Shown piece after piece: positions 1-62,902 of a stretch of 62,902 nucleotides of DNA. Position 1 is the stretch's first letter, and the number at the start of each line of letters is the position of its first letter. Where the stretch lies: contig JAMPXY010000002.1 of NCBI GenBank assembly GCA_023700945.1, positions 1 to 62,902 of the forward strand, in the 5' to 3' direction. The notes under the pieces are model-generated. The model was not told where the DNA came from. It made no database searches and saw only the letters and a list, made by a program, of their open reading frames with translations. The translations under genes were made by a program, and so were the position numbers. This stretch comes from Alphaproteobacteria bacterium (lineage in GTDB: Bacteria; Pseudomonadota; Alphaproteobacteria; Micavibrionales; Micavibrionaceae).

Positions 1-413
1 AGAATTAGCAGGATGGTTTTATAGAGCAAGTCAACGATCTGTACGACTTTACGGTCATAACGACCAATATCCTCAAGAAAGGTAAGCACCGTCCCCGCCA
101 ATCCACTAATCAAAGAATAATTAAAGGTCGCGGCATTGGCCTTGATATTCATGATCGGCGTTATATAGGACTCGAGAATTTCTTTCTGGTTATCAGGATT
201 TTTTAATCCAGCAGACTCCTTAATCGCCCGGCTCAATTCATCCAGATGCGGTTTGGCAATCGGGGCAAAATCAACTTTGTTGTTGGCAATCACCTCCTGA
301 GCGCGGGCAATTTTTTTCTCATCAATCACCCCCGTACCGATTTTCTTTTGCAGCTCGGTCGAAGCCTTGATTTTTTTAGCCTCGTCATCTAATGAAATGA
401 TCTCGGTTTCCAT
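1..413 (-). CDS. Partial unknown protein, C-terminus beyond the window
   Basis: An open frame runs on the minus strand from an ATG at 413 to the window edge without a stop, giving the first 137 residues. The product begins METEIISLDDEAKKIKAS, is soluble and rich in Lys, Glu and Ile, looks largely helical, and has no signal peptide. It starts 17 bp after the Hpt-like gene stop and is the third gene of a co-directional run headed by a receiver-domain protein, so it is probably co-transcribed with them. I do not recognise the family; its context suggests a role in the same signalling unit, which is inference. The 3' end lies outside the window. Confidence 0.7.
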   Translation of the reverse strand, partial: METEIISLDDEAKKIKASTELQKKIGTGVIDEKKIARAQEVIANNKVDFAPIAKPHLDELSRAIKESAGLKNPDNQKEILESYITPIMNIKANAATFNYSLISGLAGTVLTFLEDIGRYDRKVVQIVDLLYKTILLI

Positions 414-430
414 TATAACTCCAAGTAATT

Positions 431-943
431 CTAACTGTATTTTTCTATGGCTTTGGCCACAATCAACTTTAATTCCTCGGCCTTAACCCCGCCGTGATCC
501 TTGATGTTCTCCTGATACACAACCCGCATCACATCCAGATGGGCCTGCACAATCACCAGATGCTCTTTACGGCTAAGGTTGATCCTCTCGGCAAACTCGC
601 GCAAAGACAGAGCAAAATGCTGCATTAATTCATACTGAAAGGTGGATGCCAGATCCTTAATGTGATTAGAGGTATGATAAATACGCTCCATGGCCTCGCG
701 CCGGGCTTCATCCCCTGACGCCGCCTTGAATTGTTCCCACGACTCGTCCAGTCGTACCAAACTTTCCTCAACCATTTTCGGATATAAGGACTGTTTTTTC
801 TGAATAATCGTGTCAGCACGAACCACCGCGTGAGGATCAATAAAACCCGGCCCGTCATGCAGTCCCGCACCAGTTTTCAACTTCAGCCTATTGACACGAT
901 GATATATCTCAACGGTGTCTTCTTTGTTTTCAGAGTCGCTCAT
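431..943 (-). CDS. Unknown helical protein, possibly Hpt-like, beside a response regulator
   Basis: 170-residue soluble protein. The middle third (about residues 85-120) is amphipathic helix and contains NHIKDLA followed by further helix. This loosely recalls the histidine phosphotransfer (Hpt) signature H-x-x-K-G-x-A, but the spacing is H-x-K and the glycine is replaced by Asp, so a phosphotransfer role is not shown. The ATG at 943 lies inside the end of the receiver gene (14-bp overlap), which indicates translational coupling. The gene order receiver, this protein, partial gene suggests one operon. It could equally be a scaffold or partner of the receiver without phosphoryl chemistry. Confidence 0.8.
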   Translation of the reverse strand: MSDSENKEDTVEIYHRVNRLKLKTGAGLHDGPGFIDPHAVVRADTIIQKKQSLYPKMVEESLVRLDESWEQFKAASGDEARREAMERIYHTSNHIKDLASTFQYELMQHFALSLREFAERINLSRKEHLVIVQAHLDVMRVVYQENIKDHGGVKAEELKLIVAKAIEKYS

Positions 944-1535
944 TGAATTGTTTTATATCCTCCGCCTTGGCAATACGTCGTTCATCCCCTTTATAGGCTT
1001 CATTCCGGCGACGACGATCCGGCCCGAAAAACCCGGGGGCTCTTAAAAAGGGCCTTGGTTTGTCAATGACATATAATAATCTAGAGGCCAGTTTTTGAGC
1101 CGACACCGGCTTGACCAGTACTTCGTTGGCACCATTATCCCGCCCTACAGAAACCACCTGTTCGCTGGTATAGGCACTACACAGCACTGATGGCAGAAAT
1201 CTGATAGAATCTTTCCTATGCCCGCGTATCCAGCGCAACAACTCCAAACCGTCCCCGTCTGGCATCAGCCAGTCCATCAACACAATATCAATCTTGTTAC
1301 GCGCGCCTTCATCCGAATTAAACAAGGAAATCATTTCCCGGCCCTCGTTACCGCTCGAGGCCTGAATGATATTACCCACCCCGAACTCACGCAACATGGT
1401 CGACATCAGATCCGCCATAAACGGATAATCTTCAACAATCAGAACGCGGAAGGCAGAAAGGGAATAAGCCTTTTTTTGCTTGTTCCCGATAGCCGCAGCT
1501 TGAGTGGCTTGCGCAGTTTTAGACATAAGAATCAA
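930..1535 (-). CDS. Single-domain response regulator (receiver protein)
   Basis: 201-residue protein with one CheY-like receiver domain (about residues 28-155). Visible landmarks are the acidic pair in VLIVEDYPFMADLM, the phospho-acceptor Asp in IDIVLMDWLMPDGDG, the Thr/Ser region SVLCSAYTSEQ and the conserved Lys-Pro in VLVKPVSAQKL. A basic tail (FGPDRRRRNEAYKGDERR) follows and there is no output domain, so it probably acts by protein contact. Two starts are possible: a TTG at 1535, five bases after AGAGG, or an ATG at 1526. It heads a three-gene run and is divergent from etfB. The cognate kinase is not in the window. Confidence 0.9.
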   Translation of the reverse strand: MILMSKTAQATQAAAIGNKQKKAYSLSAFRVLIVEDYPFMADLMSTMLREFGVGNIIQASSGNEGREMISLFNSDEGARNKIDIVLMDWLMPDGDGLELLRWIRGHRKDSIRFLPSVLCSAYTSEQVVSVGRDNGANEVLVKPVSAQKLASRLLYVIDKPRPFLRAPGFFGPDRRRRNEAYKGDERRIAKAEDIKQFNERL

Positions 1536-1699
1536 AATACCTCTACCGGAATCATATTAGACGACAATACTTTAGGGAAGCCTTAAATCTATGAATAACC
1601 TAGTTAAGCCCCCCAAAGCATCTTGCCGAGATGTCTTAAAATATCCTACGGTATCAACGAGATAAATACACCTCTCTGATAGTAAAGCAGGTTCCGCCG

Positions 1700-2449
1700 A
1701 TGAAAGTTCTGGTTGCCGTAAAACGTGTTATTGACGCCTATGTCACAGTCCGGGTCAAAGCTGATCAAACTGGCATTGAAACCGGCAACGTCAAAATGTC
1801 GATGAATCCTTTCTGTGAAATTGCCGTCGAAGAGGCCCTGCGCATGAAGGAATCCGGAAAAGTCACCGAGGTGGTGGTGGTTTCCGCAGGCCCTGCCCCA
1901 TGTCAGGAAACCTTGCGTACTGCACTGGCTATGGGTGCCGACCGCGCCATCCTGATTCAAAGCGATGCCGAGCTGCAACCGCTGGCCGTGGCCAAACTAC
2001 TGGCCGCCGTCATAGATAAAGAACAACCCGGTCTTGTCCTAATGGGCAAACAAGGCATTGACGGCGAACACAATCAAACCGGACAGATGGTCGCCGCCCT
2101 TAAAGGCTGGGCTCAGGCAACCTTTGCCTCAAAGATTGATCTGGGCGATGGGGAAGCCACCGTCATCCGTGAGATCGATGGCGGTCTGGAAACGCTGATT
2201 GTCAAATTGCCCGCTGTGGTCACAACAGACCTGCGCCTGAACGAGCCGCGTTACGCCTCGTTGCCCAATATCATGCAGGCCAAACGCAAACCGCTTGAAA
2301 CCCTGACCCCTGAAGGGCTGGGCATTGATATTACGCCACGCTTTAAAACCCTGAAAGTCACCGAACCGCCAAAACGTCAGGCTGGTAAAAAAGTAGCCAG
2401 TGTTGACGAATTGATTGATAAACTGAAAAACGAAGCAAAGGTCATCTAA
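1700..2449 (+). CDS. etfB: Electron transfer flavoprotein subunit beta
   Basis: 249 residues, the usual length for EtfB. Together with EtfA it forms the soluble FAD/AMP heterodimer that carries electrons from acyl-CoA and other dehydrogenases to ETF-ubiquinone oxidoreductase. The N-terminus [20 protein letters not shown] and [13 protein letters not shown] (about 36-48) are typical. The family signature is at about 155-176 ([10 protein letters not shown] ... LPAVVTT). The stop overlaps the etfA start by one base (TAATG), so the subunits are translationally coupled. It is divergent from the receiver gene across about 160 bp. The identification is firm. Confidence 0.97.
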
Positions 2450-3384
2450 TGTCTGTTCTTGTGATCGCCGAACATAACAATACGACACTCAATCCCTCCA
2501 CCCTCAACACCATCACCGCAGCCTTAAAAATTGGCCCGGCAGTGAATGTGGTGGTGGTTGGGCATAACTGTCGTGCGGTCGCAGAGCAACTTACACACGT
2601 TCCGGGACTTGCCGGTATTATCCACGTTGATGATCAGGCCTACGCCCATCAGCTGGCTGAAAATATAGCAGCTTTGCTATCTGGTCTGACAGCGGGTTAC
2701 AGTCACATTCTAGCCCCGGCCTCTTTCTTCGGCAAAAATGTCATGCCCCGGGTTGCAGCCCTGATTGATGCCGTACAAATTTCAGACGTCACTGACATCG
2801 TCTCAGCCGACACATTCGTGCGCCCGATCTATGCCGGAAATGCATTGGCTACAATCCAAACCACCAGCCATCCGGTAGTTCTGACCGTGCGCCCCACCGC
2901 TTTCGATCCCGTGGCCACCGCCGGTGGCAGCGCCGTGATTGAGAACAAATCTGGTGCCGGTGAGACTGGCCTGACACGCTTTGTCGGTCAGGAACTGACC
3001 AAAAGCGAGCGCCCCGATCTGCAAACCGCCCGCATCATTATCTCCGGCGGGCGCGGACTGGCAAATGGCGAAAATTTCCACAAATATATTGAGCCTGTCG
3101 CCGATAAACTGGGAGCGGCGATTGGCGCCTCACGCGCAGCCGTAGATGCCGGATTTGTTCCCAATGATTATCAGGTCGGACAAACCGGAAAGATTGTTGC
3201 CCCACAGCTTTATATCGCCGTTGGCATATCCGGCGCGATCCAGCATCTGGCAGGGATGAAAGATTCCAAGGTGATTGTCGCCATCAACAAAGATGCTGAA
3301 GCCCCTATTTTTCAGGTGGCTGATTATGGGCTGGTCGCCGATCTGTTTGAGGCCTTACCTGCTCTGGAAAAAGCTCTGGGCTAA
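2449..3384 (+). CDS. etfA: Electron transfer flavoprotein subunit alpha
   Basis: 311 residues, normal for EtfA. The C-terminal half is the FAD-binding domain: [13 protein letters not shown] at about 198-210, [15 protein letters not shown], and the family signature at about 254-280 ([16 protein letters not shown] ... VAIN). Its start overlaps the etfB stop by one base. Together the two genes link dehydrogenase flavoproteins to the quinone pool. A convergent gene follows after 23 bp with no clear independent terminator; a short CCTAC/GTAGG hairpin at 3407-3420 overlaps the neighbour's stop codon. Confidence 0.97.
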
Positions 3385-3407
3385 GAATTATACCCCTTCA
3401 AGCAACC

Positions 3408-4181
3408 CTACTTTTGTAGGTAATGGTGCGCCCTGATTTCTGCGGCATCCAGCACATGCCCCTGCATTGCAGCCACTATTTCCTCTGCCGTGGTTGTGGC
3501 AGGCAAGCCCAATGGCTGATCCAAGGCGAAGAGCCGCAGGACATAAAGATAGAGGCCTTTGGGTTCGCATGGCCCCGTATAGGCGATGTTACCATAGATA
3601 TTTTGGGCTAAAATGCCTTGGCCGGGCGCCAGAGTGTCGGCGCCTATTTTTCGCGGCAAACCGGTTGCGGATACAGGCACATCCAGCACTATCCAAGACC
3701 ACAAAGCTTTTTCGCCCGGAGCCCGGCGCTCAAGTACCAGAACATAGGCCTCTGTCTCGCTCGGGGCGCCTTGCCAGCTTACCGCTGGCGATGAGTTCTT
3801 ACGATAACAGGTCAAATCTAACGGAAAACGTGGCAATTCGCTACCGTTCGCAGCCGGTATATCTGGGCTACTCATCTTTAAAGTTCCGACCAGACGTGAC
3901 AAATCCACCCTGATCTCATCCAGCACCACGGTCTGCGCTGCCGCGAGCGGCGGCGGTACAGGCGTCTTCGAAACAATCGCTGCAGGGGCAGGCATGGCAA
4001 CGGGGGGCTTGTCGGTCGATAAAAAAGAATTCACTTGTGGGGATTGAGAGTCGGGGGCCACCACTACCGGCAACGGCCCTGCCACAGGAGCGATAGCGCG
4101 TTGCTTGGCAACCATCACCGCTCCAACCACAATCAGCAGAGCAACCACTGCTGTCACAAACCATATTGTTTTTTGATTCAT
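3408..4181 (-). CDS. Membrane-anchored PEBP-like (YbhB/YbcL, Raf kinase inhibitor-like) protein
   Basis: 257 residues. Residues about 5-25 form one transmembrane or signal-anchor helix (TIWFVTAVVALLIVVGAVMV), followed by a Pro/Ala/Val-rich linker to about residue 90. The rest is a phosphatidylethanolamine-binding-protein fold: SSPDIPAANGSELP, SPAVSWQGAP, YVLVLERRAPGEKALWSWIVLDVP, then NIYGNIAYTGPCEPKG and YLYVLRLFALDQPLGLP. These match the bacterial YbhB/YbcL pattern, whose members have no settled biochemical role. The ATG overlaps the stop of the upstream phosphatase gene (ATGA at 4178-4181), so the two are probably co-translated. The domain is therefore likely displayed in the periplasm. 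Confidence 0.85.
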   Translation of the reverse strand: MNQKTIWFVTAVVALLIVVGAVMVAKQRAIAPVAGPLPVVVAPDSQSPQVNSFLSTDKPPVAMPAPAAIVSKTPVPPPLAAAQTVVLDEIRVDLSRLVGTLKMSSPDIPAANGSELPRFPLDLTCYRKNSSPAVSWQGAPSETEAYVLVLERRAPGEKALWSWIVLDVPVSATGLPRKIGADTLAPGQGILAQNIYGNIAYTGPCEPKGLYLYVLRLFALDQPLGLPATTTAEEIVAAMQGHVLDAAEIRAHHYLQK

Positions 4182-4675
4182 CGTCTTATCTTTCCCTCCG
4201 TCAGAAGAAAATCAAGCAATCCACGCGCACCGGCTGCGATCAGATCATATACTTTCTCAAAATCATCCGCTGTCCCGTAATAAGGATCGGGAACATCGTG
4301 ATGGCCCTCTACCCCGCTATAAGACAGTAACAATGACAAGTGTGATGGGGCATCTGCAGGCTGTTGCAGTTGCATATGGACGAAATGAGTCCGGTCCATC
4401 GCGATCAGATATTCAAAATCCTGGTAATCCTGAGGTCGTAACTGACGAGCACGAAGCGTTGATATATCAACGCCTCGTTTCATCGCGGTTTTTATAGAAC
4501 GCACATCGGGGGCCTCGCCATGATGCCAGCCGTCTGTTCCGGCTGAATCAATCCGGAATAACTGATCCCATCCTTTATCCTTCACGTAGGCACGAAAGAC
4601 CCCTTCGGCGGTGGGAGACCGGCAGATATTTCCAGTGCATACGAATAAAACAGAAAGAGGATTGGCAGCGGCCAT
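4178..4675 (-). CDS. Low molecular weight protein-tyrosine phosphatase
   Basis: 165 residues, the standard size for this family of Cys-based phosphatases. The P-loop CX5R(S) is VCTGNICRSPTAEG with nucleophile Cys13 and Arg19. The general-acid Asp is in HDVPDPYYG (Asp130). Relatives dephosphorylate tyrosine-phosphorylated proteins, often kinases controlling exopolysaccharide export, but no such kinase is nearby, so the substrate is unknown. The gene lies 14 bp after mntR on the same strand and overlaps the PEBP-like gene by four bases, suggesting an mntR-phosphatase-PEBP transcript. Confidence 0.93.
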   Translation of the reverse strand: MAAANPLSVLFVCTGNICRSPTAEGVFRAYVKDKGWDQLFRIDSAGTDGWHHGEAPDVRSIKTAMKRGVDISTLRARQLRPQDYQDFEYLIAMDRTHFVHMQLQQPADAPSHLSLLLSYSGVEGHHDVPDPYYGTADDFEKVYDLIAAGARGLLDFLLTEGKIRR

Positions 4676-4689
4676 AGCAAAGATCCTGT

Positions 4690-5154
4690 CTATTTCTGAT
4701 TTTGTTTAACGATAAAATGACGAAAAGCTGCAAGCGTTTCCTCACTGACATGATGCTCGACACCTTCAGCGTCAGCTTCAGCCGTGGCTGGCGCAATCCC
4801 CAGCGCCAGCAAAAAATCCAATACGACCCTGTGGCGTTCCTTGCAACGCCGGGCTAAACCCTTGCCGCTTTCAGTCAGGAACAAAGAACGGTACGGCTGG
4901 TTGCTGACCAACCCTTCGCGATTAAGACGTACAATTACCTTATTGACTGTCGCATGAGAAACCCCGAAACGGTTAGCGAGATCAACTACCCGGGCCTCAC
5001 CTTGGGCCTCAATCAGATCGGCAATCAGTTCTACATAATCCTCAGCCGTTTCCGCCTGATGGGCTTCACGGACGCGATTAAACCAGCGCGCCTGCTGACC
5101 CGGGTCAACCAGTGTATCTGCCGGGGGTTTGTCTGGAACGGTCTTATCAGACAT
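4690..5154 (-). CDS. mntR: Manganese-responsive transcriptional regulator MntR
   Basis: 154 residues, close to the 155 of Escherichia coli MntR. It has a winged helix-turn-helix at about 38-95 (VVDLANRFGVSHATVNKVI, LNREGLVSNQPYRSLFLTESG) and a DtxR/MntR metal-binding and dimerisation region (ERHRVVLDFL, AEGVEHHVSEET). There is no SH3-like C-terminal domain, which separates MntR from DtxR/IdeR. Family members repress Mn(II) importers and sometimes activate exporters; no mntH or sitABCD is in the window. A 31-bp AT-rich inverted repeat lies about 12 bp upstream of the start and is a candidate autoregulatory operator. Confidence 0.92.
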   Translation of the reverse strand: MSDKTVPDKPPADTLVDPGQQARWFNRVREAHQAETAEDYVELIADLIEAQGEARVVDLANRFGVSHATVNKVIVRLNREGLVSNQPYRSLFLTESGKGLARRCKERHRVVLDFLLALGIAPATAEADAEGVEHHVSEETLAAFRHFIVKQNQK

Positions 5155-5165
5155 CGCTAATCCTC

Positions 5166-5196
5166 TAAAATATACAAAGAGTACCCTTATATTTTA
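5166..5196. promoter_or_regulatory. Candidate MntR operator (AT-rich inverted repeat)
   Basis: A perfect 9-bp inverted repeat, TAAAATATA at 5166-5174 and TATATTTTA at 5188-5196, is separated by 13 bp containing ACAAAG. It lies directly upstream of mntR and in the divergent gap to olsB. The layout resembles the E. coli MntR box (AT-rich half-sites around a CAAAG core). Binding by MntR is inference. Confidence 0.45.
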
Positions 5197-5296
5197 CAGC
5201 CCCTTCAAATTGTTGCCAAGGCTAAACATTGTTTTTGTGTCAAAAATTGTTGCCTTCCCTTGCCTAAAACAGGCCTGCCGGGATATAAAACGCCCC

Positions 5297-6142
5297 ATGA
5301 TTACACCACTGCGCAAGACTGAACCTATTTCTATCCGTCTGGCCACGACCCCAGACGAAATTCTGGCGGCGCAAGAATTGCGCTACAAGGTTTTTTATGA
5401 GGAATACGGTGCCAAAGCCGATCCGGAAAGTCAGCGCCTTAAACGTGACGCCGACCCCTATGATCTGGTCGCAAGCCATCTGATTGTGGTCGACAATACC
5501 GCCAACAACCTCAGGCCAAAAATTGTAGGCACCTACAGAGTGATTGAGCAGCAGGGTGCCGATCAGGTCGGCGGATTTTACACCTCGGCCGAATATGATA
5601 TCACCCCCTTGCATAATTGTGGTTTACGCATGCTGGAACTAGGGCGCTCATGCGTCCTGCCGGAATACCGCACCCGCTCGGTCTTGCAACTGCTGTGGCA
5701 GGGGATTGCCAACTTTGTCATTGATAACAAAATCGAAGTTTTATTTGGCTGCGCCAGCTTTCACGGTACCGACATCAACGCAATTTCACGACAACTGGCC
5801 TATCTGCATCACTACCATCTCGCGCCACCGGCCCTGCGTCCACGTGCGCGTGAAGAGCGTTATATAGATATGAACTTACATCCCAAGGAACCCCTCAATC
5901 CGCGGGAGATCATCAATACCCTTCCCCCGCTGATCAAGGGTTATCTTCGTACGGGTTGCATGGTCGGCGAAGGAGCTGTGATTGACGAACAATTCAATAC
6001 AGTTGACGTCTGCATAGTCCTGCAAACCGACATGCTGGCGAGCCAATATAAAAAACATTATAAATTGCAGCTGCCTGATGAGCTTTCTGGCCATAGTGAT
6101 GCCGATGTGCGCTCGCTGTTCAGCCGCAAACAGGATCAATAA
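5297..6142 (+). CDS. olsB: L-ornithine N-alpha-acyltransferase (ornithine lipid synthesis, OlsB-like)
   Basis: 281 residues from the ATG at 5297. OlsB transfers a 3-hydroxyacyl group from acyl-ACP to the alpha-amino group of ornithine, giving lyso-ornithine lipid. The N-terminus follows the GNAT-like pattern of the family: IRLATTPDEILAAQELRYKV, FYEEYGA, LELGRSCVLPEYRTRSVLQL, and later LFGCASFHGTD and IKGYLRTGCMVGEGAVIDEQF. An in-frame extension to 5129 exists but would overlap mntR and lacks family sequence, so I reject it. It is followed three bases later by an acyltransferase gene, matching the olsBA pair. The gap to mntR carries the candidate MntR operator. Confidence 0.9.
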   Translation: MITPLRKTEPISIRLATTPDEILAAQELRYKVFYEEYGAKADPESQRLKRDADPYDLVASHLIVVDNTANNLRPKIVGTYRVIEQQGADQVGGFYTSAEYDITPLHNCGLRMLELGRSCVLPEYRTRSVLQLLWQGIANFVIDNKIEVLFGCASFHGTDINAISRQLAYLHHYHLAPPALRPRAREERYIDMNLHPKEPLNPREIINTLPPLIKGYLRTGCMVGEGAVIDEQFNTVDVCIVLQTDMLASQYKKHYKLQLPDELSGHSDADVRSLFSRKQDQ

Positions 6143-6145
6143 ATC

Positions 6146-6934
6146 GTGAATGTTTTGTTGACGCCCCTGAAACTCGTTGGCTTTCTTCTCTGGTGCCTGA
6201 TTATGGTGCCGCTGCAACTGGTTACTATGTTACTCAAGAACAGAAATCCCGCCTACACCCTGCCATGGATATGGCACAAAGGCGTGTGCCGTGTGTTGGG
6301 CCTGAATGTGATTGTCGAAGGCAGCCCCTGCACTGATCACCAGGTGATTTTTGTCTGTAATCATATGTCCTATCTCGACATTCCCGTGATCGGCAGCGTC
6401 CTGCAAGCGTCATTTGTAGCCAAAGGCGAAGTTGCGAAATGGCCGGTATTTGGCTTTCTCTCCAAGCTGCAGCAAACTGCCTTCATCAGCCGTTCAAAAA
6501 CCACTCTGGGTCACGACAAGAATAATCTGGAATCCATGCTCCAAGATGGTCGCAGCATGATCATTTTCCCAGAAGGCACCTCCACAGACGGCCGAAATGT
6601 CATGCCCTTCAAATCCAGCCTGTTTAGTATCGCCACCAGCGAGGAGGCACTGGCGCAAGATATCTGGCTGCAACCGATGACGTTGTCACTGATCACAGTT
6701 GACCGCCTCCCCCCTGAGACACAGAGACTGAGAGATCTTTATGCATGGCATGGTGATATGGATCTAGCCCCGCATTTGTCCGCCTTCACCAAAATAAGGG
6801 GCGCGACAGTCAAAATCACCTTCCACCCCCCCATTCAGGCCCGCTCTCTGCCCGATAGGAAAAAGCTAGCTTTGGCCTGCCATGAACAGGTAAGCCAAGG
6901 CCTTGCTAAACCGGGACTGGCAATTGCCGCCTGA
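6146..6934 (+). CDS. olsA: 1-acyl-sn-glycerol-3-phosphate/lyso-ornithine lipid acyltransferase (OlsA/PlsC family)
   Basis: 262 residues beginning at a GTG. An N-terminal hydrophobic segment (about 5-30) anchors it to the membrane. The PlsC motifs are NHMSYLD (HX4D, His73/Asp78), a basic AKGEVAKWPVFG block, SRSKTT and FPEGTSTDG (about 141-149). Its position three bases after olsB indicates that it O-acylates lyso-ornithine lipid to ornithine lipid; some OlsA enzymes also make phosphatidic acid, so dual use is possible. Assignment as OlsA rather than general PlsC rests on context. Confidence 0.87.
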   Translation: MNVLLTPLKLVGFLLWCLIMVPLQLVTMLLKNRNPAYTLPWIWHKGVCRVLGLNVIVEGSPCTDHQVIFVCNHMSYLDIPVIGSVLQASFVAKGEVAKWPVFGFLSKLQQTAFISRSKTTLGHDKNNLESMLQDGRSMIIFPEGTSTDGRNVMPFKSSLFSIATSEEALAQDIWLQPMTLSLITVDRLPPETQRLRDLYAWHGDMDLAPHLSAFTKIRGATVKITFHPPIQARSLPDRKKLALACHEQVSQGLAKPGLAIAA

Positions 6935-6974
6935 TCTGTTTATTCTGCCCTACGAAATCCGAGGAGATAAAAAA

Positions 6975-7199
6975 ATGAAATTCAGCAGCGATGAAGCCAA
7001 ACGTGTCCAAACCTACCTGCAAATGAAGTTTGCTAACCAGAAAATCACCGTGGGGGCCTTCTCAAAAGCAGGCGATTCAGCCGAAATCCTGCTGGATGGT
7101 GAGTTTATGGGTACCTTGTACAAGGATACCGAAGACGGCGAGACCTCTTACGACTTCAATATGGCAATTTTGGATATTGATCTGCCACCAGCTGCCTGA
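6975..7199 (+). CDS. DUF3126 family small protein
   Basis: 74 residues from the ATG at 6975, which follows a strong GAGGAG ribosome binding site. The frame is open upstream into olsA, but the start with the binding site is preferred. The sequence MKFSSDEAKRVQTYLQMKF ... SAEILLDGEFMGTLYKDTED ... SYDFNMAILDIDL matches my memory of DUF3126, a short alphaproteobacterial family of unknown function. It is predicted soluble with a helix followed by beta strands. It lies 40 bp after olsA on the same strand and may share its transcript. Confidence 0.85.
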   Translation: MKFSSDEAKRVQTYLQMKFANQKITVGAFSKAGDSAEILLDGEFMGTLYKDTEDGETSYDFNMAILDIDLPPAA

Positions 7200-7229
7200 C
7201 CTTGATATTTTGGTAATTAAAAAAGGTAT

Positions 7230-7259
7230 TTGCTTAATCTCCCCTATTTTCTGTAAAAT
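7230..7259 (+). promoter_or_regulatory. Possible sigma-70 promoter
   Basis: TTGCTT at 7230-7235 and TAAAAT at 7254-7259 are separated by 18 bp, in the 157-bp gap before the exported-protein gene. It would leave an untranslated leader of roughly 90 bases. This is prediction by eye only. Confidence 0.35.
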
Positions 7260-7356
7260 TGAAGAACGCACAGAAAAATCCGGCCAAGGCCGCGCGGGGC
7301 ATGACAGGCACAGGAATCTGCGTTAGAATATCTGTGATATGCGGGGGACTATATAT

Positions 7357-8307
7357 ATGGCCTTGAAAAAACTGGCTTTTTCTCGTCAATCGGGCACATG
7401 CCTTGGTGTTGCAGCCATAGGATTCGTGGCCGCGATGACCTTGAGCACCCTTAGTTTCGCCCAAACTTCCTGTGACCCCCAGTACATGGACGCTCTGGAA
7501 TCCCGTGCTTATCTTGAAGCCCAACGCGAAATAGCCATGAATCAGAACCTGATCCTAAAACCGGACAGCGTTCTTGAATATAGCTGTTTCGATCGAATAA
7601 TGCGCACCATCGCCAGAACCACAGGTGACCGTGGCAACTTCAGCGAAAGCGATCGCTGGGGAGCTGTACCCGACCATGATGCCGAATCCCTTGACCGCGC
7701 CTTCGATGAAGTGGTGTCCGTGGCACTGCAGGCTTACATTACGGCAAACTACAGCCACACCTTTCTCGGAGGACGCACAGCCAACGCAGCCCCCTTTAAC
7801 TATGCCCCACAAAATGTGGTCGGCAATGCTAATGCCGGCTATACCTGCGGCAATATACTGGCCGTCTGGAATGCCGCCCGTTGCATGAACTTTAACGACA
7901 GACCGGCGCAAGACTTCTTCTTTGACTTTGATTACCTCAAAGGCAACCCCGATAAAGTCCGGATTCTGCCTAACGCCTGTGCCGATTCAGGCATTACCCA
8001 GACCTGGATTGACCGCGCCTTCAACAATCAGGCTGGACGTTACGTCCTGAACCCGGAAAATCCGCTGGACGCCGCTGCCTATACCACAGACGCATTGGTA
8101 ACCTATCTTGACCGCATCAACCCGTTTGGTGTCGCCCCAGCCGCAGCCTGCGCAGCGGGCATCCCGACTGGCGTTGTTGTCTACCGTCAGGGCGCAGCAC
8201 CCGAATACTATTATGAGAAGGTTTGTCCAAACCCGGGCTGTTACTATGTCCCGAACGGTGCCGGTACACAGGCCGCACCAAGCAATACGGGTGACTGCCA
8301 GAACTAA
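7357..8307 (+). CDS. Exported cysteine-containing protein of unknown function
   Basis: 316 residues from the ATG at 7357, which is 8 bases after GGGGGA; an in-frame ATG at 7339 is less well placed. The N-terminus is a signal peptide: basic start, hydrophobic VAAIGFVAAMTLSTLSFA, likely cleavage after SFA before QTSCDPQ. The mature protein has about ten cysteines (for example YSCFDR, YTCGN, ARCMN, NACADS, VCPNPGCYYVPNG, GDCQN), pointing to disulfides in the periplasm or outside. It is rich in Asn, Tyr and Ala with no membrane segment after the signal. I do not recognise the family. It is single-gene, with an upstream promoter candidate and a strong terminator after it. Confidence 0.8.
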   Translation: MALKKLAFSRQSGTCLGVAAIGFVAAMTLSTLSFAQTSCDPQYMDALESRAYLEAQREIAMNQNLILKPDSVLEYSCFDRIMRTIARTTGDRGNFSESDRWGAVPDHDAESLDRAFDEVVSVALQAYITANYSHTFLGGRTANAAPFNYAPQNVVGNANAGYTCGNILAVWNAARCMNFNDRPAQDFFFDFDYLKGNPDKVRILPNACADSGITQTWIDRAFNNQAGRYVLNPENPLDAAAYTTDALVTYLDRINPFGVAPAAACAAGIPTGVVVYRQGAAPEYYYEKVCPNPGCYYVPNGAGTQAAPSNTGDCQN

Positions 8308-8322
8308 TTGCCAATTTGAATT

Positions 8323-8349
8323 AAAAACCCCGCGCCATGCGGGGTTTTT
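8323..8349. terminator. Bidirectional rho-independent terminator
   Basis: A perfect 11-bp inverted repeat AAAAACCCCGC / GCGGGGTTTTT with a 5-base loop lies between convergent genes ending at 8307 and 8380. It has A and T tracts on both sides, so it can serve both directions. Confidence 0.92.
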
Positions 8350-8379
8350 AAGCAATAACACAAAGCAGCCGGATCGCGT

Positions 8380-8691
8380 TCAGCTATGCACTTCCCTGAG
8401 GATGGACTGCATTTCCTGCATCAGCCCCTTATTCGCTGACTTGATCTCGATAAACTTCATAATCGTAGCCATATTTTTCTGCCGATCGATCATCTCATAA
8501 GCGGCTTCGGAAGGCCTCTCGGTACGCGCTGGCACAGCCAGCGAAGCTTCGTCCATGCGGGCTGTGATAAGTTGTCGGGCCTGTTCGAGTAAATCATGAT
8601 CAATCAGGCCACGGGTCTGTTTCAAAACCAGCAAAGCCTCCTGCTTCAGCCGCCGCCGCTTCGGGTTTTCTGTATAATAAATCTTTCTCAC
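8380..8691 (-). CDS. Hypothetical protein, short, helical and charged
   Basis: 103 residues starting at a GTG at 8691, preceded by GGGAG six to seven bases upstream. The protein opens with a basic patch (MRKIYYTENPKRRRLKQEAL) and continues as helix with several Met, Glu and Gln residues (IDRQKNMATIMKFIEIKS). It has no signal or membrane segment. The size and charge would suit a small adaptor or nucleic-acid-associated protein, but nothing shows this. It is convergent with the exported-protein gene and divergent from waaA across about 120 bp. Confidence 0.7.
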   Translation of the reverse strand: MRKIYYTENPKRRRLKQEALLVLKQTRGLIDHDLLEQARQLITARMDEASLAVPARTERPSEAAYEMIDRQKNMATIMKFIEIKSANKGLMQEMQSILREVHS

Positions 8692-8812
8692 AATTCGCTC
8701 CCGCCGCCAGCTAGGGCTATGAAAAACAATAGCAAAATGGCGCTTTTCAAAGGTGAAACAAGCCCTTATATCTACAGAGTGCCTGCAGAAGCCCTAAAAT
8801 AAGGTTAGCGTA

Positions 8813-10117
8813 TTGAATTTTCTGATCAATCTCTATGGAGCAACCATCAAGGCCCTGACCCCGGCCTTGCCGCGGCTGCTGGAGTATCGCCGCGCCCGAG
8901 GCAAGGAAGATGGGGCACGGATAGAAGAACGCTACGGCATCGCCGCACAACCCAGGCCTGCCGGACCACTTGTCTGGATTCACGGTGCCAGCGTCGGCGA
9001 GGCCCAATCGACCCTGATCATGATAACCCATCTGCAGCAACGCTACCCCGGTGTCACCATCCTTTTGACCACCGGGACCATCACATCAGCCCAATATCTG
9101 CAAAGCCGCCTGCCAACGGGTGTCATTCACCAATACATTCCCCTCGATCATCCAGAATGGGTAGAGCGATTTCTCACGCACTGGAATCCACAATTAGTAC
9201 TCTGGATGGAATCAGAACTCTGGCCGACATTGCTCTCTGCGGTACAAAACCGCCGCATTCCGGCATTTTTACTCAATGCCCGCCTGTCACCGCGCTCGTT
9301 TCGACGCTGGCAATTCCTGTCGCTGGCCGCCGCTCCCTTGCTACGAACCTTTACGGCTATTCTAGCACAGACAGTAGATGACGCTGCGCGCTTTAAGAAA
9401 TTGGGTGGCACGAACGTCATCGTCACCGGAAACCTCAAATACGCCGCGACACCCCTGCCGTGTAATCAGAGTGATTTCCTATCTTTACAGCAGCACCTAA
9501 AAGACCGACCGCTCTGGCTTTATGCCAGCACCCATAAGGGCGAGGAAGAACTGGCCTGTCGTCTGCACTTGAGGTTAATCGCCGATATTCCCAACCTGTT
9601 AACAATCATTGTCCCACGCCACCCCGAACGCGGTGATGAGATCACCAAAATTTGCAGCACCTTTGGGGTCACAGCCCTGCAGCGCACCACCAGCCATCAA
9701 CTGCCTCAGCCAGACACACAACTTTATATCGCCGATACCTTGGGCGAACTCGGACTGTTCTACCGCATCTGCCCCCTCGCTTGTATTGGCCGCAGCTTCA
9801 GCGATGATGGCGGCGGCGGCCATAACCCGATTGAAGCCGCTCAATTAGGCTGTGCTGTCCTGCACGGCCCACATATCCAGAACCTGTTTGAAATTTATAA
9901 AGATATGAATCAGGCAGATGCGTCCTGTCTGGTGCGGGACCGGAATGAGTTTTATATCGTGCTGCGTGAATTGTTATTACACCCTGAAAAATTGCGTAAA
10001 CTGGCAGATACCGGACATAAATTTACCCAGCAGCAAAGTCTGGTGTTGCCCAACATCCTCCATCAGATCTATCCGGTGGCTGATCGTGCGCTCACTCCTG
10101 CCCCGGGGGCGGCATGA
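8813..10117 (+). CDS. waaA: 3-deoxy-D-manno-octulosonic acid (Kdo) transferase
   Basis: 434 residues from a TTG at 8813 with AAGG eight bases upstream. WaaA transfers Kdo from CMP-Kdo to lipid IVA at the inner face of the inner membrane. It has an N-terminal membrane-associated helix, WIHGASVGEAQS with the catalytic Glu63, LWMESELWPT, and the GT-B C-terminal donor site region ACIGRSFSDDGGGGHNPIEAA. Length fits the family. Its stop overlaps the lpxK start (ATGA), and lpxL follows in the same way, forming a tight lipid A operon. Confidence 0.95.
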   Translation: MNFLINLYGATIKALTPALPRLLEYRRARGKEDGARIEERYGIAAQPRPAGPLVWIHGASVGEAQSTLIMITHLQQRYPGVTILLTTGTITSAQYLQSRLPTGVIHQYIPLDHPEWVERFLTHWNPQLVLWMESELWPTLLSAVQNRRIPAFLLNARLSPRSFRRWQFLSLAAAPLLRTFTAILAQTVDDAARFKKLGGTNVIVTGNLKYAATPLPCNQSDFLSLQQHLKDRPLWLYASTHKGEEELACRLHLRLIADIPNLLTIIVPRHPERGDEITKICSTFGVTALQRTTSHQLPQPDTQLYIADTLGELGLFYRICPLACIGRSFSDDGGGGHNPIEAAQLGCAVLHGPHIQNLFEIYKDMNQADASCLVRDRNEFYIVLRELLLHPEKLRKLADTGHKFTQQQSLVLPNILHQIYPVADRALTPAPGAA

Positions 10118-11070
10118 CATTCAAAACACCAGATTTCTGGTACAAGACGGCCACCGACATTCCTCTTTCAAAGCGCTTACTCATTCCTGTAGGCTGGCTT
10201 TATGGCGCGCTTACCGCAGTCCGTCTTAAGGTAACCAAGCCTTACAAGGCTGGAATACCAGTCATTTGCATCGGCAACCTGACTGCAGGCGGTAGTGGCA
10301 AAACGCCGGTAGCGCTGGCGCTCATGAAGCTGATCCAGAGTACAGATATATATAAATCTCCCTGCTTTCTCACACGCGGCTATGGCGGCACTCAGGCAGG
10401 CCCGGTGACTGTCGGCCCAGACACGGGACTCGCTGCGGGAGATGAAGCCCTGCTGCTGATGCAGACAGCCCCCACCATTATCGCCCATGATCGTGCCGCC
10501 GGGGCCCGCTATGCGCAGAACTGTGGTCACGACCTGATCATCATGGATGACGGTTTTCAAAATCCACACCTCTATAAAGATATCAGTCTGGTTGTCGTCA
10601 ACGGCCAAACCGGCTGGGGCAACGGCCACATCGTTCCCGCAGGGCCCTTGCGTGAATTTATTAAAGCGGGGTTGCAACGTGCCACCGCCCTGATCGCCCT
10701 GGACGGCCCACCTCCGCAAGAGGCCGGCAAGCCTGTCGTGAAAGCCCACTGCCGCGTATCCTGCCCGCTGCCCCGCGGTAGCCGTGTTTTAGGCTTTTGC
10801 GCCCTAGGGCAACCCGCACGCTTTCGTGCTACCTTGTCAGATCTGGGGCTTGATGTGATTGCCTTCACAACATTTCCCGATCATTACCACTACACCGCTC
10901 ATGATATTGACGATCTTAAAGCCGCAGCCGCACGCCAAAACCTCCATCTGATCACCACAGAAAAGGATGCCGTCAAAATAATTGGACAAGACGGCATAAG
11001 CACAGTCCATCTGGAAGTCATTTTTGATAGCCCGGATGACCTTCTTAACCTGATTAAGGCACAGATATGA
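10114..11070 (+). CDS. lpxK: Tetraacyldisaccharide 4'-kinase
   Basis: 318 residues. LpxK phosphorylates the 4' position of the tetraacyl disaccharide to give lipid IVA. It shows an N-terminal membrane-contacting region, a P-loop in CIGNLTAGGSGKTPVALAL (Lys63), LTRGYGG, and the characteristic IIMDDGFQNP (about 142-151). A C-terminal ITTEKDAVK block is also typical. It overlaps waaA at its start and lpxL at its stop by ATGA junctions. Order in the operon differs from the pathway (LpxK acts before WaaA), which is common. Confidence 0.95.
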   Translation: MTFKTPDFWYKTATDIPLSKRLLIPVGWLYGALTAVRLKVTKPYKAGIPVICIGNLTAGGSGKTPVALALMKLIQSTDIYKSPCFLTRGYGGTQAGPVTVGPDTGLAAGDEALLLMQTAPTIIAHDRAAGARYAQNCGHDLIIMDDGFQNPHLYKDISLVVVNGQTGWGNGHIVPAGPLREFIKAGLQRATALIALDGPPPQEAGKPVVKAHCRVSCPLPRGSRVLGFCALGQPARFRATLSDLGLDVIAFTTFPDHYHYTAHDIDDLKAAAARQNLHLITTEKDAVKIIGQDGISTVHLEVIFDSPDDLLNLIKAQI

Positions 11071-11933
11071 AACAATTACGCTATGCTTTAGAATCTCTCC
11101 TTCTGATTTTCTTCTATGGCTTGTGTGACATACTGCCCTTAAGTGTCGCCTCGAATATGGGCGGCTGGATAGGCAGACAAATCGGCCCGCGTCTGGCTGC
11201 CAGTCGTAAGGCTTACAAACATCTGCAGGAATCCCTCCCGCATCTGGACGACGCCAATCAAGATCAGATCATCAGCACCATGTGGGATAATCTCGGACGG
11301 GTGATTGCTGAATATCCACACCTGCAAGAGATTGGGAAATATCATGTCACGCTCGCGGGACAAGAGGTGATCAAAACTGCCTTGTCTCAAGGAAAACCCG
11401 TCATTTTGTTCGGGGCTCATCTGGCCAACTGGGAAGTAATGGCACCAGCCCTGCTTGATCAAACCGGCTTGAAACTGGGGCTAGTCTACCGCGCTCCTAA
11501 CAATCCGGTTGCGGACCGCTTGCTCGATTATGCCCGTAGCCTGCACGGTCGGCTTGAAACCATCCCCAAATCACGTAGCGGTACAAGACGTCTCGTACAA
11601 ACACTTAAAGAAGGCCATAGCATTGGCATTCTGATCGACCAAAAATATAACGAGGGCGTTCCCGTTCCTTTCTTTGGCCGCCCGGCCATGACCAGTCCCG
11701 CCTTTGTCCAGTTGGCACGTAAATATGATGCCTGCCTGATCCCCTTTCATTGTGTCAGGGATCAGGGTTGTCATTTCACCATTACGTTTGAGAACCCGCT
11801 TAATCTGGACGGCACTGAGATCGAAGTGATATCCCGTGCCCATGAAAGGCTGGAGGATTGGATCACGAACAAACCGGGTGAGTGGATGTGGTTACATCGC
11901 CGCTGGGGAAAATCAGACTCTCTGGATCAATAA
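11067..11933 (+). CDS. Lipid A lauroyl/late acyltransferase (LpxL/HtrB family)
   Basis: 288 residues. An N-terminal hydrophobic helix (about 8-27) anchors it to the inner membrane. The HX4E-type catalytic motif is FGAHLANWEV (His118, Glu123), followed by LVYRAPNNP, GILIDQKYNEGVPVPFFG and PGEWMWLHRRWG near the end, all typical of lysophospholipid/late lipid A acyltransferases. It adds a secondary acyl chain to Kdo-lipid IVA; which chain (LpxL, LpxM or LpxP type) cannot be read from sequence. The 3' end overlaps the convergent HD-domain gene by seven bases. Confidence 0.92.
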   Translation: MKQLRYALESLLLIFFYGLCDILPLSVASNMGGWIGRQIGPRLAASRKAYKHLQESLPHLDDANQDQIISTMWDNLGRVIAEYPHLQEIGKYHVTLAGQEVIKTALSQGKPVILFGAHLANWEVMAPALLDQTGLKLGLVYRAPNNPVADRLLDYARSLHGRLETIPKSRSGTRRLVQTLKEGHSIGILIDQKYNEGVPVPFFGRPAMTSPAFVQLARKYDACLIPFHCVRDQGCHFTITFENPLNLDGTEIEVISRAHERLEDWITNKPGEWMWLHRRWGKSDSLDQ

Positions 11934-13027
11934 AAACTCTCACGCCCGGCCAGAATATCCTGCTCGGCTTGCTCAATCACCTGTGCCATCACCGGTCCGA
12001 ACAAGCGCTTGCCTGCATCGGTGAACATGGTTTCACCCAATTGATCACGCAAAAACGCCAGCACAGTTTTGGGGCCAGCCTGCATAATCCCCCTTTCCGC
12101 CAGAAAAGCAACGGTTTCCGTTGCGGTCCGGTCATAAGACAGTCCAGCTGATGTGCCAACATCTGCCTCATGCAAAAACATCGCCATTAGGACTAACTTG
12201 GGATGATCTTCGTAACGACGTAGCTTGCCCATCATCATGATTGAGACATCTTCGCTACGATCATCCCAGAACAGATGCTTGTATATTTTCTTCATCCGGA
12301 CGCAGGGACTGTTATCACCGGCAAAGAACGTGATATCAGTGCAAAAAACCAAGGTCTCTATCTGGCCGATAGCCTCAGCCGGTAATTCTGTCGCCTGCAA
12401 ATAAGGCCGCGCCAGATCAAAGGCATGCTGTTCCATCATCCCCGGCGTATAAACACCTTCGCGGGCATTATCGCCGCCTTCGTGGCCAAGATCATGAATG
12501 CACGCCGCCGCCAGCAACATCGCGATTTCATCCTTGCCCAGCAGCATATCCGCCGTACTTTCCTGATTATGAGCGGCGATCAAACGAATAGTATGGAATA
12601 GGACCTTACGGTAGTGCTCATTGCCGTGATATTGCAGATCATTGGGAATTTCTGCCAACATCGCTGCAATTAAAGCAGCCCGTACCGATGCGGCATCGGC
12701 GTCAAGGTCGAAGTGCTGGATGGCCTGCATCACCATTGCCGTCAAGGTTGGGCCGCCCCCTTCAGCTTCCCAACGGCCGAATACCGCCGAACACCGTTCG
12801 CCATAGGCTGCTGTTTCACGGCCGAACAAAAGTTCAGATACATCCGCCATGCGATGCATATCAGATTGAAATGTTTGCTGCAGTTGCAGGACACGTTCTT
12901 GCAGGGCTTCTCGCGTTAATAAAACCGAGGCCTCCGGCACAGTCTCATCAATCACCGGCTGTAAAGCGCGAAAAAAATTGTAATATGAATGTCCGTTATC
13001 GGGCCGGGCGGCAAGGTCTTGGGCCAA
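11927..13027 (-). CDS. HD-superfamily metal phosphohydrolase resembling class I cyclic nucleotide phosphodiesterase
   Basis: 366 residues, soluble. The C-terminal two thirds carry the HD metal ligands in the order seen in class I PDE folds: QYHGNEHYRKVLFHT (His134, His138), CIHDLGHEGG (His178, Asp179, His182), EQHAFDLARP (His201) and FLHEADVG (Asp289). The N-terminal 115 residues match nothing I recognise and could be regulatory. Class I PDEs hydrolyse cAMP or cGMP, but HD proteins also act on (p)ppGpp and nucleotides, so the substrate is open. The gene stands alone, convergent with lpxL and divergent from the DAHP synthase. Confidence 0.8.
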   Translation of the reverse strand: MAQDLAARPDNGHSYYNFFRALQPVIDETVPEASVLLTREALQERVLQLQQTFQSDMHRMADVSELLFGRETAAYGERCSAVFGRWEAEGGGPTLTAMVMQAIQHFDLDADAASVRAALIAAMLAEIPNDLQYHGNEHYRKVLFHTIRLIAAHNQESTADMLLGKDEIAMLLAAACIHDLGHEGGDNAREGVYTPGMMEQHAFDLARPYLQATELPAEAIGQIETLVFCTDITFFAGDNSPCVRMKKIYKHLFWDDRSEDVSIMMMGKLRRYEDHPKLVLMAMFLHEADVGTSAGLSYDRTATETVAFLAERGIMQAGPKTVLAFLRDQLGETMFTDAGKRLFGPVMAQVIEQAEQDILAGRESFY

Positions 13028-13174
13028 GGAAACCCCTCTTATGCTTTAAAAATTGCTGATTAATCATACAGGAAACAACTAAATCTTTGGAAAAATTAAG
13101 TGTTTTTCTTGCAATGCACAAGGAAAATCCCTAGTTTTATTTTCCTAAAAACGATTTTGAGAGTGTGTGCGAAG

Positions 13175-14569
13175 ATGACCGAAAAATGGACCCCGCAATC
13201 CTGGCGTAACAAACCGGCCAAACAACTCCCGGCCTACCCCGATGATATTGCCCTCAAGGATGCCGAAAACACTATGGCCGTCATGCCGCCACTGGTCTTT
13301 GCCGGGGAAGCCCGCAACTTAAAAAAACACCTAGCCGAAGTTGCCGAAGGGCGCGCCTTCTTGTTACAGGGGGGTGATTGCGCCGAAAGTTTTGCTGAAT
13401 TCAGCGCCAATAAAATTCGTGATACGTTCCGGGTTCTGCTGCAAATGTCTGTGGTTATGACCTTTGCCGGAGCCTTACCGATAATTAAAGTCGGGCGCAT
13501 GGCCGGACAATTTGCCAAACCACGCTCTGATGACAACGAAACCAAGAACGGCGTGACACTGCCAAGCTATCGCGGCGATATCATCAATGGTTACGATTTC
13601 ACCGCGAAAGACCGCATCCCCGATCCGCAGCGCATGCTACGCGCCTATAACCAGTCAGCCGCCACCCTGAACCTACTGCGCGCTTTTGCTTATGGTGGTT
13701 ATGCTGATCTGCACCGTGTCCATAAATGGAATTTGGATTTCGTCCAAGATAGCCCGCTAACCCTGCGCTACGAAGATCTCGCCAACCGTATTGATGAAGC
13801 TCTCAATTTTATGGCGGCTTGCGGCGTTACTGGCGACAAAGTCCCGGAAATCGTACGCCAGACTGAATTTTTTACCTCGCATGAAGCTTTGCTGCTGCCC
13901 TATGAAGAGGCATTGACCCGCGTCGATAGCTTGACTGGCGACTGGTACGATTGTTCGGCGCATATGGTCTGGATCGGGGCCCGCACCAATCAGACTGACG
14001 GGGCACAGGTTGAGTTTGTCCGCGGCATTAAAAACCCGATTGGTTTGAAATGCCCGCCCTCGCTTGACCCCGATACCTTGCTCAAGCTGATAGATGTGAT
14101 CAATCCCGAGAACGAGCCTGGTCGCCTGACCCTGATTGCCCGGATGGGTCATGATCAGGTCGAACAGAAACTGACGCCGTTGGTACGCGCCGTCAAAAAA
14201 GAAGGCCGCTCCGTGGTGTGGTCATGTGATCCGATGCATGGCAATACGATTAAATCCGATAACGGCTACAAGACCCGTAAATTCGATCATGTGCTGGGTG
14301 AAGTCCGCAGCTTCTTTGCTGTCCATAAAGCCGAGGGCACACATCCCGGCGGCGTCCATCTCGAACTGACCGGCCAGAACGTGACCGAATGCACCGGCGG
14401 TGCTGAAAAGATCACCGACGCCCATCTTTCGGACCGTTATCATACGGTGTGCGACCCACGCCTTAATGCCAATCAGGCATTGGAAATGGCCTTTTTGCTG
14501 GCAGAGGAACTGCGGTCCCTGCGTGGCGCCCGGCCCGTTTTCGACAGCCAGATTGCGGCTGCCGAGTAA
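13175..14569 (+). CDS. aroG: Class II 3-deoxy-7-phosphoheptulonate (DAHP) synthase
   Basis: 464 residues from the ATG at 13175; an upstream in-frame start at 13100 adds non-family sequence. It condenses erythrose 4-phosphate and phosphoenolpyruvate in the first step of the shikimate pathway. Class II features are the start [32 protein letters not shown] with the metal-ligand Cys69, [49 protein letters not shown] and [15 protein letters not shown]. It stands alone ahead of the NAD salvage genes. The symbol for class II enzymes varies between genomes (aroF or aroG). Confidence 0.95.
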
Positions 14570-14595
14570 GATAAATAATATGTCAATCAACTAGT

Positions 14596-14635
14596 TTTCA
14601 TGCCTAACCCCTTATGCTAGGGTCAGGGCATGAAA
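14596..14635 (+). promoter_or_regulatory. Hairpin burying the start codon of the nicotinate phosphoribosyltransferase gene
   Basis: TTTCATGCC at 14596-14604 pairs perfectly with GGCATGAAA at 14627-14635, which contains the ATG at 14630. An inner ACCC/GGGT pair (14607-14610 and 14620-14623) covers the only Shine-Dalgarno-like AGGG. This could control translation or be a DNA operator; the function is inference. Confidence 0.45.
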
Positions 14636-15754
14636 CCGATTGACCGCTATATTGCCGACTGGACGGATACCTATTTCAAAAACACGAAACAGGTGATTAA
14701 CCGGAACGGCGATGCCACCGTCACCTATGCCATTTTCATTCGCCGCCCGGTCGTCAGCGCTCCACGCCTGTTGATCGAATGGTTGAACTTGGTCGCGACA
14801 GAGCGTGGCTTTTCGGTTGAGATCAACCTGCGTTATCCTGAAGGCAAGTGGGTCGGTGCAGGTGAGCCCCTGCTGTATATCACCGGGCCGATGTTGCATT
14901 TATGCGATCTTGAAACCCTGCTTCTGCAGAAACTGGGGCCTGCCTGTGTGGCCGCCTATAACGCCTTCACTATGTGCGTGACCTTGCCAGATGTGGCCTT
15001 TATCGCCATGGATGCACGCCACTGCGCCGGAACAGAGATGGCGGAGATGATGGCCTACGCCGCTAGTGTCGGGAGCGCCCGCGCCAAACGCAAATCAAAT
15101 GCTGTGGGATTTATCGGTAATGCGACCGATGCCACCGCACACTTTTTTGGCAACGACAAAGGCATGGGCACCATGCCGCATGCCCTAATCGGTTATGCCG
15201 GATCTACCTTAAAGGCTGCCCAGCTGTTTCATCAGGCCTTGCCCGACACGCCGCTTGCCGTTCTGGTCGATTATTTTGGCCGTGAGATTTCTGATTCACT
15301 TGAAGTCGCCAGTCACTTTACGGAACTGGCTCATGCGGGTCAGCTCTCGTTACGGGTTGATACGCCGGGCGGCCGCTATATGGAGGGACTGGATCCGCAA
15401 ACATCCTATGCCGTGCTGGAACGCCATGTCCCGGATGTCATTCGCGGCTACCGTAATGAAAACGAATTGCGCCATCTGATTGGCACAGGGGTTTCTGCCG
15501 CCGCCATCTGGCATCTGCGTGAGCGTCTGGATCAAGCTGGATACAATAAAGTTAAAATTACAGGATCTTCTGGATTCAGTCCGGAAAAATGCCGGTTAAT
15601 GGCCGATGCACGTGCGCCACTGGATTTTGTCGGGACGGGATCCTATCTTCCTGATAAGTGGACGGAGACTTACGCCACCGCCGACATTATTGAATATGAC
15701 GGCGTCCCACGGGTTAAACTGGGCCGTGAGTTCCTGCTTAGAAAAAAGGCCTAA
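14630..15754 (+). CDS. Nicotinate phosphoribosyltransferase family enzyme
   Basis: 374 residues. The type II phosphoribosyltransferase family joins nicotinate (or nicotinamide) to PRPP for NAD salvage. Visible features are the N-terminal YIADWTDTYFKNT, FIRRPVVSAP, ITGPMLHLCDLETLLLQKLG, FIAMDARHCAG, VLVDYFGREISDSLE, RVDTPGGRYMEGLDP, VKITGSSGFSPEKC and DFVGTGSYLPD. The length resembles the shorter NAPRT subgroup rather than E. coli PncB. The next gene encodes glutamine-dependent NAD synthetase four bases downstream, which supports nicotinate salvage. Substrate choice between nicotinate and nicotinamide is not settled by eye. The start codon sits in an inverted repeat. Confidence 0.88.
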   Translation: MKPIDRYIADWTDTYFKNTKQVINRNGDATVTYAIFIRRPVVSAPRLLIEWLNLVATERGFSVEINLRYPEGKWVGAGEPLLYITGPMLHLCDLETLLLQKLGPACVAAYNAFTMCVTLPDVAFIAMDARHCAGTEMAEMMAYAASVGSARAKRKSNAVGFIGNATDATAHFFGNDKGMGTMPHALIGYAGSTLKAAQLFHQALPDTPLAVLVDYFGREISDSLEVASHFTELAHAGQLSLRVDTPGGRYMEGLDPQTSYAVLERHVPDVIRGYRNENELRHLIGTGVSAAAIWHLRERLDQAGYNKVKITGSSGFSPEKCRLMADARAPLDFVGTGSYLPDKWTETYATADIIEYDGVPRVKLGREFLLRKKA

Positions 15755-15758
15755 TCAA

Positions 15759-17426
15759 ATGACGGCTCTATCTCTTCATATCACGCTGGCGCAAATCAAT
15801 CCGATTGTCGGCAATATTGAGTATAATCTCAATAAAATCAGGAAAATCCGCGATGATGCGCCGGACAACACTCATCTTGTTTTGTTTCCTGAACTATCCA
15901 TCTGTGGTTACCCTCCTGAAGATTTGGTGTTGAAGCCTTTTTTTCTGGAGCAGGTAAAGGATGCCGTCGATCAGCTGGTGCATGAATCAAAAAATAAATA
16001 TATAGCCCTGTCATGCCCATGGATGCAGGGCAGCAAGATTGTGAGCGCATTACATTTGATCGGAGAGGGCCAGATTGCTGGCACCGTCTACAAACATAAT
16101 TTACCCAATTACGGCGTGTTCGATGAAGCTCGAATTTTCAAATCAGGCCCACTGGCCGCGCCGCTGGAACTTAACGGCCACAAGCTAGGATTCATTGTCT
16201 GTGAAGATACCTGGACACCTGAAGTGGCAGCCCACCTCAAAGACCAAGGGGCTGAGCTATTGCTCAGCATCAATGCCAGCCCCTACGAAATCACCAAGCA
16301 CGAACAGCGTCTTGAGGTCGCACGCGCCCGGGTCAAGGAAACGGGATTACCCCTGATCTACGTCAATCAATGCGGTGGTCAGGACGAAATTGTTTTTGAT
16401 GGGGCCTCTTTTGCTCTGAACGAGCATGGCGATATGATTTTACAAGCTGAGGAATTTGTCGAGGACATTCATCATACCATGTGGACCAGAGGCGGCCAGG
16501 GACATTGGTTTTGCTCAACAGATACGATCCACCCCCCGCATGAGCAAACCGAAGCCATTTATCAGGCGCTGGTCATTTCCCTGCGCGACTATGTCAGTAA
16601 AAACGGATTCCCCGGAGTTTTGCTAGGCATGTCTGGTGGGGTCGACAGCGCTCTGTCAGCCGCCATTGCCGTTGACGCATTAGGGGCCAATGATGTCCAC
16701 GGCGTCATGATGCCTTCTATATACACCTCACGCGAAAGTCATCAAGATGCCGAAACCAGTTGCCGCCTGCTCGGGATTCGTTACGATGTCATTCCTATCG
16801 CTGACCCAGTATCCGCCTTTGAAAAGGTGCTAGCCACCCACCTGACCGATGATACACCCGATATTACCCACCAGAATATTCAGGCGCGTTGCCGCGGTAT
16901 CACTTTAATGGCGCTTTCAAATGCCACTGGCAAGATGGTGTTATCGACCGGTAATAAATCAGAAGTGGCTGTAGGTTACGCTACTCTGTATGGCGATATG
17001 TGCGGCGGTTTTAATGTCCTGAAAGATATTTATAAAACCCAAGTCTATGAGCTCTGCCGCTGGCGCAACCAGCATAAGCCCGATCATGGTTTTGGCCCGC
17101 ACGATCTGGTGATCCCCGACAATGTCCTGACCAAAGCTCCCACTGCTGAACTGAAGGCCCATCAGCGCGATCAGGATAGTCTGCCGCCTTATGATATTCT
17201 CGACAGCATCCTTAAGGGCCTGATTGAGCATGACTGGGATGTCAAAACCATTGCGGCCCATGGCGGCCATGATCCGGCACTGGTGCAACAAATCTGGCAC
17301 ATGCTGGATCGGGCCGAATACAAGCGCCGCCAGGCAGCCCCTGGCCCCAAAATCACCCGTCGCTCCTTTGGCCGCGAGCGCCGTTACCCCATCACCAATC
17401 CTTTTTCTCGTATTCTCAAAGGGTAA
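15759..17426 (+). CDS. nadE: Glutamine-dependent NAD+ synthetase
   Basis: 555 residues from the ATG at 15759; the longer frame to 15606 overlaps the upstream gene and lacks homology. The enzyme amidates nicotinate adenine dinucleotide to NAD+. The N-terminal nitrilase-type glutaminase has the triad Glu45 (FPELS), Lys112 (YKHNLPNYGVFDE) and Cys148 (VCEDTWTP). The C-terminal synthetase has the P-loop LGMSGGVDSALSAAIA, MPSIYTSRES, LSTGNKSEVAVGYATLYGDM and LTKAPTAEL. It follows the phosphoribosyltransferase gene closely, so both probably form one NAD salvage operon. Confidence 0.96.
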   Translation: MTALSLHITLAQINPIVGNIEYNLNKIRKIRDDAPDNTHLVLFPELSICGYPPEDLVLKPFFLEQVKDAVDQLVHESKNKYIALSCPWMQGSKIVSALHLIGEGQIAGTVYKHNLPNYGVFDEARIFKSGPLAAPLELNGHKLGFIVCEDTWTPEVAAHLKDQGAELLLSINASPYEITKHEQRLEVARARVKETGLPLIYVNQCGGQDEIVFDGASFALNEHGDMILQAEEFVEDIHHTMWTRGGQGHWFCSTDTIHPPHEQTEAIYQALVISLRDYVSKNGFPGVLLGMSGGVDSALSAAIAVDALGANDVHGVMMPSIYTSRESHQDAETSCRLLGIRYDVIPIADPVSAFEKVLATHLTDDTPDITHQNIQARCRGITLMALSNATGKMVLSTGNKSEVAVGYATLYGDMCGGFNVLKDIYKTQVYELCRWRNQHKPDHGFGPHDLVIPDNVLTKAPTAELKAHQRDQDSLPPYDILDSILKGLIEHDWDVKTIAAHGGHDPALVQQIWHMLDRAEYKRRQAAPGPKITRRSFGRERRYPITNPFSRILKG

Positions 17427-17430
17427 GCCT

Positions 17431-17500
17431 GCCATAAAGTCTCTGGGGCAATCTCCGGGAAAAACTCTGGTAAGTCCCGGAAATTCCTGCTAAATATGGC
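17431..17500 (+). promoter_or_regulatory. Structured leader before gltX
   Basis: An outer pair GCCATA (17431-17436) / TATGGC (17495-17500) encloses TCCGGGA (17454-17460) / TCCCGGA (17475-17481) with a 14-base loop. It ends about 20 bases before the gltX start. There is no T tract, so it is not a simple terminator. Any role is inference. Confidence 0.3.
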
Positions 17501-17521
17501 AAACCAACAAGGATTTATTGT

Positions 17522-18859
17522 ATGTCAGTTCGCGTCCGCTTTGCCCCCTCGCCCACCGGTTACATTCATGTCGGGAATGTCCGCGCAGCAATTGTCACCT
17601 GGCTGTTTGCTCGCAAGCATGACGGCCACTTCCTGCTGCGTATTGACGATACCGATCTCGAGCGCAGCCAGGATATCTACGAACAGGATATCGAGGCCGG
17701 GATGAAGTGGCTCGGCATGAACTGGGATGATAAAACCCGGCAGCGTGATCGTAAGGATCGTTATGATGCGATGATCGAAAAGCTCAAAGCAGATGGTCGT
17801 CTTTATCCCTGCTACGAAACGCCGGAAGAACTAGCGTTGAAACGCAAGACCCAGCTTTCACGCGGTCTGCCTCCAATCTATGACCGCAGCGCCCTGAAAC
17901 TGACCGAAGAGCAGAAGAAATCCTTCGCCCACGCTCCGCACTGGCGTTTTAAAATGGAGGCCGAACCGATTGAATGGCATGATCTGGTGCGCGGCCCGGT
18001 TAAATTTGACGGTGCGCTTATTTCTGATCCGGTACTGATCCGCGAAGATGGCTCACCGCTCTATCACCTCTGTTCAGTGATTGATGATATTGATTATAAA
18101 ATCACGCATATCGTCCGCGGGGAGGATCACGTCTCCAATACCGCCATGCATGTGCAAATGTTTAAAGCGCTCGGTGCGGATCTGCCGCACTTTGCCCATT
18201 TGCCAATGATTACCGATTCCGAAGGCGGCAAATTATCCAAACGTCTGGGCTCGTTGAGTGTTAAGGACCTGCGTGAAAATGAAGGCCTTGAACCCATGTC
18301 GATTATCAGCCTGATGGCGCGACTGGGCAGTTCCGACCCGATCGAGCCTTTCTGCAAGATGCAGTCCGTAATTGATAGCTTTGATCTCTCCAAGTTTTCA
18401 AAAGGGGCACCGAAATTCGATATGGAGGAATTACTGCGCCTCAATACCAAGATTATTCATGAAACCGCCTATGCCGATGTCAAAGCCCGCCTGACAGAGA
18501 TGGGACTCGATAACCTTGATGAGTCATTCTGGTTGGCGGTGCGCCCCAACCTCAACAAACTCGAAGACATCAAGGAATGGTGGACGGTGGCACATGGCCC
18601 GGTCACCCCGGTCATTGACGATGCCGAATTCATTGCGCAGGCCGCAAACCTGATCCCGGCAGCGCCGTGGGGGCCACAGACCTGGAAAGACTGGACCGAT
18701 GCGGTAAAAACCGCCACCGGGCGCAAGGGCAAGGAATTGTTTATGCCGCTGCGTAAAGCCCTGACCGGGATGGAGCACGGTCCCGAGCTGGCGGTGCTGT
18801 TACCTCTGATCGGCCCGGAGAAAACCTTAAACCGCTTGCAACAAAAGAAAGCCGCCTGA
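17522..18859 (+). CDS. gltX: Glutamyl-tRNA synthetase
   Basis: 445 residues. A class I synthetase that charges tRNA-Glu, and in many alphaproteobacteria also tRNA-Gln for later amidation. The HIGH-type motif is PSPTGYIHVGN (about 9-19), RIDDTDLERS follows, and the KMSKS-type motif is GGKLSKRLG (Lys237-Lys240). The anticodon-binding C-terminal part is present. Many relatives carry two gltX copies; only one lies here, so discriminating or dual charging cannot be judged. It follows nadE after 95 bp containing an inverted-repeat leader. Confidence 0.95.
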   Translation: MSVRVRFAPSPTGYIHVGNVRAAIVTWLFARKHDGHFLLRIDDTDLERSQDIYEQDIEAGMKWLGMNWDDKTRQRDRKDRYDAMIEKLKADGRLYPCYETPEELALKRKTQLSRGLPPIYDRSALKLTEEQKKSFAHAPHWRFKMEAEPIEWHDLVRGPVKFDGALISDPVLIREDGSPLYHLCSVIDDIDYKITHIVRGEDHVSNTAMHVQMFKALGADLPHFAHLPMITDSEGGKLSKRLGSLSVKDLRENEGLEPMSIISLMARLGSSDPIEPFCKMQSVIDSFDLSKFSKGAPKFDMEELLRLNTKIIHETAYADVKARLTEMGLDNLDESFWLAVRPNLNKLEDIKEWWTVAHGPVTPVIDDAEFIAQAANLIPAAPWGPQTWKDWTDAVKTATGRKGKELFMPLRKALTGMEHGPELAVLLPLIGPEKTLNRLQQKKAA

Positions 18860-18867
18860 TCAACCGA

Positions 18868-20262
18868 TCAGCTCGCCTGCGGGGTTGGTACCGTAATGGA
18901 GGCGCGGCGCTCGGGCACATCTTGCAGTTTTTTCAGCAAACGATGGGATGCATATTCCAGCGCCGCTTCCGATGAGGGGCCGTAAGACCATATATGCAGA
19001 TCAGGACCCTGACCCGGATGCAGCCTCATATTCAGCCCGATAAAATAAAAACTGGTCCCCTGCACCATCAATTCCCGTTCCGCTACCATCGGCGTTTCCC
19101 AGCCACGGTCAGCACACAATATTTTTAAACGCGCAGCAGGCGATATGTCCTTGCGCGAAGCTAGGACATTCATAAACGGCGTCCATCCCTCCTGATCACG
19201 CAGTTGCTGACCCCAGTCACTCCGCCATTGATCCTCTAACAAGTGCCGCTGGCGCATGCAGGAATGCTTGTTAAAGTTAGCTGTCAGATCATAAATATCC
19301 CGGCGCAGAGCGGGATCAACGTCTTGCCCGACCAGTGCCTTACCCAAAACTTCGAGCACCAGAAAATCTTTATAGTGCCGCATTGGCGATGTCAGATGGA
19401 CATAGGCGGGCCTTTGCGCTTCCAGATGATTGACCATATCCGCGCACATCTTGTTGCAGGCGCGATCAAACGCATAATAGGGCGTAACCAGCGTGGCTGC
19501 GATCGCCGATTTCTGTTCGCGAAACGGCACCAACAAATTATGCGCACGGAAAAAATCAGCCGCCACGCGGTTGGTCAACCTTGTTACCTCATGCACCAGC
19601 AGCTTTCCTTCGGTCATGCCTTTGAAGTCCTTCTGGCGACGACTTAGTATCTCCGGTACATCCGTACTGAGTTCAGAGTCATATTGACCCGCCAGATCCC
19701 GCACGCGTTTTTGATACAGGCCACGCGATACGTATTTCCAGTCATGAATAAATTTCTCCGGCAGGGCCTTTGTGATTTCCAGACGGTCCTCGGAATGTTC
19801 TTCCTTGCTGAGGAATCCAGCCCGGCCAATCTTGTAATGCTGCAGTGAGAATTTTTCATCGAGAAACATACTGAAACTTAAAGCTGCGCGGGTCGCTCCT
19901 TGTCGCAGGCTGACGAATTGCTCAAGAAAATTAACCGGGAAGATTCGCACGATACCTTTGCCGCGTATGTGTGTTTCCTCCATGCGCTGGGCTGCTATAC
20001 GCCGCAACTCGCTCTCCGGCGGGATCATTGCCGGAACGTCAGCCACCACTGATGTCACATGCCACCCTTCACCATGTTTTTTGATATGGACGATCCCGTC
20101 ATCCAGAATATAACTGCCGGGCGGATCAAAACTGACCCCCTCGAGCACGGGTCGGCCTTTCAGTACCCGTGATAATTGCTGCCGCGGATTGAAATCGAGC
20201 GGAGCTTCCTTTAGTGGCGCACGATGATGCTCGCGCGGTTTAGGCGGGGTTTGTCTGCTCAT
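18868..20262 (-). CDS. Stand-alone RNB-domain protein, RNase II/R paralogue with altered active site
   Basis: 464 residues. The domain matches the catalytic RNB domain of RNase II/R, as seen beside the RNase R in this window: HVTSVVADVPAMIPPESELRR, LVHEVTRLTNRVAADFFRAH, and HLTSPMRHYKDFLVLEVLGK, which corresponds to RNase R HFTSPIRRYADLLVHR. The cold-shock and S1 RNA-binding domains are absent. The four-Asp cluster DX5DXDD reads DPPGSYILDD here: Asp46, Asp54 and Asp55 remain but the second Asp is Ile52. Activity may therefore be reduced or lost. It is convergent with gltX (8 bp apart) and divergent from trmJ. Confidence 0.82.
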   Translation of the reverse strand: MSRQTPPKPREHHRAPLKEAPLDFNPRQQLSRVLKGRPVLEGVSFDPPGSYILDDGIVHIKKHGEGWHVTSVVADVPAMIPPESELRRIAAQRMEETHIRGKGIVRIFPVNFLEQFVSLRQGATRAALSFSMFLDEKFSLQHYKIGRAGFLSKEEHSEDRLEITKALPEKFIHDWKYVSRGLYQKRVRDLAGQYDSELSTDVPEILSRRQKDFKGMTEGKLLVHEVTRLTNRVAADFFRAHNLLVPFREQKSAIAATLVTPYYAFDRACNKMCADMVNHLEAQRPAYVHLTSPMRHYKDFLVLEVLGKALVGQDVDPALRRDIYDLTANFNKHSCMRQRHLLEDQWRSDWGQQLRDQEGWTPFMNVLASRKDISPAARLKILCADRGWETPMVAERELMVQGTSFYFIGLNMRLHPGQGPDLHIWSYGPSSEAALEYASHRLLKKLQDVPERRASITVPTPQAS

Positions 20263-20374
20263 GGTCTATCCTGTTCATAAAGACAATAATATGTCAAAGG
20301 CGAGGGTGCAATCTTTTTATAAAGTTTGCCCACGGCCTTGAAAACGAATACAAAACTACCCCTGAAGGCAAAAT

Positions 20375-21139
20375 ATGACTGGTACTGATAAATCAATCGC
20401 ACTGACCACCACTCCCGGCCCAGTGGTCATCCTCGTAGACCCGCAGATGGGAGAAAATATAGGTGCCGCCGCCCGCGCCATGCTCAACTGTGGCCTGAGC
20501 GAACTGCGTCTGGTCAATCCCCGTGATGGCTGGCCCAATGAACGAGCTGTCTCCATGTCTTCAGGCGCGCTCGACCGCATGCCCCCGGTGCAGGTTTATA
20601 AGACAACCGCAGAGGCCATCGCTGACCTCCATTACGTTTACGCCACCACCGCCCGCCCCCGCGATATGATCAAGGACGTTTTTACCCCGCGCAGTGCCGC
20701 CCAAGATATGCGCCAGCACCACAATCAGGGGGAACGTGTGGGCATCCTGTACGGAGCCGAACGTATGGGGCTGGTCAATGATGATATTGCTCTGGCCAGT
20801 GCCGTTGTCACTATTCCGCTCAATCCCGGCTTTTCCTCGCTCAATCTCGGGCAGGCTGTTTTGCTGACAGCCTATGAATGGCTGATGAGTGGTGATCAAA
20901 CGGCCCCACACCAACTGGTGACAGGTGATACCCCTCCGGCGACACAAGGCGATATGGATGCACTTTATCAACGGCTGGAGACCGCCCTCGAGGAACACCG
21001 TTTCTTCCGCTCGCCGGAAATGAAACCAACCGTGATCCGCAATCTGCGCGCAATGCTCGTGCGCACGCGCATGACCCAGCAAGAGGTCAACACCTTCCAC
21101 GGCATGATCAGCGCCCTGACCGGCAAACGCCTGCCTTGA
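20375..21139 (+). CDS. trmJ: tRNA (cytidine/uridine-2'-O-)-methyltransferase, SpoU family (TrmJ-like)
   Basis: 254 residues. SPOUT-fold 2'-O-methyltransferase; TrmJ modifies position 32 of several tRNAs using S-adenosylmethionine. Motifs are VILVDPQMGENIGAAARAML (motif 1), LRLVNPRDGWPNERA, GILYGAERMGLVNDD (motif 2) and VTIPLNPGFSSLNLGQAVLL (motif 3, knot). The C-terminal extension (EHRFFRSPEMKPTVIRNLRAM) is typical of TrmJ. Monocistronic; divergent from the RNB gene over about 110 bp and convergent with a small gene five bases away. Confidence 0.92.
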   Translation: MTGTDKSIALTTTPGPVVILVDPQMGENIGAAARAMLNCGLSELRLVNPRDGWPNERAVSMSSGALDRMPPVQVYKTTAEAIADLHYVYATTARPRDMIKDVFTPRSAAQDMRQHHNQGERVGILYGAERMGLVNDDIALASAVVTIPLNPGFSSLNLGQAVLLTAYEWLMSGDQTAPHQLVTGDTPPATQGDMDALYQRLETALEEHRFFRSPEMKPTVIRNLRAMLVRTRMTQQEVNTFHGMISALTGKRLP

Positions 21140-21144
21140 AGGTA

Positions 21145-21396
21145 TTAGCTAAGCTGTGGCGGTCGCCAGCCTTGCTTGGCCATCTGGCCTATATCATAGC
21201 CACAGACCAGATAACCACCCCGCATATCCTCGAACGGGATGCCAGCCTGCTGCAAGACGGCGGGCGCACGGGAAACCGCCGCCTGGAATTTACCCACGAT
21301 AAGGCTTCCTCTACCGCAAGGTTCACAGGCTATATCGGCTTGCGCCAACAAATTTTCTATATCGCGGCATACTTCGGCTTCTTGTCGTTTGTCCAT
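21145..21396 (-). CDS. Small hypothetical protein
   Basis: 83 residues from the ATG at 21396, which has AAGGAG ten bases upstream; the frame extends to 21504 but that part crosses the rpsD terminator and is unlikely to be coding. The protein is soluble with CEPCGRGSLIVGKF in the middle and YLVCGYDIGQ near the end. A Cys-x-x-Cys pair could bind metal or be redox active, but no family is recognised. A perfect 8-bp inverted repeat sits 16 bases upstream of the start. It ends five bases from the convergent trmJ stop. Confidence 0.7.
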   Translation of the reverse strand: MDKRQEAEVCRDIENLLAQADIACEPCGRGSLIVGKFQAAVSRAPAVLQQAGIPFEDMRGGYLVCGYDIGQMAKQGWRPPQLS

Positions 21397-21411
21397 GTCC
21401 TGCTCCTTAAT

Positions 21412-21433
21412 TTGTATTAGTGTATTAATACAA
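21412..21433. promoter_or_regulatory. Inverted repeat upstream of the small gene at 21145-21396
   Basis: TTGTATTA (21412-21419) and TAATACAA (21426-21433) form a perfect 8-bp inverted repeat with a 6-bp spacer, 16 bases upstream of the start codon. It could be an operator; no cognate regulator is identified. Confidence 0.4.
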
Positions 21434-21465
21434 TAAGACAGATAATGCAAGAATAAAAAGCACGA

Positions 21466-21491
21466 AAAAGGGAGCCCGCAGGCTCCCTTTT
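21466..21491 (-). terminator. Rho-independent terminator of rpsD
   Basis: AAAAGGGAGCC / GGCTCCCTTTT, an 11-bp stem with a 4-base loop, lies just downstream of the rpsD stop. On the minus strand it is followed by a T tract. Confidence 0.93.
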
Positions 21492-21512
21492 GAACTGTGA
21501 TCACCCGTGCGC

Positions 21513-22133
21513 TTAACGGGAATAAAATTCGATAACCAGCTGCGGCTGCATCTGGGAAGCGTAAGGCACATCTTCCAGTTTCGGGATACGCAGGAAGGTG
21601 GCTTTCAGCGCCTTCTCGTCCATCTGGATATACTCAGGCACTTCGCGTTCCTGCGATTGCGCTGCTGCAATGATCATACCGAGTTGTTTGGACTTGTCCT
21701 TGATTTCGATGACATCACCTTCTTTTACCAAATAGGAGGAGATGTTTACACGCTTGCCGTTCACCAGAACGTGACCATGGTTAACCAGCTGACGAGCCGC
21801 AAAAACAGTGATCGCGAATTTAGCGCGGTAGCACACCGCGTCCAGACGGCGCTCAAGCAGGCCGATCAGGTTCTGACCATTATCGCCACGCAGACGCATC
21901 GCTTCAGCATAGTATTTGCGGAATTGTTTTTCACCAATGTTACCGTAGTAACCTTTGATTTTTTGTTTTGCTGCCAGCTGCTGACCATAGTCAGAGAGCT
22001 TGCCACGGGTAGCGCCATGCTGGCCGGGCTTGGTCTGACGGGTGTTATACGGAGACTTCGGACGGCCCCACAGGTTGCAGTTCAGGCGACGATCAATCTT
22101 GTACTTCGCCACCGGGCGTTTTTTCTCACTCAT
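21513..22133 (-). CDS. rpsD: 30S ribosomal protein S4
   Basis: 206 residues, the normal length for bacterial uS4. S4 is a primary 16S rRNA binding protein and assembly initiator. The N-terminal [21 protein letters not shown] and the S4 RNA-binding core [35 protein letters not shown] are clear. It lacks the zinc-binding cysteines of some S4 proteins. Monocistronic rather than in the alpha operon, as in many alphaproteobacteria, with a strong terminator after it and an upstream TauE/SafE gene on the same strand. Confidence 0.97.
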
Positions 22134-22252
22134 TTTTTTTCCTTTTCAACAAATTGTCCCGATATCCAAACGTATTGGCGTAACAAACGAGTTGTTCACG
22201 TCAACGGAGGCCGCAGCCCCGCTTTTCGGGAATGGCCGGAATATAAGGGTTT

Positions 22253-23023
22253 TCAGGGATTTGTCAAATAAATCATCGAGATACCGCGCCCAAGACAATA
22301 CAAACTGATCAACACAATCAGAATTTTGCTTAAATATTTGAAATGATTGTCATTTATCCGGTGCAGCAAAGGGGCGGCTGCCGTGGTACCGGCAATTGCC
22401 GCCAGCATGAATAACAACATAAAGGCCGGGTCCAGACCCGCCGGCCAGCCCTGCTGGCCAGTCAGCAACGGGATCAGACTGCCGAAATACACCAGACGTA
22501 CCAGATGCATCACTGTCTGGGTCATCGCCTTGGTCGCCACGATCTGCTGCCTTGTCAACGGGGCATTATTGTAAAGCAGGTCCAAAAGCGGCCCGACCAC
22601 CCCACCGGTCATCTGGATAAAGGTCAGCACCATCGCCGTCACGAACGTCTGCCCCCGGTGCATGATGCTGAGTCTGATAAAGCGCTGCAATACCAGCGCC
22701 AGCAAGGGCACCGACCCCACAACAATCAGGGCGGTTGCCTTGTCCGGCACATACTCGACAACGCTGATAAGGCCAACTCCGGCAACAATACCGAGACCAT
22801 AAAAAGGGGTGACATGCCAGACGATATGCCCCCGCCACAAAAAACAACGCCAGCCATTCGAGACCAGCTGAATGGCCGCGTGCAGCACCATCGCCGAAGC
22901 CACAGGCATAACCGCCAGTAGCAACGCCATCATGATGATGCCGCCCGCCATACCAAACACCCCCGACAGAATAGCCGTCAGGAAAGTGGCAACCGTAATC
23001 AGGGTAATCAAGGAAAGGGACAT
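22253..23023 (-). CDS. TauE/SafE family anion permease
   Basis: 256 residues with about seven to eight hydrophobic helices. The first helix MSLSLITLITVATFLTAILSG continues into GVFGMAGGIIMM, typical of the TauE/SafE (DUF81) half-repeat; the second half has MTGGVVGPLLDLLY. Family members export sulfite, sulfoacetate or other organic anions or move sulfur compounds; the substrate cannot be read here. It lies upstream of rpsD on the same strand but 119 bp separate them, so separate transcription is likely. Confidence 0.87.
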   Translation of the reverse strand: MSLSLITLITVATFLTAILSGVFGMAGGIIMMALLLAVMPVASAMVLHAAIQLVSNGWRCFLWRGHIVWHVTPFYGLGIVAGVGLISVVEYVPDKATALIVVGSVPLLALVLQRFIRLSIMHRGQTFVTAMVLTFIQMTGGVVGPLLDLLYNNAPLTRQQIVATKAMTQTVMHLVRLVYFGSLIPLLTGQQGWPAGLDPAFMLLFMLAAIAGTTAAAPLLHRINDNHFKYLSKILIVLISLYCLGRGISMIYLTNP

Positions 23024-23076
23024 GGCTGGAAAACCCTATCAGAACAATCACTTCTGTACAGGGATACTATTTTTTA

Positions 23077-23106
23077 TTGACGTAACTTGAGATAATTAGG
23101 TAAAAG
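23077..23106 (+). promoter_or_regulatory. Probable sigma-70 promoter of the 76-residue gene
   Basis: TTGACG at 23077-23082 and TAAAAG at 23101-23106 with an 18-bp spacer, about 25 bases before an AGAAGG ribosome binding site and the start at 23139. Confidence 0.5.
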
Positions 23107-23138
23107 ACCTCAATTTTTCAAAAGAAGGGTGAATTTAA

Positions 23139-23369
23139 ATGAAAGAACCGACTGAAGCCTGCCTGAGATCGACATTCCGCAACATCGCCGATGGCGGTCT
23201 GGTGCCCAACCGTTTTGGCACCATGGTGCAAAGTGCCATCCGCCTGAACCTGACCGATAAACAGACCGTGGCTAACATTCTAGGTGTTGAAACTGCTCAC
23301 GTGTTTGGCAAAGCCAACAACCTGAAATCAGCCGAGATCAGACATCTGTGCAAAAAACTGGCGCTCTAA
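23139..23369 (+). CDS. Small hypothetical protein with possible helix-turn-helix character
   Basis: 76 residues with a good upstream promoter and AGAAGG site, and a strong terminator directly after. The sequence is basic and helical: LRSTFRNIADGGLVPNRF, AIRLNLTDKQTVANILGVE. The segment TDKQTVANILGVETAHVFG is compatible with a helix-turn-helix of the kind that recognises DNA, but this is a weak impression. It is a single-gene transcription unit between two permease genes. No family is recognised. Confidence 0.72.
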   Translation: MKEPTEACLRSTFRNIADGGLVPNRFGTMVQSAIRLNLTDKQTVANILGVETAHVFGKANNLKSAEIRHLCKKLAL

Positions 23370-23387
23370 TCCAGTCAAAGCTGCGAC

Positions 23388-23410
23388 AAAGCCCCCGTCC
23401 CGGGGGCTTT
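23388..23410 (+). terminator. Rho-independent terminator
   Basis: AAAGCCCCCG / CGGGGGCTTT, a 10-bp stem with a 3-base loop, followed by T residues to 23413. It terminates the small gene and touches the stop of the convergent transporter gene at 23412. Confidence 0.92.
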
Positions 23411-23411
23411 T

Positions 23412-24413
23412 TTATATCAGCTTGCGCGCGGTGAGTTCGTCCTTGATGTAAGCGTAATAGATCGGGGCCGCGACCAGACCGGCAATACCAAAGGCCGCCT
23501 CCATCACGATCATTGCAATCAGAATTTCCCACGCCCGCGAGCGGATCTGGCCGCCAATAATCCGGGCATTGAAGAAATATTCAAGTTTGTGGATCACAAC
23601 CAGATAAATCAGCGAACCAATTGCCGCAAATGGCGACACGCTGAGGCCTATCAGCACAATCACTGTATTTGAAATCAGGTTGCCAATAATAGGCAGCAAA
23701 CCCACCACAAAGGTGACGGCAATCATAGTTTTGGTCAGTGGTAGCGGATGCCCCAGTGCCGGCAAGATCACGGCCAGAAATATCCCGGTTAACACGGTGT
23801 TGAGGGCAGAAATCCTTACCTGTGAAAAAACAATCCGCTTAAAAGCGCTCCCAAGAAAAGATACACGCTCCCGCATCGCCGCCGCCAATGGCCTGCGGTT
23901 TTCTTGTCCGCCCGGACTCATCGCCACCATACCGCCGATCACCATGCCAATAATCACATGCACAAGAAAGTAACCAACATCCTTGCCCACCAGCGAGATA
24001 TGCTTGGCATTACCGGTCAGCCAGTCGGCGGCTTCCTTCTGCCATTCCTGCATATTGGTGGGCATCATCTCCTGCAGCGATACAGGCAAATAACTGCGTG
24101 CGGCACCCACTACATCGGCCATCCTTTGCAACAGGGCCACAATACTCTCCGGCCCGGCGGTCATCATGTTGGAAAATTTAATAATAGTCAGGGTAAAAGC
24201 TGCCACAACAATCCCGATTAGCACCGAGAGCAAAATCAGGCGTCCCAGCACGGGCAAAACACCCCAGCGTTGCAGTCGTAAAGAACCAAAGTGAATCAAT
24301 TGATAAACCAGAAGCCCCGCCAGCAGAGCTGGCAGCAATCCCAGCTGCAAAACCAGCAGCAAGGCAATCATGGCTGCTACTTGAGTCCAGAAATATATGC
24401 GAGATGCTTCCAT
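23412..24413 (-). CDS. AI-2E family transporter (PF01594-type membrane protein)
   Basis: 333 residues with about seven to eight membrane helices: an N-terminal pair (IYFWTQVAAMIALLLVLQLG), a soluble middle section about 90-145, then a C-terminal bundle with FVVGLLPIIGNLISNTVIVL and LIYLVVIHKLEYFFNARIIGGQI, which is the family hallmark. Members include AI-2 exporters and Na+/H+ antiporters; substrate cannot be assigned. The 3' end abuts the terminator of the convergent small gene. It is 93 bp downstream of the RNase R stop on the same strand. Confidence 0.85.
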   Translation of the reverse strand: MEASRIYFWTQVAAMIALLLVLQLGLLPALLAGLLVYQLIHFGSLRLQRWGVLPVLGRLILLSVLIGIVVAAFTLTIIKFSNMMTAGPESIVALLQRMADVVGAARSYLPVSLQEMMPTNMQEWQKEAADWLTGNAKHISLVGKDVGYFLVHVIIGMVIGGMVAMSPGGQENRRPLAAAMRERVSFLGSAFKRIVFSQVRISALNTVLTGIFLAVILPALGHPLPLTKTMIAVTFVVGLLPIIGNLISNTVIVLIGLSVSPFAAIGSLIYLVVIHKLEYFFNARIIGGQIRSRAWEILIAMIVMEAAFGIAGLVAAPIYYAYIKDELTARKLI

Positions 24414-24506
24414 GCGAGCCTGCCTCTATAAAGATAGAAGCATGGTAGGGCATAGCCGGGATAAATTCCATCCCGTTATCATTCTTGCAGCCAGATGATC
24501 AGCGTC

Positions 24507-26408
24507 TTAATCCGGGTAGCGTGAATGTCTGCGGGCCTTTTTATGGCTCTGTCCCCCGGCTGCCCCTGCAGACAATCCCGGAAAATCGGCACTATTGCCA
24601 TTCGCAGGCTTGAGCAGCAACGCCCCCTTCAGGGCATCGGCCTCCACCACGCACACTTCCATCGGCGCCCCGGCGCGATACACACGCTGTGCACCCACAA
24701 TAGCCCGCGTGGACTCGTCCACCCGGTAATGATCTTTCGGTAGCGCACTGAGCGGCACCAGACCGACAGCCCCGATATCGTTAAACTGAACAAACAACCC
24801 GGCTGTTGTCACGCTCTGAATTGTTCCCGAGAATGTCTGCCCCTTGCTGGAGGAGAGGAAAGCCCCGGCAAAACGGTCATTCGAAGCCCGTTCAGCATAT
24901 TGCGAGGCCAGTTCTGTGTTGGAAACATGCTCAGCCATCTTCGGCAATGTCTGGCGTTGTGCCTGATTCAAACCGCCGTCTCCCATGCCATAAGCATCAA
25001 CCAGACTGCGATGCACCAGCAGATCGGCATAACGGCGGATCGGCGAGGTGAAATGGGCATAACGCTCATGCGCCAAACCAAAATGTCCACCATTGTCAGT
25101 TTTATAAGCCGCCTTGGCCTGCACCCGTAAAATGGCATCTTGTACCACAGCCAGATACGGGGTTTGCGCCGCCGCATCCAGTGCCGTATTAAAGAAATCC
25201 GGATCATCAGCCTGCCCCGCAGGCAGGTTAATCCCTAACGTAGCCAGATACGTCCGCAGATCCTCGATTTTTTCGGCGGAAATGGGCTTGTCATGAACAC
25301 GGTAAACGCACGCCGCACCTTTATCCTCAAGTGCCGAAGCCGCCGCCACATTGGCGAGAATCATGAATTCCTCAATCAACTTGTTGCTGTCAGCCGAAGA
25401 CCGTTTCGCAATTCCGCTGATTTTTCCTGTGGTACGATCAACAATTGCCTTATATTCGCGGCTATCCATTTTCATGGCGCCGCGCGAATCCCGCGCCTGA
25501 CGCAACACATCATAGGCTGCGTAGAGCGGCTCAATCACGCCCTGCATCAACGGCGCGGTCACAGCATCGGTCTGGCCATCCTTGGCCGCCTGCACCTGAT
25601 CATAGGTCAGGCGTGCCGCCGATTTCATCAACCCCCGCTCGAATCTGTATTTTTGCAACTGCCCGGCTTTGTCAATCCACAGGTGCGCCGCTACACAGGC
25701 GCGATCTTCCTGCGGCTTCAGCGAGCAGAGTTCGTTCGAGAGTTTTTCCGGCAACATCGGTAAAACACGATCGGGGAAATAAGTCGAATTACCACGCTGG
25801 AAGGCTTCATTATCAAGATCGGTACCGGGCCGCACATACCACGACACATCGGCTATTGCGACGATCAGATGAAACCCGTCTGCTGTTGGTTCGGCAAAGA
25901 CGGCATCGTCAAAATCCCTTGCATCAGCACCATCAATCGTCACCAGCGGCACCTGCCGCAGATCCGTCCGCCCCTGCAGGGCGGGAACTGTCATACCCTG
26001 CGTTTGATCAAGCGCCGCCTGATTGAAAGACGTCCGCAGCCCTTTTTCATGAGCGCTGATCAGGCTCAGAATACCGGGGTCGGTCTCGCGCCCCAGTCTC
26101 TTCTCAACATGGGCCTGAGGCATATTTTTTACAAACTGCATGCCCGGTTTGGCTAGAACGATATCGCCTTCGCCCACCCCTGCCATACTGGCAGCCTCAA
26201 GCGCATAAGCCTGACGGTTCTTTTTACTACAAGGTGTCAGAACATATTGTCCGCTCACATCCTTGCTGACGATCCCGACCAACGCATCCGGTACCTTAAC
26301 CGGGCCGGCATTTTTATGTGCGGGAGCGCCCTGACGCCGCTGGCCAGCCCCCCCTTTATGATTATGATGTGCGTGTGCTTGCCCTTTCGGGTGGTTATGA
26401 CGTCCCAT
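24507..26408 (-). CDS. rnr: RNase R (3'-5' exoribonuclease, RNB family), shortened N-terminus
   Basis: 633 residues against about 750-810 usual for RNase R. The RNB active site is intact: LVTIDGADARDFDDAVF gives Asp159, Asp165, Asp167 and Asp168, and HFTSPIRRYADLLVHRSLVD follows. An S1 domain lies at about 540-615 (FSGTIQSVTTAGLFVQFND). The N-terminus MGRHNHPKGQAHAHHNHK is His- and Lys-rich, and the usual winged-helix domain is missing. It degrades structured RNA processively. Upstream on the same strand are the tRNA gene and rpoD, about 190 bp away, so it probably has its own promoter. Confidence 0.92.
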   Translation of the reverse strand: MGRHNHPKGQAHAHHNHKGGAGQRRQGAPAHKNAGPVKVPDALVGIVSKDVSGQYVLTPCSKKNRQAYALEAASMAGVGEGDIVLAKPGMQFVKNMPQAHVEKRLGRETDPGILSLISAHEKGLRTSFNQAALDQTQGMTVPALQGRTDLRQVPLVTIDGADARDFDDAVFAEPTADGFHLIVAIADVSWYVRPGTDLDNEAFQRGNSTYFPDRVLPMLPEKLSNELCSLKPQEDRACVAAHLWIDKAGQLQKYRFERGLMKSAARLTYDQVQAAKDGQTDAVTAPLMQGVIEPLYAAYDVLRQARDSRGAMKMDSREYKAIVDRTTGKISGIAKRSSADSNKLIEEFMILANVAAASALEDKGAACVYRVHDKPISAEKIEDLRTYLATLGINLPAGQADDPDFFNTALDAAAQTPYLAVVQDAILRVQAKAAYKTDNGGHFGLAHERYAHFTSPIRRYADLLVHRSLVDAYGMGDGGLNQAQRQTLPKMAEHVSNTELASQYAERASNDRFAGAFLSSSKGQTFSGTIQSVTTAGLFVQFNDIGAVGLVPLSALPKDHYRVDESTRAIVGAQRVYRAGAPMEVCVVEADALKGALLLKPANGNSADFPGLSAGAAGGQSHKKARRHSRYPD

Positions 26409-26596
26409 GAAAACAACCTGTTCTTTTCTTGTTGTTAGGCCTTGGATTATCCCAAGACTACCCAGTATTTTTACGAATTACGTAAAAATCTGTCTAGCCA
26501 GACCTAGCAAACTATAAAAAATTATACAAGAAATTTGGGGTTGGCCGAAAACTGCGGGCCATAAAAGCGATAAGCTTTCCTTTAATTAGGGGAGGC

Positions 26597-26673
26597 TGGT
26601 GGGCCCGGAGGGACTTGAACCCCCGACCTAGGCGTTATGAGCACCCAGCTCTAACCAACTGAGCTACAGGCCC
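26597..26673 (-). tRNA. tRNA with anticodon CAT, probably tRNA-Ile2 (lysidine type)
   Basis: 77 nt including an encoded CCA. The acceptor stem GGGCCTG pairs with CGGGCCC, with discriminator A. The D arm is GCTC AGTTGGTTA GAGC, the anticodon loop is CTCATAA and the T arm is GGGGG TTCAAGT CCCTC. The acceptor sequence resembles Ile2 rather than elongator or initiator Met, as does the location beside rpoD, which other proteobacteria share. Decoding of AUA would need TilS to make lysidine at C34. Elongator Met remains an alternative. Confidence 0.85.
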
Positions 26674-26674
26674 G

Positions 26675-26702
26675 ACCAACCCCTTCATTATCAGGGATTG
26701 GT
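26675..26702 (-). other. Hairpin between rpoD and the tRNA gene
   Basis: On the minus-strand transcript ACCAAUCCC pairs with GGGGUUGGU (9 bp with one U-G), loop of 10 bases, ending one base before the tRNA 5' end. It has no U tract, so it is more likely a processing or stability element than a terminator. Confidence 0.35.
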
Positions 26703-26732
26703 GCGGGCTTCAACCCTTTGCGGGAGTTTATA

Positions 26733-28703
26733 TCAAGTATCGAGGAAGCTACGGAGTTTACGGCTGCGGCTCGGGTGTTTGAGCTTACGTAGAGCCTTGG
26801 CTTCGATCTGGCGGATACGTTCACGGGTAACATTGAACTGCTGACCCACCTCTTCCAAGGTGTGATCGGTGTTCATGCCGATACCAAAACGCATGCGCAG
26901 CACACGCTCCTCACGCGGGGTCAGTGTCGCCAGCACCCGGGTCGTTGTTTCGCGCAGATTCGAGTGAATGGCCGCATCCACCGGGAGCAACGCATTTTTG
27001 TCCTCAATGAAATCACCCAATGTTGAGTCTTCTTCATCACCAATCGGAGTCTCGAGCGAGACCGGTTCTTTGGCAATTTTGAGAACTTTACGCACCTTGT
27101 CGAGGGGCATGTGCAAACGCTCGGCCAGTTCTTCCGGCGTCGGTTCACGGCCAATCTCGTGCATCATCTGGCGGCTAGTACGCACCAGTTTGTTGATGGT
27201 TTCGATCATGTGCACCGGAATACGGATGGTGCGGGCCTGATCGGCAATCGAACGGGTGATGGCCTGACGGATCCACCATGTCGCATAGGTCGAGAATTTA
27301 TAGCCGCGGCGATATTCAAACTTATCAACCGCCTTCATCAGGCCGATATTGCCTTCCTGAATCAGGTCAAGGAATTGCAGACCGCGGTTGGTATATTTTT
27401 TGGCAATCGAAATCACAAGGCGCAGGTTGGCCTCGACCATTTCTTTTTTGGCACGCGAGGCCTCGCGTTCGCCCTTTTGCACGGTTGATACGATCCGGCG
27501 GAATTCAGCAATCGGCAGCTGGGCTTCTTCAGAGATCTCCGTCACGCGGTCGCGGACACTTTTGATCTCATCTTTATGCTTATCCGAGAATTTGACCCAG
27601 CCTTTGCCTTTAAGCTTGGCAATATTGGCGCCCCAGCGCGGGTTTTGCTCATTACCGAAATATTGTTCGATGAAGTCTTCACGTTTGACACCACAATCAA
27701 CCGCCAAGCGCATCAGGCCACCTTCCAGGCTGACCAGTTCGCGGTTAGCCTTGTACAGACGAGCAATCAGCTGATCAATCCGGGCGTTATTGAGCCGCAC
27801 CTCATTCATCAGTTCAACCATCTCCTGCTTGACGCCGTCATATTTCTTGTTCAGCGCCGGTGGCGGTTCCTTGCTTTTGGAGGTGAACTCCATGCGTTCG
27901 GTTTGCACCTTGCGCAGCTTTTTGTATGTCTTTTGAATTTTGCCAAAGGTTTCGACCACTTGCGGCAATAATTCAATTTCCATCGCCGAAAGAGAAATCC
28001 CGACCTCATCCTCGCTGGCACCTTCACCGCCCTCGCCGCCTTCGGCACCCTCGGGGGCTTCAGGCTCTTCGCGTTCCTCAGGCTCAATCGGGGCATCGCC
28101 CTGCTCGCCGCCATAGGTGGCATCAAGGTCAATGACCTCACGCAGCATAATCTCGCCCTTCTGCAGGGCCTCGTTCCAGGCAATAATTGCCTCGATCGCG
28201 AGCGGGCTTTCGCATATCCCGCCAATCATCATTTCACGACCGGCCTCAATACGTTTGGCAATCGCAATTTCACCCTCACGGGAAAGCAACTCCACCGAAC
28301 CCATCTCGCGCAGATACATACGCACCGGGTCATCAGTACGGCCGGTATCATCACTATCGATGTTACCGCCAGATTCATATTCACCCTTTTCGCTATCAGC
28401 CGCTTCGGCCTCGACTTCTGCCTCGACATCATCTTCACTATCAACCAGCTGAATACCGGCATCGGTGATCGTCGCCATTGAATCCTCGATCTGGTCAGAC
28501 GAGAATTCCTGCGCGGGGAGCGATTTGTTAATCTCGTCATAGGTCAGGAACCCCTGTTCCTTACCCTTGACCACGAGCTTTTTGACGATGGATTCCAGCG
28601 AGCCCTTGACGACTGTGGACTCGCGCGTCTCCTCTTGCTCCTGCACTTTTTTCTTGGCAGAAGCCTTGCTCGTAGTTTTTGATACCATGGGTTTACGACT
28701 CAT
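26733..28703 (-). CDS. rpoD: RNA polymerase primary sigma factor RpoD (sigma-70)
   Basis: 656 residues. Region 1.1 begins after a Lys/Ser-rich head ([23 protein letters not shown]), an acidic stretch follows (about 90-125), region 1.2 starts [12 protein letters not shown], and a large non-conserved acidic insert (about 200-235) precedes region 2. Core regions are [21 protein letters not shown] (2.2), [20 protein letters not shown] (2.3-2.4), [20 protein letters not shown] and [20 protein letters not shown] (4.2). It follows dnaG by 75 bp, the common macromolecular-synthesis order, and precedes a tRNA gene. Confidence 0.97.
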
Positions 28704-28778
28704 ATATGACCGACTCGGTGATTAGACCGTACTTTTTAAGAAAAATCAAAGGCCTATTGCAAGAAGTATTTATCAAAA

Positions 28779-30623
28779 TCAGCTGTTATTTTCCTGCACA
28801 TCCCGCAAAGCCCGTATCCGGTTCTGGTTATCTTCGCTGAAATCCTGCGCCAGAGCCTGCCGGGCCGCCTGCACTTCACGATCCACGGCCGGCTGGCGCA
28901 GCCGAGAAACAATCTCCCGCCAACCCTTCATCGCCAACGAATAATCGGCAGAGGGCCGCGCAAATCCCGCATGTATGTAAATTGATTCCGAGAGGATCGC
29001 CTCCAGATCCTCTGCATAACCTGCCCCTTTCAGATGGGTGACCAAAGCCTCGGCGTCAAGGGCCTGATCCCCTGCGGCGCGCTGTAAAATCTCCTGACGC
29101 AGCTGATCAAGACGTGGCAGGCCCGCGATATCGAGCCCACCCAGCTCTTCCTCCACATCCGCAATCATCTGGGGATGATTAATCATGGTGGCAAGCAATA
29201 TCGGCAACGCCAGCGCCGATCCTGCTGCAGGCGGACGACGCAAATTAACAGGAGATACTGATTTCTTATTATTTTTCAAATAATTATTAGAAAAATCTCT
29301 ATTTTTTCTTGAGGCAGAAAACGTCTCATAAATGCGGTCACGGAACATCTGGCGGTAATATTGTTGCACCGCTCTGTCCGCTATGCGCCCAGTTTCGTCT
29401 TCAAGTATTTTCTCAAGACCTGCCCGTACCTCAGGAGTATTGAATGATTTACCTGCTGTATAATGGCCCCAAACAAAATCAACCAGCGGGATTGCCGCCT
29501 TCAGTACATCCTCCAGAGCCTTGGGCCCCTGCCCACGCACCAGACTGTCCGGATCCTGCCCCGCAGGCAGAAAGGCAAACCGAGCCGAGTGATGGGGTTT
29601 TAGCAACGGCAGCAGATTTTCTGCCGCCCGCACCGCTGCCCGTTGCCCGGCGGCATCGCCGTCAAAGCACAGGATCGGACATTTGTCCTCATCGGGTATA
29701 ATTTTCCATAAGTTTAAAATCTGTTCATCGGTCAAGGCTGTGCCCAACGGCGCAACCGCCCCGCGCCAGCCCGCCTGAAAACAGGCGATCACATCGAGAT
29801 AGCCCTCGACCACCACCACCGGCAGCCCCTCGGCCGCTGCCTGCCGGGCATGCGATTCGCCGTAAACCATGCGCCCCTTATGAAACAGCGTCGTTTCGGA
29901 CGAGTTGATGTATTTGGGCGGTTTGCTGGCCCCGGGGGCCAAGGGCCGCAAATGTTCGGGCAAAACCCGTCCGCCAAACGCCACCACCCGGCCCCGGCGA
30001 TCTGCTACAGGAAACATGACCCGGTCACGGAAGAACGAATAAGGCTCGCGGCCTTTATCAGAACGGCGCACCACCCCGGCCTCAATCATTTGCGCCTCGG
30101 TGTACTCACGCGCTGCCAGATAAGTGCGTAATGTCTGCCCATCCGCCGGAGCGTAGCCCAAGCGAAAGGCTGAAATCATATCATCGGGCAGCCCCCGTTC
30201 CCGCAGATAGCGCAAGGCTTCGGGATTACGCGGATCACGCAACTGCATTTCGAAAAAGCGTGTCGCATCATCCATCAGGGCATAAAGGCTTTTTTCTCGC
30301 TTCGAGGCTTCGACCTCCTGCGCTGATTGCTGAGGTACCTGCAAACCAGCCTGCGCTGCCAGCACCTCGACCGCCTCGATGAAGGATAGATTGTCATGCT
30401 GCATGACAAACCCGACCGCGTCGCCATGGGCGCCACAGCCAAAACAGTGATAGAATTGTTTGTCGTCGTTAATATAAAAAGAAGGTGATTTTTCCCCATG
30501 AAACGGGCAGCAAGCCTTAAATTCCCGGCCCGCACGCGTCAGCTTGACCTTGCGTCCAACCACTTCGGACAGGGTCAGGCGGTCACGGAGCTCTTGCATA
30601 AATCGCGGCGAAATGGATGACAT
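28779..30623 (-). CDS. dnaG: DNA primase
   Basis: 614 residues, normal for DnaG. It makes RNA primers at the replication fork. The N-terminal CHC2 zinc finger has Cys39, His42, Cys60 and Cys63 (ACCPFHGEKSPSF, FYHCFGCGAHGDAV). The Toprim core shows VVVEGYLDVIACFQAGW and CFDGDAAGQRAA. The C-terminal helicase-interaction region is divergent, as usual. It is followed by rpoD. A small plus-strand gene starts 120 bp upstream in the opposite direction. Confidence 0.97.
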   Translation of the reverse strand: MSSISPRFMQELRDRLTLSEVVGRKVKLTRAGREFKACCPFHGEKSPSFYINDDKQFYHCFGCGAHGDAVGFVMQHDNLSFIEAVEVLAAQAGLQVPQQSAQEVEASKREKSLYALMDDATRFFEMQLRDPRNPEALRYLRERGLPDDMISAFRLGYAPADGQTLRTYLAAREYTEAQMIEAGVVRRSDKGREPYSFFRDRVMFPVADRRGRVVAFGGRVLPEHLRPLAPGASKPPKYINSSETTLFHKGRMVYGESHARQAAAEGLPVVVVEGYLDVIACFQAGWRGAVAPLGTALTDEQILNLWKIIPDEDKCPILCFDGDAAGQRAAVRAAENLLPLLKPHHSARFAFLPAGQDPDSLVRGQGPKALEDVLKAAIPLVDFVWGHYTAGKSFNTPEVRAGLEKILEDETGRIADRAVQQYYRQMFRDRIYETFSASRKNRDFSNNYLKNNKKSVSPVNLRRPPAAGSALALPILLATMINHPQMIADVEEELGGLDIAGLPRLDQLRQEILQRAAGDQALDAEALVTHLKGAGYAEDLEAILSESIYIHAGFARPSADYSLAMKGWREIVSRLRQPAVDREVQAARQALAQDFSEDNQNRIRALRDVQENNS

Positions 30624-30743
30624 ACGCCTCTTCTAGCAGACTGGCCGTTTGCCTCCAAGGGTGATTTGACAGAAACCAAGGCTTCGCTTAAGTTCAAGCC
30701 CGTTCCATAAAAGACCCTATACTGGACAGGAGGATCAGAGATT

Positions 30744-30980
30744 ATGTCAGACGAACCTACATCAAGCCTGAGAGCTGTCTGCTTCTACTTCGGGGCCGTA
30801 AGTGCTGGTGTGGGCTGCATGGCTCTGACTGTCGCCCTGCATGATCGTCCGAAAGAGAATAAAACCGTCAAGATTGATCCGTGCGAAATGATAACCCAGC
30901 CACAAAGTGTCGATGAAAATCGTGCGATGAAAATGCTGGAATGCGGACTGCGCCACGGCTTTGCTCTCCGCCACCCCTGA
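30744..30980 (+). CDS. Small single-pass membrane protein, unknown
   Basis: 78 residues with GGAGG ten bases before the ATG. Residues about 11-33 form one hydrophobic segment (AVCFYFGAVSAGVGCMALT), so the protein is probably a small inner-membrane protein with a short cytoplasmic or periplasmic tail (DPCEMITQPQSVDEN). Two Cys occur in the tail. It is not recognised. It sits between divergent dnaG and the convergent Nudix gene. Confidence 0.55.
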   Translation: MSDEPTSSLRAVCFYFGAVSAGVGCMALTVALHDRPKENKTVKIDPCEMITQPQSVDENRAMKMLECGLRHGFALRHP

Positions 30981-31004
30981 AAGCGGACACATCTTCCCTG
31001 ATCT

Positions 31005-31496
31005 CTAGCTTAGCCTACCGGGTCTGCACCCCTGCGGCGCGGAAAGCTGATTGATATTTAAAAGAGCCTGACCGACCTTGGGCGATATACGCGTCCCCAG
31101 TAAAGACACGGCCTCCTGCGGCTCCACCAGCAAAAGATCTTCATGCTCTTCCGCGAGGCAGTTGCGTGGCTCACCCTCGATATAGGCACAGTGAATAAAA
31201 ACCTTGTTGGTACCTTTTAAATGGGGGTGCTGTATTACATCCACCGGGTGATGACTAACGACCCGCGCCTTGATCCCGATTTCTTCTTCCAGTTCACGCA
31301 GGGCCGTGTGACTGATGGTAGCATCGCCCGGCTCCGGCTTGCCACCGGGCAAGTCGTACCACGTTTCGCCATTCTTGCTCCGGCATAGGATAGGCACCTT
31401 GCCATTAACCGTGATCAGAACATTGACAACCGGCTCCTTGACCACAATTTGATTGGGGTCAGCGTGTCCTGTAAACGGAATCCGCGTATGCGTCAT
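31005..31496 (-). CDS. Nudix hydrolase
   Basis: 163 residues. The Nudix box is at about 51-75: GGKPEPGDATISH then ALRELEEEIGI. It departs slightly from GX5EX7REUXEEXGU, having Asp58 for the first Glu and one extra residue before Arg67-Glu68; the EE metal ligands at 71-72 are kept. Such enzymes hydrolyse nucleoside diphosphates linked to X (oxidised nucleotides, ADP-ribose and others); substrate unknown. It lies between yqeY and dnaG on the same strand, with 122 bp to yqeY. Confidence 0.88.
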   Translation of the reverse strand: MTHTRIPFTGHADPNQIVVKEPVVNVLITVNGKVPILCRSKNGETWYDLPGGKPEPGDATISHTALRELEEEIGIKARVVSHHPVDVIQHPHLKGTNKVFIHCAYIEGEPRNCLAEEHEDLLLVEPQEAVSLLGTRISPKVGQALLNINQLSAPQGCRPGRLS

Positions 31497-31618
31497 GAAA
31501 GCCTCCGAAGTGCCGCACCTGTGCCAGTCTTTTCATTCTAACGTGACAAATACAAATAGTTTCTTAATTCCCAGACAGAACTCATGCATAAATGTATGGA
31601 AAATCAGGGAATTACTGC

Positions 31619-32080
31619 CTAACCCGCCAGACGCTTCTTGATCGCGCCACTGGCCTTGGTCATATCAAGCTTCCCGGCGTAACGGGTTTTTAGTTCCGCC
31701 ATCACCTTGCCCATTTCCTTGATATCCGTCACGTTCAGTTCGGTGATCAGCCCGCTGATCACATTATCAACCTCGGCCTCCGACATTTGCTGCGGCATGA
31801 ATTTCTGGATGACGGCTACCTCGCCGATTTCACGGTCATACAAATCCATGCGGTTGGCCCCCTTGTAGGTTTCGGCCGATTCCTGACGTTGCTTGATCAT
31901 CGACTGCATCATCGACAATATTTCGCTGTCGCCAATTCCATCCATATTACCACTACTGCGGGCATTAATATCGCGATCCTTGATCCCGGCATTGATCAGC
32001 CGCACCGTGGCCACGGTGATTTCATCCTTGGCTTTCATAGCCTCTTTCAAGGCGTTATTGAGTTCGGTGCGCTTATCCAT
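31619..32080 (-). CDS. yqeY: GatB/YqeY family protein
   Basis: 153 residues from the ATG at 32080, with AAAGGA about ten bases upstream. The YqeY fold matches the tRNA-binding C-terminal part of GatB: MDKRTELNNALKEAMKAKDE, TVRLINAGIKDRDINAR, ILSMMQSMIKQRQESAETYK and the C-terminal KEMGKVMAELKTRYAGKLDM. Its role alone is not settled; a link to Glu/Asp-tRNA amidotransferase chemistry is only by homology. Placement upstream of dnaG/rpoD and divergent from carA is typical. Confidence 0.93.
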   Translation of the reverse strand: MDKRTELNNALKEAMKAKDEITVATVRLINAGIKDRDINARSSGNMDGIGDSEILSMMQSMIKQRQESAETYKGANRMDLYDREIGEVAVIQKFMPQQMSEAEVDNVISGLITELNVTDIKEMGKVMAELKTRYAGKLDMTKASGAIKKRLAG

Positions 32081-32158
32081 GGAATTATGTCCTTTCCGGT
32101 CTTTACATCTGCCTTTTGGTGTAGCTATTCTGCGGTCAATCGTCAACCTGCAGCCAGA

Positions 32159-33349
32159 ATGTCCATCATGCCCGAAACTGCCAAGTCCGAAACAATCAAG
32201 CCGAAATCAGCGACTGCCGTGATTGTTTTAGCCGATGGCAGCGTCTTGTGGGGTAACGGCATCGGCGCTGAGGGCCAGGCGGTGGGAGAAATCTGTTTCA
32301 ATACCGCCATGACCGGCTATCAGGAAATCCTGACCGACCCCAGCTATGCCGGGGAAATCATCACATTCACCTTCCCGCATATCGGCAATGTCGGCGCGAA
32401 TGCCGAAGACATTGAATCACTGACCCCCGCCTGCCGCGGCCTGATCGTGCGTGAAGATGTCACCACAGACTCAAACTGGCGCGCCAACAGTTCTTTTGCC
32501 AACTGGCTGGTCTCACATAACATCCCCGGGATTTGCGGCATTGATACCCGTGCCCTGACCCAACGCATCCGCGATAGTGGTGCACCCAACGGCATCATCT
32601 GCCACAATCCCAAGGGTGAATTTGATATCGCTGCCCTGAAAAAGGAAGCCGCCGCCTGGCCGGGGCTGGAGGGCATGGATCTCGCCAAGGAAGTTTCCTG
32701 CACACACAGCTATAGCTGGGACGAAACGTTGTGGCAGATGGGAAGCGGTCACGGCCAACAAGCCCACCCGCAGTATCATGTCGTGGCCATGGATTTTGGC
32801 GCCAAACGTAATATCCTGCGCTGCCTCGCCTCCGCCGGATGCAAAGTCACAGTCGTGCCCGGCAACACTGCTGCCGAGGACATACTGGCACTGAAACCCG
32901 ATGGCGTGTTCCTGTCTAATGGCCCCGGTGACCCGGCAGCGACAGGTGTCTACGCCGTACCAACAATCAAAACCTTACTGGACAAACGAATCCCGATTTT
33001 TGGTATTTGCCTCGGCCACCAGCTCCTCTGCCTTGCACTCGGTGGTAAAACCACCAAAATGCCTCTCGGGCACCGTGGTGCCAATCACCCGGTGCAAGAC
33101 CTGCAAACCGGGATGGTGGAAATCACCAGCCAGAATCATGGTTTTTGTGTTTTACCCGAAACCCTGCCCGTCAATGTCGAGGTCACCCATATCAGCCTGT
33201 TTGATAAATCGAACGAGGGCTTGCGTGTGATAGACAAACCCGCCTTTTCCGTGCAATACCACCCGGAATCATCGCCCGGCCCTCATGACAGTCATTATTT
33301 ATTCGGACGTTTTATCGAGATGATCGAAACCAGCAGAAAGGCGGCCTGA
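32159..33349 (+). CDS. carA: Carbamoyl-phosphate synthase small (glutaminase) subunit
   Basis: 396 residues from the ATG at 32159 (another in-frame ATG is at 32168; neither has a strong ribosome binding site). The frame is open back to 31787 but that stretch is antisense to yqeY. CarA releases ammonia from glutamine for CarB. The N-terminal domain has VLADGSVLWGNGIG, FNTAMTGYQEILTDPSYAG and ITFTFPHIGNVG. The glutaminase has SNGPGDP, IFGICLGHQLLCLALGG with the nucleophile Cys, and QYHPESSPGPHD. carB is nearly 2 kb downstream, separated by four small genes. Confidence 0.95.
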   Translation: MSIMPETAKSETIKPKSATAVIVLADGSVLWGNGIGAEGQAVGEICFNTAMTGYQEILTDPSYAGEIITFTFPHIGNVGANAEDIESLTPACRGLIVREDVTTDSNWRANSSFANWLVSHNIPGICGIDTRALTQRIRDSGAPNGIICHNPKGEFDIAALKKEAAAWPGLEGMDLAKEVSCTHSYSWDETLWQMGSGHGQQAHPQYHVVAMDFGAKRNILRCLASAGCKVTVVPGNTAAEDILALKPDGVFLSNGPGDPAATGVYAVPTIKTLLDKRIPIFGICLGHQLLCLALGGKTTKMPLGHRGANHPVQDLQTGMVEITSQNHGFCVLPETLPVNVEVTHISLFDKSNEGLRVIDKPAFSVQYHPESSPGPHDSHYLFGRFIEMIETSRKAA

Positions 33350-33350
33350 T

Positions 33351-33539
33351 ATGCGTATTTTTTCATTTCTGATTTTAACCTGCTTCAGCCTGTCAGCCTG
33401 CAGCAGCATGTCACGCACGGATCGTACCGTGATGGGAGGTATTGCCGGGGCGGGTGTCGGGGCGGCGGTTAGCGATACCGTGCGCGGCGCCGGTATCGGG
33501 GCCGTAGCCGGGGCCGCTATTGGCGCCGCGACTTACTAG
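33351..33539 (+). CDS. Small glycine-zipper lipoprotein
   Basis: 62 residues. MRIFSFLILTCFSLSAC is a lipoprotein signal with the lipobox LSAC, so Cys17 should be lipidated. The mature part is short and made of glycine/alanine repeats (GGIAGAGVGAAV, GAGIGAVAGAAIGAATY), a glycine-zipper pattern known in small outer-membrane lipoproteins such as OsmB or SlyB relatives. It starts two bases after the carA stop and is probably co-transcribed. Likely role is envelope packing or stress; inferred from pattern only. Confidence 0.75.
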   Translation: MRIFSFLILTCFSLSACSSMSRTDRTVMGGIAGAGVGAAVSDTVRGAGIGAVAGAAIGAATY

Positions 33540-33577
33540 ATTATTTTTCTCGGTTATTTGCCTAAAGGCGATGCCCC

Positions 33578-34009
33578 CTATTGGGGATCGAACCACAATT
33601 CGCAGTCGTAATCAAACGTCACCTCTTCCCCGGCCTTGATATCGCGGGCGGCGGTCATGGTCATTTCTTTGGTTTCGAAATCGCAGTCAAATTCCGCATT
33701 CGGATTTTTTGAGTGATTATAAAGACCAATATAACCAAGGCCGATCGCATATTCGGTATCGACCCCTTTTTCTTCCCACAGAAAGCAATAATTTTCGAGC
33801 AACAAAGATGATCCGTCAGCCCGTGTCATATCCTCGACCGGGAACACAATCGCAGGTGAGCGTTCAATCAATGTGCCTTGCGGAATATCGACCCGGGCAA
33901 TTATGCCGCGGTCCTTGCCGTGGACATAGGCCCATTCCACCAGCGGATTAAGAGCCGGGGCTGGTTCAGGCTTTTTCAGGACATGAGTGCTCATCGGGAT
34001 AACTTTCAT
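33578..34009 (-). CDS. SET-domain protein (putative protein lysine methyltransferase)
   Basis: 143 residues, essentially one SET domain. Recognisable parts are KDRGIIARVDIPQGTLIERSP (cofactor-binding start), LYNHSKNPNAEFD (Asn98-His99-Ser100) and DIKAGEEVTFDYD (catalytic Tyr134 region). SET enzymes methylate lysines with S-adenosylmethionine; bacterial ones have few known targets. There is no zinc post-SET region. The ATG at 34009 has no strong ribosome binding site; MSTHVL at 33994 is an alternative. It lies alone between carA and carB on the minus strand. Confidence 0.85.
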   Translation of the reverse strand: MKVIPMSTHVLKKPEPAPALNPLVEWAYVHGKDRGIIARVDIPQGTLIERSPAIVFPVEDMTRADGSSLLLENYCFLWEEKGVDTEYAIGLGYIGLYNHSKNPNAEFDCDFETKEMTMTAARDIKAGEEVTFDYDCELWFDPQ

Positions 34010-34151
34010 TCATTAGTGATGCTCTCTCCTACCGCTACGGCCAACAAAAGTCTATTGGGAATGTTGTCCTAACCAGGTTTTGTTTGCCGTGACCAGAAAG
34101 CGCGGCTATAACCCCCTCTAAGAATAAAAAAATAACAAGGACAGGGACAAA

Positions 34152-34499
34152 ATGAACACACAGCCCCAAAACGTCAGGGATCAAACACGCGCGAAAGCGA
34201 CCCTGAAACTCCGCCGTGAAAAAAATAATTTCGGAATCGCCACATTTTTTGCGATCGCCACCGCCACAACCTCACTGTTGATCATGTCGCGCATGGATAA
34301 CGGCGATGATTTCGACTTCCATGCCATGGTCGCGAACAAACCGGAGTACCAGCAGTTGGCAACCACTTACGAGAAACAGCTCAGTTTAGCCTGTGGCTTC
34401 TTTACGGTGATGGGCGGCCTGAATTGCGAATACCGGCGGCGCAAATTGAAAAAGGCGCAGGAGGCGGTAGATGCCCTGCCCGGCGGGCCACGCCCCTGA
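34152..34499 (+). CDS. Small membrane protein of unknown function
   Basis: 115 residues with AAGGACAGGG before the start. A basic N-terminus (KATLKLRREKNNF) leads into a hydrophobic helix GIATFFAIATATTSLLIMS at about 28-46, then an extramembrane segment about 47-75, and a second weaker segment LSLACGFFTVMGGLNC. The C-terminus is basic (EYRRRKLKKAQEA). Two membrane passes are likely. It is not recognised. The next gene follows after 41 bp on the same strand and also encodes a small membrane protein. Confidence 0.65.
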   Translation: MNTQPQNVRDQTRAKATLKLRREKNNFGIATFFAIATATTSLLIMSRMDNGDDFDFHAMVANKPEYQQLATTYEKQLSLACGFFTVMGGLNCEYRRRKLKKAQEAVDALPGGPRP

Positions 34500-34540
34500 G
34501 GTAGACTTACATTCACCAGACATAAGATAAGGTTTGTCAC

Positions 34541-34870
34541 ATGACACTCTCTGATAAATTTCTCAGTGCTGCTTGCGGGGTCGGGGCAGTAATTATCCCG
34601 GCAGCAATCGTTTCTATGCCCGCTTTTGTGGCCCTCGCGGAAGGACGAGAAACGCTGGGGCAGCATCTTGTGTATGCACAGGTACTGGCCTGCCTGACCG
34701 GGGCACTGGCAGCCTTGGGACTAACAGCCTACAGCCCTCGCAAATCCTTCTTCGCCGCCGCCGCCTTGGTCACAGCCAGTGCGCTCGGCTACGGCATTTA
34801 TGAGGGCACACTTAACCCGCATCAAATCGTACAAAAGGTGATGAACCCGGCAACCCCGGCAATCAAATAA
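34541..34870 (+). CDS. Small membrane protein of unknown function
   Basis: 109 residues with three hydrophobic stretches: AACGVGAVIIPAAIVSMPAF, LVYAQVLACLTGALAALGLT and SFFAAAALVTASALGYGI. It starts 41 bp after the preceding membrane-protein gene and is followed by a hairpin terminator. No catalytic or transport motif is visible. Possible partner of the upstream small membrane protein, on adjacency alone. Confidence 0.62.
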   Translation: MTLSDKFLSAACGVGAVIIPAAIVSMPAFVALAEGRETLGQHLVYAQVLACLTGALAALGLTAYSPRKSFFAAAALVTASALGYGIYEGTLNPHQIVQKVMNPATPAIK

Positions 34871-34918
34871 AAGACAGCGATGCTGCCTGCCCCGTGCTGA
34901 TTTCAGTAGGAAAAAAGA

Positions 34919-34942
34919 AAGGCCCGTCATTAAACGGGCCTT
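34919..34942. terminator. Probable terminator after the small membrane-protein genes
   Basis: AAGGCCCGT / ACGGGCCTT, a 9-bp stem with a 6-base loop, followed on the plus strand by TTGATCTTTTTC. The T run is interrupted. Confidence 0.7.
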
Positions 34943-35220
34943 GATCTTTTTCTTGTTTAACACACACCCAAGCAATACTCCGTTTGCCCGGAAATCCCTT
35001 AAACTTGGGATTTTTATAATTATTAATTTTGAATATCTTAATTTATACCTATTTTCGGGAAAATCACAAGCTTATTCTGCAAGCCTATCCTCTCCGGAAT
35101 TGGCCTCCAGCCCTGCAAAAACTGCATAAGTAGGGCAGGAGCCTCCATTTCCGGGCTTTTTCCCGTGTGCAAAGCCAAGAAAGCGGTTGCCCTACCCCCG
35201 TCTTTCGCTTACTTGTTGGT

Positions 35221-35245
35221 TCTCGGTAACCCCTACTTGCCGAGA
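35221..35245 (+). promoter_or_regulatory. Hairpin over the carB ribosome binding site
   Basis: TCTCGG (35221-35226) pairs with CCGAGA (35240-35245); the only Shine-Dalgarno-like GAGAG before the ATG at 35251 lies in the second arm. Translation control is inferred. Confidence 0.35.
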
Positions 35246-35250
35246 GTTTT

Positions 35251-38200
35251 ATGCCCAGACGTACTGACCTTAAATCCATCTGCATTATTGGTGCCGGCCC
35301 TATCGTAATCGGCCAGGCCTGCGAATTTGATTATTCCGGCACACAGGCGTGTAAAGCGCTGAAAGAGGAAGGCTACCGGGTCATTCTGGTGAATTCCAAT
35401 CCAGCCACGATCATGACCGATCCAGATTTCGCCGATGCCACCTATATCGAGCCGATTACCCCGGCGGTCGTGGCCAAGATCCTCGAAAAAGAACGCCCCG
35501 ATGCGCTGCTGCCCACGATGGGCGGACAGACCGCGCTCAATACCGCGATGGCCTTGCACAATGACGGTACCTTGCAACGCCTGAATATCGAACTGATCGG
35601 CGCCCGCGCCGATGTCATCGACCGGGCCGAAGATCGCTTGAAATTCCGCGATTGTATGGACACGCTCGGCCTCGAAAGCCCCAAGAGTCAGGTGGTCAGA
35701 TCGCTTGAGGAAGCCCGCGCCGCCTTGCCCGTGATTGGCCTGCCTGCGATTATCCGCCCGTCCTTCACACTCGCTGGAACTGGTGGCGGGATTGCCTATA
35801 ACCGCGAAGAATTTGAATACATCGTCAAGGAAGGGATTGATGCCTCGCCCGTCCATGAAGTGCTGGTCGAAGAATCGGTACTGGGTTGGAAAGAATACGA
35901 AATGGAAGTGGTGCGCGACCGTAAGGATAACTGCATTATTATCTGTGCGATTGAAAACATCGATCCGATGGGCGTGCATACCGGCGACTCCATCACTGTC
36001 GCGCCTGCGTTGACCCTGACCGATAAAGAATACCAGATCATGCGCGATGCCTCGCTCAAAGTGCTGCGCGGCATCGGTGTCGAAACCGGCGGCTCCAACG
36101 TGCAGTTTGCTATCAATCCGGTTGATGGGCGCATGGTTGTGATTGAAATGAACCCACGCGTCAGCCGTTCATCGGCACTGGCATCCAAAGCGACAGGTTT
36201 CCCGATTGCCAAAATTGCAGCCAAGCTCGCAGTCGGCTACACGCTCGATGAACTCGGAAACGATATTACCGGCGGCAAAACCCCGGCCAGCTTTGAACCG
36301 ACGATTGATTACGTTGTCACCAAAATTCCGCGTTTTGCCTTTGAGAAATTTCGCGGCACCCAGAACATTCTGACCACTTCGATGAAATCAGTGGGTGAAG
36401 TCATGGCCATGGGCCGCAGCTTTGAAGAGTCGATGCAAAAAGCCTTGCGCTCGCTGGAAAAAGGACTGACAGGTTTTGATGAAATTAAAATCGGCGATGA
36501 TGGCAAAGAGCCACACCCTGACCAGATCCGTGCGGCGCTGGCCCGTCCAACCCCGCAACGAATTCTTTATGTCGCCCAAGCCCTGCGCCACGGCTTCAGC
36601 ATCGAGGACATTCACAATATTTGTAAATATGATCGCTGGTTTCTTGAGCGAATCAAAAACATCACCGATGCCGAGGCCCGTATCAAGGCGCAAGGCTTGC
36701 CCGTAGACAGCGAAGGCTGGCTGAAAATCAAAAAAATGGGATTCTCGGATGCCCGTCTGGCCACTTTGATGAATGTCGATGAAAAAGCCGTCCGCAAGGC
36801 ACGACACAAATACAATATTCGCCCGATCTATAAACGGGTCGATAGCTGTGCTGCCGAAATTCCTTCGCAAACATCCTATATGTATGGCTGCTATGAAGGT
36901 GACGGCGTTAACCCAGCCGCCAATGAATGTCGCCCCACAAACAAGAAGAAAGTCGTCATTCTCGGTGGCGGCCCCAACCGTATCGGCCAAGGGATTGAAT
37001 TCGATTATTGCTGCGTCCACGCCAGCTTTGCCCTGCGCGAGACAGGTTACGAATCGATCATGGTCAACTGCAATCCGGAAACGGTTTCCACCGACTATGA
37101 TACCTCTGATCGCCTCTATTTCGAACCGCTGACCACCGAAGATGTGATTGAGCTGATCGAAGGCGAACGCAAGAACGGCGAAGTGTTGGGTGTTATCGTG
37201 CAGCTGGGCGGCCAGACGCCATTGAAACTGGCTGACGCGCTGGAGGAAGCCGGCATTCCGATCCTTGGCACATCGGTTGATGCGATTGACCTTGCCGAAG
37301 ACCGCGAACGTTTCCAGAAATTGCTGCATAAACTTAAACTGCGCCAGCCGCCCAACGGCCTCGCCCGGTCGGAAAAAGAAGCGTTGGCCAAAGCCGAAGA
37401 TATCGGCTTCCCGATCGTCGTTCGCCCCTCTTACGTACTGGGTGGCCAGGGTATGGAGATCGTCCATTCCAAGGAGGAGTTACTGCGTTACATCAATAAT
37501 GCCGTGCGCATTTCCGGTAACGCCCCCGTTCTGCTCGACCGTTACCTGCATAGCGCGATTGAGGTCGATGTTGACGCCTTGTGTGATGGCCACGATGTTT
37601 ATGTGGCAGGTATCATGGAACATATTGAAGAGGCCGGTGTTCATTCAGGTGATTCCGCCTGTGTCCTGCCACCTCATTCACTACCCTATAAAACCGTGCG
37701 CGAACTGGAAAAGCAGACGGTTATTCTGGCCAAGGCCTTAAAGGTCAAAGGCCTGATCAATATTCAGTTTGCCTTGAAGCGTAATAAGAACACCGGCGAA
37801 TTCGATATCTATATCCTCGAAGTTAATCCCCGTGCCAGCCGAACCGTACCCTTTGTTGCCAAAGCAACCGGTGTACCCGTGGCCAAAATTGCGGCCCGTC
37901 TGATGGTCGGTGAAAAACTCTCGGTGTTCCGTGATGCAGATATGCTGGTTGGGATGCCTGATGGCCATACGGCAGTCAAAGCACCGGTTTTCCCGTTCAG
38001 CCGCTTCCCCGGCGTCGACCCCCTGCTCGGACCTGAAATGAAATCGACCGGCGAAGTCATGGGCATCGACCGCGAAATGGCACAAGCCTTTGCCAAATCA
38101 CAACTGGCAGCGGGTACACAGTTACCTTTGCAAGGCACCGTGTTCCTTTCCGTCAAGGATTCAGACAAGCCGGAAGCCGTATCTTTGGCACAAGACTTAC

Positions 38201-38598
38201 TTGAGATGGGATTTAAAATCATCGCCACGGGCGGCACTTGCAAGGTTTTGCAGGAAAAGGGGTTACCCGTTACCCGTATCAACAAGGTGATGGAAGGACA
38301 ACCGCATATTGTCGATGCCATCATCAATGGTGAAATTCACCTGATGATCAACAGCACCACCAAGGGACCGCAGGCTTTTGCCGATTCTGATAACATACGC
38401 CGCATGGCGCTCATGCACAAAATACCCCATTACACCTTGCTGACAGCGGCTCGAGCCGGAGTGCAATCCATTCGCGCCCTGCGCGCCAAAGAGATTGATG
38501 TCACCCCGTTGCAAGCCTATCTGCCTCATGCCGTGAGCCCGCATCATGACGCATTAGATCCTGATGAAACCACAGAACGGTTATCTGCTACCGCATAA
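35251..38598 (+). CDS. carB: Carbamoyl-phosphate synthase large subunit
   Basis: 1115 residues, slightly longer than E. coli CarB (1073). It makes carbamoyl phosphate from bicarbonate, ATP and ammonia delivered by CarA. Both ATP-grasp halves are seen: [19 protein letters not shown] and [19 protein letters not shown] start the two carbon-nitrogen ligase repeats; ATP-binding loops include [13 protein letters not shown] and [13 protein letters not shown]. The C-terminal MGS-like allosteric domain (about 950 on) has [18 protein letters not shown]. It is monocistronic, about 1.9 kb from carA. Confidence 0.97.
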
Positions 38599-38705
38599 TC
38601 ATTGACAGAAAAATTATCAAAAACCCGCATAAAATGCGCTGAATCATGATAAGTGGTGATCGAGTACCACACTCACCATCCCCACATCCCTAAGATATAA
38701 AACTC

Positions 38706-38740
38706 GCATACCGATGTGCGCGGCAAGCACGTCAGTATGC
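38706..38740 (+). ncRNA. Strong hairpin in the carB-EF-hand gap; possible structured RNA
   Basis: GCATACCGATGTGC and GCACGTCAGTATGC form a 14-bp stem with one mismatch and one G-U, loop GCGGCAA. Neighbouring smaller hairpins are CGCAT/ATGCG (38626-38638), GTGGT/ACCAC (38653-38670) and GATGAT/ATCATC (38778-38793). It may be part of an RNA or of the EF-hand gene leader. There is no T tract. The whole gap is 38599-38848. Confidence 0.4.
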
Positions 38741-38848
38741 AAGCTTTGATTAATCTTTACAGCGCTATCCTGAAAGTGATGATGGGGATCATCGTGCGTA
38801 ACGGGTTCACGACATAACAAAATAAAAAATATCGGTCAGGGTTGGGTT

Positions 38849-39241
38849 ATGAAGTATTTCATCTGCGTTATTTGTTTGTTTGTATTCACACCAGTTGCTG
38901 AGTGCCGGGGCGCAGAAGCGATATTGCCCATCGGCGTTCGTTTAATTAGCATGGATGAATATCATGAAATGCAGAAGACCGAGAATACCCCCTTGCTGCA
39001 ACAAGCTGTATTTGAACAAGAGAAACCAACAACACGCAAGGAACGAATGTTCGATAAGCTCTTCGATAACCTTGACCACAATCAAGACCAGCAGATCACC
39101 GATATGGAATTTTCAAACTCCTGCCGTGGTCAAGGCCGCAATCTTTTTGGCGCTCTTGATACCAACGCCAACCGTTTGATCGACCGCAGTGAAATCGAAG
39201 CCTATCCCGCTCTCTATGTCCGCCTGGGTTGTCATTCCTAA
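38849..39241 (+). CDS. Exported EF-hand calcium-binding protein
   Basis: 130 residues. The N-terminus MKYFICVICLFVFTPVAEC is a signal peptide ending near residue 20. Two canonical EF-hand loops are present: Asp76-Glu87 (DHNQDQQITDME) and Asp104-Glu115 (DTNANRLIDRSE), with Asp/Asn/Gln ligands at positions 1, 3 and 5 and a final Glu. It is therefore expected to bind Ca2+ in the periplasm. Extra Cys residues (NSCRGQG, RLGCHS) may form a disulfide. Its partner is unknown. It follows the folded 250-bp gap after carB and precedes greA. Confidence 0.87.
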   Translation: MKYFICVICLFVFTPVAECRGAEAILPIGVRLISMDEYHEMQKTENTPLLQQAVFEQEKPTTRKERMFDKLFDNLDHNQDQQITDMEFSNSCRGQGRNLFGALDTNANRLIDRSEIEAYPALYVRLGCHS

Positions 39242-39367
39242 AGCTGTTGACCACAACGTCTGGCATGATATAGTTGCACTTGAGAGTAATTGCTGCCCCG
39301 CCACATCCACACTGGCGGGCTTTTCACTTTTATACGATCAGAGAACAGAGAGACGAAAGACGACCAC

Positions 39368-39841
39368 ATGGATAAGATCCCGATGACCCGGGCCGGTGCC
39401 GATGCCCTGGAAAAAGAACTCAGAAACTTGAAAAGTGTTGAGCGCCCGGCTGTCATACAGGCCATCGCCGAGGCCCGCGCTCATGGTGATCTCTCTGAAA
39501 ATGCAGAATACAGCGCCGCCAAGGAACGGCAGAGCTTTATCGAAGGCCGGATTCAGGAACTGGAAGCCGTGATCTCGGCTGTCCAGATTATTGATCCCGC
39601 TAGCCTCAGTGGACACACTGTCAAATTTGGCGCTCGTGTCGTGATTGTCGATGAAAATACCGACATCGAAATGTCATACCAGATCGTAGGTCATTACGAG
39701 GCCAATGCTGATAACGGCCTGATTTCTCTGCATGCCCCGATCGCCAAGGCACTGATTGGCAAATCTCGCGGTGACAGCGTGGAAGTCCGTACGCCGCAAG
39801 GCCTGCGTTCCTATGAAATTATCGAAGTGATTTACGAATAA
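39368..39841 (+). CDS. greA: Transcription elongation factor GreA
   Basis: 157 residues from the ATG at 39368; the frame extends to 39290 without family sequence. GreA rescues backtracked RNA polymerase by stimulating transcript cleavage. The N-terminal coiled coil reads [40 protein letters not shown], with the tip acidic residues Asp and Glu in GDLSENAEY. The C-terminal FKBP-like domain ends with [10 protein letters not shown]. carB then greA order is common in alphaproteobacteria. Confidence 0.96.
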
Positions 39842-39855
39842 GCCGGAATAATTCG

Positions 39856-40329
39856 CTATACATCAATCGGTACGCCCGGCACTTCTTTGGAAGCACGGAT
39901 GGCCAAGGCCGACTTGACGGAGGTCACATTCGGCGCGCCTGTCAGTTCCTGAGTCAGGAACTGCTGATAGGTGTCCCAATCCGGCGCAGCAATTTTGAGA
40001 ACGAAATCAACTTCGCCGGCCAACATATGGCACTCACGCACCATCGGCCATGAGACCACCAGTTCTTCAAATTTCTTGAGATCGGCTTCAGCCTGGCTAA
40101 CCAGCTTGACCATGGCAAAGATTGTAACGCCGTAGCCCAGCATGACGGGATCTACTTTGGCATGATAACCCTTAATAAATCCATTTTCCTCTAGCGCACG
40201 TACACGACGCAAGCAAGGCGGTGCCGAGATGCCCGCGACCTTGGCCAATTCAACATTGGTGATGCGCCCATCGTCCTGTAGATTTTTGAGGATTTTCTTA
40301 TCTATCTTGTCTAGCTTGACGCGCTTCAT
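39856..40329 (-). CDS. Lrp/AsnC family transcriptional regulator
   Basis: 157 residues from the ATG at 40329; the extra 25 codons upstream are not family-like. The N-terminal helix-turn-helix is DKIDKKILKNLQDDGRITN, VELAKVAGISAPPCLRRVRALE. The C-terminal RAM ligand/oligomer domain follows (GYGVTIFAMVKLVSQAEAD, ECHMLAGEVDFVLKIAAPD). Members respond to amino acids. It is convergent with greA and divergent from the ELM1-family gene, which it may regulate. The effector is unknown. Confidence 0.93.
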   Translation of the reverse strand: MKRVKLDKIDKKILKNLQDDGRITNVELAKVAGISAPPCLRRVRALEENGFIKGYHAKVDPVMLGYGVTIFAMVKLVSQAEADLKKFEELVVSWPMVRECHMLAGEVDFVLKIAAPDWDTYQQFLTQELTGAPNVTSVKSALAIRASKEVPGVPIDV

Positions 40330-40480
40330 GAAATATATCGTATCGTAAAATAATTGTCGGGAATGACCTGTCGTTGGTATAAAGTTGCGCAGGACGATAG
40401 GCAAGCCCCTTTTTGAATGGTGCTCTGCGAAATCTGCCGAATTCGTATTTTCTTAAACCGGGATTGGAAAATAAGGGATT

Positions 40481-41437
40481 ATGACTTCCTGCTGGATTGT
40501 TACCGAAGGCCTGACTGGTACAGAAAATCAGTGTCTGGGCGTAGCCGAGGCGCTCGGGGTAATTCCTGTCGTCAAGCGTATTGGATTACGTCAACCCTGG
40601 AAAACCCTATCCCCTTTTCTTGGTGGGGAAACCACCCTGTCCTTCACCGGTGATAAATTGCAGGCCCCATGGCCCGATCTGCTGATTTCATCGGGACGAA
40701 AATCTATTGCGGTGGCCCGTTATATTCACCGCCAGAGTGCAGGTAAAACTTTTATCGTCCAATTACAAGATCCACGTATTGCCTCCCCCGTCTTTGATCT
40801 GATCGCCGTACCCACCCATGACAGGCGGCGCGGTGGAAACGTGGTCATAACGGAAGCCACGCCCAACCGCATCACACCACAACGTCTGGCTGAGGGACGG
40901 CAAGACTTCTCAGAGTTGCTCCGTAGCGTGCCCTCGCCGCGGGTGGCCGTATTGATCGGTGGCAATAGTAAAAGCCATAAACTTACGCCTGCAGCTATGC
41001 AGACCTTGGCAACACAATTAAAAGAACTGGATCGTTTAGGCTTTGGGTTGATGATCACCACCTCGCGCCGCACCGGCGAAGATAACCTCGCTCTCTTGAA
41101 AGAGGCGCTTAAGGATACGCAAGCCTTTCTCTGGGATGGCCGCGGTGACAATCCCTATTTTGGCCTGCTCGGCTGGGCAGATTACATTCTGGTTACCGCC
41201 GATAGTGCCTCAATGATTTCAGAGGCCGCCACCACCGGAAAGCCCGTTTATGTCATTTCCCTGCCCGGCGGATCGGCCAAATTTAACCGCCTCTATAACC
41301 ATCTCCTGCAGCAAGGTGTCATCCGGTTATTTGAGGGGCCGTTACAACCCTATCTTTATGACCCGCTGCAGGACGCCGCCCTGATTGCCGCTGAAATCCG
41401 CCGAAAGATGGGGAATCCCGAGCGAAACCCGGCCTAA
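40481..41437 (+). CDS. ELM1 (mitochondrial fission)-family protein
   Basis: 318 residues with start motif SCWIVTEGLTGTENQCLGVAEALG, then PDLLISSGRKSIAVARYIH, VQLQDPRIASPVFDLIAVP, NVVITEATPNRITP and later VTADSASMISEAATTGKPVY. These agree with the ELM1/DUF1022 family, a glycosyltransferase-like fold. In plants ELM1 acts in mitochondrial division; the role of the bacterial homologues is not known to me. It may act in envelope or division processes. It is soluble and divergent from an Lrp gene. Confidence 0.85.
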   Translation: MTSCWIVTEGLTGTENQCLGVAEALGVIPVVKRIGLRQPWKTLSPFLGGETTLSFTGDKLQAPWPDLLISSGRKSIAVARYIHRQSAGKTFIVQLQDPRIASPVFDLIAVPTHDRRRGGNVVITEATPNRITPQRLAEGRQDFSELLRSVPSPRVAVLIGGNSKSHKLTPAAMQTLATQLKELDRLGFGLMITTSRRTGEDNLALLKEALKDTQAFLWDGRGDNPYFGLLGWADYILVTADSASMISEAATTGKPVYVISLPGGSAKFNRLYNHLLQQGVIRLFEGPLQPYLYDPLQDAALIAAEIRRKMGNPERNPA

Positions 41438-41498
41438 GGGGCTTTACGGGTTGCCCACAGACAATTAAGACTATCTTATTATCAAAGGAAACGGATTT

Positions 41499-42482
41499 AT
41501 GAGTAAGGACAATGACATCCGGACGAAAGTCCTGATTATCGGTTCCGGCCCCGCCGGATACACAGCCGCGATCTATGCCGCCCGCGCCAACCTGAAACCG
41601 GTTCAGGTTCTGGGGCTGCAACCGGGTGGGCAGCTAACCATTACAACCGATGTCGAAAACTACCCCGGATTCGCCGATATGATCCAAGGCCCGTGGCTGA
41701 TGGAACAGATGAAGGCGCAAGCCGAACATGTTGGTACCACCATGGTGTACGATTACATCACTGACGTTGATTTCAGCAAGCGCCCCTATATCTGCAAAGG
41801 TGATACTGGCGCGACCTATATCGCCGATACCGTGATCATCTGCACTGGCGCCAAAGCCCGCTGGCTGGGCCTGCCCGAAGAAAAAACTTTTATGGGTCTG
41901 GGTGTTTCAGCCTGCGCCACCTGTGATGGATTTTTCTATCGTGGCAAAGAAGTCGCCGTGATCGGCGGCGGTAACAGCGCCGTGGAAGAAGCCCTTTTTC
42001 TGACGAACTTCTGCAACAAAGTGACGTTGATTCATCGTCGCGACTCTCTCAAGGCGGAAAAAATCGCGCAGGATCGCTTGTTCAACAATCCCAAAATCAA
42101 CGTGATCTGGGATAGCGCGGTTGAAGAAATACTGGGCAACCCGCAAGGGCAGGATAATCCCGGCGTCACCGGCCTCAAGATCAAAAATATCCGAACTAAT
42201 GAAGTCACGACATTATCCGTGCACGGCGTCTTTATTGCGATCGGTCACGACCCCGCCACCGAAATATTTAAAGGCAAGGTCAAGATGGACGAGCACGGCT
42301 ATATCTTAACCGCCCCCGATTCAACCACTACCGATATACCCGGTGTCTTTGCCGCAGGCGATGTTAAGGATAAAATATATCGTCAGGCTGTGACGGCGGC
42401 AGGCATGGGGTGTATGGCAGCACTGGAAGCGGATCGTTTTATTGCCACCGAAGAGGCCGCACATGCGGCCGCTGCTGAGTAA
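41499..42482 (+). CDS. trxB: Thioredoxin-disulfide reductase
   Basis: 327 residues. It reduces thioredoxin with NADPH through FAD and a Cys pair. The FAD-binding motif is VLIIGSGPAGYTAAIYAARA, the active-site pair is Cys139-Ala-Thr-Cys142 (SACATCDGFFY), and the NADPH-binding site is VAVIGGGNSAVEEAL. DIPGVFAAGDVKD near the end is the second FAD contact. It is 61 bp after the ELM1-family gene and 37 bp before a LysR gene. Confidence 0.96.
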   Translation: MSKDNDIRTKVLIIGSGPAGYTAAIYAARANLKPVQVLGLQPGGQLTITTDVENYPGFADMIQGPWLMEQMKAQAEHVGTTMVYDYITDVDFSKRPYICKGDTGATYIADTVIICTGAKARWLGLPEEKTFMGLGVSACATCDGFFYRGKEVAVIGGGNSAVEEALFLTNFCNKVTLIHRRDSLKAEKIAQDRLFNNPKINVIWDSAVEEILGNPQGQDNPGVTGLKIKNIRTNEVTTLSVHGVFIAIGHDPATEIFKGKVKMDEHGYILTAPDSTTTDIPGVFAAGDVKDKIYRQAVTAAGMGCMAALEADRFIATEEAAHAAAAE

Positions 42483-42519
42483 TCTCACTAAAACCACAAC
42501 CCTGAGAGGGTAGCACATT

Positions 42520-43410
42520 ATGGACTGGGACAAGCTGCGTATCTTTCATGCCGTGGCAGAAGCAGGCAGTTTTACCCATGCCGGTGATGCCCTCAATCTC
42601 AGCCAGTCGGCCATTTCACGTCAGATCAGCACGCTTGAGGAATCTCTGGGCGTTACACTGTTTCATCGCCATGCCCGTGGTCTGCTGCTGACCGAGCAAG
42701 GTGAACTGCTACAAAAAGCCGCCAAGGATATATTTGGCAAGCTGGCGATGATCGAAGGCCAATTGATTGACTCGCGGCAATTGCCCGAAGGGCCGCTCCG
42801 CATTACCACCACCGAATTTATCGGTGCCAGCTGGCTGGCACCACGTCTGGCCGATTTGCGCAGCCAGCACCCCGATATACAACTGACACTCCTGATGGAT
42901 GACCGCGTCTTGAACTTATCAATGCGCGAAGCTGATGCTGCCATACGTCTGTACAAACCTGAACAGCCTGACCTGATCCAGCGCCATCTGGCAACCATCC
43001 AGTTCCATATCTTCGGCAGCAAAACCTATTTTGAAAAGCATGGCCGCCCGGCAGAAGCAAAAGATCTCAGAGATCACGTTCTGATCGGTTACCCCGAAAA
43101 CGCCCCACAACCCTTTATGGATTCCAACTGGCTATTCCGCGTTGCCGGGGTTGATCCGCAGGAACACAATAACCTGATCATGATGAACTCGCTCTACGCC
43201 ATTCGCCAAGCTGTTGAAGGGGGAGCCGGGCTGGGTTTGTTACCTGATTTTATGGCTAATGAAGACGAATCTCTGGAAATCGTCCTGCCGAATCTGCAGC
43301 CAGTCAGCGTGGACATGTATTTTGTCTACCCGGAAGAGCGCCGCCACTCACAAAGACTTGCCATATTCAGGGATTTTCTTCTAAAACATGTCGGTATCAC
43401 TGCATTTTGA
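42520..43410 (+). CDS. LysR family transcriptional regulator
   Basis: 296 residues. The N-terminal helix-turn-helix (residues 1-60) reads WDKLRIFHAVAEAGSFTHAG, ALNLSQSAISRQISTLEESL, GVTLFHRHARGLLLTEQG. A LysR substrate-binding fold follows (about 90-290), with GGAGLGLLPDFMANEDESLE. The ligand is unknown. It lies 37 bp after trxB on the same strand and might regulate it, but thioredoxin reductase control by it is only an inference. A 414-bp gap with a probable RNA gene follows. Confidence 0.94.
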   Translation: MDWDKLRIFHAVAEAGSFTHAGDALNLSQSAISRQISTLEESLGVTLFHRHARGLLLTEQGELLQKAAKDIFGKLAMIEGQLIDSRQLPEGPLRITTTEFIGASWLAPRLADLRSQHPDIQLTLLMDDRVLNLSMREADAAIRLYKPEQPDLIQRHLATIQFHIFGSKTYFEKHGRPAEAKDLRDHVLIGYPENAPQPFMDSNWLFRVAGVDPQEHNNLIMMNSLYAIRQAVEGGAGLGLLPDFMANEDESLEIVLPNLQPVSVDMYFVYPEERRHSQRLAIFRDFLLKHVGITAF

Positions 43411-43574
43411 TAACCCGGCTGAAAGAAAGATCGTTCATTCTGAAACGCCTTCCTCTGCTTTTCTGGGAAGGCCATCGGATAAAAAACGTCTAACTAATTG
43501 ATTTAAAACCAATATTTTAAAAATTTTGCACCGCGCCAAAGATATGCATTTTATACAATTCAGGCATGCATAAT

Positions 43575-43718
43575 TACCTCTAGCTCTCGAGAGTCGTCCC
43601 AGTATATAAAGCGGCCATCGACATTCCGATGTCGATGGGATCCTTCGGGGTCCTACGTCTCCCAGACGTGAAACCTCCCTGTTCAACTCGCCGGGTCGTA
43701 ATGACCCGGTTTTTTTTT
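43575..43718 (+). ncRNA. Candidate small RNA with four hairpins and intrinsic terminator
   Basis: Within a gene-free gap (43411-43824) a run of stable hairpins ends in a strong terminator. Hairpins: CCATCGACAT/ATGTCGATGG (43615-43638, 10 bp, loop TCCG); GATCC/GGGTC closing a TTCG tetraloop (43639-43652); ACGTCT/AGACGT (43655-43669); and the terminator. Before them is the palindrome CTCTCGAGAG (43584-43593). The link AAACCTCCCTG (43671-43681) holds an unpaired CCTCC, complementary to Shine-Dalgarno GGAGG. The 5' end is uncertain. I recognise no Rfam family. A leader of the next gene is less likely, since that gene has its own promoter. Confidence 0.6.
43691..43718 (+). terminator. Strong intrinsic terminator of the candidate small RNA
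   Basis: CCGGGTC / GACCCGG, a 7-bp stem with loop GTAAT (43698-43702), followed by nine T residues (43710-43718). Confidence 0.95.
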
Positions 43719-43756
43719 GCCCTATTCGCTCTTCCCGGTATTTGTTGCAACGCAAG

Positions 43757-43785
43757 CTGACTTTTATCCGGCTTTGCCGTACAAT
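43757..43785 (+). promoter_or_regulatory. Probable sigma-70 promoter of the first patatin gene
   Basis: CTGACT at 43757-43762 and TACAAT at 43780-43785, spacer exactly 17 bp, about 40 bases upstream of the patatin start and downstream of the RNA terminator. Confidence 0.55.
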
Positions 43786-43824
43786 TATGAATAAATACAA
43801 ATAGTTCCTGATAGAACGGGTCTG

Positions 43825-45096
43825 ATGAGTAATACTAACGAGCATAACCCGCAGAAAACCACCATTGCCCTCTTTACATATGGCGGCGGCATGCGCGGGC
43901 TGATACCCGCCCATATCATGAGTCGAATCGAAGACAAGACCGGCCTGCGCATGGCCGACATGGTTGATATCTTCACTGGCCCTTCAACGGGCGCCATCCT
44001 TAATGCAGCCATGACATTGCGTCACCCGGAACACACCAGCAGCCCGCGATTCCGCGCCCGGCATATGGTCAAATTCTACGAACGCGAAGGTCATAAAATT
44101 TTCCCCGCGGATCGCTTCCGTGAATTTCGTGGTATCGTTCACGATTTCAACAACCGCACCCTCAAGCTCAACCAGTTGAACTGGCTCTTCCGCCATGGTC
44201 ATTACGACCCCTCTAATCTCGGTCGTGCGCTTAAAGCGCTTTATGGTCAGGCGCGCTTGTCGGAATCGTTACGGACACTGGTAATCCCCACTTACAATCT
44301 TGATGGTGAACAACTCAGAGTTCTCGAGACCGATGAGGGTGGCGGGCATGACTGGGTAGCACGGGGCCGCGCCTCACTGGATGATTACGGCGGGCACGCC
44401 CTGTGGATGAGCAATATCCGCCATATCGCACAAGGCGGCCCTAGCCTTCGCACCCCTGATGTCAGCCTCTACGATGCGGTCATGGCCAGTTGTGCGGCCC
44501 CTACCTATTTCCCCTGCCATCACTTCAAGGCACGCTATCCCGGCAAGAAAGAAATTTCCTACACAGGGATAGATGGATGCGTCTTTGACAACCCCTGCGT
44601 CAGCTATCTGGGATCCATTCGCAAAATGGTACCGGCAGAAAACAAATTGGTCATGCTGGTGCTGGGGACGGGCTATACGAACAAAGCGATCAAGAAAGAT
44701 GACTGGAACAGTTACGGCGCGTTGGGTGTGGTGGACCCGGTCAATGATCTGCCCTTGATCAACATTTTCTTCCATGCGGCGGAATCAGCCCTGATGGAAA
44801 GCTTTGTTGATGACCTAGGGCGCGATCTCTATGTCTTCAATAGTTCCATCCTGCCGGAAAGCGGGCGCACTGATATTCCCAGTCCACAGATTGATGATGC
44901 CAGTCCGGAAAATCTGGAAAAAATGCGCCTTTTTTCCGAGACCTTGATGGAAGAAAACAGCGGTCAGATGGATGATATCTGCCATATCCTCGCCAGCAAC
45001 CGCGACCGTCGTGAAGAAGAACGCCGCCAAAGCAGCATTGGCGACCGGGTGAAGAAATATTTCACTTTCTTCGGCGAACGCGAAACCGTTGAATAG
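43825..45096 (+). CDS. Patatin-like phospholipase (intact catalytic motifs)
   Basis: 423 residues, no signal peptide. The oxyanion-hole loop is FTYGGGMRGLIPAHIM (Gly20-Gly25), the nucleophile elbow is GPSTG with Ser54, and the Asp of the Ser/Asp dyad is in GIDGCVFDNP (Asp250-Gly251, with Cys where most have Gly). These predict a lipid acyl hydrolase. The C-terminus (LMEENSGQMDDICHILASN) is shared with the next gene. It has its own promoter after the small-RNA terminator. Targets (own lipids, host or prey membranes) are unknown. The next gene is a diverged paralogue 162 bp away. Confidence 0.88.
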   Translation: MSNTNEHNPQKTTIALFTYGGGMRGLIPAHIMSRIEDKTGLRMADMVDIFTGPSTGAILNAAMTLRHPEHTSSPRFRARHMVKFYEREGHKIFPADRFREFRGIVHDFNNRTLKLNQLNWLFRHGHYDPSNLGRALKALYGQARLSESLRTLVIPTYNLDGEQLRVLETDEGGGHDWVARGRASLDDYGGHALWMSNIRHIAQGGPSLRTPDVSLYDAVMASCAAPTYFPCHHFKARYPGKKEISYTGIDGCVFDNPCVSYLGSIRKMVPAENKLVMLVLGTGYTNKAIKKDDWNSYGALGVVDPVNDLPLINIFFHAAESALMESFVDDLGRDLYVFNSSILPESGRTDIPSPQIDDASPENLEKMRLFSETLMEENSGQMDDICHILASNRDRREEERRQSSIGDRVKKYFTFFGERETVE

Positions 45097-45258
45097 GGAA
45101 ATCCCTGTCTAGACTTTATTTTTTCATAATTTGACTAGTTATCCACGCCTGCGCGGCATTGCACAATGCGCAAATCATGACAAATCGTTGCTTTCCCTCT
45201 ATATTTCCCCCTAATAATTTACATACAAAAAAATACCGTAACCTGACAGGGGATCACT

Positions 45259-46908
45259 ATGACGCAAACTCATGCGTCTGCCACAGAGAGAACAGAAGAG
45301 ACCTTAGCCGACAGGGCGCAACACACGGTGCTACTCAAACGCCGGGCGGTCTTTCATCTCTACGGTCAGGGTGGCGGCGTCTTGGGTCGTATCCCGATCC
45401 TCGTTGGTGCCGATATTGAAAAAAAAATCGAGACCCCGCTCGGGATCGCTTTTCAAGTCAAAGAAGGAGCCTCGACCTCTGGCCCCTTGGTCGCCGGGAT
45501 CAGCATCCCCCACCCGCTTGATCCGCATCAGCCGAAATATTCCTGCGAACAACTGGACCGTCGTTACGTTGAAGATTGTCCAGTGCTGTTCCCCGAGAAA
45601 CCCAATCGCCTGTATAAAATGTTTGCAGCCAACGCCATCAATCTGGCCGAACGCATGATCGACCCTGCCAAAGTCAAGGCCGATCAGATGTTCATTGAAT
45701 CTATCAAGCGTCACTGCGAAGCCTTGCTGACAGAATTGCCCAGTGACAAAGTCCCGTTAGTTCATACCCTGCGCGAAAAATCAACTAAACGCTGGATGAC
45801 ACGTGCTGACACGCAAGCTGCGCTTAAGATATGTGGCAAACTGGGGCTCGGAGACTCTGGTGACAGCAAAAAGAAAATAGCCCCCTACGACCCCACATCA
45901 GCCACACTAGACCTCACTGCACGTATTGGAGGCCTGATCACCCGACGCAGCACCTCGAAGCATGGAGAACTGACCACCCTGTTCAAACGTGCGGCTGTCG
46001 CCAGCATGGATATGGTTAAAAAACACTGGGCGCCGCGGGAAAGCCGTATGCACGACCCTGATACGCGCCGCACGATTTTCCAAGAGGCTATGGGCGATGC
46101 CCGCCTGAGTGAATGCATTGGCTCGGTCTATTTTGCAGCCTTTGATACACGCCGCATGACTTTCCTGCCATTTTATGCCCGCAAGGACAATCTGTTCGAT
46201 ACAGGCATGAACGCCCCGGCGACCACCTTCCCGCACGACCTCAAGGTCTGGGATGCCGCCATGGCCACATCCGCTAATTTGCTGGCTTACCCGCCTCATC
46301 GCACAGAAGGCGGTGTGATTGCCGCCGACAAGGCCACGCTGCACACCTCCATTTTTGTGATTTCAGACATCATCCGTCACAAGCCCGAGGATGCCGATGT
46401 AATTTCTGTGACCTTGGGCACAGGCGAACATGTCACCGATGACATTGATGATGACGAATTGTTTGATCATTATGCCGAAAACAACGAAATTGGGAACGAA
46501 CGTATTCTCGAAGAAGCGAAAGCCTATGCCAATACTTCGGCCAACATGGCCGCAGGCAATCTGATTGGTGAGAAAAACATTTTTGTCATTTCACCACGGA
46601 TGTCCTGGCGCAATGAAGAGGAATTCCTTGAGTTTCCCTCCGCTGATATCACGGACGCTACCCCAGAGAACATGGAAAAAATTGAACACCGCGCCCAGAA
46701 GTTGATCACGGAAGAAGAACGAAAAATCAATCACGTCTGCCAGATGCTGGCCGACAATCTTTACCTGCTAGGCCTGATGGATCGGGAAAAATTCGACCGC
46801 GTCACTGAACGTCTCGGGGTCAAGGCAGCGCTGGAGAAGGATAACTACATCGCCACGCACTACCCTTATGTAGCACGCTATCTGCGGAGCCAACCCCAGC
46901 CAGATTAG
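45259..46908 (+). CDS. Diverged patatin-like paralogue with altered nucleophile elbow
   Basis: 549 residues, about 125 longer than its upstream neighbour. Shared blocks are VFHLYGQGGGVLGRIPILV versus ALFTYGGGMRGLIPAHIM; GDARLSE versus GQARLSE; and TDATPENMEKIE, INHVCQMLADN versus DDASPENLEKM, MDDICHILASN. The expected GXSXG is GASTSG at 70-75, which has no Gly two residues after either serine, and the DG motif is Asp-Lys (AADKATL). An insert of about 100 residues (roughly 80-210) is unlike the neighbour. It may be inactive, regulatory or have different chemistry. Possibly co-transcribed with the first. Confidence 0.75.
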   Translation: MTQTHASATERTEETLADRAQHTVLLKRRAVFHLYGQGGGVLGRIPILVGADIEKKIETPLGIAFQVKEGASTSGPLVAGISIPHPLDPHQPKYSCEQLDRRYVEDCPVLFPEKPNRLYKMFAANAINLAERMIDPAKVKADQMFIESIKRHCEALLTELPSDKVPLVHTLREKSTKRWMTRADTQAALKICGKLGLGDSGDSKKKIAPYDPTSATLDLTARIGGLITRRSTSKHGELTTLFKRAAVASMDMVKKHWAPRESRMHDPDTRRTIFQEAMGDARLSECIGSVYFAAFDTRRMTFLPFYARKDNLFDTGMNAPATTFPHDLKVWDAAMATSANLLAYPPHRTEGGVIAADKATLHTSIFVISDIIRHKPEDADVISVTLGTGEHVTDDIDDDELFDHYAENNEIGNERILEEAKAYANTSANMAAGNLIGEKNIFVISPRMSWRNEEEFLEFPSADITDATPENMEKIEHRAQKLITEEERKINHVCQMLADNLYLLGLMDREKFDRVTERLGVKAALEKDNYIATHYPYVARYLRSQPQPD

Positions 46909-46912
46909 GAAA

Positions 46913-49270
<2,358 letters not shown>

Positions 49271-49274
49271 GCCT

Positions 49275-50600
49275 ATGGTTTCGCGGACTCTGACCCAATA
49301 TTTCCCTCCTCTCAAAAATCTTGTCTATGCCGTACCTGCCATCCTGTTGTGCGTGGCTCTACAGATACAGCTAACCTTCTTTAAGAACGCAGATTATCTG
49401 GGCATCCGTCTAAGCGCCGCTGATTTGCTTCTACCTTTTTTGGGTTGCCTGATTATCGGGCGGCTTTTTCTAAGACGTGATCCGTGGCCACGTTGGCAAG
49501 TACCCTATACCTATCTCTGGCTTTTGGGGCTAACCACGCTGATGTCATTTGCGCTGATGAATGGCTATATACATACAGGACAATGGAATCCGTGGGCCCT
49601 GATCAACAAATATGCTGGATGGTTTGTTTTACTCGGCTACCTCGGGGTGGGGGCATGGATCGCCGGGCAAGACCGGTGCAATGGGAAAAAAATTGTAGCC
49701 GACACCTTCATCGGTTTCTGGGTGATCACGCTCATCATCTCCCTCATATATATGATCTATATCGACCTCGCGGGCACCAGTCACCAGATATATAATCTCT
49801 ACCCAATTGAAGCCCTTATGGCTAACCGCAATGCTTATGCGTTTCTCAGTTTTTCTGCATTAGGGTTTATGACCGCGCATGAGATGGGCAAGCCCAAACC
49901 AGCCTCATTTATTTTTTATTTGGTCTGGGCACTGGTACCGCTTTTTTATATTTACAATGCCTCGCGCGCAGGGCTGATAGTTCTGTTTTTCATACTTCTC
50001 GCCTATTTCATCGTGAATCTGAAGTGGTCACTCCGTCACATATTGATCCCGCTTTTAATTGGGATCACCCTCACCATCGGCTACACCCTCTGGCATAAAG
50101 ACTCTTTGGCGCTAGCCGTTACATTTAAACGCGTTCATCAAACCGCCCAGCTAACGATGCTCAGCGAGATGTCTGCTGCGGAGGTTCACGAAAAACTGGA
50201 CTATGATGGCGATCAGGTACGCCTTCACACCTTTCAGGATGCCCTTGCTGTTTGGCAAACCCATCCTGTTTTTGGTGGCGGGTTTGGTTCTTTCAGGAAA
50301 TACCAGCTTGAGAATCGCGGCACCTATAGCGATGTCATAGATTTCACCGCGCTATGGCTACTGGCCGAAACCGGGCTAGTAGGCCTCGGCGCCTTTGTGG
50401 TTTTTTTCGCGCTTTCCCTGTGGAGAATTTTCCGGCGGATCAGGATGAAACAGGACCCAGACGGGTTTTATCTCGGCGTTCTCATGATCATGCTGGTGTT
50501 TGCCATCATGTCACTGGTCCATGAATTGCTGTACACGCGGTTCCTTTGGTTTTTCATGGGGATGGCTCTGGCCGTCCCCGCGCCCGAGAGACATTCCTAA
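49275..50600 (+). CDS. O-antigen ligase/polymerase-like membrane protein (Wzy_C type)
   Basis: 441 residues with about ten to eleven membrane helices (for example NLVYAVPAILLCVALQIQL, LAYFIVNLKWSLRHIL). A large non-membrane loop (about 300-355) contains WQTHPVFGGGFGSFRKY and DFTALWLLAETGLVG, typical of the O-antigen ligase/Wzy polymerase group. It would join or polymerise sugar repeats at the periplasmic face. It follows the flippase-like gene by four bases. Its last four bases overlap the convergent kinase gene. No other O-antigen genes lie here, so the glycan is undefined. Confidence 0.8.
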   Translation: MVSRTLTQYFPPLKNLVYAVPAILLCVALQIQLTFFKNADYLGIRLSAADLLLPFLGCLIIGRLFLRRDPWPRWQVPYTYLWLLGLTTLMSFALMNGYIHTGQWNPWALINKYAGWFVLLGYLGVGAWIAGQDRCNGKKIVADTFIGFWVITLIISLIYMIYIDLAGTSHQIYNLYPIEALMANRNAYAFLSFSALGFMTAHEMGKPKPASFIFYLVWALVPLFYIYNASRAGLIVLFFILLAYFIVNLKWSLRHILIPLLIGITLTIGYTLWHKDSLALAVTFKRVHQTAQLTMLSEMSAAEVHEKLDYDGDQVRLHTFQDALAVWQTHPVFGGGFGSFRKYQLENRGTYSDVIDFTALWLLAETGLVGLGAFVVFFALSLWRIFRRIRMKQDPDGFYLGVLMIMLVFAIMSLVHELLYTRFLWFFMGMALAVPAPERHS

Positions 50601-51688
50601 AAAGCATCCAGCCTAATAAATTGCGCGACCTTGGCCGGGTCGACCACCAGCACGCTATCAAAGCGAATGTCATTTTTGCTAAACCACGCCTGTAGTGGTG
50701 CCAAAACCGGATCATGCAAGGCATCGGCGATATAGCCCGCCACCCGTGGCATATGCTGTATATACCGATCTTTGCCATCGCGTACCGCCAGCCGGATAAA
50801 CTGCCCTATCACCCGGCAATGAAACTGTGTGGCTAACACTCGGTACCACGACCGAAATGTTTCTTCTTCCGTGGATGTCATGCCCTCACAAAAACGGTTC
50901 AGCATATTGCGGCGTAGTTCCGGCGGCACATCAACCCGGGCATCTTCCAGCAAATTGGCCAGATCATAAGGCACAGGCCCCGTCATGGCCCCTTGAAAAT
51001 CAAGGATACCACAGCGGGCCAGACCTTGGCGTTGCGGCATCCACATCAGATTTTCAAAATGGTAGTCAATATGCAGGAAACCCTCTGGCACTGGTGGTAG
51101 AGATTTTTCAATAGCATCCCACACCGCCAGATATTCTTCCACCATGCCGTCAGGATTAAGGGCCCCCTTCTGAGCCGCCACGAACCAATCCACCAGACGA
51201 CGGCGACCAGTGTGAACATGGCTGTCGTAATAACGTGGCAGGGTGATATCTCCGGCTTTGGCATTCAGGCGCATGAACTTCAGCACATCTGTCGCCAGCT
51301 CATATAACTCCTGCCGATCAACTCCGGAATTCAGAGCCAGCTTGAAAGAAGTACTGCCAAAATCTTCAAGCAGGAGATAACCCTCCTGAACATCCTTCTG
51401 GTAAACCTCTGGTGCCATCAACCCAAGTGTACGCAAATAATTACTGATACGGACAAAGTCACCCATGTTGTGGCCGGGCGTCACAAACGCACTGCCGTCA
51501 GGCACAGCTTCCATCAAAATAGCGCTGGCCCCGTTTTGAGCCTGCAGACGAAAATAGCGGCGGAATGCGCAATCATCCCCAACGGCCGCCATGGTCGCAT
51601 GCGACCAGCCATGACGGCTAAGGAAATCCCCGCGCAAGGGATCCCGGGCATCGAACCAGTCCTGAATTTTTGGTAGTGCTTGCGACAT
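50597..51688 (-). CDS. Aminoglycoside-phosphotransferase-fold kinase (AmgK-like sugar kinase)
   Basis: 363 residues. The kinase loop is HIDYHFENLMW (HXDX4N) and the metal site is GILDFQGAM; the N-lobe has LLLEDFGSTSFKLAL. This resembles AmgK, which phosphorylates MurNAc/GlcNAc at the anomeric position for peptidoglycan recycling. In other alphaproteobacteria amgK is usually beside tsaE and murU, neither of which is here, so substrate assignment is tentative. It is not likely a resistance gene. It is convergent with the O-antigen-ligase-like gene. Confidence 0.82.
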   Translation of the reverse strand: MSQALPKIQDWFDARDPLRGDFLSRHGWSHATMAAVGDDCAFRRYFRLQAQNGASAILMEAVPDGSAFVTPGHNMGDFVRISNYLRTLGLMAPEVYQKDVQEGYLLLEDFGSTSFKLALNSGVDRQELYELATDVLKFMRLNAKAGDITLPRYYDSHVHTGRRRLVDWFVAAQKGALNPDGMVEEYLAVWDAIEKSLPPVPEGFLHIDYHFENLMWMPQRQGLARCGILDFQGAMTGPVPYDLANLLEDARVDVPPELRRNMLNRFCEGMTSTEEETFRSWYRVLATQFHCRVIGQFIRLAVRDGKDRYIQHMPRVAGYIADALHDPVLAPLQAWFSKNDIRFDSVLVVDPAKVAQFIRLDAF

Positions 51689-51749
51689 GATCTAGACATA
51701 TAAGGGCTGGCCATAAATGCAACCGGAATCAATCAGGAATCCGGGATTA

Positions 51750-52175
51750 TCAGCCGTTTTTACCATCATCTTTGCTTGTCGATTTACCCTTATTCGCCAT
51801 CTGTTTCAGGGCATCAATATGCGCTTGCGAGGCCTGCTTGCGTCGTGTCGGCGGCGCTCCGGTATCACGTCCAAAAAGTGAAGCATTATCACTTGCGAGT
51901 GCCTTTAATATCTCTTTGCCGAAAGTATCCGGTGCCATATCTAGCGATTGCGGAGACTCGGGGATATCGGCCACCTGTTCTTCGCTTTCCTGCTTATACA
52001 CCACGCGGCTGATGGCATGGGCGACAATCCCCGTCAAATGTGGCTGGGCCAACGCCTGTAAAAGCTTGTGATCCTGCGTACACCAGGCAATTACCTGCTG
52101 ACGGGCCTTGGTGCTGTTACCCTTGCTCATGCTCAAAGCTTCAAGGATGCGTTTTTCAGCGTATTCACGGCTCAT
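51750..52175 (-). CDS. Hypothetical protein, helical N-terminus and disordered tail
   Basis: 141 residues. The first 60 are helical (AEKRILEALSMSKGNSTKAR, QQVIAWCTQDHKLLQALAQP) and the rest is polar and low in order, ending KQMANKGKSTSKDDGKNG. The start sequence MSREYAEKRILEAL looks conserved in structure, but I cannot name a family. It is soluble. It ends 61 bp before the AmgK-like start on the same strand, so an operon is possible. Confidence 0.72.
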   Translation of the reverse strand: MSREYAEKRILEALSMSKGNSTKARQQVIAWCTQDHKLLQALAQPHLTGIVAHAISRVVYKQESEEQVADIPESPQSLDMAPDTFGKEILKALASDNASLFGRDTGAPPTRRKQASQAHIDALKQMANKGKSTSKDDGKNG

Positions 52176-52302
52176 GGATAATTCCGCTTTTTCAGGGTCA
52201 GAACATTACCCCATCATTTTCTCATAGAAACGACAAAAAGACCAATACTCTCCCCAGCCAGCCCTCACCTCGGCAAGATTATTATATTTTCATAAACCAA
52301 AG

Positions 52303-53514
52303 CTAAGTGACCACCAAAACTTTGCTCAGTGCCATATAAAGGCCTGCTTGTTGCGGCTCGCAGTGGTGACGTTCGACTAATTCGTAAAGCTCCCGAACAT
52401 TCGCTTCTACTTTTTGTCGAGTCATGGCTTTGGCTTCTTCGGCTTTATTACTGCCCTTGGAAGTCAGCTCCACAAACGCAGCGATAACGCCTCCGGCATT
52501 GGCAATAAAATCCGGCACCAGATGAATACCGCGTTCATAAAGCTTTGTACGAGCCTCTTCCGTGCAGGGGCCATTAGCGCCCTCGCAAACAAATCGCGCC
52601 ATCACCTTGACCGAATTTGTTTCCGTCAGAACATTTTGTACCGCACAGGGATATAGGATGTCGGCATCAACATATAAAACAGCTTCGCAATCATCGGATA
52701 TCTTGTCGGCTTCCTGTGGCAGCAATTTAATCACTGCATCAACGTCTTGACGAGTTAATGCCTCCTTCAGTGCCGTACCAGGGGCCGTCCGCAGCATCCA
52801 TGTTCCGCCATATTTCGGATCAGCCAAAGCCTGCAACCGTGCCCCGGTTTCACTAAAATAACGGAACACCGCTGCGCCCATCGCGCCCATACCCTGAATA
52901 GCAAAGGTACTAGAAGCGACATCAACCCCATGAATATCCATCATCGCACGTCCTGCAACCGCAACCCCCAGGCCCGCAATCCCTTCGCGGTCGTAATCGG
53001 TCCCGCCCATGCTGACGGGCTTTCCGGTAAAGCACGAGGTTGATTTCAGTTCATCACACGCCCACAGTGCATGCTCCGGACGACCGCCGATATCAAAACC
53101 GAAACCGCCAAACGGCCCACCATTCTCACGCAAAAACGGAGCACACAATTTGACGAAGCGGCGATATTTTTTTTCAAAGTCCGGGGCTGCCGGATCAGCC
53201 CGCAAACCTGATTTCGAACCCCCGAGGGGCAAACCTGCCGCCGCATTTTTAAGCGCCATCGTCCGGGCCAGCATTTTGATTTCGTCCAGAGTGACATTCT
53301 GGGTGATCCGTGTTCCCCCCTTGCCGCTACGCTCCATCGGACCACCAACACTAATCCCGGTATTCCAGACAACGATATAGCCCTCAACCCCCAGAGCCGG
53401 ATCACGCACGACTGTCTCCAGTTCGGGCATCATCGCCTCAAAACGTGTCTTGAGATCATGCAACTGTTCATCGAATATCCCGGACTCAGCGGTCACTTTC
53501 AATGCGGCACTCAT
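52303..53514 (-). CDS. Glu/Leu/Phe/Val dehydrogenase family protein (glutamate dehydrogenase-like)
   Basis: 403 residues. The family converts amino acids to 2-oxo acids with NAD(P). Features are GGTRITQNVTLDEIKMLARTM, ALKNAAAGLPLGGSKSGL with the active-site Lys, FGFDIGGRPEHALWACDELK, STFAIQGMGAMGAAVFRYFS (dinucleotide-binding domain) and CEGANGPCTEEA, VPDFIANAGGVIAAF. The substrate may be glutamate, but the catalytic loop GGSKSGL differs slightly from the usual GGAKGG. It lies between the unknown gene and mfd, on the same strand as both. Confidence 0.88.
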   Translation of the reverse strand: MSAALKVTAESGIFDEQLHDLKTRFEAMMPELETVVRDPALGVEGYIVVWNTGISVGGPMERSGKGGTRITQNVTLDEIKMLARTMALKNAAAGLPLGGSKSGLRADPAAPDFEKKYRRFVKLCAPFLRENGGPFGGFGFDIGGRPEHALWACDELKSTSCFTGKPVSMGGTDYDREGIAGLGVAVAGRAMMDIHGVDVASSTFAIQGMGAMGAAVFRYFSETGARLQALADPKYGGTWMLRTAPGTALKEALTRQDVDAVIKLLPQEADKISDDCEAVLYVDADILYPCAVQNVLTETNSVKVMARFVCEGANGPCTEEARTKLYERGIHLVPDFIANAGGVIAAFVELTSKGSNKAEEAKAMTRQKVEANVRELYELVERHHCEPQQAGLYMALSKVLVVT

Positions 53515-53616
53515 GGCAATACTCCCGTGTTTTCAAGAAAAACTCCTTCCCGAAGATACGCCCATAGGCCGGAGCCGCCAAGAGGGCGGGTTTGCAGGTG
53601 CGAAAAGCTGGAAATC

Positions 53617-56600
53617 TCAGTTTTGCTGGGCCGCAGCCAACTCTTTGACTAACGCCTCAACTCCCTTGACGCGTTGCTGTGTACTGAGCCACTGGCGCGG
53701 GGTAAAAAGTTTCTGGTCAGGGCGCAGTTTGACCGAACCACCCTTCTCCTGAATCCATTTCATCAGGCCCGGCACATGAGGCGGGCTATCTTTATAGAAA
53801 CCGATGACCACGCCTTTGGGCCCCGCATCAAGACGATCAACCCCTGCAAGGCGACTAAATTGTTTGATCGCAACAATCGAAAGCAGATTTTCAAATTCCT
53901 CAGGCAACGGGCCAAAACGGTCGATCATTTCGGCGGCAAAACCTTCGATGGCCTGTTTATCTTCCAGTTCTGACAGGCGGCGATAGAGCGACATGCGCAC
54001 GTTCAGGTCGGCCACATAATGTTCAGGAATAAGCACGGAGGTGCCGAGATTGATCTGCGGCGACCATTTATCCGGGATGACTTCCCCGCCCGCAATGTCA
54101 AAGCCTTCACGCGCAGCGGCAACAGCTTCCTCCAGCATCTGCTGGTACAGTTCAACCCCCACTTCGCGGATATGGCCGGATTGTTCCTCGCCCAGCAGAT
54201 TGCCCGCGCCGCGAATATCCATGTCGTGGCTGGCAAGCTGGAAGCCTGCGCCGAGCGTATCGAGCGTTTCCAGCACCTCAAGACGTTTTTGCGCCTGATC
54301 GGTCAGTTTCTTGGTGGGTTCGTAAGTCAGATAGGCGTAGGCCCGTACTTTGGAACGACCAATGCGGCCCCGGATCTGATAAAGCTGCGCCAGACCAAAC
54401 AGATCGGAGCGATGCACGATCATCGTATTGGCCGTCGGAATATCGATGCCATTTTCAATGATATTGGTCGCCAGCAGGACGTTATACTGACCGTCATAGA
54501 AGGCAGTCATGCGATCTTCGAGTTCTTGCGGACTCATCTGGCCGTGGGCGCTAATCACCTTTACCTCCGGCACCAGTTCTTTCAGCATATCCTCGACATC
54601 CTGAATATCTTTGATACGCGGGCAGACATAGAAGGACTGGCCGCCGCGATAATGCTCGCGCAGGATCGCTTCACGGATGACAACCGGATCAAACGGCAGC
54701 ACAAAAGTGCGGATTGCCAGACGGTCAACAGGCGGCGATGCGATAATGCTCATATCGCGCACACCTGTCAGCGCCATCTGTAATGTGCGCGGGATCGGCG
54801 TCGCGGTCAGCGTCAACACGTGAACATTGGCCTTCAGCTCTTTGAGTTTTTCTTTCTGCTTCACGCCGAAACGCTGTTCCTCATCGACGATGACGAGGCC
54901 CAGATGCGCGAATTTAATTTTTTCGGCCAGAATAGCATGAGTGCCAACAACGATGTTGACGCTGCCATCGGTCAGACCCTTGCGGGTCAAATCAGCATCG
55001 CGGGCATTAACCATACGTGAAAGCTGGCCCACGCGAATGCCGGTGCCGGCAAAGCGTTGCGTGAAATTGTTGTAATGCTGGCGGGCCAACAATGTCGTCG
55101 GCACCACGACAGCCACCTGCGTCCCGTGCATCGCCGCCACATAGGCACCGCGCAGAGCAATCTCGGTCTTGCCAAAACCGACATCGCCGCAGACAAGACG
55201 ATCCATCGGCTGTCCGCTGATCAGATCTTTTTGCACATCATCAATCGCGCGCTGCTGGTCGTCGGTTTCCTGATAGGGGAAACGTGCCACGAAATCGTTA
55301 TAGGTGGCGGTAACTTCCATGACCTCGCCACGCTGCAACTGGCGGGCAGCGGCAATTTTCAGCAGGCCTTCAGCCATGATCATCAGGTCTTTTTTGACCT
55401 TGGCCTTACGCGCCTGCCAGCCTGCACCACCCAGCTTATCCAACTGGGTGGTGTCACCCTCGCCGCCAAAGCGTGAGAGCACTTCGATATTTTCAACCGG
55501 CACAAACAAGCGGTCGCCGCCATCATAGACGATTTTCAGGCAATCATGCAGCGTACCCGCGGCCTCGACTGTTTCAAGACTTTCGAAGCGCCCAATACCG
55601 TGATCGATATGAACAACCAGATCGCCGGGGGCGAGCGATGATACTTCGCGCAGGAAATTATCGGCCTTTTTACGTTTTTTCGACACACGCGCCAGACGGT
55701 CGCCAAGCAGATCCTGTTCAGTAATCACCGCGAGATCGGGCGCAACAAAACCATGTTCCAGCGCCAATATGGCCATGCCAACCTGGTGCGTATCCAGTTT
55801 CTTTAGATCTTCAGCACCGCCGATTTCTACTAGGTTGGCAAAACCCGCCGCCAGCATCAGGCTACGCAAACGCTCGCGTGAGCCCATACTGTAGGCAGCG
55901 ATGACAATCTTGCGTCCGCCCTTGCGCAGTTCCGAAACATGTTCACCCAGCGCCTTGAAAATATCGCCGTTCGGCAACGCGCGAATGTCAGCGAAGTCAC
56001 GGCCTCTACGGGCGCCCTCTTCCGCTTCATTCGTGGCACCAAAGGGCGATAGCGTATAAACGTCTTTTAAATGCCCGATCCAGTCCTGCTCGGATAAATA
56101 CAGCCGCGCCCAAGGCAACGGATGATAAATCGTGCCGCTTAAGGAAACATCAGCGCCATCTTTTTTCAGTTTGCGTTTACTGCCCGCATCTTCCAGCGTG
56201 CGGCGGGCCTGATAGAAATCGGCAATCTGGGTCAAGCGCTCGATGCGCGCTTGCTCTGCCGCCGCATCCATCGTCACCAAAGCGTTCGGCACATAATCAA
56301 ACAAGGTATCCATCTGCTCGAAAAACAGCGGCAACCAGTGATCCATGCCGTTATAGCGGCGGCCTGCACTGATTGATTCATACAGCGGGTCATTGTCGTT
56401 GATCACACCAAACAGGTCGCGATAGCCGGAACGAAAACGACTGATTGAATCCTCATCAAGAAAAAATTCAGTAGCTGGATGCAAAACCAGTTTAGAAAGC
56501 TTTTTATCCGTGCGCTGGCTGGCAGGATCAAAGGTGCGGATGCTTTCGATTTCGTCGCCGAACAGATCAAGCCGAACCGGCTCATCATAGCCGGGTGGAA

Positions 56601-57141
56601 AAATATCGACGATGCCACCCCGGAAAGCATATTCGCCATGTTCGCGCACGGTGTCAGTGCGGTTATAGCCGTTATTATGCAGGAAGGTTTGCAGTTGATC
56701 CTGCTTCAGACGGCCGCCGCGTTCAGCAATCAGGCTGGCCCCGGCGATGGTATCTTTCGGCGTCACTTTTTGCGTGATGGCGTTCACGGTCGTCAACAGA
56801 ATGCGCGGGTGACGTTCGCGCTGCTGCTCCCAGGCGATCAGAGTGCAGAGGGCCGCCACACGCTGGGCGACGATTTCAACATTGGGGGAGACACGGTCAT
56901 AAGGCAGGCAGTCCCACGCCGGGAACATTACGATTTTTACATCGGGCGCGAAAAACGCGATCAGGTCATGGAGTTCGGCCACACGGGTATCGTCCATGGC
57001 GACATGGATCAGCACGCGATCATCCGGCATCAGCGCGCGGGTGCGCTCGATCAGGATGCGCGCATCCTGCCCTTCCGGTGCGCCATGGATGACCGGATGG
57101 GTCAAGATCTTCACATTCGGTTTTTCGGCAAGCTGCGACAT
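53617..57141 (-). CDS. mfd: Transcription-repair coupling factor Mfd
   Basis: 1174 residues (E. coli 1148). Mfd removes stalled RNA polymerase at DNA damage and recruits UvrA. The N-terminal UvrB-like region begins with LIERTRALMPDDRVLIHVAM. The RNA polymerase interaction domain starts APGDLVVHIDHGIGRFESLE. The motor domain has CGDVGFGKTEIALRGAYVAA (Walker A), VDEEQRFGVKQKEKL (DEEQ), TATPIPRTLQMAL and RIGRSKVRAYAYL. Start is two bases before sdhE on the same strand, a common alphaproteobacterial arrangement. Confidence 0.97.
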   Translation of the reverse strand: MSQLAEKPNVKILTHPVIHGAPEGQDARILIERTRALMPDDRVLIHVAMDDTRVAELHDLIAFFAPDVKIVMFPAWDCLPYDRVSPNVEIVAQRVAALCTLIAWEQQRERHPRILLTTVNAITQKVTPKDTIAGASLIAERGGRLKQDQLQTFLHNNGYNRTDTVREHGEYAFRGGIVDIFPPGYDEPVRLDLFGDEIESIRTFDPASQRTDKKLSKLVLHPATEFFLDEDSISRFRSGYRDLFGVINDNDPLYESISAGRRYNGMDHWLPLFFEQMDTLFDYVPNALVTMDAAAEQARIERLTQIADFYQARRTLEDAGSKRKLKKDGADVSLSGTIYHPLPWARLYLSEQDWIGHLKDVYTLSPFGATNEAEEGARRGRDFADIRALPNGDIFKALGEHVSELRKGGRKIVIAAYSMGSRERLRSLMLAAGFANLVEIGGAEDLKKLDTHQVGMAILALEHGFVAPDLAVITEQDLLGDRLARVSKKRKKADNFLREVSSLAPGDLVVHIDHGIGRFESLETVEAAGTLHDCLKIVYDGGDRLFVPVENIEVLSRFGGEGDTTQLDKLGGAGWQARKAKVKKDLMIMAEGLLKIAAARQLQRGEVMEVTATYNDFVARFPYQETDDQQRAIDDVQKDLISGQPMDRLVCGDVGFGKTEIALRGAYVAAMHGTQVAVVVPTTLLARQHYNNFTQRFAGTGIRVGQLSRMVNARDADLTRKGLTDGSVNIVVGTHAILAEKIKFAHLGLVIVDEEQRFGVKQKEKLKELKANVHVLTLTATPIPRTLQMALTGVRDMSIIASPPVDRLAIRTFVLPFDPVVIREAILREHYRGGQSFYVCPRIKDIQDVEDMLKELVPEVKVISAHGQMSPQELEDRMTAFYDGQYNVLLATNIIENGIDIPTANTMIVHRSDLFGLAQLYQIRGRIGRSKVRAYAYLTYEPTKKLTDQAQKRLEVLETLDTLGAGFQLASHDMDIRGAGNLLGEEQSGHIREVGVELYQQMLEEAVAAAREGFDIAGGEVIPDKWSPQINLGTSVLIPEHYVADLNVRMSLYRRLSELEDKQAIEGFAAEMIDRFGPLPEEFENLLSIVAIKQFSRLAGVDRLDAGPKGVVIGFYKDSPPHVPGLMKWIQEKGGSVKLRPDQKLFTPRQWLSTQQRVKGVEALVKELAAAQQN

Positions 57142-57142
57142 G

Positions 57143-57412
57143 TCAGCCCTTGCTATATTGGTGAGCCAGTAGCTTTTCCAGCAAAGGGGTCACCAGATTG
57201 GCCGGCGGCGCTTCCACCCCGGCAATCCAGTTATAAAGCTCGGGATCACTCGTATCGAGCAAAGCCTCATAGCCTTGCAAGTCGATTTCCGTAAAGCTGG
57301 AAACATGTTGATCCGCAAATGAACCCATAATCAGGTCCATTTCCCTTGTCCCCCGGTGCCACGACCGGAAGATCAGGCGTTTGCGCCAATTCTGTAATTC
57401 CTCTAAATTCAT
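57143..57412 (-). CDS. sdhE: Succinate dehydrogenase assembly factor SdhE
   Basis: 89 residues. SdhE (DUF339) promotes covalent FAD attachment to the SdhA subunit. The conserved RSXHRGXXEXDXXXG is RSWHRGTREMDLIMG. The C-terminal PELYNWIAGVEAPPANLV is also typical. It is divergent from recG across 43 bp and runs directly into mfd, separated by one base, so mfd is probably translated from the same transcript. Confidence 0.94.
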   Translation of the reverse strand: MNLEELQNWRKRLIFRSWHRGTREMDLIMGSFADQHVSSFTEIDLQGYEALLDTSDPELYNWIAGVEAPPANLVTPLLEKLLAHQYSKG

Positions 57413-57455
57413 GGCACTCTTCTAAACCATCCGCAGGGACTTAGACAAAGCAAAA

Positions 57456-59588
57456 ATGGCCGAAGCCGTGCAAAAACAAGCTGCCGAACCACAGCGCAAA
57501 ACTGGACGCCCGTTTGCGCTGGATTCGCTTTTTGCCCCGCTGACCACTCTGCCCGGCATCGGACCCAAGAACGGCAAGCTGCTGGAGAAACTGGTGGGTG
57601 GACCGAAATTGCTCGATGTGCTGTGGCACAAGCCTCTGGATATTGTTGACCGCCGTTTCCGCCCAACGATCAAGGACGCCCCGCACGGTCATATAGCTAC
57701 GCTGACCGTGACGGTAGAAAAGCATACCCCCAATACGAGGCGAAATATCCCCTACCGCGTGCGATGCCATGATCAAACGGGGGCACTCGACCTTGTCTTC
57801 TTCAACGCCCATAAAGATTATCTCGAAAAACAATTACCCGTGGGGGCCACCGTGATTGTCAGTGGCAGGGTCGATCATTATCAGGGGCGTGCCCAGATCG
57901 TTCATCCAGATGCCATGGGGACGCCTGAGGAGATTGACGAGATTGCCGTGGTCGAACCAGTCTACCCCCTGACCCAAGGGCTCACCAACAAGCCTGTCAG
58001 AAAAGCCGTACTGGCTGCGCTTGAGAAGGCGCCAGCTCTACCCGAATGGCAGGACACCGCATGGCTCGCTAAAAATCATTGGCCTACGTGGCAAGAAGCT
58101 CTCCAAACACTGCATCATCCGCCGGGATTAAACGGCATCAGCCCGGAACATCCGGCACGCATGCGTCTGGCCTATGATGAATTGTTGGCCAACCAGTTGA
58201 CGCTGGCGCTGGTACGGCACCACAGCCGCCGTCAAAGCGGGCGCAGTCTTGAGGGCAACGGCAAGCTGCGACAGGCTTTGCTTAATGTGTTGCCGTTCAC
58301 ATTGACAGGAGCGCAAGAACGATCCCTCAAGGACATTTACGCTGATATGAAAGACCCGACACGCATGCTGCGCCTGTTGCAGGGCGATGTCGGCAGCGGC
58401 AAGACGGTGGTGGCGGCCTTATCGATGCTGAACGCAGTGGAATGCGGTACACAGGCAGCCCTCATGGCCCCGACGGAAATTCTCGCCCGCCAGCATGCCG
58501 AATCCTTGCGCCCGTGGCTCGAGGCTGCCGGTGTACGCTATATCGTCCTGACCGGACGCGATAAAGGCAAAGCGCGTGAAGTGCTGCTGCAACAAATCGC
58601 TAATGGCGCCGCGCAAATTGTCATCGGCACCCATGCCCTGTTTCAGGAGGGGGTTGAATTCCACGATCTCGGCTTTGCCGTGATTGATGAACAGCACCGT
58701 TTTGGTGTACATCAGCGGCTGCAGCTCTCATCCAAAAGTAAAGCCACGGATGTGCTGGTGATGACAGCGACACCGATCCCGCGGACTCTGACTCTCACCG
58801 CATACGGCGATATGGATGTCAGCCGCCTTGACGAAAAACCGCCTGGGCGCAAACCGATTGAAACCTTACTGCTGGCACACGACAAGGCCGAAGACCTTGT
58901 TGAAAAACTGGTGAAGCAGACCCAGGCAGGTGCCCGTGTCTATTGGGTCTGTCCGCTGGTCGAAGAATCCGAAGTGTTGGATCTGGCGGCCGCCACGGCG
59001 CGCTACGAGATTTTACAAGCCCGTTTTGGCGAGACAGTCGGGCTGATCCATGGCCGCCTCAAACCAGATGAAAAAGACGCGGTCATGCAGAAATTCGCTA
59101 AAGGCGAATTATCGGTGCTGGTCGCCACCACGGTCATCGAAGTGGGCGTCAATGTCCCCGAAGCCACCATCATGGTGATCGAGCATGCCGAGCGTTTTGG
59201 TCTGGCCCAGTTGCACCAGCTCCGCGGACGGGTTGGGCGCGGTGGCGACAAATCCTTTTGTTTCCTGATCTATGCCGCCCCGCTTGCCGAAACCGCCAAG
59301 GAGCGGCTGTCGACCATGCGTGAAACGGAGGATGGCTTCCTGATTGCAGAAAAAGACCTGAAACTGAGGGGCAGCGGGGAAATTCTCGGCACCCGCCAAA
59401 GCGGCCTTGTCCAGTTCCGTCTGGCTGATCTGGCGTTCCACGGCGAATTGCTGGCCGCTGCCCGTGATGATGCCCGCCTGATTATTGAAAAAGATGTTGA
59501 GTTACAAAGTATTAGGGGGGACGCCCTGCGCCATCTGCTCTATCTTTTTGAACGGGATCAGGCGATTGCCTATCTGCGCTCCGGATAA
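57456..59588 (+). CDS. recG: ATP-dependent DNA helicase RecG
   Basis: 710 residues (E. coli 693). RecG remodels stalled replication forks and branch structures. The wedge (OB) domain covers about 60-165 (LTVTVEKHTPNTRRN). Walker A is LLQGDVGSGKTVVAALSML, Walker B DEQHRFGVHQRLQL, then TATPIPRTLTL, VIEVGVNVPEATIMVIEHAE and QLRGRVGRGGDKSF. Start is 43 bp from divergent sdhE. Downstream is a gap of 120 bp and the unusual gene pair. Confidence 0.97.
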   Translation: MAEAVQKQAAEPQRKTGRPFALDSLFAPLTTLPGIGPKNGKLLEKLVGGPKLLDVLWHKPLDIVDRRFRPTIKDAPHGHIATLTVTVEKHTPNTRRNIPYRVRCHDQTGALDLVFFNAHKDYLEKQLPVGATVIVSGRVDHYQGRAQIVHPDAMGTPEEIDEIAVVEPVYPLTQGLTNKPVRKAVLAALEKAPALPEWQDTAWLAKNHWPTWQEALQTLHHPPGLNGISPEHPARMRLAYDELLANQLTLALVRHHSRRQSGRSLEGNGKLRQALLNVLPFTLTGAQERSLKDIYADMKDPTRMLRLLQGDVGSGKTVVAALSMLNAVECGTQAALMAPTEILARQHAESLRPWLEAAGVRYIVLTGRDKGKAREVLLQQIANGAAQIVIGTHALFQEGVEFHDLGFAVIDEQHRFGVHQRLQLSSKSKATDVLVMTATPIPRTLTLTAYGDMDVSRLDEKPPGRKPIETLLLAHDKAEDLVEKLVKQTQAGARVYWVCPLVEESEVLDLAAATARYEILQARFGETVGLIHGRLKPDEKDAVMQKFAKGELSVLVATTVIEVGVNVPEATIMVIEHAERFGLAQLHQLRGRVGRGGDKSFCFLIYAAPLAETAKERLSTMRETEDGFLIAEKDLKLRGSGEILGTRQSGLVQFRLADLAFHGELLAAARDDARLIIEKDVELQSIRGDALRHLLYLFERDQAIAYLRSG

Positions 59589-59708
59589 GGCACAAAAAAG
59601 ACTCCCAACCCTGATCATTATGGGTAAAAATAAAGTTGTAATTAAGTGCCCAGAAGTATAATATTACGACAAATTAAAAATCGGGCGCATTTATAGAAGG
59701 TGTGAATT

Positions 59709-60494
59709 ATGACTGCATCCGCTGGCTTCGCAAGCGAAGCTCCGACATCAAAAGAACAAGACAAACCTGCTCCGTCCGGCTTGCCTGCCGGTATGGCTGG
59801 CTTTGTATCGGCACAGGCCGAACCCGTAAAAAAGGGCCATCTGACCGGTCCGGACATGGATGTGGTTGATCGCCTCGCACAGATTAAAAACGGTGAAGCT
59901 GAAGCTGAGAAATCAAAGCTGGCCGCAGATTTTGATAATACCCGTTTCATGGAATTGCTGGCAATGATCTACGGCATCCGCGAAATTCCTACGCAATACA
60001 AAGCCCAGTTAGAATCCTTCAAACTGGATGACAACAAACCACTGCCGCAGACCTATAATGACACCCTCTATGCCCTGTGCGACGGTGTTTCAGTTGAAAT
60101 TACAAAGGACTCGGTGCTGGCGGATGAAAATGCCGGGCCAATGACCCCGGAACTAGCCTATAAACTGGCTGCTGCCGCCGCCACCAACCCGGCGATGAAA
60201 GCCCTGACCTTGAGCGGCAATGATGAAGACCGCGCCATGCTGTTCTGGGCTGCCAAGCATTTCGATCTTGATGTCACGGATGAGAGCATTCCTGAAATCG
60301 GCGAAGATAAAATCGGCGCTCTCGCAGAAAAATTTCACGCCTTCGAACAGACCGCAGGCCTGAGCGAAAGCAAAGTGGCAAAGTACCTTAATAACCAACC
60401 CGAGGCAGCAGTTGAACCTGCCACCAAGACGGCACCGGTCAAACCGGAGAAGCGTGAGCCTTTTATCAACCCCTACCAGTTTATGCCGGGCTAG
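59709..60494 (+). CDS. Unknown protein sharing a short domain with the next gene
   Basis: 261 residues, soluble, acidic, with low-complexity ends (Pro/Ala/Lys). AAGG lies upstream of the ATG. At about 160-190 it has MKALTLSGNDEDRAML then FWAAKHFDLDV, matching VNVFGTEKDQALLLLAA, QDVGLKII of the next gene; this resembles short LPD7-like domains known from large mobile-element proteins, though I cannot confirm it. Both also share AGFVSAQA/AGFATGQA near the N-terminus. The two genes are 23 bp apart and probably co-transcribed. Confidence 0.8.
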   Translation: MTASAGFASEAPTSKEQDKPAPSGLPAGMAGFVSAQAEPVKKGHLTGPDMDVVDRLAQIKNGEAEAEKSKLAADFDNTRFMELLAMIYGIREIPTQYKAQLESFKLDDNKPLPQTYNDTLYALCDGVSVEITKDSVLADENAGPMTPELAYKLAAAAATNPAMKALTLSGNDEDRAMLFWAAKHFDLDVTDESIPEIGEDKIGALAEKFHAFEQTAGLSESKVAKYLNNQPEAAVEPATKTAPVKPEKREPFINPYQFMPG

Positions 60495-60517
60495 AATTTT
60501 AAAGAGGGATACAAAAA

Positions 60518-61870
60518 ATGAACGCGATTGTCCTCGACCGTGATCAAGAAATAGATAGCACCGCGCAAGTGGAAAAAGGCACCGCTGGCTTTGCCACCGG
60601 ACAAGCCATCAAACGCGAAGCAGAGCAGCCTGTGGAATCAGCCTTTGATCTCCTGAACAAAATGGCGGGCGGAAAATTGCAGCCCGGCACTCCGATTCTC
60701 CAGACCACAGACCTGCCGGATTTTGAGTCGTTGGATGGCCGGACAGAGCCCCGGTTTGACGATGACTCCTTCACCGTTGAAGATTTGCGCCACGAAGTGG
60801 CCGGTGCCTGGGGGCAGGATAACATCAATGCCGAGGCTTTTGCCAAGATCGAACATTTCAAGGTTCTTGAACCCGCCACCGCCATCAGCGCCCTGCGTGT
60901 GGCCGACCCGGCATCACAAGATACAATGGAAATAGGTGTAACCCCCGAGGGTCGCCATGTCGTTTCAGGTCAGGATAACATCAGCGCCGCCCAAGCCTAT
61001 AGCCGCGCCGTTCTGGCCATGACCAGCGATGTCATCCGCCAAGACGGCGTCAATGTTTTCGGCACCGAAAAAGATCAAGCGCTCTTGTTGCTGGCTGCAC
61101 AAGATGTAGGACTCAAAATTATTAACCCGCCGGCTGACCTTCCGGCCGCCATACTGGCCGAAGCGAAAGCGGAATGGGACGCGATGAAGGCCGCCACACT
61201 GGCCGCTGCACCGCTAGCCACTCCCGCAACAACCGAAGCTGCCGCACCAGCGGTTGCTGATGATGTTGTTGAAGACGCCGCCGCACCCGAAATTTCTGCA
61301 CCCGCAGCAGAGGCTCCTGCTGCCATGGCCACAATTGAACCAACACTCCGTGAACTGGCTGACGCTGTGGAAGTGCAAGAAATTCCAGCAGAGCAGGCTG
61401 CAGCCGTCTTGGCGGAAGCCGGCCTGACGACTGAAACTGAACCTGCGGCTGAAGCCACACCCGTTACGGGAACAGAAGTCCCCGTGGTTATTGCCGAAGC
61501 CGCTGCAGAAGCGCCAGTTGTAGATGCGCTGGCTGATGATGGTATTCCCGTTCTGACAGATATTGTTGAGGAAGGTGTAAAACCTGAATTGCTCCCGGTT
61601 CTGGCTGAGGGTGATGTCTCAGCGGCGACTTACCTCAAAGCCCGTGATTTCTATCTTCAGAATCAGGAGACTTTGCCGGACAGTAACGGCGTGGTTCATG
61701 CGCGCAGTCTGGTCCGTGAGTTCCAGAATGCCGGTGTCGGCTCCAGAAAGGCCGCGACCATCCTCAAAGCTCTAGCAGCCGAAGGTCTGCTGAACAAATC
61801 TGATGATATGTTCTTGCCCGTATATACCGTGCCGGGCGCACGTCCGGTCAGTGCGACACTGGCCCCGTAA
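60518..61870 (+). CDS. Unknown protein with short LPD7-like domain and winged-helix-like tail
   Basis: 450 residues. The N-terminal half carries the shared domain at about 151-185 (YSRAVLAMTSDVIRQ, VNVFGTEKDQALL). A long Ala/Pro/Glu-rich linker runs from about 215 to 350. The last 75 residues look like an FtsK-gamma winged helix: YLKARDFYLQNQET, SLVREFQNAGVGSRKAATIL, KALAAEGLL. FtsK gamma reads DNA polarity motifs, but here no FtsK motor is attached, so a DNA- or protein-binding module is inferred. It is followed by a bidirectional terminator and DUF502. Confidence 0.78.
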   Translation: MNAIVLDRDQEIDSTAQVEKGTAGFATGQAIKREAEQPVESAFDLLNKMAGGKLQPGTPILQTTDLPDFESLDGRTEPRFDDDSFTVEDLRHEVAGAWGQDNINAEAFAKIEHFKVLEPATAISALRVADPASQDTMEIGVTPEGRHVVSGQDNISAAQAYSRAVLAMTSDVIRQDGVNVFGTEKDQALLLLAAQDVGLKIINPPADLPAAILAEAKAEWDAMKAATLAAAPLATPATTEAAAPAVADDVVEDAAAPEISAPAAEAPAAMATIEPTLRELADAVEVQEIPAEQAAAVLAEAGLTTETEPAAEATPVTGTEVPVVIAEAAAEAPVVDALADDGIPVLTDIVEEGVKPELLPVLAEGDVSAATYLKARDFYLQNQETLPDSNGVVHARSLVREFQNAGVGSRKAATILKALAAEGLLNKSDDMFLPVYTVPGARPVSATLAP

Positions 61871-61891
61871 ACCACCAAAGCGATATCAATA

Positions 61892-61918
61892 AAAAAGGCC
61901 GGATGATCCGGCCTTTTT
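61892..61918. terminator. Bidirectional rho-independent terminator
   Basis: AAAAAGGCCGG / CCGGCCTTTTT, an 11-bp perfect stem with loop ATGAT, between convergent genes ending at 61870 and 61923. Confidence 0.95.
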
Positions 61919-61922
61919 GTTT

Positions 61923-62645
61923 TTAAATATCATCACCGCTCTGCATGGGTGGAACAGAGCTTTGGTCAGGGGGCGTCACAATCCCGCCGGAGACAATCAT
62001 TTTCAAGGCTTCTTCAACCTTCATATCCATGAACACCAGATCATCGCGCGGAATAAACAGTAAAAAACCAGAGGTCGGATTAGGCGTTGTGGGAAAGAAC
62101 ACATTCACCACCTCATTTTCAGTCAGACGCTGGACTTCTCCCTTGGTCGTACCCGTGACAAACCCCATGGCCCAGATGCCCTTGCGCGGAAATTCAAACA
62201 TCACCACCTCACGAAACGCCTGCGACTGGGTTGTCATCACAGTCTCAAAAATCTGCTTCACCGCCGAATAAACCGAGCGGATAATCGGCATGCGATGCAT
62301 GACGTATTCCGACATATTGATAGTCAAGCGGCCTAAAAAGTTTTTGGCGAACCAGCCCATCAAGATAAAGAAGAGCAACGCTACCAAAATCCCCACCCCG
62401 GGCAGCGCCAGATCTGAATATTGCTCATAATAGCGGGCGGGTATGACCGAACGCACCCGCGTATCAATAAAACTGAGGAAAGACCATGTCAGGAACAGGG
62501 TAATGCCAATCGGCGCGGTGACCAGCACCCCGGCCAGAAAATAGGCGCGAATATGACTGAAAATTCCGCCCTTCTCCCCATCAAACTGTTCATCCAGAAC
62601 CGTCTTGTGCGGCTTCTTGATCTCAGGGCTATCAGGCTTGGTCAT
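61923..62645 (-). CDS. DUF502 family inner-membrane protein
   Basis: 240 residues with two membrane helices: GVLVTAPIGITLFLTWSFLSF at about 35-57 and ALPGVGILVALLFFILMGWF near residue 95. It then has INMSEYVMHRMPIIRSVYSAVKQ and GIWAMGFVTGTTKGEV, PTTPNPTSGFLLFIPRDDLV, typical of DUF502, which commonly lies beside recG in alphaproteobacteria. Its function is not established. Here two extra genes separate it from recG and it is in the opposite orientation. Confidence 0.9.
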   Translation of the reverse strand: MTKPDSPEIKKPHKTVLDEQFDGEKGGIFSHIRAYFLAGVLVTAPIGITLFLTWSFLSFIDTRVRSVIPARYYEQYSDLALPGVGILVALLFFILMGWFAKNFLGRLTINMSEYVMHRMPIIRSVYSAVKQIFETVMTTQSQAFREVVMFEFPRKGIWAMGFVTGTTKGEVQRLTENEVVNVFFPTTPNPTSGFLLFIPRDDLVFMDMKVEEALKMIVSGGIVTPPDQSSVPPMQSGDDI

Positions 62646-62807
62646 GTTACACGTCCACTCTCGTTAAAATACCGGCACCCGGATACGACTATAACCCCGA
62701 TTTATTATCAGGTCTAAACAGCAATATTATTACAGTCGGTCTTTATTGGATTTTTGATGAGAGAAACAAACCAGATTGCGTATCTAAGCCTAAACCAAAC
62801 TTTCAAA

Positions 62808-62884
62808 TGGTCGGGGCAAAAGAATTTGAACCTCCGGCCTCTACGTCCAGAACGCATCTTGCTCTGTTGCGCCATGTCTTCGCC
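62808..62884 (-). other. Degenerate tRNA-like sequence (tRNA-Pro 3' portion)
   Basis: On the minus strand the sequence GGAGGTTCAAATTC ... GCCCCGACCA matches the T arm and 3' end of a tRNA-Pro, with CCA at 62808-62810 and an anticodon-arm-like stretch with loop TTCTGGA. The 5' acceptor strand is missing (no CGGGGC partner), the D loop is shortened, and the T stem is weak with G-U pairs, so it is not an intact tRNA. It may be a pseudogene or an att-site remnant. Confidence 0.5.
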
Positions 62885-62902
62885 ATTGCTGTACCAAGCT
62901 GA

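What the first reader, a model, noticed from the sequence alone, without database searches (positions are those of the whole stretch)
43575..43718. Undescribed structured RNA gene upstream of two patatin-like genes
A 144-bp stretch in a gene-free gap contains a 10-bp hairpin, a UUCG-capped hairpin, a 6-bp hairpin and a strong intrinsic terminator. It has an unpaired CCTCC that could pair with Shine-Dalgarno sequences, as in anti-Shine-Dalgarno small RNAs of alphaproteobacteria. The downstream patatin has its own promoter, so this looks like an independent RNA. The structure is seen directly; the regulatory role is inference. I found no match to a family I know.
Basis: partly seen in the sequence, partly recalled or inferred. 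Interest (0 to 1): 0.62.

Follow-up and report, generated by a model that had tools for sequence, protein, structure and literature searches.

The report
Small RNA paired with LysR regulator
A short RNA gene sits just after a gene-switch protein called a LysR regulator, keeps a 37-letter stretch unchanged in every close relative compared, recurs beside the same regulator across a large bacterial class, and probably silences other genes by covering their ribosome-binding sites, as the AbcR RNAs of rhizobia and Brucella do.

Summary
The structured RNA is real, but its context is different from the one reported. The RNA runs from about 43614 to 43718 (about 105 nt): two variable hairpins, a near-invariant hairpin, an invariant single-stranded stretch ACCUCCCUGUUCAACU and a terminator. 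The reported first ~40 nt are promoter. Covariation supports the stems (12 of 30 pairs change on both sides; 0 of 500 shuffles match). The conserved neighbour is not the patatin (23 of 30 relatives) but the gene pair trxB-LysR just upstream. LysR is present in all 29 relatives whose contig reaches it. Across Alphaproteobacteria, in 83 of 103 sampled genomes with both listed, the RNA lies 123-1007 nt downstream of the same LysR. The LysR matches VtlR/LsrB, which in Rhizobiaceae and Brucella activates the adjacent sRNA AbcR1. The promoters carry an ATGC-N7-GCAT dyad (22 of 27 exact; 0.07% in shuffles) and the published LsrB motif at the published position. No Rfam model reaches its cut-off here; the nearest is SorX (31 of 46.6 bits), and Rhodobacteraceae copies beside the same LysR do pass SorX. 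Best reading: a VtlR-controlled, trans-acting anti-Shine-Dalgarno sRNA that works like AbcR and is related to SorX, probably an old alphaproteobacterial module. Transcription, LysR control and targets are inferred.

The parts
41499..42482 (+). trxB, thioredoxin reductase, first gene of the conserved trio trxB-LysR-sRNA
   Evidence: TIGR01292 413 bits, above its cut-off; upstream of the LysR gene in most relatives
42520..43410 (+). LysR-type regulator, counterpart of VtlR/LsrB; candidate activator of the sRNA
   Evidence: Pfam HTH_1 and LysR_substrate; directly upstream of the RNA in all 29 relatives whose contig covers it; 44.8% identical to the LysR between trxB and tandem AbcR genes in G456
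43544..43558 (+). LysR-type dyad ATGC-N7-GCAT (here ATGCATTTTATACAA, second half decayed)
   Evidence: exact in 22 of 27 non-redundant homologous promoters at a fixed distance from the -10; 0.07% in shuffles
43555..43567 (+). position of the published LsrB/VtlR motif GCAT-N3-TG-N3-T (here ACAATTCAGGCAT, 3 of 7 fixed bases differ)
   Evidence: exact in 9 of 27 relatives against 0.28% in shuffles, at the published position -61 to -49 (PMC8844928); degenerate in this copy
43581..43609 (+). sigma-70-type promoter: weak -35 TAGCTC (43581-43586), -10 TATATAA (43603-43609)
   Evidence: the -10 is conserved in homologues; their -35 reads TAGACG, TTGACG or TGGACG
43614..43718 (+). the sRNA (about 105 nt; start inferred from the -10, end from the terminator)
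   Evidence: sequence, fold, covariation and class-wide covariance-model hits
43615..43638 (+). hairpin H1, 10 bp, UCCG loop; variable sequence
   Evidence: 6 of 10 pairs with changes on both sides
43639..43652 (+). hairpin H2, UUCG loop; variable, absent in some relatives
   Evidence: 4 of 5 pairs with changes on both sides
43654..43670 (+). hairpin H3 UACGUCU-CCC-AGACGUG, C-rich loop; near-invariant
   Evidence: alignments A1 and A3
43673..43688 (+). ACCUCCCUGUUCAACU, anti-Shine-Dalgarno seed region
   Evidence: invariant in 30 of 30 relatives; CCUCCC unpaired with median probability 0.93
43690..43718 (+). intrinsic terminator
   Evidence: 2 of 8 pairs with compensatory changes, 99% of cells paired
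43825..45096 (+). patatin-like phospholipase gene; loosely linked neighbour, not part of the module
   Evidence: Pfam Patatin 59.8 bits; downstream in 23 of 30 relatives

Best explanation
The element is an independently transcribed, trans-acting small RNA whose transcription is switched on by the LysR-type regulator encoded just upstream (the VtlR/LsrB counterpart). The regulator binds the dyad upstream of the -35. The RNA then represses target mRNAs by pairing its invariant ACCUCCCUGUUCAACU stretch, and possibly the CCC loop of H3, with Shine-Dalgarno regions; the terminator U-tail would be the usual Hfq-binding end. Shown here: the RNA gene, its structure, its promoter and dyad, and its linkage to LysR across the class. 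Inferred: transcription, LysR activation, Hfq, anti-SD repression and the identity of the targets.
For: (1) Covariation: 12 of 30 pairs with changes on both sides, 94.1% of cells paired, 0 of 500 shuffles reach this; 5' hairpins have a mean z of -3.2. (2) CGUCUCCCAGACG and AAACCUCCCUGUUCAACUCGCCGG are invariant in 30 relatives while H1 and H2 diverge. (3) LysR directly upstream in 29 of 29 relatives; class-wide the RNA is on the same strand 123-1007 nt downstream in 83 of 103 genomes, median 226, and in 79 of 92 named loci. (4) Dyad exact in 22 of 27 promoters against 0.07%; LsrB motif exact in 9 of 27 against 0.28%, at the published position; in 25 of 112 class-wide loci against 1.2%. (5) In G456, trxB-LysR is followed by tandem AbcR genes at the same place with a similar promoter element, GCATAACTGGCATGCACAAA; there LsrB/VtlR is known to activate AbcR1 (PMC7486931, PMC8844928). 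(6) CCUCCC is mostly single-stranded.
Against: No expression data. The LsrB motif in the window's own copy is degenerate (3 of 7 fixed bases differ). In the window sequence CCUCCC has an unpaired probability of only 0.42. A pattern search for mRNAs with extended complementarity gave no recurrent target. Redox sensing as in LsrB cannot be the input: this LysR has no cysteine.
Confidence: 0.74

Rival explanations
1. It is a processed or readthrough 3' end of the trxB-LysR mRNA (a 3'UTR-derived sRNA, as SorX is in Rhodobacter) rather than an independent gene.
For: Same strand, usually ~200 nt after LysR; SorX, the nearest Rfam family, is described as 3'UTR-derived (title of reference 40 in PMC7074977).
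Against: A conserved -10 and an upstream dyad at a fixed spacing lie between LysR and the RNA. In 11 genomes the RNA is 1.7-5.7 kb from LysR, and in 9 it is not linked at all.
Confidence: 0.12
2. It is a cis-acting leader (attenuator) of the downstream patatin gene.
For: It lies ~107 nt upstream of the patatin start, and the patatin follows in 23 of 30 relatives.
Against: In 7 of 30 relatives no patatin was found downstream although LysR and RNA persist; class-wide the RNA core is the same and follows LysR whatever lies downstream. It ends in a strong terminator with no conserved antiterminator seen.
Confidence: 0.04
3. It belongs to the alpha-r8 family (MmgR/SisA, RF00519), which also has a hairpin, CCUCCCU and a terminator.
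For: Same layout and a shared CCUCCCU; 20.5 bits in the window, up to 35 class-wide.
Against: Below the gathering score of 41 everywhere tested; no hit at E<=0.01 in the own genome. Alpha-r8 has UUUCCUCCCU and sits next to an N-formylglutamate amidohydrolase gene (PMC12559287), not next to trxB-LysR.
Confidence: 0.08

Closest known systems
AbcR1/AbcR2 (alpha-r15, Rfam RF02345) of Rhizobiaceae and Brucellaceae
   Same: Locus order trxB-LysR(VtlR/LsrB)-sRNA, similar promoter element, sRNA length, C-rich anti-SD segments (one in a loop, one unpaired), terminator.
   Different: No recognisable sequence homology: RF02345 does not hit this RNA or its relatives above cut-off, and model R2 does not hit AbcR. 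The AbcR-linked LysR carries cysteines; this one has none.
SorX (RF02784) and SorY (RF02651) of Rhodobacter
   Same: Shared ACCUCCCUGUU plus terminator. SorX is the best Rfam match here (31 bits), and Rhodobacteraceae copies next to the same LysR pass the SorX cut-off (48.3-52.3 bits).
   Different: Below SorX's gathering score in the window (31 of 46.6) and in all other orders scanned. SorX is reported as 3'UTR-derived; here there is a dedicated LysR-type promoter.
MmgR / SisA-D (alpha-r8, RF00519 suhB)
   Same: Hairpin, CCUCCCU, terminator.
   Different: Different core flanks and genomic partner; sub-threshold.
NfeR1/Cuckoo-type CCUCCUCCC sRNAs (RFMSmelA075/099)
   Same: Anti-SD motifs.
   Different: They carry CCUCCUCCC in several loops; here there is a single CCUCCC in a linker and a CCC loop.

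Membership tests
AbcR / alpha-r15 (RF02345) | Match to the family covariance model at gathering score (40 bits) | tested here: not met
   No hit in the own genome; 1 of 377 class genomes above the cut-off, and that one is a different genome
AbcR / alpha-r15 (RF02345) | Location directly downstream of trxB-LysR(VtlR/LsrB) | tested here: met
   order in Agrobacterium from PMC7486931
AbcR / alpha-r15 (RF02345) | LTTR motif GCAT-N3-TG-N3-T at -61 to -49 | tested here: inconclusive
   Enriched and correctly placed in relatives (9 of 27 exact against 0.28%), but 3 of 7 fixed bases differ in the window copy
AbcR / alpha-r15 (RF02345) | Repression of ABC-transporter mRNAs through the aSD motifs | not testable with these tools
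   Needs reporters or MAPS; a simple pattern search found no recurrent targets
SorX (RF02784) | Match at gathering score 46.6 | tested here: not met
   31 bits, E 1.1e-5 in a 451-nt search; 26-42 bits in other orders; met by Rhodobacteraceae copies beside the same LysR
alpha-r8 / suhB (RF00519) | Match at gathering score 41 | tested here: not met
   20.5 bits; no hit at E<=0.01 in the own genome
alpha-r8 / suhB (RF00519) | Core UUUCCUCCCU next to an N-formylglutamate amidohydrolase gene | tested here: not met
   Core is GAAACCUCCCUGUU and the neighbour is LysR (definition from PMC12559287)
VtlR/LsrB LysR regulators | Single closest LysR homologue, next to trxB, in AbcR-bearing genomes | tested here: met
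   44.8% identity to the LysR between trxB and AbcR in G456; the only match at E<=1e-40 in that genome
VtlR/LsrB LysR regulators | Redox-active cysteines (C144/C273 in A. tumefaciens) | tested here: not met
   0 cysteines in the window protein; none in 74 of 103 class homologues; residues from PMC11975290

The most novel reading that the evidence does not exclude
This RNA is the ancestral VtlR-controlled sRNA of the Alphaproteobacteria, one family running from Micavibrio and Azospirillum to SorX in Rhodobacter. In Rhizobiaceae and Brucella the same LysR locus and promoter now drive AbcR, so the regulator-RNA circuit is far older than the known AbcR RNAs and than the cysteine-based redox input of LsrB.
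Probability: 0.5. Interest if true: 0.66.

Novelty: new variant of a known kind. Interest (0 to 1): 0.56.

Why it matters
VtlR/LsrB-AbcR is a central nutrient and virulence circuit studied in Rhizobiaceae and Brucella. If the same LysR controls a sequence-distinct anti-SD RNA throughout the class, the circuit's age, what the regulator senses before it gained cysteines, and how one locus changed or replaced its effector RNA become testable by comparison. It also offers a curatable RNA family and a bridge to SorX, and gives obligate predators such as Micavibrio a candidate post-transcriptional regulator; a search of open papers found no small-RNA study of them.

Tried and rejected
Rfam at gathering scores: only a tRNA in the window. 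Alpha-r8 as identity: sub-threshold hits in relatives mostly lack CCUCCC and look like chance terminators. AbcR homology by covariance models in both directions: none. Target search with ACAGGGAGG-N(3-9)-ATG in 38 genomes: some excess over the reversed-pattern control, but no recurrent gene beyond one small membrane protein shared by the two congeners. A first model (R1) had a misplaced terminator stem and was discarded for R2. Papers: no hit for the core sequence; the Micavibrio RNA-seq paper reports no sRNA in the passages found; the SorX paper is not held. Cis-leader of patatin rejected on linkage.

Full report
OBSERVATION. The 144-nt stretch folds at -48.9 kcal/mol against -37.8 +/- 3.5 for dinucleotide shuffles, with 0 of 200 as stable. 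A -10 box TATATAA lies at 43603-43609, so the transcript should start near 43614 and end in the T run at 43718; the first ~40 nt of the reported interval are promoter. The four helices are H1 43615-43638, H2 43639-43652 (UUCG), H3 43654-43670 and the terminator 43690-43710.

CONSERVATION. A blastn search of 95 relatives (same family and order) finds matches in 74 at E<=1, with the strong ones covering the 3' two thirds of the query. Contig lengths identify members of the window's family as Micavibrio-type genomes (for example Micavibrio sp. UBA7657 contig DLHX01000012.1, 219,595 bases, equals G055:C11). In an alignment of 30 homologues, CGUCUCCCAGACG and AAACCUCCCUGUUCAACUCGCCGG are identical in every sequence (apart from one inserted U in one of them), whereas H1 and H2 differ widely. 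H1 and H2 are nevertheless kept as hairpins: the 5' part alone has a mean z of -3.2, below -2 in 26 of 30. On 12 sequences that align well, 12 of 30 pairs show changes on both sides, 94.1% of cells pair (23.6-42.9% when partners are slid), and none of 500 shuffles reaches the covariation score. The structure was taken from the window sequence, which favours it over the slid versions but not over the shuffles on double changes. H3 hardly varies, so its pairing is neither supported nor contradicted by covariation.

NEIGHBOURHOOD. The patatin is a loose neighbour (23 of 30 loci). The LysR gene directly upstream on the same strand is present in all 29 loci whose contig reaches that far, usually with trxB before it. 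A covariance model of H3, linker and terminator (R2) hits 177 of 387 genomes sampled over the class at E<=0.01. A protein search with the window LysR hits 247 of 387. From the listed rows of both searches (150 genomes for LysR, 132 for the RNA, since long lists are cut), 103 genomes have both. In 83 the RNA is on the same strand 123-1007 nt (median 226) downstream of the best LysR, in 11 more within 8 kb, and in 9 unlinked.

PROMOTER. Between LysR and the RNA, at a near-constant -58 to -61 from the -10 in most homologues, lies ATGC-N7-GCAT, a LysR-type dyad. It is exact in 22 of 27 non-redundant loci against 0.07% of shuffles. The published LsrB/VtlR consensus GCAT-N3-TG-N3-T, reported at -61 to -49 of PabcR1 (PMC8844928), is exact in 9 of 27 against 0.28%, most often starting 48-50 nt before the -10, which is about -61 from the start site; class-wide it is exact in 25 of 112 against 1.2%. 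The window's own copy is degenerate (3 of 7 fixed bases differ), so control by LysR in this particular strain is less certain than in its relatives.

RELATION TO KNOWN FAMILIES. In Agrobacterium the order is trxB-vtlR-abcR1-abcR2, and VtlR/LsrB directly activates abcR1 (PMC7486931, PMC8844928). The Rfam model of AbcR (RF02345) is above cut-off in one sampled genome, G456, exactly at trxB-LysR and in tandem. Its promoters carry GCATAACTGGCATGCACAAA and GCATAGCAGGCATGCACAAA, close to GCATAGCTGGCATCGCGAAT and GCATGGCAGGTATGCAAAGA upstream of the RNA here. The RNAs themselves are not recognised by each other's models, so AbcR is a positional and regulatory counterpart, not a demonstrated homologue. 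SorX (RF02784) is the nearest Rfam family by sequence: 31 bits against a cut-off of 46.6 in the window, 26-42 bits in other orders. In Rhodobacteraceae-like genomes (identified by their SorX hits) the copies beside the same LysR score 48.3-52.3 bits, above the cut-off, which links SorX to this RNA. Alpha-r8 (MmgR/SisA) shares CCUCCCU and layout but fails the cut-off and has a different core flank and neighbour.

MECHANISM. By analogy with AbcR, whose anti-SD motifs pair with ribosome-binding sites of transporter mRNAs (PMC8844928), and with SorX and SorY, which affect transport (PMC7074977), the invariant ACCUCCCUGUUCAACU most likely pairs with AGGGAGGU-type leaders and blocks translation. CCUCCC is predicted free with a median probability of 0.93 over 30 homologues (0.42 in the window, where the GGGG of H2 competes). 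The signal is unknown: LsrB's redox cysteines are absent (no cysteine in the window LysR, none in 74 of 103 class homologues, three in the AbcR-linked one), so thiol sensing looks like a later addition. Target searches were uninformative.

VERDICT. A real, independently promoted structured RNA gene, part of a class-wide LysR-sRNA module that is not described as such in Rfam or in the open papers searched. It works like AbcR and is sequence-related to SorX, but does not meet the membership test of either.

Noticed in passing
genomes G291, G331, G457, G295, G426: Several small-genome alphaproteobacteria carry 4-6 matches to the LysR, and G291 also has 5 copies of the RNA (two in tandem), suggesting lineage-specific expansion of the LysR-sRNA pair.
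   Followed up: no
G010:C30, G014:C8, G015:C113, G007:C22: Some relatives have a second, weaker R2 match elsewhere in the genome, possible paralogues of the RNA.
   Followed up: no
43825-45096: The patatin also scores 94.7 bits with the CBASS phospholipase model NF041079 (cut-off 200): related to, but not a member of, the anti-phage effectors.
   Followed up: no
45259-46908: The second 'patatin' has no Pfam or NCBIfam match; only weak tblastn similarity (about 20-32%) to loci of the first patatin.
   Followed up: partly
42520-43410 and class homologues: The LysR has no cysteine, as have 74 of 103 homologues, unlike redox-sensing LsrB of Rhizobiaceae.
   Followed up: partly
NCBI taxonomy entry of Micavibrio aeruginosavorus: NCBI places Micavibrio in Bdellovibrionota, whereas the genome collection used here groups it in the class of Azospirillum and relatives; the shared LysR-sRNA locus agrees with the latter.
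   Followed up: no
G368, G374, G324, G232, G123, G312, G242, G120, G229, G309, G443: In 11 genomes 1.7-5.7 kb separate LysR and the RNA on the same strand, as if genes were inserted between them.
   Followed up: no
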